The translations under genes and the position numbers were made by a program. From Desulfobulbaceae bacterium (GTDB lineage: Bacteria; Desulfobacterota; Desulfobulbia; Desulfobulbales; Desulfocapsaceae), in NCBI GenBank assembly GCA_004796425.1, contig QZLB01000012.1, forward strand, positions 1 to 33,619: a DNA stretch of 33,619 nucleotides, read 5' to 3'. Positions 1 to 33,619 of the stretch are shown one piece after another. Below the pieces are notes generated by a model that was not told where the DNA came from, did no database searches, and worked only from the letters and a program-made list of their open reading frames with translations. The stretch's first letter is position 1. The number at the start of each line of letters is the position of its first letter.

Positions 1-1
1 T

Positions 2-1611
<1,610 letters not shown>

Positions 1612-1641
1612 TAACCTTTGCTTCAGGCAGGAACGCTGACC

Positions 1642-2562
1642 ATGGTTAATCCTTATGAACAACTGATGCTGGTTGCCAACGAGGCTTCCACCCCTTTGGC
1701 TCGGAAAATAGCCAAATCACTAGGTGTCCCGTTTTCAGAGATGATCAGGAAACAATTTGCCGATGGCGAATGTTATCACGCATTTCCTGACGATGTCTCT
1801 GATAAGAACCTGATCATTTTCGGTGCCACCCATAATGATCAGGCGCATCAGGAAACCCTTGATCTTATTCAGGGTGGAAGATTCTGGAATGCGGCTTCGG
1901 TCAATGTTGTCGTACCATTTCTTGGTTATTCCACCATGGAAAGAGCCAAACCGTTCAGCCAGGAGATACCAAAAGGGATTACCCGGACCAGACAGATATT
2001 CAGGGCTCGGCCCAATTATGTTGCCTTTGTTGATCTTCATTCAGAAGCGGTGCTCCATGCCCATGCAGGTGAAATCAGAACCAAACATATCTGGACCGAT
2101 AACCTGGTCGTGAAGAAGATCAAGAAAATGAAGCTCAAAGATTATGTGCTGGTCTCTCCCGATTACGGTTTTTCAAAACGGGTTGCCCGGCTGGCAAGTC
2201 TTTTAAAATGCCCCCATACTGCCGCCGATAAAGATCGATATGATACGGATAAAACGATTGTCAGCCAGGTTTCAAGTGTGGTCAGCGGTCATCCGGTAAT
2301 CATCTGCGATGATATGATTCGCACCGGTGGGTCGATCATCCAAACAGCCAATCGGTGCAGAGATGCAGGCGCAACTGATGTTTACGTGCTGGCCACTCAC
2401 CTGGTAATGGCCGGCAACGCTCGTAAGAGGTTTGCCGACAACGGTATTAAGCGGGTTATCGGTTCTGATACCTACCCAGGGGTCAAATCTGATGGATTGC
2501 TTGACATTTATTCGGTCGCCCCGTTGTTGGCTAAGTGGCTAAAATCCCATTTGCTCAATTGA
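1642..2562 (+). CDS. Divergent ribose-phosphate pyrophosphokinase-like protein
   Basis: The 306-residue protein has the two-domain phosphoribosyltransferase fold of PRPP synthetases, which make PRPP from ribose-5-phosphate and ATP. Visible landmarks are FADGECYHAFPDDV near the N-terminus, the DLHSE segment in place of the usual DLHADQ, and the PRPP-binding loop IICDDMIRTGGSII. The usual bacterial FGYARQDRK ATP/ribose segment is replaced by FLGYSTMERAKPFSQEIPKG. The flexible catalytic loop is short, ADKDRYDTD, more like the archaeal KxR form than the bacterial KRR form. It is therefore a divergent Prs homologue that may or may not be the main PRPP synthetase. A TTG at 1618 could add eight residues; the ATG at 1642 was preferred. 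It lies 30 nt after leuB. Confidence 0.78.
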   Translation: MVNPYEQLMLVANEASTPLARKIAKSLGVPFSEMIRKQFADGECYHAFPDDVSDKNLIIFGATHNDQAHQETLDLIQGGRFWNAASVNVVVPFLGYSTMERAKPFSQEIPKGITRTRQIFRARPNYVAFVDLHSEAVLHAHAGEIRTKHIWTDNLVVKKIKKMKLKDYVLVSPDYGFSKRVARLASLLKCPHTAADKDRYDTDKTIVSQVSSVVSGHPVIICDDMIRTGGSIIQTANRCRDAGATDVYVLATHLVMAGNARKRFADNGIKRVIGSDTYPGVKSDGLLDIYSVAPLLAKWLKSHLLN

Positions 2563-2607
2563 AATCACTGTTGATATACACCTGAAGGCGAAGTCGTAGT
2601 AAAGTTC

Positions 2608-5259
2608 ATGAGACCTGAAATCATCAGAAGAAACCTCCAGCATTCGGTGCTGTTCAAGAACCTGGAGGAACAGACGCTTGATGAACTGGTGGCGAATGGT
2701 GAAGTACGTCATTTTTCTCCTGGTGATTTCGTTCATCGAAAAGGTGATAAGGCCGACACCTTCTATGTTGTAGCGGTTGGCGAAGCTGAACTAACCCTGG
2801 AAACTGATGATGGAAATAACTCTATTGTTGGCAGGGTTGGACCTGGCGGACATTTCGGTGAGACCTCATTACTCACCTTTAAGCCCCAGTCATTAACCGT
2901 CCGAGCGCTTTTTGATGTGGTTCTGATCTGCTTCAGCGGCGATTTTTTTCGTCAGATATTGCGCAAACACCGGGTTATACAGGAACGGATTGAGTTCGCA
3001 CTGGCGGAACGTCTGCGCATTTCTTTCCAGGATCACGCAGCCAGTGTATTGGCCTGCGATATTTCAACCAGAAAGGAGATCAAACTGATTGATATGATGC
3101 CACTTTCTGATGAGAGTGGTGCTGATGAAGAAACAGCTGAAGGTGTCCGGGAAAAGGTCATGCGCTCCCATAGCGCCCGGGAGATCAAAGAGGCGATTAA
3201 TCGGTTATCCTCAAGTGAAGAACCGGTGTTGCTCTCTGGTGAATCGGGCACTGGCAGGAGACTTATTGCCAAACAGATTCACCTGCAGGGGGCGAATGCT
3301 CAGGGGCCGTATATCGAAGTTGATGCGCGGGAGTTTGATGCGGACCAACTGGCGCGAAGACTGTTCGGCGTAAAAAACGATCCATTTCCATTCTCCCAGG
3401 TTAGGCAGACCGGGATCCTTGAACAGTTCTGCCGGGGAACCGTTGTCCTCCATCATGTTGATAAGATACCCCTGCCCATCCAGAAGATGATTGCCGAGGC
3501 GATGGAAACGATGACTTTCACCAGAATTGGTGGTGAAAATCAGATTGCCCTCCAGGCTCGAATCATCTTTGTCGGTAATCTCTCACTCGATCAGCTCAGA
3601 GATAGTCTGCAAATAATTAAACCACTTGAAAAGAAATTAGAACATAATACCTTTCACGTCCCGGCATTGCGTTTTCACAAGCGAGATCTGCCCCACCTGG
3701 TAGATTATTACCTGCATCGTTTCAGTCGAGAGTATGGGAAAAAGGTCTCCACTGTTTCTCCTGATACGCTGGGTGTCTTAATGAATTATGATTGGCCGGG
3801 TAACCTGGTTGAGTTGTCCGCGGTGATTCAGCGTGCCGTTATGCTTGCCCGCGATGATGAAATCCTGACCGATCATATCTTGTTGGGATTACCCAAAACT
3901 GAAGGGAAGTGGGAGTTTAACCTGCTTCGTCTGCCCTGGATCAGGGGGGTGATGGAAAGCAAAATATTTCCCACTTTCCCGCGGGCGATTGTTGGCTTGG
4001 TCCTGCTGATGTCCGTGTTAACGCTCTTTTTTGGTCCTGCCGATCCGGAGAAAAATATTGGTATTGCCATCAGTTGGGTAGTGGGTTGGCCGTTACTTTT
4101 CTTCTCCTTTTTCTTCATGGCTCGAACCTGGTGTTCGGTCTGCACCCTGGCCATGCCGGGTACCCTTTTGCAGCGGCTAGTCAAACCCACCAAGAAGACT
4201 CCCCAGTTTATCAAGAAGAATTCCGGCTGGATCATGGCCAGTCTCTGTATTGCCGTGCTCTGGGTGGAGATTGTCTGGAACGCCTACCAGAACCCAGTCC
4301 TCACCGGTTGGATCATCCTGGCCATTACCATCGGTTCGGTTGTTTTTAGTGTGATTTATCAAAAACGGGCTTGGTGTCGATATCTCTGCCCGCTCGGGGC
4401 AATTAATGCCATTTTTGCCATGCCCTCCGTACTCGAATTACGCTCCAACCGCCACCTCTGCCTCAATCGTTGCGAGGACCACGCATGCTATTCCGGCGGA
4501 ATCGAGGAGGGAGGATGCCCGATGTTCAGGCACCCGTTCATGGTCGATAATAATCGGGACTGCATCATTTGTGGTGAATGCATAAAAAATTGTAACAAGC
4601 ATTCCATACACCTCAATGTCAGGATGGCGCCACAGGAATTGTGGGAAATAGAAGCTCCTCGTCGATCGGACAGTTTTTTAGTCGTGGCGCTCGGGGCGAT
4701 TTTTTTCCCCTTTGCATTGCATACCCAGTTTTATGAGCTGATCTGGTCACTCAAAAGAACGTATCCGGCAACTCTGGGCACGATACCATTTGCACTTATC
4801 GGTTCCGTGCTGTTTTTTGTCCTGATTTTTGTGTTTCAATTTGGCTATTACCTTATGGTTCAACTTCAGGCATATTTATCCCGGATTGATCGCAAACTTC
4901 TTCTGCCTTTGTTGGGGTATGGTTTTATACCAATAATTCTTGGTGTTTACCTGGCGGTTCACTTTGAGGTTTTTGTCAGTGAATCGTGGCGTGTCGTCTC
5001 GAATACCCGAGAGATTTTTGGCCTTTCATCAATCAGCGAAGGTGCTCGACTGATCAGCCCCGATGCGTCATCGTTATTGCAGGTCTTCACCGTCGCCGGA
5101 GGTTTTTTCGCCTCACTTTATGCTACCTATCGCATTGTTTTTCGCCTTAAGGGTGGCGGTGTCACAAAACGGGATCTGATTCTTCCCTATGGTTTTTTGG
5201 GAATGTTTACGGCGCTGTTTATCTTTTTCATGAAAACATCACAAATTATCCTGTTTTGA
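2608..5259 (+). CDS. Membrane fusion protein: cyclic-nucleotide-binding domain, degenerate AAA+ module, polyferredoxin
   Basis: The 883-residue protein joins three parts. Residues about 10-140 form a CAP/CNB-type sensor domain (FSPGDFVHRKGDKADTFYVV, GGHFGETSLL). Residues about 180-440 resemble the AAA+ domain of sigma54 activators. A Walker A, SGESGTGRR, lies at about 210-218 and a WPGNLVEL helix motif is present, but the GAFTGA loop is absent, the Walker B acidic pair reads LHHVDKI, and no C-terminal HTH follows. From about 455 a multi-pass membrane region carries NapH/NosR/CcoG-type motifs WCSVC (about 508) and WCRYLCPLG (about 589). Two cysteine clusters follow, CLNRC...CYSGG...GGCP (from about 618) and CIICGECIKNC (about 652), expected to bind Fe-S clusters. 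Further membrane helices end the protein. It is probably a redox or electron-transfer protein gated by a ligand; the partner is unknown. Confidence 0.85.
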   Translation: MRPEIIRRNLQHSVLFKNLEEQTLDELVANGEVRHFSPGDFVHRKGDKADTFYVVAVGEAELTLETDDGNNSIVGRVGPGGHFGETSLLTFKPQSLTVRALFDVVLICFSGDFFRQILRKHRVIQERIEFALAERLRISFQDHAASVLACDISTRKEIKLIDMMPLSDESGADEETAEGVREKVMRSHSAREIKEAINRLSSSEEPVLLSGESGTGRRLIAKQIHLQGANAQGPYIEVDAREFDADQLARRLFGVKNDPFPFSQVRQTGILEQFCRGTVVLHHVDKIPLPIQKMIAEAMETMTFTRIGGENQIALQARIIFVGNLSLDQLRDSLQIIKPLEKKLEHNTFHVPALRFHKRDLPHLVDYYLHRFSREYGKKVSTVSPDTLGVLMNYDWPGNLVELSAVIQRAVMLARDDEILTDHILLGLPKTEGKWEFNLLRLPWIRGVMESKIFPTFPRAIVGLVLLMSVLTLFFGPADPEKNIGIAISWVVGWPLLFFSFFFMARTWCSVCTLAMPGTLLQRLVKPTKKTPQFIKKNSGWIMASLCIAVLWVEIVWNAYQNPVLTGWIILAITIGSVVFSVIYQKRAWCRYLCPLGAINAIFAMPSVLELRSNRHLCLNRCEDHACYSGGIEEGGCPMFRHPFMVDNNRDCIICGECIKNCNKHSIHLNVRMAPQELWEIEAPRRSDSFLVVALGAIFFPFALHTQFYELIWSLKRTYPATLGTIPFALIGSVLFFVLIFVFQFGYYLMVQLQAYLSRIDRKLLLPLLGYGFIPIILGVYLAVHFEVFVSESWRVVSNTREIFGLSSISEGARLISPDASSLLQVFTVAGGFFASLYATYRIVFRLKGGGVTKRDLILPYGFLGMFTALFIFFMKTSQIILF

Positions 5260-5428
5260 GCTGGAATGTACAACGCACAAACTTGCTTGAAAAGCCAAAC
5301 ATTACGTTGCTCAAATACAATTGTTGGACCACTGTGCTGATGCTTCTCACCTCAGGAACACGCTACGATAAATCTGCGAAGTACTCAGTTCTGCCCTCAT
5401 AAAAGTTTTTGATCCATCAAGATAACTG

Positions 5429-5458
5429 TTGCGATAACGTTTACGTAAAGTGTATATG
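5429..5458 (+). promoter_or_regulatory. Candidate degV promoter with internal palindrome
   Basis: A TTGCGA (5429-5434) and a TATATG (5453-5458) are separated by 18 nt, about 60 nt upstream of the degV start. The perfect 10-bp palindrome TTTACGTAAA (5440-5449) sits in the spacer, where a bound regulator would block polymerase. Both hexamers are imperfect. The rest of the 258-nt gap after the fusion gene shows no ORF and no clear terminator. Confidence 0.35.
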
Positions 5459-5517
5459 TTGGCAATCGGTTTCAATCTGGTTTGATACCAGAAGCTTGTC
5501 TTGAAGAAGGAGGCAGT

Positions 5518-6405
5518 ATGGAAAAAATAGCGATTTTAGTTGATAGTGCGTGTGGTCCGACCCCTGATTTTGTAAATAAATACAAAATATTTACCATGGG
5601 GATGAAGATCAATCTCGACCGCAAGGTTTTCATTGATGGAGCTGACCTTGAGAAGGCTCGTTTCTATGAAATGATCGATCGGGTAAAGGATTTCAGCACC
5701 GCACCTCCACAGGTATGGGACATAAAAAAAATCTATGAGCGTATCAAGAGAAGTGGTTACGATCGAGTAGTTTCAGTGCACGTTTCGTCCAAAATGTCCA
5801 AATTGTATGAGGCGTGTGATAACGCCTGCGGTCTGCTGGGAGGCGTTAACGTTGAGTTGATCGATACCCGTAATACCTCGATTGGTGCGTACCTGGTAGC
5901 TGAAAAAATCGCGGAACTCCTTCACGCTGGTCGCACGATTGAAGAAATAAACTCGTTTTTACCTGAAATAAGGCGCTCATCATTTCTGCAGATTTCACTC
6001 TCCACCCTGAAGTATTTAATAAAAAACAAGCGAGTCGGAAGAGTCCAGGGAATGGTGGGCTCCATGTTGAAAGTGAAACCGATTTTAGGAATGGACAGTG
6101 ACGGATATCTCTCGACCCTCTCAAAAGTAAGAGGTGGTTCACGGGTTGCTGATCATCTTACAGACAATGCAATTGAATTTGTCAAACAACGTCCATATAA
6201 CGTCAAGGTATATTTAACCTGGGGTTTTGATGAGAATCGCCGTCAGGTTGAACGAGTGCGAGATAAGTTTATTCCCCGGCTGGAACAGCTCGGAATCAAG
6301 AATTATACCGTCCGAGAAGATCGAATGTGGCCGACCATTGCCTGTAATAGCGGACCGGGAGCTTATGGTTTTGCTGTTTATGGAGAGGAACACCCCATCA
6401 ACTGA
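5518..6405 (+). CDS. DegV family fatty-acid-binding protein
   Basis: DegV proteins bind long-chain fatty acids in the cytoplasm. In Firmicutes the FakB members present fatty acids to the kinase FakA. The 295-residue product matches the family in length and layout. It begins IAILVDSACGPTPDFV, contains the ligand-contact STAPPQV segment (family T/S-S-Q-P), the conserved STLKYLIKNKRVGR...SMLKVKPIL core, and ends with the SGPGAYGFAVYG form of the H-x-GPGA motif. The ATG at 518 of this kilobase follows a perfect AAGGAGG site, so upstream TTG or ATG extensions were rejected. No fakA-like kinase is adjacent, so the partner and exact role cannot be read from context. Confidence 0.88.
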   Translation: MEKIAILVDSACGPTPDFVNKYKIFTMGMKINLDRKVFIDGADLEKARFYEMIDRVKDFSTAPPQVWDIKKIYERIKRSGYDRVVSVHVSSKMSKLYEACDNACGLLGGVNVELIDTRNTSIGAYLVAEKIAELLHAGRTIEEINSFLPEIRRSSFLQISLSTLKYLIKNKRVGRVQGMVGSMLKVKPILGMDSDGYLSTLSKVRGGSRVADHLTDNAIEFVKQRPYNVKVYLTWGFDENRRQVERVRDKFIPRLEQLGIKNYTVREDRMWPTIACNSGPGAYGFAVYGEEHPIN

Positions 6406-6424
6406 GCAGCGCAACTGCTGCTCA
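6403..6424 (+). terminator. Hairpin overlapping the degV stop codon
   Basis: TGAGCAGC (6403-6410) and GCTGCTCA (6417-6424) form a perfect 8-bp stem with a 6-nt loop, beginning with the degV stop codon itself. There is no T-tract afterwards, so it may be an mRNA 3'-end stabiliser or a Rho-assisted stop rather than a classic intrinsic terminator. Confidence 0.4.
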
Positions 6425-6561
6425 TGCACGATATCGTCGAGCTCTCTCCAGGGGAAAAATCTGCCCGTCCGATGCTCGGTCATCACTTACCACTTGATGA
6501 AACCCATAACCGCAGAAATCTATAGTAGCACCGCTGTTTCCGATTTCCCCGAAATTGAACC

Positions 6562-6595
6562 ACCATTGACAAAATCGCTGGAAATTGGCAATGGT
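6562..6595 (+). promoter_or_regulatory. Consensus -35 inside an inverted repeat upstream of apt
   Basis: A perfect TTGACA (6566-6571) lies in the left arm of the inverted repeat ACCATTG (6562-6568) / CAATGGT (6589-6595). A matching -10 is not obvious at 16-18 nt, so promoter activity is tentative. The remainder of the 255-nt gap between degV and apt shows no convincing gene. Confidence 0.25.
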
Positions 6596-6660
6596 AGACT
6601 GTTCTTCGCAGTAACAGGTGCTGCAATTATTATTCAATACGTATCGAAAAGGTGACCTAG

Positions 6661-7203
6661 ATGACGACAGAAACATTTGACTTGAAAGCGCATATACGAT
6701 CCATTCCTGGCTGGCCGGAACCACATGTAATCTTCCGGGATATATGCTCTTTACTTGAAGACCGAATTGTTTTCAGAAAAGTCATCGACCTGTTTGTTCA
6801 TCGTTACATGAGTTACGAATTTGATGCAATCGTTGGTATTGATGCCCGCGGTTTTATCATTGGCGCTCCGCTCGCCTATGAGCTCAATCAAGGTTTCATA
6901 CCGGTAAGGAAAAAAGGGAAGTTGCCTGGTGAGACGATATCTGAGTCGTACACCCTTGAGTATGGGGAGGCCGAAGTTGAAATCCAGACCGGCTGGCTGA
7001 AACCGGGACACAAGGTCTTGCTCATTGATGATCTGGTCGCCACCGGCGGAACCATGTTGGCAGCGGCAAATCTGCTGAAAAAACTTGGTGTCGAAATCGT
7101 CGAAATTGGGGCAATTATCGACTTACCCGATATCGGTGGATCGAAAAAAATTATCGATGCAGGATATAAGGTGCACTGTTTCTGTGAATTTGAAGGCGAG
7201 TAG
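6661..7203 (+). CDS. apt: Adenine phosphoribosyltransferase
   Basis: Apt salvages adenine by condensing it with PRPP to give AMP in the cytoplasm. The 180-residue product has the family's usual size. It contains the adenine-pocket region IPGWPEPHVIFRDI, VGIDARGFIIG, the RKKGKLPGET segment, the catalytic-loop SYTLEYG stretch and the PRPP-binding loop VLLIDDLVATGGTM. The ATG follows AAGGTG at a good distance. A PRPP-synthetase-like gene lies about 4 kb upstream in the same direction, but the intervening genes make a direct operon unlikely. Five bases after its stop is the 3' end of a convergent tRNA gene. Confidence 0.96.
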   Translation: MTTETFDLKAHIRSIPGWPEPHVIFRDICSLLEDRIVFRKVIDLFVHRYMSYEFDAIVGIDARGFIIGAPLAYELNQGFIPVRKKGKLPGETISESYTLEYGEAEVEIQTGWLKPGHKVLLIDDLVATGGTMLAAANLLKKLGVEIVEIGAIIDLPDIGGSKKIIDAGYKVHCFCEFEGE

Positions 7204-7208
7204 GAAAT

Positions 7209-7285
7209 TGGCGCGCCCGGAGGGATTCGAACCCCCGACACCCAGGTTCGAAGCCTGGTGCTCTATCCAGCTGAGCTACGGGCAC
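7209..7285 (-). tRNA. tRNA-Arg (anticodon UCG)
   Basis: Read on the minus strand, the 77-nt gene begins GTGCCCG and closes its acceptor with CGGGCGC, discriminator G and an encoded CCA. The D arm (AGCTCAGCTGGATAGAGC), the anticodon stem CCAGG/CCTGG with loop CTTCGAA, and a T arm with GGTTCGAATCC are all present. Loop positions 34-36 read TCG, which decodes CGA (Arg). The gene is convergent with apt. Confidence 0.96.
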
Positions 7286-7434
7286 GCATGATCGAAAGAA
7301 CACTGATCAGCAAAAGACAGCACTCTTTTACCACTGGATCATAAACCTGTCAATGGTGGTTCACGTGCGTTTGCTCACGCACCCTCAGGTTCTATCGCAA
7401 AGAACCGTACCCCTGAAATTCGAACTGGTTGTAG

Positions 7435-7473
7435 CTCCCTTTGCCTTCGATTCTTTTTATAAGGTAAAGGGAG
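7435..7473 (-). terminator. Long hairpin just after the dNTPase stop
   Basis: CTCCCTTTGCCTT (7435-7447) pairs with AAGGTAAAGGGAG (7461-7473) over 13 bp with a single G-T wobble and a 13-nt loop. It begins 7 nt beyond the stop codon of the minus-strand dNTPase gene, the right place for a terminator, but no T-tract follows. Smaller stems at 7365-7382 and 7388-7406 fill the rest of the gap before the tRNA. Confidence 0.45.
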
Positions 7474-7480
7474 GCAACAT

Positions 7481-8680
7481 TCAGGCTTTTAGTTCACGCA
7501 TCTTCGGCGGGACTTCGCAACCGATGGCTCGAGCCTGCTGAATAAAGAAATCATCGGTCATCCCAGCAATAAAATCTCTGGCGCGAATAGCTGCGGACAA
7601 GGGGGTACCACTGGTATCCTGGAGATCGCTCATCAGATCCACTGAGAGCGAGGCGGTCGTGCCGTTTTTAATATGGTTGATATAGCTTTCAAACAAGGCG
7701 TTATAGCAGCTCTGAATCATTGGCAGGTAGCGTTTTGTCTCCGGTGCGTAGTAGATGTTTTCGTAGTTGAACGCCTTGAGTTGCTTGAGTGCCTGCGAAA
7801 CCTCTGAGGAGAAGCTGAGGTAATCGTTTTCTCGGTTTGCATCGGTCGCCCGGGGTGGTGTGATACTGCTGTTGCGAACCAGATCAGTCACCAGATTGTA
7901 GACGATCTTTCCATTAGTGTTACCTAGCAGCCGCGAGCAATCTTCCGGGATATCCGCTCGGTCGATAAGGCCGAGAATAATCGCATCCTCAATATCTCTG
8001 CCGATATAGGCAATGGTATCTGCCATCCGCACCACGCACCCCTCCATGGTCATGGGCTGCAAATTGGCTTTTGGGTCTTCAACCTTCTGGCTTATTTTCC
8101 TGTCAAATTCATCGAAATCACCCGTACCTTCAGGGGTCAGGGTGGATGAGTGTATTTCACCATCATGACAGAGAATGCCATCAAGTGTCTGCAGCGTCAG
8201 ATTCCAGCCGCTGCCTTTTCGCTCGATTGCCTCAAGTGCGTGGACCGAATGAATGTTATGCTGAAATGGTGGTAAGTCATGTTGCAGACAGAGTGCTGAA
8301 AGAAATGACTCACCGGCATGCCCGAATGGTGGGTGACCGATGTCATGGCCAAGTGCAATGGCTTCGATGAGATCTTCATTTAAGAAGAGAAACCTGCCAA
8401 TGGTCCGGGCAATTCTTGAAACCAACTGCACGTGCAGTACCCGGTGTGTGATATGGTCATTGCTCACCAGACAAAATACCTGGGTCTTGTCTATGTAGCG
8501 GGTATATGCTCGTGAATGAAGGATTCGATCGGCATCTTTGGCAAACGGTTGGCGGTAATCATCGTTGGTTTCGGGTTTTCTTCTGAGTCCCTGCTCGTTC
8601 AGGGTCGCGGAAACAGATAAACGGGAACGTTCGCTTTCTGCTAGCAGCGATAATATCTGGTACTCTTTCTGTTTAATCAT
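7481..8680 (-). CDS. dGTPase-like deoxyribonucleoside triphosphate triphosphohydrolase (HD domain)
   Basis: The protein of about 399 residues belongs to the Dgt family of HD-fold enzymes, which cleave dNTPs to deoxynucleoside and triphosphate. Landmarks are QPFAKDADRILHSRAYTRYIDKTQVF near the N-terminus, HITHRVLHV (first metal-binding His) and IALGHDIGHPPFGHAGE (the HD pair with the second histidine). MADTIAYIGRDIEDA follows and carries the last metal-binding Asp. The ATG at 8680 is proposed; a TTG three codons upstream is also possible, and neither has a clear ribosome-binding site. It stands alone on the minus strand. The dNTP preference cannot be read from sequence. Confidence 0.92.
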   Translation of the reverse strand: MIKQKEYQILSLLAESERSRLSVSATLNEQGLRRKPETNDDYRQPFAKDADRILHSRAYTRYIDKTQVFCLVSNDHITHRVLHVQLVSRIARTIGRFLFLNEDLIEAIALGHDIGHPPFGHAGESFLSALCLQHDLPPFQHNIHSVHALEAIERKGSGWNLTLQTLDGILCHDGEIHSSTLTPEGTGDFDEFDRKISQKVEDPKANLQPMTMEGCVVRMADTIAYIGRDIEDAIILGLIDRADIPEDCSRLLGNTNGKIVYNLVTDLVRNSSITPPRATDANRENDYLSFSSEVSQALKQLKAFNYENIYYAPETKRYLPMIQSCYNALFESYINHIKNGTTASLSVDLMSDLQDTSGTPLSAAIRARDFIAGMTDDFFIQQARAIGCEVPPKMRELKA

Positions 8681-8689
8681 CGGTGGCAA

Positions 8690-8858
8690 CGGGTGGAGAT
8701 ATTTACTCTTGGAATCGATTCACTTTCCATACCTGTAATACGCATGATTCCAATATTCAAAGAATATAATCGACTGGATTTTCATATCAGTTACATTATG
8801 GTATGGAGGACGTGGAAGAAGATTACCCTCAACAAGGTTAGTTTGCAGGAACATTGTC
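8690..8858. other. Divergent intergenic region between dNTPase and selenoprotein genes
   Basis: This 169-nt stretch must hold promoters for both directions. A consensus TATAAT lies at 8765-8770 on the plus strand without a good -35 partner. TTGGAATC (8709-8716) and GATTCCAA (8746-8753) form an 8-bp inverted repeat, and GAATCGATTC (8712-8721) is a palindrome inside the left arm. These could be regulator sites; function is unknown. Confidence 0.3.
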
Positions 8859-9083
8859 ATGAAAATATCCATAGAATATTGCCAAAAGTGAAACTATGAG
8901 CCGCGTGCTTCCAGTCTGGGAGCTGAGATTCGCAGCCAATTTGATGCAGACGTAGAGCTAATTGCCGGGGGTGGGGGTGTATTTGAGATCACACTCAATG
9001 GTAGGCTGCTCTATTCCAAAAAGAAACTGGGCCGGTTTCCCGAAGCGGGTGAGGTGGTTAATCTCTTGAAAAAACAGGGTTGA
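8859..9083 (+). CDS. SelW/SelT/SelH-family (Rdx) selenoprotein, UGA-encoded Sec at codon 11
   Basis: Reading through the TGA at 8889-8891 as selenocysteine gives one 74-residue protein that starts MKISIEYCQKU followed by NYEPRAS. This is the EYCxxC/U-NYxPRA opening of Rdx-fold proteins, with a CxxU redox motif at residues 8-11. Downstream the frame continues without a break through GGGGVFEITLNG, LYSKKKLGRFPEAGEVV and LLKKQG to a normal stop, all typical of SelW-like proteins. Such thioredoxin-like proteins are thought to act in thiol redox. An AGGA lies 11 nt before the ATG. The gene ends 6 nt from the convergent DtxR gene. Ordinary ORF calling misses it because of the UGA. Confidence 0.9.
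8905..8929 (+). promoter_or_regulatory. Candidate bacterial SECIS hairpin
   Basis: Downstream of the Sec UGA, GCTTCC pairs with GGGAGC (one G-U wobble) around the loop AGTCT. The loop begins about 21 nt after the UGA, within the spacing bacterial SECIS elements use, and resembles the AGGUCU apical loop of E. coli fdhF. SelB would bind here. Structure was judged by eye. Confidence 0.6.
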
Positions 9084-9089
9084 GAGGCG

Positions 9090-9605
9090 TCAGGACTTAG
9101 CCCGTGCATCATCGCTACAGGATGAAATGCAGTCGGTGCAATCGACCTTCGTGGTTCCGTTTTCGCAATAAGCGAGAAAACCTTGCAGCAGTTCCTCTCC
9201 TCCCCGTGGACAGAGCTGGAGGAAATTGATGAATTTGATCATTCGAGAGATCACCTCCGGGGGAGCGGCATGCTCGATTTTGCAGGCAGCATCTTCTGCG
9301 TTCTCAGGGTTAATCGCCAAGACCTCAACGAAGAATTTTTTTAGTGAATCATGTCGATAGATGACATCTTCAGCAACCTGGCGCCCCCGGTCGGTCATCG
9401 TGATGGCTTCATAGGGGGCATAGTTGATCAACTCCTTTTTGGCAAGAGCTCGCAGGGCTTCGGTAACCGAGGCTCGGGATACGTCCAGACGGGTCGCGAT
9501 GTCTTTGCTTCTGGCTACAAGTTTCTCATCAACAATATGATAAATGGCCTCGATATAGTCTTCAAGGCTGGCACTAAGGTCCAGGGAATCGTTGTTTTTT
9601 TTCAT
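9090..9605 (-). CDS. DtxR/MntR-family metal-dependent transcriptional regulator
   Basis: This is a DNA-binding repressor of the DtxR/MntR type, which senses Fe(II) or Mn(II). The proposed 171-residue protein starts MKKNNDSLDLSASLEDYIEAIY. Its winged helix-turn-helix (ARSKDIATRLDVSRASVTEALRAL, then the wing YEAITMTDRGRQVA) is followed by the metal-binding and dimerisation helix region RHDSLKKFFVEVL...AACKIEHAAPPEVI. The C-terminus is a cysteine-rich tail, with LCPRGG, AYCENG and VDCTDCISSC. A longer start at 9665 would add 20 residues that do not look like the family; neither start has a clear ribosome-binding site. The gene diverges from recN. Its targets are unknown. Confidence 0.88.
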   Translation of the reverse strand: MKKNNDSLDLSASLEDYIEAIYHIVDEKLVARSKDIATRLDVSRASVTEALRALAKKELINYAPYEAITMTDRGRQVAEDVIYRHDSLKKFFVEVLAINPENAEDAACKIEHAAPPEVISRMIKFINFLQLCPRGGEELLQGFLAYCENGTTKVDCTDCISSCSDDARAKS

Positions 9606-9760
9606 GATATCACGGATAGCAGGGTTCAGTCGACAGTAGATCGTATGGAAACCGGTTGCCAACATGAACCGGTATTTGTTATACGCCAGATACGATACTT
9701 GTCTTTTATCTACCCGTCAAGAAGGTACGGGAAAAATAAGTCTATACAGGAATTGGCCAC

Positions 9761-11440
9761 ATGCTAGTTGAGTTACGAGTTGAAAACCTTGCCTTAATCG
9801 AATCTCTTCATCTGAATTTTGACCGAACAGCGGGGCATAGTTTGGTCGCGATGACCGGTGAGACGGGTGCCGGTAAATCGATTATGCTCCGGGCAATCAC
9901 TTTACTCTCAGGGCGGAGAGCTTCCCCCGAGTGGATCAGGTCAGGGGAGTCGAGCTGTGCGGTGGAAGCGCTTTTTGAGATCGATGAAGACTATGTGGAC
10001 CTGGTTTCAATTCTTGCCAATGGTGGTTTTGATACGGGGCCTGAGGTCGTTATAAAACGAGTTCTTAATGAGGGTGGTAGGAGCAGGTACTATATCAACG
10101 GCTCATTGGCAACGGCTAAAGTTGTGTCTGAAATCTGTGAGCATCTGCTCACGATTGCCAGTCAGCATGACCATCAACGTCTTCTTCAGCCCTCTCTGCA
10201 CCTTGATTTCCTCGATTCGCTTGGTGATCTATTAGGGGAGCGGGCGACGTTTGGTAAATCATTCAGCGAATGGAACGAGACGAAACAACAGCTCGAAACA
10301 TTGCGCACAAGGGAAAGAGACCGTGAGCAACGACTGGATTTTCTTGCCTACCAGGTAAAAGAGATCAGAGAGGCAGCCTTGAGTTCTGGTGAAGATCAGT
10401 CACTTGCTGAGGAACGGACTCGCTTGAAAAACAGTGACGCGCTGATCAAGATTGGTCGGGAAACGTTGTCGACCCTTGGTGGCAGAGTGTCAGATGATCT
10501 TGCTCATGCACGCAAAAATCTGGAAGCATTGGCTCAGATGGATGGCGGTATTCAGTCCTTTGCAGAAGAGTTCAGCTCCTATGCCTACCTGATTGAGGAT
10601 CACACCGCAACTCTCCGAGACTATTGTGATGGCCTTGAGACTGATCCTGCACGGTTGGAAGCGGTGGTGGAGCGGCTCGATCTGATTCAGTCACTGAAAA
10701 GAAAATATGGTGATTCAATTGAAGCAATCCTGGAGTTTGCTGCGCATGCTGAAACGGAGCTGAAGCAGATTGAAAACCTGGACCGAGAAATAATGGCGCT
10801 TCAGGAGCGTGTCCAAACCCTTGGTGAGCAGGTGTTAAAGCAAGCTCGAAACTTGTCCGAGCGCCGGCAGCAGACGGCCCGGAGGTTTGAACAGTCAATG
10901 GGCACAGAGCTTTCATCTCTGGCTTTTGATCAGGCTCGAATCGAGGTGAGATTTGCAGAAGATCCTGAACCGGCGATAAAAGAGCATGGCGCGGACCGGG
11001 TTGAGTTCTTTTTTGCCCCCAATCCGGGTGAACCTGCTCGTCCGCTCGCCAAAATAGCCTCTGGTGGTGAACTCTCCAGGCTGATGCTGGCACTCAAATG
11101 TTTATTTGCCAAAAAAGATCGGGTCGAAACCGTCATTTTTGATGAGGTTGATGCAGGGATCGGCGGTGAGGCCGCCGAAGCAGTAGCTCGAAAGATACAG
11201 GAGCTGGCGGGCCATCATCAAGTATTCTGTATCACCCACCTGCCTCAAATTGCGGCCCGGGGAACCGAGCATCTGCTGGTACAAAAAGGTATGAAAAACG
11301 GTCGAACACAGTCTGAGGTCTCTAAGCTGGAACCTGGAGAGCGAGTCGATGAAATTGCCCGTATGTTGGCGGGATCTTCTGTTAACCGTCAGGCAGAAGC
11401 CTGGGCTAAAGAGCTATTGAATAAAGGCGGGCAGCTGTAA
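9761..11440 (+). CDS. recN: DNA repair protein RecN
   Basis: RecN is an SMC-like ATPase that acts early in double-strand-break repair. The 559-residue product is full length. The N-terminal half-ATPase has Walker A TGETGAGKSIML (about residues 31-42) and ASQHDHQRLLQPSLHLDFLDS. A central coiled-coil region spans about residues 160-370. The C-terminal half carries the ABC signature ASGGELSRLMLALKC and Walker B VIFDEVDAGIGG, followed by the ITHLPQIAA switch histidine. The ATG follows an AGGA. Its stop overlaps the next start as TAATG, so it is translationally coupled to the PP-loop gene. Confidence 0.97.
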   Translation: MLVELRVENLALIESLHLNFDRTAGHSLVAMTGETGAGKSIMLRAITLLSGRRASPEWIRSGESSCAVEALFEIDEDYVDLVSILANGGFDTGPEVVIKRVLNEGGRSRYYINGSLATAKVVSEICEHLLTIASQHDHQRLLQPSLHLDFLDSLGDLLGERATFGKSFSEWNETKQQLETLRTRERDREQRLDFLAYQVKEIREAALSSGEDQSLAEERTRLKNSDALIKIGRETLSTLGGRVSDDLAHARKNLEALAQMDGGIQSFAEEFSSYAYLIEDHTATLRDYCDGLETDPARLEAVVERLDLIQSLKRKYGDSIEAILEFAAHAETELKQIENLDREIMALQERVQTLGEQVLKQARNLSERRQQTARRFEQSMGTELSSLAFDQARIEVRFAEDPEPAIKEHGADRVEFFFAPNPGEPARPLAKIASGGELSRLMLALKCLFAKKDRVETVIFDEVDAGIGGEAAEAVARKIQELAGHHQVFCITHLPQIAARGTEHLLVQKGMKNGRTQSEVSKLEPGERVDEIARMLAGSSVNRQAEAWAKELLNKGGQL

Positions 11441-12486
11441 TGAGCACGGTTCGAGCAATCAGTCTATTCTCGGGAGGTCTCGATTCTATCTGTGCCACAC
11501 GTCTGGTCATGGAACAGGGTATTGAGGTTATCGCCCTCAAATTTGTCTCACCTTTTTTTGGTTACGAGGCGTTGCTTGATCAGGAAACGTATTGCAGGGA
11601 GGCCAAAGATAAATATGGTATTAACGTCAGGATCATAGATATCAGTGAAGATTATCTTGAGATGCTGCGTAACCCACCGCATGGGTTTGGCAAATATTTT
11701 AACCCGTGCATCGATTGCAAAATTTTCATGTTACAGCGGGCCAAGGAGTTGCTCGTAGAGTACGATGCTTCATTTCTGATTACCGGTGAGGTGTTGGGGC
11801 AACGTCCCATGTCTCAGCGACGTGATACCTTGAATGTAATTGAGCGGGATTCCGGTAGCAGATCGATTTTGCTTCGACCACTCAGCGCCAAGCTGATGAA
11901 GGAGACAGAGGCCGAGGTCCGTGGTCTGGTTGATCGGGAAAAGCTGCTTGATTTCAGTGGCAGGGGACGATCCCGCCAGATCGCTCTGGCCCGCTCCTAC
12001 GGGATTACTGATTTTCCCGCCCCGGCCGGTGGCTGCATTCTGGCCGATCCAATTCTGAGTCGCCGCATACAGCGCGCGTATAACGGTACATTTGTACTGA
12101 AACTGGTAGACATCAATGTACACGACATTTTGTTAATGCTGGTAGGCAGACAATATCTATTTCCCGGTGGCGGATGGTTCATTCTTGGCAGGGATGAGAA
12201 AGAGAATCTGAGAATCGATGAGCTGATCGAGTCGGGTGACATCCGGTTTGGCATTGAAGAACGCCCCGGACCAGTCGCTATCCTGCGGCATACAAAAAAA
12301 CTGTACCCCTCGGCCGAGACGCTAAAGATCGATATTCTTCATGCAGCTCGCCTGGTTGCCCGGTATGCCAAAAAAATAGAGGGACTTCCCGCGCCCGGGA
12401 GGGTCCTGGTGCAGGACGGCAACAACCAATACGAGATTGAGGCTGCCCCGTTGGCGGATGATCTGTTCAGAGACTGGGTTATTTAG
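11440..12486 (+). CDS. PP-loop ATPase, tRNA-thiolation-like (ThiI/MnmA-related)
   Basis: The 348-residue protein starts with a PP-loop, LFSGGLDSICA (about residues 9-19), the ATP-pyrophosphatase signature of enzymes that activate tRNA uridines for sulfur transfer. It continues with NPCIDCKIFML (about residues 90-100, a CxxC), TGEVLGQRPMSQ and PAGGCILADP, which are familiar from a group of proteins related to ThiI and MnmA. The last third (about 230-345; FPGGGWFILGRDEKEN, PGPVAILRH) resembles an NFACT-R (DUF814)-like region, an inference by eye. It is likely a tRNA sulfur-transfer enzyme; which position is modified cannot be decided. It overlaps recN by one base and runs 8 nt into the convergent dus gene. 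Confidence 0.75.
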   Translation: MSTVRAISLFSGGLDSICATRLVMEQGIEVIALKFVSPFFGYEALLDQETYCREAKDKYGINVRIIDISEDYLEMLRNPPHGFGKYFNPCIDCKIFMLQRAKELLVEYDASFLITGEVLGQRPMSQRRDTLNVIERDSGSRSILLRPLSAKLMKETEAEVRGLVDREKLLDFSGRGRSRQIALARSYGITDFPAPAGGCILADPILSRRIQRAYNGTFVLKLVDINVHDILLMLVGRQYLFPGGGWFILGRDEKENLRIDELIESGDIRFGIEERPGPVAILRHTKKLYPSAETLKIDILHAARLVARYAKKIEGLPAPGRVLVQDGNNQYEIEAAPLADDLFRDWVI

Positions 12487-13432
12487 TCGCGGATTCGAAA
12501 AGACGCATTACCGCCGTCAGATATTTTTCTTCAGTAGATGCCCGGGTTATTTTTTTTAACGCTTTTTGCCCGGAAGGAAACGCCCCGATCAGGTAGATCC
12601 AGACCTGCTTCATTTTACCTAAAAGGTGCCCCGGTCCGCTTAACCGTTCTTTTTGCTCGTTGAATAATTCCTGATGGAATGCCCAGAGTTCTTCAAATTT
12701 CTGCTCGCAGGAAAATGAACTTCCATTGATTTCCGCCGGCAGGTGAGGGTTGGCAAGTAAACCGCGACCAATCATCCAATGGCTTATCTCCGGCAACTGC
12801 TCCTTCAGGCTTTTAAAGGTTTGCACACTGGTGATGTCGCCATTATAGAAGAGCGAGTGGTGGGCGAGCTCAAGACACTCACGAAACTTCTCCGGGTAGG
12901 TAGGACCACGATATAACTGAATGCCCAACCGCGCATGGATGATAAGCGCACTTAAAGGAAACTCATTGAGCCGGGGAATTAACTGAAGAGATTCAGTAAA
13001 TTGATGATAGCCAAGACGCATCTTGATTGAGAGCTTCTGGGAGATGTTCGGTACAATTCGCTCCAGTATCTCGATGATCTGATCCGGATAGGGGAGCAGT
13101 CCTGAACCTCTTTTTTTTCGGGCAACCATCGGTACCGGGCAACCGAGGTTCCAGTTCAACTCATCATATCCCAAGTCAGCTAAATGGTTTGCAAGGGTGA
13201 TGAAATCCTCCGGGTCTGTATTGAGCAACTGCGGCACCAGCGGTAGGCTACAATTACGCTCCGGGAGCAGATCTTTGAGCAGTGCTTTATTGTTTCCTCC
13301 CTTGCGCTGCGGATTGATGAAAGGTGCGATTGCCCCATCTAAGCCTTTGAAGTGTTTCATATAAACACTTCTAAACAAGGCATCGGTAATGCCTTTGAGC
13401 GGTGCCATGTAAAAAAGATGGTGGGTTTTCAT
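12479..13432 (-). CDS. tRNA-dihydrouridine synthase
   Basis: Dus enzymes reduce uridines in tRNA D-loops with FMN and NADPH. The 317-residue product has the TIM-barrel opening YMAPLKGITDALFR and the catalytic loop NWNLGCPVPMVARKKRGSG with its active-site cysteine. IKMRLGY, IHARLGIQLYRG (FMN/substrate His and Arg), YNGDI and MIGRGLLANPHL (phosphate binding) follow, then the helical C-terminal domain. The sequence looks closest to the short DusC-like branch, but the subclass is uncertain, so no symbol is given. It starts 8 nt after the stop of the upstream channel gene and is likely co-transcribed with it on the minus strand. Confidence 0.92.
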   Translation of the reverse strand: MKTHHLFYMAPLKGITDALFRSVYMKHFKGLDGAIAPFINPQRKGGNNKALLKDLLPERNCSLPLVPQLLNTDPEDFITLANHLADLGYDELNWNLGCPVPMVARKKRGSGLLPYPDQIIEILERIVPNISQKLSIKMRLGYHQFTESLQLIPRLNEFPLSALIIHARLGIQLYRGPTYPEKFRECLELAHHSLFYNGDITSVQTFKSLKEQLPEISHWMIGRGLLANPHLPAEINGSSFSCEQKFEELWAFHQELFNEQKERLSGPGHLLGKMKQVWIYLIGAFPSGQKALKKITRASTEEKYLTAVMRLFESATK

Positions 13433-13440
13433 ACAACCGC

Positions 13441-14718
13441 TTACGACTGGGGAGTTGGGTGACTGGCGTGCTGATGATTCCGAAAGTCATATCCGGTAGG
13501 GTTCTGGAATGCGCGGAGATTAAATTCAGGCAGCGCTGCAAAGAGGTGATCAAATATATCTGCCTGGATGGCCTCATACGGAGCCCAGCGCTGTTCACTG
13601 CTGAATACATAGATTTCAAGGGGCAGTCCCTCGGCAGTTGGGGACAGTTGCCGTACCAGAAAGGTCATTTCCTGGTTGATATGGGGATTGTTCTTCAGGT
13701 AGGCAATCACGTATGCTCTGAACAGACCAATGTTGGTCTGTCGCCTGAGGTTAAAATTGTTCTGCCGATCGTCAGCCAGCGTCAGTTGTTTGTTGTACTC
13801 ATCGATTTCTCTGGTCTTCAAACCAAGATAGTCATCCAGCAGATTTACACTTTGAAATTTCTCGAGCATTTCCTCGTCACACCAACCGATGGTATTGATG
13901 TCGATATAAAGAGACCGCTTGATCCTCCGGCCGCCAGATTCTGACATACCGCGCCAATTTTTAAAAGCGTTTGAAACGAGCGCATAGGTTGGTATGGTGG
14001 TGATGGTTTTATCCCAGTTCTGTACACGGACGGTATGGATAGACATGGAGATCACATCTCCGTCCGCACCGTAGCTCGGCATCTCCAACCAGTCCCCGAC
14101 CCTGACCATATCGATGGAAGAGAGCTGAATCGAGGCCACGAAACCAAGGATAGTATCCTTGAACACCAGCATGGTCACCGCGGTAAGACCACCCAGGATG
14201 GAGAGAATTCCCCATGGTGACGTGCCGGTGAAAATTGAGACAATAAAAATTGCGCCGATGATGTAGAGCGCTATTTTACCTGCATCGACAAATCCCTGAA
14301 GCATCTCCGGCCGCTTCTTTCTGAGCAGACGATAAATATCGGTAAGAGAGGAAAGCAGGGCATTTAAACTCAAGACGCAAACAATCACGAAACAGGCTTT
14401 CATGATACGTTTGAGTACAATGTAGGTGCTGCTGTCGACAGGCAGCAGGGTGTCGATAGACAGGTGGATCAGCAAAACCGGAACAAACCAGCTTACCCTG
14501 ATGAAGAATTTGCTATCTATCAAAGGGTCATCCCAGCGATACCGGTTGGTTCGGATGACATTGAGAAAAAGCTTTAATAAAACGTTTCTGACCAGCAGTG
14601 TGGCTAGGATTACCATTGCCAGGATGATAAGCATATTTATACCGAGGCTGAGATACTCTGCCCCTTCAGGTTGTACACCTGCTGAAATGAGCAGTTCATA
14701 GGTATAGTGTCCATCCAT
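13441..14718 (-). CDS. MscS-family mechanosensitive channel, YbdG-like
   Basis: The 425-residue inner-membrane protein has about five predicted membrane segments, including LGINMLIILAMVILATLLV, FVIVCVLSLNALL and IALYIIGAIFIVSIF. The MscS pore-lining helix (ILSILGGLTAVTMLVFKDTILGF) and the cytoplasmic beta domain (VRVGDWLEMP, GDVISMSIHTVRVQNWDKTITTIPT) follow. RRIKRSLYIDI and the WAPYEAIQADIFDHLFAALPEF ending match the YbdG branch, as does the length (about 415 in E. coli). YbdG-type channels open under hypoosmotic stress. The ATG at 14718 is close to the divergent nucleotidyltransferase gene. Confidence 0.92.
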   Translation of the reverse strand: MDGHYTYELLISAGVQPEGAEYLSLGINMLIILAMVILATLLVRNVLLKLFLNVIRTNRYRWDDPLIDSKFFIRVSWFVPVLLIHLSIDTLLPVDSSTYIVLKRIMKACFVIVCVLSLNALLSSLTDIYRLLRKKRPEMLQGFVDAGKIALYIIGAIFIVSIFTGTSPWGILSILGGLTAVTMLVFKDTILGFVASIQLSSIDMVRVGDWLEMPSYGADGDVISMSIHTVRVQNWDKTITTIPTYALVSNAFKNWRGMSESGGRRIKRSLYIDINTIGWCDEEMLEKFQSVNLLDDYLGLKTREIDEYNKQLTLADDRQNNFNLRRQTNIGLFRAYVIAYLKNNPHINQEMTFLVRQLSPTAEGLPLEIYVFSSEQRWAPYEAIQADIFDHLFAALPEFNLRAFQNPTGYDFRNHQHASHPTPQS

Positions 14719-14828
14719 ATAAGTAACCTCTTACCATGTGCTAAGATGTGCGAATCAAAAAGGAATATGCTACTATAGAATACTTTACAGTCGGTGCTTT
14801 ATCAACCTCTGAGCGATACCAGGTAGAC

Positions 14829-16328
14829 GTGCAGATAAAAACAATAACAGATCCCGGCAGAATTGATTGGATTAATGAGTTGACGGCCCAATATCCCTCT
14901 GATCTGATCGAAGTGTTATTTGATACCGCCCACCGCAATGACCTTAAACTCTACATCTGCGGAGGGGTGCTCAGGGATTGGCTCAATGGTACCGCTTCCC
15001 GCGACCTCGATCTCACCATAGCGTATGGCGCTCAATCCTTTCTTGAGGAAGTAGCCGCTGCGTTGGGGCGGGGAACTGTGGTACCGCTTGGCATGAAACA
15101 TGATGATACCTGCCGTTTGGTTGTCGGTCCGTGGAGTGTTGATGTGTCTGGTTTCAGAAAGGGAGCCGGTACCATCGCCGAAGACCTGCTGCAGCGCGAT
15201 TTCACGATAAACGCGATGGCTGCAGAGGCAGAGAGTTTTTTTTCTGAGCGTGCCCACCGAACAATTATCGATCCTCTCGATGGTTTATATGATCTGGAAG
15301 AAAAGGTTTTGAAGGTTTGTAGCGGCGCATTTTCCGATGATCCCTTGAGGATCTTGAGAGCCTTCAGGTTTGCCGCAGAGCTTAATTTTGTGATTTCCGA
15401 ACAGACCCGTTCCGACCTGAGAAGGTGTGCCAACCTTGTCACTTTGAGTGCGGTGGAGCGCATCAGCTATGAGTTAAACCTGATTATGGCGAGTCCACGC
15501 GCCCACCAGGCTTTCATCGATATGCTTCAAACCGGTGTACTGCAATGGATTATTCCGGAGCTTCATGAAGGACACGGAGTGGAACAACCGCCATTCCATC
15601 ATCTCGATGTGTTGAAGCATAACATTGAAACACTTGGTATGGTTGAGAAAATCCTTGATGATCCGGTACGATATTTCCCCGAAAGCGCATCCTATCTGAC
15701 CAGTTATCTCGAGCAGGAGGCGCGGCAGAAGCAGTTGAAATGGGCGGGTTTGTTCCATGATGTCGGGAAACCTCAATGCCGCGTACCTGACAATGATGAT
15801 CCGGATAAAATCACCTTTTACGGCCATGACGAAACAGGGGCCCAATTGCTCAAATCATACGCCCGGCGAATGAGGTGGAGCAATGAAGACACCAGTGCTA
15901 CTGCTCACTTGATCACCATGCATATGCACCCGTTTCATCTTCTGACCGTGAAACGATCAGCAGGTAAAATCAGTCAGCGAGCGAAAGTTAATATTTGTCG
16001 AAAAGCGGGAGAGTCCATTACCGGCCTCTTTATTCTGGCCCGGGCCGATGATCTTTCAAGTATGGGAGAAACGAAACCGGCAGGGATCGACAAAGAGTTG
16101 CGATCCCTTCACCATGAGTTGGTTACCCTTTATCACGATCAGGTGGTCCCGGTAATCAATGGACCGAAACTATTGACCGGTAACGATCTGATTGATACAC
16201 TGGGGCTGACTCCCGGACCACATTTTAAAGAGATTCTGGCCTCCCTTGAACGAGCTGTTATTGAAGGCAGTATTAAAACTCGTGCGGAAGCTCTGGATTG
16301 GGTGAAAACTCATATGCAATCCAATTGA
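14829..16328 (+). CDS. tRNA nucleotidyltransferase / poly(A) polymerase family protein with HD domain
   Basis: This class II nucleotidyltransferase of about 499 residues adds CCA, a part of CCA, or poly(A) to RNA 3' ends. Motifs are LYICGGVLRDWLNG and RDLDLT (catalytic aspartates), LLQRDFTINAMA (neck), DPLRILRAFRFA, and a C-terminal HD phosphohydrolase domain (AGLFHDVGKP, YGHDETGAQLL, HLITMHMHP). The GTG at 14829 was chosen because an AGG lies five bases before it. An in-frame GTG at 14748 would add 27 residues with no visible ribosome-binding site or family similarity. The only tRNA gene in the window encodes its own CCA, so the role may be repair. Class assignment among CCA, A-adding and poly(A) enzymes cannot be made by eye. 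Confidence 0.88.
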   Translation: MQIKTITDPGRIDWINELTAQYPSDLIEVLFDTAHRNDLKLYICGGVLRDWLNGTASRDLDLTIAYGAQSFLEEVAAALGRGTVVPLGMKHDDTCRLVVGPWSVDVSGFRKGAGTIAEDLLQRDFTINAMAAEAESFFSERAHRTIIDPLDGLYDLEEKVLKVCSGAFSDDPLRILRAFRFAAELNFVISEQTRSDLRRCANLVTLSAVERISYELNLIMASPRAHQAFIDMLQTGVLQWIIPELHEGHGVEQPPFHHLDVLKHNIETLGMVEKILDDPVRYFPESASYLTSYLEQEARQKQLKWAGLFHDVGKPQCRVPDNDDPDKITFYGHDETGAQLLKSYARRMRWSNEDTSATAHLITMHMHPFHLLTVKRSAGKISQRAKVNICRKAGESITGLFILARADDLSSMGETKPAGIDKELRSLHHELVTLYHDQVVPVINGPKLLTGNDLIDTLGLTPGPHFKEILASLERAVIEGSIKTRAEALDWVKTHMQSN

Positions 16329-16381
16329 GAAGTTGAATAACTGGTCGTGTCTATACCGATCAGGAGATGGGAATACCGATC

Positions 16382-17005
16382 ATGAAGAAAGTGCAGGACT
16401 ACTACTACAAGAAGGCGAAAAAGCAGAACTATCCTGCTCGTTCGGTATACAAGCTTGAAGAAATACAAAAGAAGCACCGAATAATCAGCCGTGGAGACAG
16501 TGTCCTTGATCTGGGCTGTTCTCCCGGAAGCTGGTCGCTTTATGCTTCTGAAATTGTTGGGGAAAAAGGTGTTGTAGTTGGCGTGGACCTGAAGAAGACG
16601 GAGGCAGAGCCTCGGGGCGGGGGTAGTCCCATTCATTGGCTCTGCCATGATGTAACCGATCCTGATATGGTTACCCTGCTGCGGAAGATCAGGTCCGGTT
16701 TCAAGGTGTTGATATCAGATATGGCACCAAAAACAACAGGCAATCGCTGGGCTGATCATCAGCAGTCGATGCGGCTGGTTGAGCATTCTCTCACCCTTGC
16801 CCATCAATTACTTCACCAGAAGGGAAATTATCTCTGTAAATTATTCCAGGGCGAAGATATGCCCGAATTCATCAGCAGAATGAAGCAGAATTTTGAACAG
16901 GTCAAAGTCATAAAACCGGATAGTTCACGAAAAGAGAGTCGGGAAGTGTTCATACTCGGCGTCGGTTTTAAACATTCTCAGAAAAGACAGTCAGCAGCCC
17001 AGTAA
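16382..17005 (+). CDS. rlmE: 23S rRNA (uridine2552-2'-O)-methyltransferase
   Basis: RlmE methylates U2552 of the 23S A-loop during late 50S assembly. The 207-residue protein has the family length and the catalytic tetrad context: RSVYKLEEI (Lys), LISDMAPKTTG (Asp), YLCKLFQGED (Lys) and SRKESREVFILG (Glu). The SAM-binding loop is LDLGCSPGSWSLYA. The ATG at 16382 was chosen over 16367 because the AGGAG at 16362-16366 touches the earlier ATG and leaves no spacer. The sequence is close to standard. It lies 53 nt after the nucleotidyltransferase gene and 36 nt before yebC. Confidence 0.95.
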   Translation: MKKVQDYYYKKAKKQNYPARSVYKLEEIQKKHRIISRGDSVLDLGCSPGSWSLYASEIVGEKGVVVGVDLKKTEAEPRGGGSPIHWLCHDVTDPDMVTLLRKIRSGFKVLISDMAPKTTGNRWADHQQSMRLVEHSLTLAHQLLHQKGNYLCKLFQGEDMPEFISRMKQNFEQVKVIKPDSSRKESREVFILGVGFKHSQKRQSAAQ

Positions 17006-17041
17006 GGCCGCTGAGTCACTAACGAAAAGGTAGGATCCTCC

Positions 17042-17791
17042 ATGTCAGGACATTCGAAATGGTCAACCATCAAAAGAAAGAAAGGTGCTAATGACGCAAA
17101 ACGCGGCAAAATTTTCACCAAATTGATCAAAGAGATCACCGTTGCAGCCCGACAGGGCGGAGGGGATCCTGAGGGCAATCCGCGGCTCAGAAGTGCCATT
17201 GCTGCGGCTAAGGCAGAAAATATGCCTAAAGACAATATTGCTCGGGCAATTGCCAAAGGATCCGGTGGTGGTGACGGAGAAACCTATGATGAAATTCTTT
17301 ATGAAGGTTATGGACCCGGAGGGGTCGCGGTATTGGTGGAATGCATGACCGATAACCGAAATCGTACCGTTGCAGATGTACGGCACTACTTTTCCAAAAG
17401 TAACGGGAATCTTGGTGAAAATGGCTGTGTTGCCTGGATGTTTGACAAAAAAGGTCAAATTCTGGTTGATAAAGCAACCATCAGTGAAGAAGAGCTTATG
17501 GACAAAGCACTTGAAGCTGGAGCCGAGGACGTGGTGGAGGATGAAAACGAATACCAGGTGCTGATCGATCCTGATGAGTTTAATGATGTGCGTGAATCCC
17601 TGGAGGAACAGGGCGTCAGTTTTCTTGAGGCTTCAATATCAATGCTTCCTCAGAATACCATTGAAGTAAGCGACGAAAAGATAGCGACTGCCCTGCTCAA
17701 ACTGCTTGAAAACCTGGAAGATCATGATGATGTGCAAAAGGTTCATGCCAACTTTGATATCGATTCAGGTTTGATGGAGAAGCTTTCCTGA
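17042..17791 (+). CDS. yebC: YebC/PmpR-family protein
   Basis: The 249-residue protein starts [20 protein letters not shown] and has the conserved [26 protein letters not shown] and [13 protein letters not shown] segments and the [12 protein letters not shown] core of the family. YebC proteins were named as transcriptional regulators; more recent work links family members to relief of ribosome stalling at proline-rich stretches. Its position directly before ruvC-ruvA-ruvB is a widely conserved arrangement. Family identification is certain; the precise role in this organism is not. Confidence 0.96.
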
Positions 17792-17832
17792 GAGCCGGGA
17801 CGTTCGGAATGGGTAATCAAGCCGGATCATAA

Positions 17833-18306
17833 ATGCAGAGAATTATTGGTATCGATCCCGGTTCGCGTTTAACCGGTTATGGGGTAATCCATCTCGAAAG
17901 AGGAACCCTGGCGTTCATGTCGTGTGGTGTGATCAAGACGGATTCCGGCCTGCCCTTATCTTATCGATTAAATCAGATATTTGACGGCATAAACGAGGTC
18001 ATTCAATTACATGAGCCAGATGTCGCCGCCGTTGAGGATGTGTTTCTTGCCTCGAATCCGAGGTCGGCTTTGAAGCTGGGGCAGGCGCGTGGGGCAGCGG
18101 TTGTTGCGGCAATGCAGAACAGTCTGCCCGTACACGATTACAGCCCGAAAATGGTTAAGCAGGCTGTAACCGGGTATGGCCAGGCAGATAAAGAACAGGT
18201 TCAGCACATGGTGCGCGTTTTGCTTGGCTTGAAAAAATCACCAAGCAGTGATGCGGCAGACGCGCTTGCCGTGGCTATCTGTCACGCAAATCAGTTTCGG
18301 ATCTGA
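17833..18306 (+). CDS. ruvC: Holliday junction resolvase RuvC
   Basis: RuvC cuts four-way DNA junctions symmetrically. The 157-residue protein carries the RNase H-fold catalytic carboxylates in IIGIDPGSRLTGYGVI (first Asp), VAAVEDVFLASNPRSALKLGQARG (Glu) and SSDAADALAVAICH (Asp pair). The DNA-binding loop is DYSPKMVKQAVTGYGQADKEQV. It starts 41 nt after yebC and 12 nt precede ruvA, so the three ruv genes form one unit. Confidence 0.97.
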   Translation: MQRIIGIDPGSRLTGYGVIHLERGTLAFMSCGVIKTDSGLPLSYRLNQIFDGINEVIQLHEPDVAAVEDVFLASNPRSALKLGQARGAAVVAAMQNSLPVHDYSPKMVKQAVTGYGQADKEQVQHMVRVLLGLKKSPSSDAADALAVAICHANQFRI

Positions 18307-18318
18307 AAAAGGGGAGTT

Positions 18319-18945
18319 ATGATAGCAGCATTGAGCGGGATTATTCTTCATAAAGGATCGGACCGGGCGATAATTGATGTGTCCGGGGTTGGCTATGAGG
18401 TTTTTCTGACCACGGAGGCCCTTGCAAAACTTCCTGAAAAAGATGATCCGATCTCACTCTTTATCCATACCCATGTGCGTGAAGATGCGATTGTTCTCTA
18501 TGGCTTTCTCGAGGAAAAAGAGAAGGAAATGTATTTGATCCTGACTACGGTGTCAGGAGTTGGACCAAAGCTTGGTATGGCCATTCTGTCCGGCATGAGG
18601 GTTGACGATTTATGTCGTGCAATTTCAGGAAAACAGATCAAGCTCCTAACCGCACTTCAGGGGGTTGGCAAGAAAACTGCCGAACGGATCTGTGTCGATC
18701 TGAAAGATAAAGTCGGACATCTCTTTATCGATGACGGTTTTGAAGCTCAGGAGGGTGAAGTGGCCACTGCTTCGGCGACCTCATCCACGGTGATGGATGC
18801 GCTCTCAGCACTGACCAATCTGGGATATAGTGATCCTGTCAGCAGGCAGGCACTGAGCAACGTGAAAAAAAGACTAGGAGATCAGGCTTTTTTTGAGCTG
18901 ACGGTTGAAGAACTGCTTAGAGAATGCCTGAGAGCACTTGCATGA
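18319..18945 (+). CDS. ruvA: Holliday junction branch migration protein RuvA
   Basis: RuvA binds four-way junctions as a tetramer and loads RuvB. The 208-residue protein has the N-terminal OB-fold ([36 protein letters not shown]), two helix-hairpin-helix motifs ([36 protein letters not shown]), and a C-terminal three-helix RuvB-contact domain ([20 protein letters not shown]). A GGGGAG site precedes the ATG. The stop overlaps the ruvB start as ATGA, implying translational coupling. Confidence 0.97.
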
Positions 18946-20006
18946 ATATTGAAGAAGATCTGTTTGGTGACGAGCGATTCGTAGATCCCGCTCCAATTGG
19001 CAGGGATCATGCCAATGACAATGCCCTGCGGCCCAAGCGTCTCTCAGAGTATATTGGTCAGGAGCAGGTCCGCAAAAACCTCGATGTGTTTATTAGAGCT
19101 GCGCTGAAGCGCAATGAGCCTCTCGATCACGTGCTTTTTCACGGCTTTCCCGGTCTCGGTAAAACAACACTTTCCTATATTATTGCCAATGAGATGGGCT
19201 CGGGGATCAAAGTCACATCCGGCCCGGTGATCGAGCGTCAGGGTGACCTTGCCGCAATCCTGACCAGCCTGCAGGAAGGTGATGTGCTCTTCATCGACGA
19301 AATCCATCGCCTCAATCATGCCGTTGAGGAGATACTGTATCCGGCGATGGAGGATTTTCAGCTGGATTTGATCATTGGTCAAGGCCCCGGGGCACGCTCG
19401 GTAAAGATGGATCTCCCCCGTTTTACCCTGGTAGGTGCGACAACCAGGACTGGTTTGCTGACACCGCCTCTTCGTGATCGATTTGGCGTAATACTGAGGC
19501 TTGATTTTTATTCACCTGATGAACTGGTTGATATTGTCCAGCGATCATCACAGATCCTCGGGCTGACTCTTGATGAGTCAGGGGCGTTGGAACTCGGTAG
19601 AAGGTCTCGTGGAACTCCTCGAATTGCCAATCGATTGTTGAGAAGAGTGAGGGATTTTGCAGAGGTTGGAAACCATCGTATTGTAACAAAAAAAGTAGCC
19701 GATGAAGCGTTGACCCTACTCGAAGTCGACCGGTTTGGACTGGATGAGATGGACCGAAGGATCATGCTGACGATTATAGATAAATTCCAGGGTGGCCCAA
19801 TCGGGCTTGAAACACTTGCGACCGTGGTCTGTGAGGAAAAAACAACCCTTGAGGACGTTTATGAGCCATACCTGATCCAGTCAGGTTTTCTTACCCGAAC
19901 TCCCCGGGGGCGGGTTGCAACCGCCAATGCTTTCAAACATTTCGGCAGGGAGATGAAAACTCACACCAAAGTACAACCCTCTCTCTTTAATGATCAGGAT
20001 AGTTAG
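18942..20006 (+). CDS. ruvB: Holliday junction helicase RuvB
   Basis: RuvB is the AAA+ motor of branch migration. The 354-residue product has [19 protein letters not shown], Walker [19 protein letters not shown], Walker [26 protein letters not shown] cut to its core LFIDEIHRL, sensor 1 VGATTRTG, arginine finger region PLRDRFGV, and the C-terminal winged helix ending [11 protein letters not shown]. The ATG at 18942 overlaps the ruvA stop by 4 nt. An in-frame upstream ATG at 18924 lies inside ruvA and lacks support. A hairpin terminator follows. Confidence 0.97.
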
Positions 20007-20019
20007 AGCGGCCATTCCA

Positions 20020-20045
20020 ACCGGCTGATCACGCCGGTCTTTTCC
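20020..20045 (+). terminator. Terminator after ruvCAB
   Basis: ACCGGC (20020-20025) and GCCGGT (20033-20038) form a 6-bp GC-rich stem with a 7-nt loop, followed by CTTTTCC. It sits 13 nt beyond the ruvB stop, and the downstream gap is AT-rich, consistent with the end of the operon. Confidence 0.6.
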
Positions 20046-20399
20046 TGACACAATACTTCTGTTGAAAAAATAGGTTTTTTTCGTATTTTCATCCCTGTTT
20101 AAGGGTTTGTATCTAACATTTTGATATTATTAACTTAGTATTTATCATCCCTTTTGTATCCACATTGCACCACCCGCTATTTTACATCTCTTGCTAAAAT
20201 TTTTTTAGAAAATAAATAATATTAATAAATATCAAATATTTAGGTTGTTATTGTGGGCCTTGGTTGTCGCTGGTAATTAGGTGGTTTCTATCTATTGCTA
20301 CTGAATATTGTGGTGCCTGACTTTTTGATGCGCTAGATATTGTATGTGACTCATATGTAGAACATCGCGCTATTTGATTGAATTATCGTGTCTTTTTCC
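20046..20399. other. AT-rich intergenic stretch before the dcw cluster
   Basis: About 350 nt of strongly AT-rich sequence, unlike the flanking genes, lie between the ruv terminator and the dcw promoter. I see no ORF with a plausible protein, no tRNA and no array. It may serve as an upstream activating region, but nothing specific is recognisable. Confidence 0.5.
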
Positions 20400-20427
20400 T
20401 TGACTTTGGGTTTCGTCTTAGTATAAA
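20400..20427 (+). promoter_or_regulatory. Sigma70-type promoter of the dcw cluster
   Basis: TTGACT (20400-20405) and TATAAA (20422-20427) are separated by 16 nt, close to sigma70 consensus. They lie about 60 nt before mraZ, at the head of a run of eleven closely packed genes. Transcription would begin near 20434, immediately before the first MraZ-type box. Confidence 0.7.
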
Positions 20428-20435
20428 ACGAACTG

Positions 20436-20476
20436 AAGTGGATAAAAGTGGATACTAAGCGGTTGAATAGTGGATA
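20436..20476 (+). promoter_or_regulatory. MraZ operator: four phased repeats
   Basis: Three exact AGTGGATA copies (20437-20444, 20447-20454, 20469-20476) and one degenerate copy (AAGCGGTTG, 20457-20465) stand 10-11 bp apart, so all face one side of the helix. MraZ is known to bind GTGG-containing direct repeats upstream of its own gene. The position just downstream of the -10 suggests autorepression. Confidence 0.75.
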
Positions 20477-20485
20477 AGTTCTGAG

Positions 20486-20956
20486 ATGGCAAAAGATGAA
20501 ACCATAAAAAGTCGCTTTCGTGGAAGATCTGAGCATGCGCTTGATCCGAAGGGAAGGATGAACTTTCCGAGTAGATTCAAAGATGTTTTGAAGCTCTATG
20601 GTTCAGATACCCTGATGATCACATCATGGGGTGAACACCTTCGTGTTTTTCCAGCCTCAGAATGGCAGCTGTTTGAGGATAAGCTCCTTTCCAGGGGGCG
20701 TGAAGAACCCAATCTTTCAAGCTTTATTCGACATGTTGTTTCAGGAGTGTCCGAATGTTCACTGGATAAACAAGGAAGATTATTGATCCCGCATTCTCTC
20801 AGGTCAGAAGTCGGTATTGCGAAAGATGTCGTTCTGAATGGAATGCTCGAATTTGTCGAAATATGGGATCTGGATGCCTGGATGGTCGAGTTCCGTAAAA
20901 CGCGAGCGAACCTTGATCAATACGGTGAGAGTCTTGCAAAACTCGGAATTTTTTGA
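20486..20956 (+). CDS. mraZ: Transcriptional regulator MraZ
   Basis: MraZ is the autoregulator at the head of dcw clusters. The 156-residue protein has two AbrB-like half-domains, SEHALDPKGRMNFPSRFKDV (about residues 13-32) and ECSLDKQGRLLIPHSLRSEVG (about 90-110), each with the conserved D-x-K/Q-GR core. It forms ring-shaped oligomers that bind repeated GTGG boxes, which are present upstream here. No strong ribosome-binding site precedes the ATG, and the last operator box is only 9 nt before it. The stop overlaps the rsmH start by one base (TGATG). Confidence 0.96.
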   Translation: MAKDETIKSRFRGRSEHALDPKGRMNFPSRFKDVLKLYGSDTLMITSWGEHLRVFPASEWQLFEDKLLSRGREEPNLSSFIRHVVSGVSECSLDKQGRLLIPHSLRSEVGIAKDVVLNGMLEFVEIWDLDAWMVEFRKTRANLDQYGESLAKLGIF

Positions 20957-21855
20957 TGGAAGCAACAGCATATTCCGAAATGCACCAGTCAGTGCTGCTC
21001 GAAGAAACCGTCCAGATGCTCCGGGTGCAGCCGGGCAAGCTCTATGTAGATGGTACCTTCGGCCTCGGGGGACATACGAGTCGAATACTCAAAGATTCAG
21101 CACCCGATGGGCGGGTCATTGCCTTTGAGTGGGACGAACGAGCCATCGAACTTGGCAGCACACGGATAGCTGAAGAACGAGAGAGAGTAACAATTATTCG
21201 TAAGAACTTTGCTGAGTTGGATGCAGGTTTGGCAGAAGCGGGAATAGAAGTGGTGGATGGAATAATGGCGGATATCGGGATGTCTTCACTGCAAATTGAT
21301 CATGGTCAGCGAGGGTTCAGCTTTAAAAAAGATGAACCACTTGATATGCGGATGGATCAACGCAGAGCTCTCACTGCCGCGACACTTGTTGATTCTGCTT
21401 CTGCTGATGAACTGGCAGATATTTTTTATTGCTATGGTGATGAGCGGCAATCCCGGCGCATTGCCAATTGCATTGTCGAAGAGCGAAGAAGAAAAAGAAT
21501 AGAAACCACTGCACAATTGGCAGATATCGTCGCTCAAGCGATCCCGAAGCGATTCCATCCGCCGAAAATACATGTGGCGACCAAGGTCTTTCAGGCGTTG
21601 AGAATTGCAGTAAACGATGAACTGGCAAATCTTGCTTCCCTGCTTGATAAAGCCGCCGACTATTTGGTGGCAGGAGGGCGGCTGTGTATCATTTCGTTTC
21701 ATTCAATTGAAGATCGAATGGTCAAGCGCAAACTGGCTGCAAGTGCGATGCTAAAACCGATTACGAAAAAGCCAATTATGCCGGAGCAGTCAGAAATTAT
21801 AAGAAATCCACGTGCTCGCAGTGCGCGTTTACGCGTTGCTGAGCGATTAGCATAA
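20956..21855 (+). CDS. rsmH: 16S rRNA (cytosine1402-N4)-methyltransferase
   Basis: RsmH (MraW) methylates C1402 in the ribosomal P site. The 299-residue protein shows LYVDGTFGLGGHTSRIL (SAM loop), MADIGMSSLQIDHGQRGFSF, PLDMRMDQ, HVATKVFQALRIAVNDEL and SFHSIEDRMVKRKL, all diagnostic. The ATG at 20956 shares a base with the mraZ stop; a TTG one codon earlier is the only alternative. Its position between mraZ and ftsL is standard. Confidence 0.97.
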   Translation: MEATAYSEMHQSVLLEETVQMLRVQPGKLYVDGTFGLGGHTSRILKDSAPDGRVIAFEWDERAIELGSTRIAEERERVTIIRKNFAELDAGLAEAGIEVVDGIMADIGMSSLQIDHGQRGFSFKKDEPLDMRMDQRRALTAATLVDSASADELADIFYCYGDERQSRRIANCIVEERRRKRIETTAQLADIVAQAIPKRFHPPKIHVATKVFQALRIAVNDELANLASLLDKAADYLVAGGRLCIISFHSIEDRMVKRKLAASAMLKPITKKPIMPEQSEIIRNPRARSARLRVAERLA

Positions 21856-21866
21856 CAGGGGGAAAT

Positions 21867-22247
21867 ATGAACTATCAAAACCATTATCAAAACTCGATTG
21901 AATTCGGTTCTCAGGCAGCAACCGGGGTTAAGATCAGACAAACGCTTACTCGCCGGCGAATAACTGAATTGCCTGGCGGGGTATCCCTGTGGGTTGCTGC
22001 GGTAAAAGTTTCGTGCTTGATTCTTTGTTCGGTATTAATTTGTTCCATGTGGATCAGTTCACAGATTGGCCAGGCTCACCTGGAAATCCAGAAAGTAGAA
22101 GCACAGCATCATGCGCTCAGAGCTGAATCAAAAGAATTGAGAAAAACAAAAGCGCACCATTATTCCAAGGATCAAGTGAGGCGGCAGGCAGGTGAACAAT
22201 TGGCCCTCTATGTTCCTGGAGATGACCAGGTACATATGATCAGGTAA
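21867..22247 (+). CDS. ftsL: Cell division protein FtsL
   Basis: The 126-residue bitopic membrane protein has a cytoplasmic N-terminus of about 40 residues, one membrane segment (VSLWVAAVKVSCLILCSVLI, about residues 40-60), and a periplasmic coiled coil rich in Glu, Lys and Ala (about 66-105). It ends in LALYVPGDDQVHMI, which resembles FtsL C-termini. FtsL joins FtsB and FtsQ and activates FtsWI in characterised bacteria. Sequence conservation in this family is low, so the call rests on topology, size and position between rsmH and ftsI. GGGGGAA precedes the ATG. Confidence 0.88.
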   Translation: MNYQNHYQNSIEFGSQAATGVKIRQTLTRRRITELPGGVSLWVAAVKVSCLILCSVLICSMWISSQIGQAHLEIQKVEAQHHALRAESKELRKTKAHHYSKDQVRRQAGEQLALYVPGDDQVHMIR

Positions 22248-22256
22248 CCCGGGAGT

Positions 22257-24134
22257 ATGGCTCCGAGGTCCCGTCTACGTACCAGGGAAGGCAAGAGGCG
22301 GTGGCTTGTTGTTGTTCCGGTGATCCTGGCTTGCACCGGAGGTCTTGTGTTTTTGATTACCAGTGGATATCTCGAAGTCCCCGATTCCTTACGGCGCACT
22401 CTTTCATTTTCCACGCGCCTAGACCAGGACCTCCCACGGGGAATTATCTACGATAGAAGTTACAAGGAACTTGCCGTCTCATATGAACGGGTTTCGGTAT
22501 ATGTCAATGTCCGGGAAATCGAGGGAATCGGGGCGATCGTTACGCCTCTTACCTCGATCCTCGAAGAATCGGAAGAAGATTTAAGAAAGCGGCTTGAGGG
22601 AGATACTCTGCGATTATGGTTGGCAAGAGATATTACCCAGGAGCAGGAAGATGCAATTAAGGCGCTTGATCTGAAAGGTGTATTCCTCCATCGCGAGCAT
22701 GTGAGATATTATCCAAATCAGGAGATAGGTGCGCATCTTGTTGGTTTCGTAGAGGAAGACACTGGACTTTCAGGGGTTGAATATTACCTGAACAGCCTTC
22801 AGACCACCTATCGGATAGGTGAGCAGCAGGCCCAAAAACTCACCAAACTTGAGGAGAGCCAGCCGGGAACAGATGGCCAGCATCTCATCCTGACGCTGGA
22901 TCTGAGGATACAGAGACTCCTTGAGGACTATCTCAGCTCACTTGAGCTGGATGCAGAAAATCGCCGCTATGGGGTGATGGTAATGGAAGCATCATCGGGG
23001 GCGATAATCGGTTATGCGCAAAAGCCGTCGTTTGACCCGAATCGCTTTCAGATTTTCCCCCAGAATAATTTTGTCGATCTTTTTAACCAGCCGATGGCGT
23101 TGCCTGATGAATTAAAAATCTATTTCCGGGATCTTTCTTTGCTGGAAAGTCAATATTCAGAAGAAACAGCTAACCTCCCTTGGTCAATCACCGCCGAGGA
23201 TCGTCAACTCGGGGTTCAACTACAACTCTGGGAAAAGCTTGGTACCGGCAAAGGACAGCGCTACGATTTTGTCAGTGAGCCGCCAGAGCTTTCTAACCGG
23301 GTGGCCAAGGATCAAACCGGTACAATGCATCGAGATTTTGAGACCGTACCGGTTCTGCTCACACCATTGCAGATTGTCACGGCTGTTGCCCGGAGCTTTT
23401 ATGATGGAAGCACTATTACCCCGCATGTTGCAGACCGTTATGTGCTTAGGAAAAATCAGTCAGAATTTTTGCTGGAAGACCTAGAGCAGGAAATGAGTGG
23501 CAACAACCTGCAGCCTGGTGTTTCGGCAGAAGTTGCAAAGTTATTGAGTGCCCAGGGCAAAAAAGGCTCGGGGCCGCTGGATACACTCACTGTGGGAGGG
23601 GAAAGTATTTCTTATACCTCCGTAAATAAAAAGAAAATTTTTACGAACCATCGGATGAAACTTGGTCTGCATCCGGCCCAGAATCCGGAATTGATTTTCT
23701 TTGGCCTGGTCAGTGAAAACGGCTATCGTGTTCTACAGCGTAACTTATCTCGTTTTGAACAAACATTTGAGGATATCTATGCGCCTGTTGTAGCCCGCCA
23801 GAATGTCATTAAACACCTCATGAGTATGATGGAACCGCGTGAGCTTAAAACGCGCAATTTACGGGGGGGAGGCGGTCCAGGCGGTGAGCCTCAAGTTATT
23901 CCTACTGGCGGCACCAAGCGTAAACCGCTGTTTATTACCAAGATGCCCGATTTAACCGGCTTGAGTTTACGAAAAAGCTTGCGCATATTACAAGGAACCG
24001 GCGTAACCGTCACGGTCAAAGGAAGTGGCCGAGTGGTGAGACAGGAACCCGAGCCAGGGACGGTACTGGTATCGGGTGCCACCGTAATCATAGAGCTTCA
24101 ACCCGACCGTGTCGAATTGAAAGCTGAGAAATGA
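22257..24134 (+). CDS. ftsI: FtsI/PBP-like division protein lacking the transpeptidase active site, with PASTA domain
   Basis: The 625-residue protein sits in the ftsI position. It has a basic N-terminus, one membrane anchor (about 15-37), a dimerisation region starting DLPRGIIYDRSYKELAVSYE (about 57-76), a transpeptidase-like region from about 215, and a C-terminal PASTA domain (about 563-620, MPDLTGLSLRKSLRILQ). The fold is recognisable by VMVMEASSGAIIGYAQKPSFDPN and LLTPLQIVTAVARSF. The catalytic SxxK, expected after D-L/V-F, reads M280-A-L-P283. The SxN region is shortened with no SSN, and the KTG strand reads VGGESIS (446-452). The frame is open throughout, so this is a maintained but apparently catalytically dead homologue. 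FtsI normally crosslinks septal peptidoglycan with FtsW, which is also missing here. Confidence 0.85.
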   Translation: MAPRSRLRTREGKRRWLVVVPVILACTGGLVFLITSGYLEVPDSLRRTLSFSTRLDQDLPRGIIYDRSYKELAVSYERVSVYVNVREIEGIGAIVTPLTSILEESEEDLRKRLEGDTLRLWLARDITQEQEDAIKALDLKGVFLHREHVRYYPNQEIGAHLVGFVEEDTGLSGVEYYLNSLQTTYRIGEQQAQKLTKLEESQPGTDGQHLILTLDLRIQRLLEDYLSSLELDAENRRYGVMVMEASSGAIIGYAQKPSFDPNRFQIFPQNNFVDLFNQPMALPDELKIYFRDLSLLESQYSEETANLPWSITAEDRQLGVQLQLWEKLGTGKGQRYDFVSEPPELSNRVAKDQTGTMHRDFETVPVLLTPLQIVTAVARSFYDGSTITPHVADRYVLRKNQSEFLLEDLEQEMSGNNLQPGVSAEVAKLLSAQGKKGSGPLDTLTVGGESISYTSVNKKKIFTNHRMKLGLHPAQNPELIFFGLVSENGYRVLQRNLSRFEQTFEDIYAPVVARQNVIKHLMSMMEPRELKTRNLRGGGGPGGEPQVIPTGGTKRKPLFITKMPDLTGLSLRKSLRILQGTGVTVTVKGSGRVVRQEPEPGTVLVSGATVIIELQPDRVELKAEK

Positions 24135-24156
24135 TCAGAATAGGTTGAGCAGATCA

Positions 24157-27100
24157 ATGGATTCGCAAGACGACATGCACAATACAGCATCAAATCACTC
24201 CCAAGCGATTGGGGAAACCTTCGCCGGGATCGATTTCAACGTGGTCAAAGGAAGCTTTCGGGATGATCTGGTAATTACATCGATTACAGCTGATTCCAGA
24301 AAGGTCACTGCTGGGAGTATTTTTGTCGCGGTACGGGGTTTGAAATCCGATGGTCATCGCTTTATTGAGCAGGCGGTGAAGGCCGGGGCGGTGGTAGTGG
24401 TTGCTGAGCAGGGGAATTTTTCTGCAGATAAGTCTCTGACTGGTCAGGCAGTAGTGGTTACGGTGGAAGACACTGAGCTGATCCTGGCCTACCTCGCGGC
24501 CAATTATTATCAGCATCCGGCAAAACAATTATTTATTTCCGGAGTGACCGGAACGAATGGCAAGACCACGGTTACCTATCTAATCGAGCGGGTGCTTAAA
24601 GAACTTGAGATTCCAGTCGGAGTCATTGGTACGATTGAATACCGTTTTCCCGACCCGGCCGGTGAGTTAATTATTATACCGGCCCCATTTACTACCCCCG
24701 ATCCGATATTGCTTCATGCCGTATTGAGACGTATGGTCGATAATGGGGTCAGCCACGTAATTATGGAAGTATCTTCCCATGCCCTTGAGCAGAAGCGACT
24801 TGGTCCAATTACTTTCTCCCAGGCATTATTCACCAATTTTAGCCAGGATCACCTTGATTACCACCACTCAATGGAGGATTATTTTGAGGCCAAATGCCTC
24901 TTGTTTCGAGAACATTCCAATGGAAGCACCCAGGCAATAATTTACGATCCGGATCACCATGACAGAGAAAAATCGCTCTGGGCGCAACGTCTAGTAACAC
25001 TCTGCAAATCGCTGCAACTCCCTGTGGTCACTTGTGGGGACTCCGCCCAGAGCCAGGTACGGTTGAATCGATGCACTGGAGACCGACATGGCATCTACCT
25101 GGAGTTTCTCGATTCTTCTTTAACTCATCGAATTCTCAGTTCGCCACTAGTGGGAAGATTCAATGTGGAAAACCTGTTACTTGCTTATACGGCGCTGGAA
25201 CAGATGAGATTTGATTCAGACCGTGTGTGCAGCATCCTCAGTACTGCACCAGGGGCTCCCGGAAGATTAGACCCGGTAAGTTTTCACCAGCTCTCTGATA
25301 ACCTTCCTTCAACCTATGTGGACTATGCCCATACCCCTGATGCCCTCGAAAAGGTTTTGCAGACGCTTAAAAAACTCCCCCATCGAACACTCTTCTGTGT
25401 TTTTGGTTGCGGGGGCGATCGGGACCGTTCCAAACGACCACTCATGGCCGAGATCGCTGTTTCCTATAGTGATGTGGTGATTGTTACCGATGACAACCCG
25501 AGAACGGAAGATCCTGACAAGATCAGACAGGATATCATTGAAGGAGTTGAAACCGAAAGGATGGCATTACAACCGCGTACCTGGCTTTTTGAAAGAGCAG
25601 GTGAAGCCAAAGGGGTCGTTGAAATCGGTGATCGAGCCCGGGCGATTGAAGATGCGGTTCGGGCAGCTACCTCAGATGACATCGTACTAATTGCTGGCAA
25701 GGGGCATGAACAGTATCAGATTATCGGTCAGGAAAAGAGTTTTTTTGATGACCGATTGGCTGCCTGCCAGGCATCAATTGGCTGGGACGAGCAGACAATA
25801 AGTAATGCGCTCAAGCTGGATTACCATGCCAAACCCGGAGCCACAACCTTCACTGAAATTTCAACAGATACCAGAGAAATTAAGCAATCAGCTGTCTTTG
25901 TCGCCTTGAAAGGGGATAATTTTAATGGGCATGATTTTATCAACTTGGCACTCGACAAAGGTGCAGCCTGTTTGATTGTTTCAGAACGCCCCCGGGAAGA
26001 TGTTCGGGGTACCCCGGTACTATCAGTACCTGATACCCTGAGAGCACTTGGCGATCTTGCCCGGTGGCGGCGATCTGCACTTAGGCAGATGACCAATCCG
26101 GTCGTGGTTGGTATCACCGGCAGTTGCGGGAAAACAACGGTGAAGGAAATGACGGCCTCTATTATGGAGCAACAGTGGCCAGAGCGGATAGACCGCCCGG
26201 TGCATCGAGTGCTGAAAACCCAGGGAAATTTTAACAACCTTATCGGACTTCCTTTGACTCTGTTGCCAGCGAGTGTCACCCAGCGCGGAGTGATCCTTGA
26301 GATGGGAATGAATCAGTTTGGCGAAATAGAACGCTTAACAGAAATCGGTGACCCGGATATTGCCTGCATAACCAATATCGCCAGTGCCCACCTTGAAGGA
26401 CTGGGCAATATTGAAGGAGTCGCACGAGCGAAAGGTGAATTGTTCCAGGGAACCGGAGATCGGGCAATTCATGTGGTAAACCTTGATGATTCGTGGGTGG
26501 TTAAGCAAGCCAAATCATACACTAACCAAACAATCAGGTTCGGGATATCTGATCAGGCCTTGGCAGCAAAACCGGATGTCTGGGCAACAGAGACGAGTCT
26601 TGACAGCAATGGTATGGTTCGTTTCAGGTTGCATGTCGGCGGGCAAAATCAGTTTGTCCGGCTGAATTCTCCCGGAATGCATAATTGCATTAACGGTTGT
26701 GCGGCAGCGGCCATAGGAGTGGCGGCAGGGATTGACATCGAAACGATTGTTGAAGGATTGCAACAATTCCAGCCGGCCCCGAATAGAATGGCGCAATTAA
26801 TGACTCCTGCCGGGTTGAACCTGCTCAATGATACATATAACGCGAATCCGGTTTCAATGAGTTCTGCAATTAGCACCCTGGCCGGGCTTTCAGCGAGAAA
26901 ACGTGTTGCTATACTTGGTGACATGCTTGAACTGGGTGAAACGAGCAATAAATTACACCATGAACTTGGCCAGATTGCCGCAGCGGCCGGGCTCGATCTG
27001 ATCGCCGTTACTGGCAATTTCTCCGAGCATATCAGGCGGGGAGCACTTGATGCGGGAATGAACGAACATCAAGTTATTTCATTCAACGAAAAGCAGAGAG

Positions 27101-27225
27101 TTGTTGACTGGGTGAAAGAGCTGGTGCATAGTGGTCAACTGCAAAGCAATGACTGGATTCTGCTCAAGGCTTCACGTGGTCTGGCACTTGATACGGTGGT
27201 TGAAGATCTGATGCAGGATTGCTAA
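24157..27225 (+). CDS. murE/murF: Fused UDP-MurNAc-tripeptide ligase (MurE) and D-Ala-D-Ala adding enzyme (MurF)
   Basis: One 1022-residue frame carries two complete ligases. The MurE half (about residues 20-545) has P-loop GVTGTNGKTT (129-138), SSHALEQKRLG, the carbamylated-lysine segment EAKCLLF, and D446-N-P-R449, the signature for meso-diaminopimelate as added amino acid. The MurF half (about 550-1020) has P-loop GITGSCGKTT (652-661), TQGNFNNLIGLP, NIASAHLEGLG, NDTYNANP and ILGDMLELGE. Both active sites look intact, so the fusion should convert UDP-MurNAc-dipeptide to the pentapeptide in two steps. The ATG at 24157 is preferred; a TTG four codons earlier is possible. Such fusions are known in some bacteria. 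Confidence 0.96.
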   Translation: MDSQDDMHNTASNHSQAIGETFAGIDFNVVKGSFRDDLVITSITADSRKVTAGSIFVAVRGLKSDGHRFIEQAVKAGAVVVVAEQGNFSADKSLTGQAVVVTVEDTELILAYLAANYYQHPAKQLFISGVTGTNGKTTVTYLIERVLKELEIPVGVIGTIEYRFPDPAGELIIIPAPFTTPDPILLHAVLRRMVDNGVSHVIMEVSSHALEQKRLGPITFSQALFTNFSQDHLDYHHSMEDYFEAKCLLFREHSNGSTQAIIYDPDHHDREKSLWAQRLVTLCKSLQLPVVTCGDSAQSQVRLNRCTGDRHGIYLEFLDSSLTHRILSSPLVGRFNVENLLLAYTALEQMRFDSDRVCSILSTAPGAPGRLDPVSFHQLSDNLPSTYVDYAHTPDALEKVLQTLKKLPHRTLFCVFGCGGDRDRSKRPLMAEIAVSYSDVVIVTDDNPRTEDPDKIRQDIIEGVETERMALQPRTWLFERAGEAKGVVEIGDRARAIEDAVRAATSDDIVLIAGKGHEQYQIIGQEKSFFDDRLAACQASIGWDEQTISNALKLDYHAKPGATTFTEISTDTREIKQSAVFVALKGDNFNGHDFINLALDKGAACLIVSERPREDVRGTPVLSVPDTLRALGDLARWRRSALRQMTNPVVVGITGSCGKTTVKEMTASIMEQQWPERIDRPVHRVLKTQGNFNNLIGLPLTLLPASVTQRGVILEMGMNQFGEIERLTEIGDPDIACITNIASAHLEGLGNIEGVARAKGELFQGTGDRAIHVVNLDDSWVVKQAKSYTNQTIRFGISDQALAAKPDVWATETSLDSNGMVRFRLHVGGQNQFVRLNSPGMHNCINGCAAAAIGVAAGIDIETIVEGLQQFQPAPNRMAQLMTPAGLNLLNDTYNANPVSMSSAISTLAGLSARKRVAILGDMLELGETSNKLHHELGQIAAAAGLDLIAVTGNFSEHIRRGALDAGMNEHQVISFNEKQRVVDWVKELVHSGQLQSNDWILLKASRGLALDTVVEDLMQDC

Positions 27226-27251
27226 AATATCACTAAGGAAAACAGGTAATT

Positions 27252-28331
27252 ATGCTCTACCATCTGCTCTACCCATTACATACCAGTTTTATCGGTTTTA
27301 ATGTCTTTCGATATATTACTTTCCGTTCTATCAGTGGCGCAATAACCGCATTCCTGATCATGCTCATTTTTGGTCCAATGTTCATCAGGATGATGAAACG
27401 GTTGCAAATTGGGCAGGTTGTCCGTGACGACGGTCCAGCAAGCCATATCAAGAAGCAGGGAGTGCCCACTATGGGTGGGTTACTGATATTGACGGCAGTG
27501 ATTGTTTCGACATTTCTCTGGGCCCGGCTGGATAACGGGCTGGTCTGGCTCTCTCTCTTTGTTATCTGTTTTTTTGGCCTGATCGGTGGGATTGATGATT
27601 TTCGTAAAATTAATACCGGACACAGTGATGGTCTAAGCGCCCGGGCTAAGCTGGTACTTCAGTTTATTGGTGCCGGTGCAGTCTCCTTGTTTATTTTGCT
27701 CTATCCCGGTTTTGACGGTCAGCTGAGTATTCCGTTTTTAAAAAACATCACTCCGGATCTCGGCTGGTTTTACCTCCTGTTTGCTATGCTGGTCATTGTC
27801 GGTGCATCTAATGCGGTGAACCTGACAGACGGCCTCGATGGTTTAGCGACCGGACCAACCATTGTCTCTGCGGCCGTTTATCTTGTGTTCTCCTACCTGG
27901 CAGGACATGTCGTCCTGGCGGAATACCTACAAATACCCTACGTGGCCGGCAGCGGAGAGCTTGCGGTTTTTTGCGGGGCGATCATTGGCGCCTGCCTCGG
28001 CTTTCTCTGGTTTAATGCCTACCCGGCACAGATGTTCATGGGTGATGTCGGTTCATTGTCATTGGGTGGGGCATTGGGCACGGTGGCGATTATTATCAAG
28101 CAGGAGATACTGCTGGCCATCGTTGGTGGTATTTTTGTGATGGAAGCGATTTCTGTGATTATGCAGGTCGGCTATTTTAAAATGACCAAGGGTAAAAGAA
28201 TTTTTCTGATGGCACCATTTCATCATCATTTTGAAAAAAAAGGGTGGCATGAAACCAAGGTCGTAATCCGTTTCTGGATTGTTTCAATCATTCTTGGATT
28301 TCTCGCGCTGGCCACCTTAAAACTGCGCTAA
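27252..28331 (+). CDS. mraY: Phospho-MurNAc-pentapeptide transferase
   Basis: MraY transfers phospho-MurNAc-pentapeptide to undecaprenyl phosphate, forming lipid I at the inner membrane. The 359-residue multi-pass protein has [29 protein letters not shown] (Asp pair), [26 protein letters not shown] and the [12 protein letters not shown] histidine motif. All catalytic residues known from the family are visible. Its stop overlaps the murD start (TAATG). Confidence 0.97.
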
Positions 28332-29710
28332 TGTCGGAAAAAATCATACTGAAAGAAGGAATGCGTGCAGGGGTGCTCGGTTTTGCCAGAGCGGGTCAAG
28401 CCGTTTGTCGATATCTGGCATCCCGGAATATTTCGGTTCTGGTTTCAGACCAGCGAACAAAACAGGAACTGTCTAGCCAGTATCAGCAGGTCCTCGCTGA
28501 GACTCGTGCGTATTATCAGGGTGGTGAACAGTCTGCTGAATTTTTCAAAGGATGCAATTTCGTTGTGATTAGTCCGGGGGTCGATCCCGGGCAGCAACTT
28601 GTCAGGGATATCAAAGCACTCTCAATCCCAGTCTATGGTGAGTTGGTACTTGCCGCCGGTCAATTTGAAGTCCCGGTGATCGCCGTTACCGGTACCAATG
28701 GCAAAACGACGGTAACAGAGCTCATTGGTGCACTATTGAAAGCAGGTGAGCAATCAGTTTTTGTTGGTGGCAATATTGGCAGGCCACTTTTTGAGTTTTT
28801 TCTAGACAGAGCGGATTATAAGGCAGTGGTCTTAGAAATTTCCAGCTACCAGCTTGAGAACTGTGGAACCTTTATGGCTGATATTGCCGTGCTGCTAAAC
28901 ATCACCGCGGACCATCTCGATCGACACGGGACCATGGAACAGTATGCCCGGGAGAAAATGAAAATATTTGGTAACGAAGAGCAGCAGGGCCAGGCAGTCA
29001 TCAATGGAGATGATCGCCTGACAGATCTATACCTGAACCTGGCTGATCGGACACAGTTCAGTCGATTCGGTTCTGCTCCAGACGCTCAAGCCGTGATTGG
29101 TGAAGAAAGTGTAGTGATAAAGGAGCGCAATGGTGAACAGATATATGATTTGAGTGATTGTGACCTTGGCTCGGTGACCGGTCGTCAGAACAGTGCTGCA
29201 GCATTGCTGGCAGTAAAGCCGTTTGGTTTGAACGCGGATGCGCTCAGGCAGGCGCTTCGATCCTTTAAAACCGGGCCGCATCGCCTTGAACTGGTGGATA
29301 CGATCAAAGGTGTCAAATATATTAATGATTCCAAGGCGACAAATACCGGTGCGGTTAAAAGTGGTTTGGCTCAGTTTGACAGTGGAGTGATTTTGATTGC
29401 CGGTGGCTCCGATAAAGGTGATGATTTCCGACTGTTGCGTGACTCGGTGGGGCGCTGTGTGAAACAGCTATTACTCATTGGCAGTTCGGCGGAGCGTCTT
29501 GTTGAGGCTCTTGCTGATATTGTTACGGTCAGCCGGGCGAACTCACTTGAAGATGCGGTCCGTCAGGCAGCTTCGCTGGCTGATGAGGACGATGTGGTGT
29601 TGCTCTCTCCGGCCTGTGCGAGTTTTGATATGTTTGATAGTTATATTCACCGAGGCGAGGTTTTCAGATCAATCGTTCACCAGCTCGCTAATGCTGAACA
29701 TGTCACATGA
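28331..29710 (+). CDS. murD: UDP-MurNAc-L-Ala:D-Glu ligase
   Basis: MurD adds D-glutamate in cytoplasmic peptidoglycan precursor synthesis. The 459-residue protein has GVLGFARAGQAVCRYL (N-terminal Rossmann), P-loop VTGTNGKTTVTELIG, LEISSYQLE, NITADHLDRHGTM, NDSKATNTGA, IAGGSDKGDDF and LLSPACASFDMF. It overlaps mraY by one base. Only 6 nt separate its stop from murG, leaving no room for the ftsW gene usually found here. Confidence 0.97.
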   Translation: MSEKIILKEGMRAGVLGFARAGQAVCRYLASRNISVLVSDQRTKQELSSQYQQVLAETRAYYQGGEQSAEFFKGCNFVVISPGVDPGQQLVRDIKALSIPVYGELVLAAGQFEVPVIAVTGTNGKTTVTELIGALLKAGEQSVFVGGNIGRPLFEFFLDRADYKAVVLEISSYQLENCGTFMADIAVLLNITADHLDRHGTMEQYAREKMKIFGNEEQQGQAVINGDDRLTDLYLNLADRTQFSRFGSAPDAQAVIGEESVVIKERNGEQIYDLSDCDLGSVTGRQNSAAALLAVKPFGLNADALRQALRSFKTGPHRLELVDTIKGVKYINDSKATNTGAVKSGLAQFDSGVILIAGGSDKGDDFRLLRDSVGRCVKQLLLIGSSAERLVEALADIVTVSRANSLEDAVRQAASLADEDDVVLLSPACASFDMFDSYIHRGEVFRSIVHQLANAEHVT

Positions 29711-29716
29711 GGTGAA

Positions 29717-30826
29717 ATGAGTAAAGCGGCTGAATCAGAGAGTGGTTTCAGGTTGCTAGTGACCGGTGGTGGCACCGGAGGACACCTTTTCCCTGCGGTT
29801 GCTGCAGCCCAGCAGTTGAGAGTGCGGGAGCCGACGGCGAAGATCCTTTTCATCGGTACGCGCCGAAAACTCGACCGCAACCAGCTCGAACGATATGGCT
29901 TTCGGGTCGAAACGATTCATTCAATGGGCCTGAAAGGCAAGAAGCTCAAAGCATTGGTCAGTGCATTATTGATTCTACCGGTGAGTCTTGTCCAGGCGCT
30001 TATTCAAATCATCAGGTTCAGGCCTCACCTGGTCCTTGGCGTGGGCGGCTATGTAACCGGTCCGGTTGTTGCCGCTGCCTGGCTGCTGAGGATTCCAACG
30101 GTTATTCATGAGCAGAATTCTGTGCCGGGAATGGCCAATCGAAAGCTTGCGAAATTAGTCGACAAAATTTGCATCTCAATGGAGTGCAGCAAGCGTTTTT
30201 TCCCAATTGACAAAACGGTGTTTACCGGGAATCCGGTCAGATCGCAGATAATCGAGCTCAGGGATCAAAATCCGCTAGATCAGCAAACTCCAACAATACT
30301 GGTTCTCGGGGGCAGCCAGGGTGCACATTCGGTTAACAAGGTCGTGGTAAATGCCATCAAGCATGATCTGGATCGTTTCAAAGCCATCAAAATCATTCAT
30401 CAAACTGGCAAAGCAGATGAATCATGGGTGGCCGAAGCCTATCGGGAAATGGGTATTAAGGCAGAGGTATCCGCATTTTTCAACCAGATGGAGTCAATAT
30501 ACGGATCAGCGAGCCTGGTAATCAGCAGGGCCGGGGCAACAACGCTTGCAGAACTTGCGGTCGTGGGCATACCGGCTATATTGATTCCCTATCCATATGC
30601 CGCTGACAATCACCAGGAAATCAATTCACTGGAAATCGTTGATAAAGGTGGTGGGGTCATGATACCTGAACGAGAGCTCGAAGAAGAAGCGCTCTCAAAG
30701 ATGCTGCAAAGACTGCTCGATTCACCTGATGAGCGTGAGAAGATGTCTGCGGCAATCAAATTGTTTGGTATTGTTGAAGCTGCCGATCGAATTATAGACG
30801 AGTGTTTGAAAGCAGGGAGAAAATAG
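29717..30826 (+). CDS. murG: Lipid II-forming GlcNAc transferase
   Basis: MurG adds GlcNAc to lipid I at the inner face of the cytoplasmic membrane. The 369-residue GT28 enzyme has the G-loops [17 protein letters not shown] and [12 protein letters not shown], the acceptor segment [22 protein letters not shown], and the UDP-GlcNAc-binding [26 protein letters not shown] followed by DNHQ. The ATG is directly downstream of murD with a GAGG site overlapping the murD stop region. Confidence 0.97.
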
Positions 30827-30831
30827 CAGGT

Positions 30832-32217
30832 ATGTATAGAAAAACCAAACATATACACTTTGTGGGTATCGGTGGAATCGGGATGAGTGGTATTGCTGAG
30901 CTGCTCAATAATCTCGGCTATCGAGTCTCCGGATCAGACCTGAATCAATCGAAGATCACCGAAAACCTGTCGCGGATTGGCTGTACAATCTATATCGGTC
31001 ATAAGGGAGAGTGGATCAGTGGTGCCGATGTTGTGGTAACCTCCTCAGCCATCGATACCTCAAATCCTGAAGTACTCGCTGCGCAGGAGATGGGTATCCC
31101 GGTAATCATGAGGGCTGAAATGCTGGCCGAGCTGATGCGGTTGAAAAAATTCGGAATCGCGATTGCAGGCAGCCATGGCAAGACCACCACCTCCTCCATG
31201 GTCAGTTGGATGATGGCCAAAGCCGACCTTGATCCGACCATTGTGGTTGGCGGCAAGGTGGACAGTCTCGGGGGGAATGCGAAACTGGGAGCGGGTGAGT
31301 TCCTTGTTGCTGAAGCTGATGAGAGTGATGGCTCCTTTTTGAAATTATCTCCAGTGCTTGAGGTTGTTACCAATATAGATCTGGAACACCTCGATTATTA
31401 TCATGATATTAATCACATCAAGTCATCATTCTTACAGTTTATCGATAAGATACCCTTTTACGGAGCTGCGATAATCTGCCTGGATGACAAGCATATTGCA
31501 GAAATTCTACCGGAAATCAAAAAGCGAATCATCACTTACGGGTTAACCAGACAGTCTGATCTGTATGCGGAGAATATCAGTTATCAGCGCGGCCGGGTGT
31601 CTTTTACCGCAACGCAGCGTGAACAGGAACTCGGCGAAATTGATCTCTCGACGCCTGGTGAACACAATGTCTATAACGCACTTGCCACCATTTGTGTTGG
31701 CTTGGAGTTGGAAATACCGTTCTCGGTGATCGCTGATTCATTAGCGACCTTTGGCGGGGTTCAACGGAGAATGGAGCATAAAGGAGAGGTCAACGGAATT
31801 ACCGTTGTTGATGATTACGGTCACCACCCAACCGAGATTCGAGCGACGCTGGCGGCTCTCAAACAGGCGTGGCCCGAAAAAAGACTGGTTGTCATGTTTC
31901 AGCCGCATCGCTACAGCCGCACAAAAGGCCTTTTCGAAGAATTTAAAACCTGCTTCCACCAAGCGGATATGTTAGTGATGACAGATATTTATGCTGCTAG
32001 TGAAAAACCAATTGAGGGTGTCTCAAGCCAGGCTCTGCTGGAACAGATTCGTCAGCATGGCCAGCGCCACACACTTTTTATCGGTGATGTGGATCAGTTG
32101 GCAACACAAATGTGTGATGAAGTTAAGTCGGGCGATCTGGTGCTCAGCCTTGGGGCCGGAAATATTGTTCGGGCCGGTGAGGAGTTGGTCCAGTTGCTGG
32201 AGAAACGGAGGGACTGA
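30832..32217 (+). CDS. murC: UDP-MurNAc:L-alanine ligase
   Basis: MurC adds the first amino acid to UDP-MurNAc. The 461-residue protein begins [20 protein letters not shown] and has P-loop [44 protein letters not shown] and FQPHRYSRT. The ATG at 30832 was selected because it puts the Rossmann strand at the usual distance from the N-terminus. An ATG at 30802 lies inside murG and adds ten unrelated residues. Confidence 0.97.
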
Positions 32218-32219
32218 GC

Positions 32220-33149
32220 ATGGCGATTAGCAGCCAGGCACAAGAAGAACTCAAGCACCTGCTGAGTGCTCCGGTAATCTGGGATGCCCCGCTTGAGGCG
32301 TGGACCACCTTTCGCATCGGTGGCCCGGCTGAGGCCTTGGTTACGGTTGAAAACGAAGATGAGCTGATCGAACTGCTGAAGTTCTGCAAAAGATATGAAG
32401 TGGACTGGTTGGTAATAGGGAAGGGATCGAATATCCTGGTATCCGATGACGGGTACCCGGGCATCGTGATTACCCTGGGATCAGGATTCAAATTTGTTTC
32501 ATCCCAGCCAGGCGAGCAGGATGGTGAAGTTCTGGTTGATGCAGGTGCGGCGCATGGTTTATCAACCCTGGCCGATTATTGTGGTGCCGAGGGGTTCACC
32601 GGGATGGAGTTTTGTGCAGGAATACCGGCAAGTGTGGGCGGTGCTGCAGTCATGAATGCCGGTGCCCATGGAGGTGAGATTTCGGGAATAGTACACCGGG
32701 CGACGATTGTTTCAGCAGAGGGGAGAGAGGTATTGAGCAGCGATATGCTCCGGTTTCACTATCGAAGGTGGCTCGACATGGAGGAATGGCGAAAAACCTC
32801 TCTAGTAACAGCCCTGCAGTTCAAACTAAAAACTGGTAATTCCGTGAATATCCTTGCGGAAATGAAATTGCTAAGAAAACAACGCTGGGACCGGCAGCCG
32901 GTCGGAATGCCTAACGCAGGATGCTGCTTTAAAAATCCCGAGGTAGGGAGTGCCGGTCAGCTGATAGACCAGGCGGGTCTGAAAGGATTGCGAATCGGAG
33001 ATGCAGAGGTCTCAGAAAAGCACGCCAATTTCATTGTAAACAGGGGGAGAGCTACCGCTTCTGATGTACGTAAATTGATGCAGCAGGTGCAGGCATGTGT
33101 GGCTGAAAAATATGGGGTTAATCTGGAACCTGAAGTCCGAATATTATGA
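32220..33149 (+). CDS. murB: UDP-N-acetylenolpyruvoylglucosamine reductase
   Basis: MurB reduces UDP-GlcNAc-enolpyruvate to UDP-MurNAc with FAD and NADPH. The 309-residue protein has the FAD-binding segments TTFRIGGPAE and LVIGKGSNILVSDDG, the EFCAGIPASVGGAAVMNAGAHG core, and FHYRRW. The catalytic-acid segment reads NAGCCFKNP, with cysteine where E. coli MurB has serine, a substitution found in some family members. EVSEKHANFIVN and the final Glu region EPEVRIL complete it. GGAGGG precedes the ATG, and the stop overlaps ftsQ as ATGA. Confidence 0.96.
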   Translation: MAISSQAQEELKHLLSAPVIWDAPLEAWTTFRIGGPAEALVTVENEDELIELLKFCKRYEVDWLVIGKGSNILVSDDGYPGIVITLGSGFKFVSSQPGEQDGEVLVDAGAAHGLSTLADYCGAEGFTGMEFCAGIPASVGGAAVMNAGAHGGEISGIVHRATIVSAEGREVLSSDMLRFHYRRWLDMEEWRKTSLVTALQFKLKTGNSVNILAEMKLLRKQRWDRQPVGMPNAGCCFKNPEVGSAGQLIDQAGLKGLRIGDAEVSEKHANFIVNRGRATASDVRKLMQQVQACVAEKYGVNLEPEVRIL

Positions 33150-33619
33150 GTTTTTTAAGTAAAATTAAAAAATTAATAGGGAAAATCCTGGGCAATAAAC
33201 GGGTCGGTGGGATCGACTCCGGACGGGATATTTTCTTAAAAATCGACAATAAGGATTACCGGAAAAAACAAAATTTACTCCGTAAACTCAACAGCTATCG
33301 GGAGAAGAGAAAAAGCTCATCGTATAAACCCTATCAAGCGCAGAAGATCAGAATCAAACCGCTGAGGATGCTGTTGCTCCTGGTCTGTCTTGTAATGACC
33401 ATACTGCTCTTTAAACAAAACGATGGCCCCCAAATGATACGCCATGCCCTGGAGTCGGTAGCGTATTTTAAAATAACCCGAATTGAAGTAACAGGGGTGA
33501 GACACTCCACTGCAGAAACGATACGAGCTGCATCGGGGATACAGATGAGTGACAGTATCTTTTCCATCAGCGATTCCCGGATTGTTGATTCGATAAAAGC
33601 TGCAGACAAGTGGGTAAAA
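33146..33619 (+). CDS. ftsQ: Cell division protein FtsQ (3' end outside window)
   Basis: The open frame starts at the ATG overlapping the murB stop and runs off the window after 158 codons. It has a long, lysine- and arginine-rich cytoplasmic tail of about 72 residues and a single membrane helix (LRMLLLLVCLVMTILLF, about 73-90). A POTRA-type domain follows (FKITRIEVTGVRHSTAETIRA, then DSIFSI), as expected of FtsQ/DivIB. FtsQ joins FtsL and FtsB in the divisome. No ddl gene lies between murB and ftsQ. Confidence 0.92.
   Translation, partial: MSFLSKIKKLIGKILGNKRVGGIDSGRDIFLKIDNKDYRKKQNLLRKLNSYREKRKSSSYKPYQAQKIRIKPLRMLLLLVCLVMTILLFKQNDGPQMIRHALESVAYFKITRIEVTGVRHSTAETIRAASGIQMSDSIFSISDSRIVDSIKAADKWVK

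Follow-up and report, generated by a model that had tools for sequence, protein, structure and literature searches.

The ftsI slot of the dcw cluster

The window, by which we mean the whole stretch of 33,619 nucleotides analysed from a Desulfobulbaceae bacterium, carries a run of dcw genes on the forward strand. The cluster begins with mraZ (20486..20956) and rsmH (mraW; 20953..21855), both assigned by Pfam, and continues with a gene for a 126-residue FtsL/DivIC-like protein (21867..22247), which is named from DivIC and FtsL matches below the Pfam cut-offs together with its position directly before ftsI. Beyond the ftsI slot lies a murE-murF fusion (24145..27225; 1026 residues), recognised by Pfam and by the NCBIfam model for bifunctional MurE/MurF, which aligns over nearly the whole length at 985.7 bits (cut-off 1023). 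It is followed by mraY (27252..28331), murD (28331..29710), murG (29717..30826), murC (30802..32217, from its Mur ligase domains), murB (32220..33149) and the start of ftsQ (33146..33619, with a POTRA_1 match), which is cut by the contig end; all of these are Pfam assignments. A separate contig of the same genome (C124) carries ftsA and ftsZ, so that FtsL-like protein, FtsQ, FtsA and FtsZ are all retained. The murE-murF fusion is seen in the window's family and in family f12 (probably Desulfobulbaceae), and the two genes are separate at loci L103, L106-L108 and L207 and in family f28, which is described below.

The gene in the ftsI slot (22257..24134), with the ftsL-like gene before it and murE after it, has an ATG start and 625 codons with no internal stop in the open reading frame translation of the window. 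Alignment, tree and an AlphaFold2 model (mean pLDDT 84, with the expected fold of a class B penicillin-binding protein, bPBP) identify the product as an FtsI orthologue without catalytic motifs, here called pseudo-FtsI. AlphaFold2 predicts a membrane helix at residues 13-35 (22293..22361), which is followed by the pedestal or dimerisation region at residues 60-235 (22434..22961), defined by a Pfam PBP_dimer match to residues 60-170 and by the dN/dS values and invariant residues discussed below. Next is a shortened transpeptidase remnant at residues 236-517 (22962..23807), whose fold is kept in part as judged by Pfam, AlphaFold2 and structure search; the Pfam Transpeptidase model matches its C-terminal half only (367-493, 26 bits). 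A PASTA domain occupies residues 562-614 (23940..24098; Pfam, 43.1 bits, and dN/dS). With PSFDPN at residues 257-262 and TPLQIVTA at 369-376, the Pfam matches, the model and the motif positions bear out the description in an earlier note on this DNA of an ftsI-slot protein that keeps the anchor, dimerisation region, both of these motifs and a C-terminal PASTA domain. The structure search, which informs on the fold and not on the atom-level geometry of the cleft, matches SpoVD (Z 32.5, rmsd 4.0, 415 residues aligned), S. aureus PBP1 and P. aeruginosa FtsI within FtsWIQBL (Z 30.6).

Pseudo-FtsI shares with canonical FtsI/PBP3 of E. coli (7onw) and P. aeruginosa (8bh1) its dcw position, membrane helix, pedestal and orthology in the tree, and its fold compares with these two at VIA-align Z 29-31; it differs in lacking SxxK, SxN and KTG, in its shortened transpeptidase domain and in having no FtsW partner. 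The orthology was assessed in a tree built from the pedestal only, with FtsI of the same phylum. In this tree the Desulfobulbales proteins are united in a single clade (100/100) within FtsI, and FtsI including pseudo-FtsI is split from PBP2 at 96/94. An earlier tree whose outgroup came from other phyla was of little help, because most of its outgroup proteins were judged PBP2-like, and was replaced. Close homologues are found in Desulfofustis, Desulfocapsa, Desulfoprunum, Desulforhopalus, Desulfopila and Desulfosediminicola, from which the genome is most likely a member of Desulfocapsaceae in the order Desulfobulbales. Identity among members is just 22-46%, and pseudo-FtsI falls below every NCBIfam FtsI cut-off, as might be expected if this were another class B-like protein and the real FtsI were encoded elsewhere. 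However, pseudo-FtsI occupies the slot between ftsL and murE and groups within FtsI, apart from PBP2, and the other PBP_dimer protein of the genome is PBP2 only. A check for a second, intact FtsI in the window genome, suggested previously, found none, the remaining transpeptidase-domain proteins being PBP2, a class A PBP and an OXA-type beta-lactamase, and we regard an FtsI encoded elsewhere as very improbable. The beta-lactamase is a class D enzyme with an intact STFK motif (locus L002, G000:C60).

Catalytic motif slots and selection

When pseudo-FtsI is aligned with intact FtsI, all three of SxxK, SxN and K[TS]G are absent from the aligned places, as the earlier note had claimed, although the position of the first slot has to be corrected. 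The SxxK equivalent had been read as M280-A-L-P283, which is five residues off. MAFFT alignment with 24 intact FtsI of Desulfobacterota, and an HMM of 52 relatives compared with E. coli FtsI (E 3.9e-45), place the Ser*-x-x-Lys* slot at E285-L-K-I288 (23109..23120), and the AlphaFold helix 284-298, which is the helix normally bearing SxxK, starts at this slot. The SxN slot reads D315-R-Q317 (23199..23207) in a gapped stretch of the MAFFT alignment with intact FtsI, so the region indeed lacks SSN. The former KTG strand reads VGGESIS at residues 446-452 (23592..23612) by alignment and motif position, again as first described; the KTG slot itself is I451-S-Y453 in the MAFFT alignment or E449-S-I451 in the original register (VAGKTG over VGGESI), and the motif is missing in either. 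In the alignments, none of the three slots reads as a catalytic motif. The SxxK slot is clearer in other Desulfobulbales families, reading PGGIGR, PGGLNG, PGAINR or PGELTR against PGSTFK.

The Desulfobulbales are mostly sulfur-metabolising bacteria, and the catalytic motifs are missing from every homologue examined, whether it comes from the window's family or from another family of Desulfobulbales. All three motifs are kept in the aligned FtsI from Desulfobacterota outside Desulfobulbales (24 of 24). The 69 homologues taken from named genomes all keep an open frame, and none has an aligned SxxK. The assembly of the window genome is fragmented (330 contigs), and a sequencing error, a misassembly or a decaying pseudogene could be suspected on that account. 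Against this, the motif loss and the open frames occur in the 69 named genomes, including the closed chromosomes NZ_CP050700 and NZ_CP050698, and dN/dS is far below 1, which speaks against decay. Because the motif loss recurs throughout family and order, chance and error are excluded, and with every frame open and dN/dS low we rule out the error or pseudogene reading, to which we give practically no weight. A single-contig genome of the window's family (G015, locus L031) has pseudo-FtsI in two frames.

Estimated from 40 pairs with dS <1.3, dN/dS has a median of 0.19 overall, 0.115 in the pedestal, 0.20 in the transpeptidase remnant and 0.14 in the PASTA domain, with the loosest constraint at N-terminal residues 1-56 (median 0.37). 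The pedestal is thus the most constrained part and holds most of the invariant residues, nearly all of which lie in pedestal and PASTA. The ratio of transpeptidase to pedestal identity is 0.60 in Desulfobulbales compared with 1.23 (range 1.02-1.51) in intact FtsI, the length of the transpeptidase domain varies from 212 to 283 residues compared with a rigid 264-270, and PASTA identity is 43% compared with 35%. From these comparisons we conclude that constraint has shifted from the catalytic domain to the pedestal and PASTA. The proposal that this is a maintained pseudoenzyme is therefore well supported by the 69 open frames, by the low dN/dS (far below 1) of each periplasmic domain and by the order-wide loss. 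The view that a 625-codon open frame does not reflect simple decay likewise stands, and the check proposed on relatives found both the same motif loss and dN/dS below 1.

The old cleft might instead have gained or kept another activity, for example as a sensor of stem peptide or lipid II, which would make the protein more than a scaffold. The remnant is still selected at the dN/dS given above and folds confidently, with pLDDT mostly >78, but among the large domains it has the lowest conservation (22% identity), its length is variable, and the invariant residues lie almost entirely outside it; we consider such an activity improbable.

Absence of FtsW and the SEDS count

In bacteria that have a wall and use FtsZ, FtsW and FtsI are usually viewed as the core synthase of the septum. 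A single SEDS protein is encoded in the window genome, where mreD and PBP2 share its operon; it scores above the cut-off of the curated RodA model (411 bits, cut-off 337) and below that of the curated FtsW model (300 bits, cut-off 337.5). FtsW was not found in this genome, the single SEDS protein being RodA, and at the place expected for ftsW there is a gap of 6 bases between murD and murG (29711..29716). Of 62 loci, 60 show the same closed junction. The count of SEDS proteins covered 107 Desulfobulbales genomes with a completeness of at least 90%. Exactly one SEDS protein is present in 103 of them; of the other four, two lack SEDS altogether, one carries it as a split frame and one as fragments. 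Exactly two PBP_dimer proteins occur in 104 of the 107. Outside Desulfobulbales, 73 of 94 Desulfobacterota genomes have at least two SEDS proteins. The loss of FtsW together with the death of FtsI is as expected if the pair works as one enzyme. Neither the order-wide extent nor the ftsW loss was in the earlier note. In a single-contig Desulfobulbales genome (G035, locus L180, about 2613-3808) RodA lies in two frames, which is either a real lesion or a sequencing error.

A family of the phylum outside Desulfobulbales, f28, shares both losses: in its FtsI, DIYELGELAGF replaces DVFEPGSMFKAF, its murD abuts murG and RodA is its sole SEDS protein. A single clade of f28 with Desulfobulbales is not rejected (p-AU 0.35), and the paired loss in f28 suggests that this route was taken more than once or that it is older than Desulfobulbales. 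Single-SEDS lineages are also seen elsewhere in the phylum (G179, G144, G143/G178/G204 and G139/G175); in G179 there is a lone bPBP match beside RodA, and FtsI may be altogether absent.

According to a 2021 study, ftsW, ftsN and zipA are missing from the genomes of two cable bacteria and from two Desulfobulbus genomes, and FtsI was listed there as one of the late division proteins recruited (PMC7873302). These organisms belong to the same order, but FtsI was counted there as ordinary and its lost active site went unreported. The absence of ftsW from four Desulfobulbaceae genomes and catalysis-independent roles of bPBPs have thus been reported already, and among open-licence PMC papers treating FtsI with Desulfobulbales or Desulfobacterota we found no report of a dead FtsI or of its order-wide extent. 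We know of no case of a dcw-encoded FtsI that is naturally dead across a clade.

Candidate septal synthases and a non-catalytic FtsI

With the active site gone and FtsW missing, FtsZ-based division must use another wall-building enzyme. Besides an intact PBP2 (PPGSTYK, GKTGT), the window genome encodes a bifunctional class A PBP (PAGSVFK, GKTGT) and another GT51 protein, and these can supply polymerisation and cross-linking. We think it likely that the FtsI of this lineage is a permanent non-catalytic subunit of the divisome, and that the septal wall would be made by class A PBPs, by RodA-PBP2 or by both. Synteny and pedestal conservation point to membership of pseudo-FtsI in the divisome; its role as a scaffold, and that of its PASTA domain, is suggested by analogy with the systems described below. 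In a plausible mechanism, the membrane helix and pedestal would contact FtsQ/FtsL at the Z-ring, PASTA would attach to septal peptidoglycan or to a synthase, and pseudo-FtsI would in this way recruit or regulate the true septum-building enzyme, most likely the bifunctional class A PBP, alone or with RodA-PBP2. The PASTA domain may nevertheless bind nothing, and the pedestal could owe its constraint to a different partner, one without a part in division.

Several characterised systems offer partial precedents. S. aureus PBP1 resembles pseudo-FtsI in carrying PASTA at the C-terminus of an FtsI-type protein, but differs in being catalytically active and in having two PASTA domains. These domains bind peptidoglycan and are required for septum progression (PMC9426605). 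In B. subtilis the S309A mutant of PBP2B supports division while PBP3 supplies the activity (PMC5656894), but this is a laboratory mutant with FtsW present, whereas the Desulfobulbales state is natural and clade-wide. The divisome of C. difficile comes close in function. It has no working FtsW/FtsI pair, as in Desulfobulbales, and it uses another septal synthase and a class B PBP that acts without catalysis, two features that would apply to Desulfobulbales as well. Division there uses a class A PBP (PMC10693644), with which the class B protein PBP3 forms complexes, acting without catalysis (PMC12539705). Even so, the active sites of PBP3 and SpoVD are retained in C. difficile, whereas the dcw FtsI of Desulfobulbales is dead by sequence; FtsA is absent in C. 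difficile and kept in Desulfobulbales, which are Gram-negative.

SEDS polymerases as a rule depend on a class B partner, and in nearly every genome a single SEDS protein and a single intact PBP2 are encoded next to MreB. RodA-PBP2 could accordingly be the only septal synthase, with pseudo-FtsI and FtsQ/FtsL bringing the pair to the Z-ring in place of FtsW-FtsI. We hold this to be rather unlikely, as the SEDS protein is a curated RodA located in the mre operon, and C. difficile offers the precedent of a septum assigned to a class A PBP and elongation to RodA-PBP2. Two genomes that keep pseudo-FtsI apparently lack RodA, PBP2 and MreB, which would also count against this alternative, although an assembly gap may be the cause. 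For that reason we dropped these genomes (G058 and G117) as natural knock-outs that might choose between the class A PBP and RodA-PBP2. MreB, PBP2 and RodA are encoded in one cluster, and in G058 (a 1.08 Mb part) a gene that lies about 4 kb past rodA in a relative maps to within about 0.5 kb of a contig end, which makes such a gap possible. In G117, a Desulfobulbales genome of 2.0 Mb and 90% completeness (loci L225 and L221), there is no match to SEDS, transpeptidase (PF00905), GT51 or a true MreB, and the dcw cluster is intact with pseudo-FtsI, FtsA and FtsZ; either the lineage has no peptidoglycan polymerases or the assembly is at fault.

To return to the non-catalytic subunit that we prefer, its most specific form is a Gram-negative order without an FtsW-FtsI synthase, in which the dead FtsI would serve as a platform that positions the class A PBP at the Z-ring and switches it on. 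We put this forward tentatively, with a little less than even confidence. The Desulfobulbales, an order that includes Desulfobulbus and the cable bacteria, provide natural evidence that the FtsW-FtsI pair can be lost and FtsI retained for a non-catalytic purpose. They lend themselves to a direct test of what FtsI does beyond cross-linking, and of the ability of a class A PBP or of RodA-PBP2 to run the septum in a Gram-negative cell, and FtsI-specific beta-lactams such as aztreonam are predicted to have no effect on their division through FtsI. If the platform reading is true, the assembly role of FtsI would have been uncoupled from catalysis in nature.
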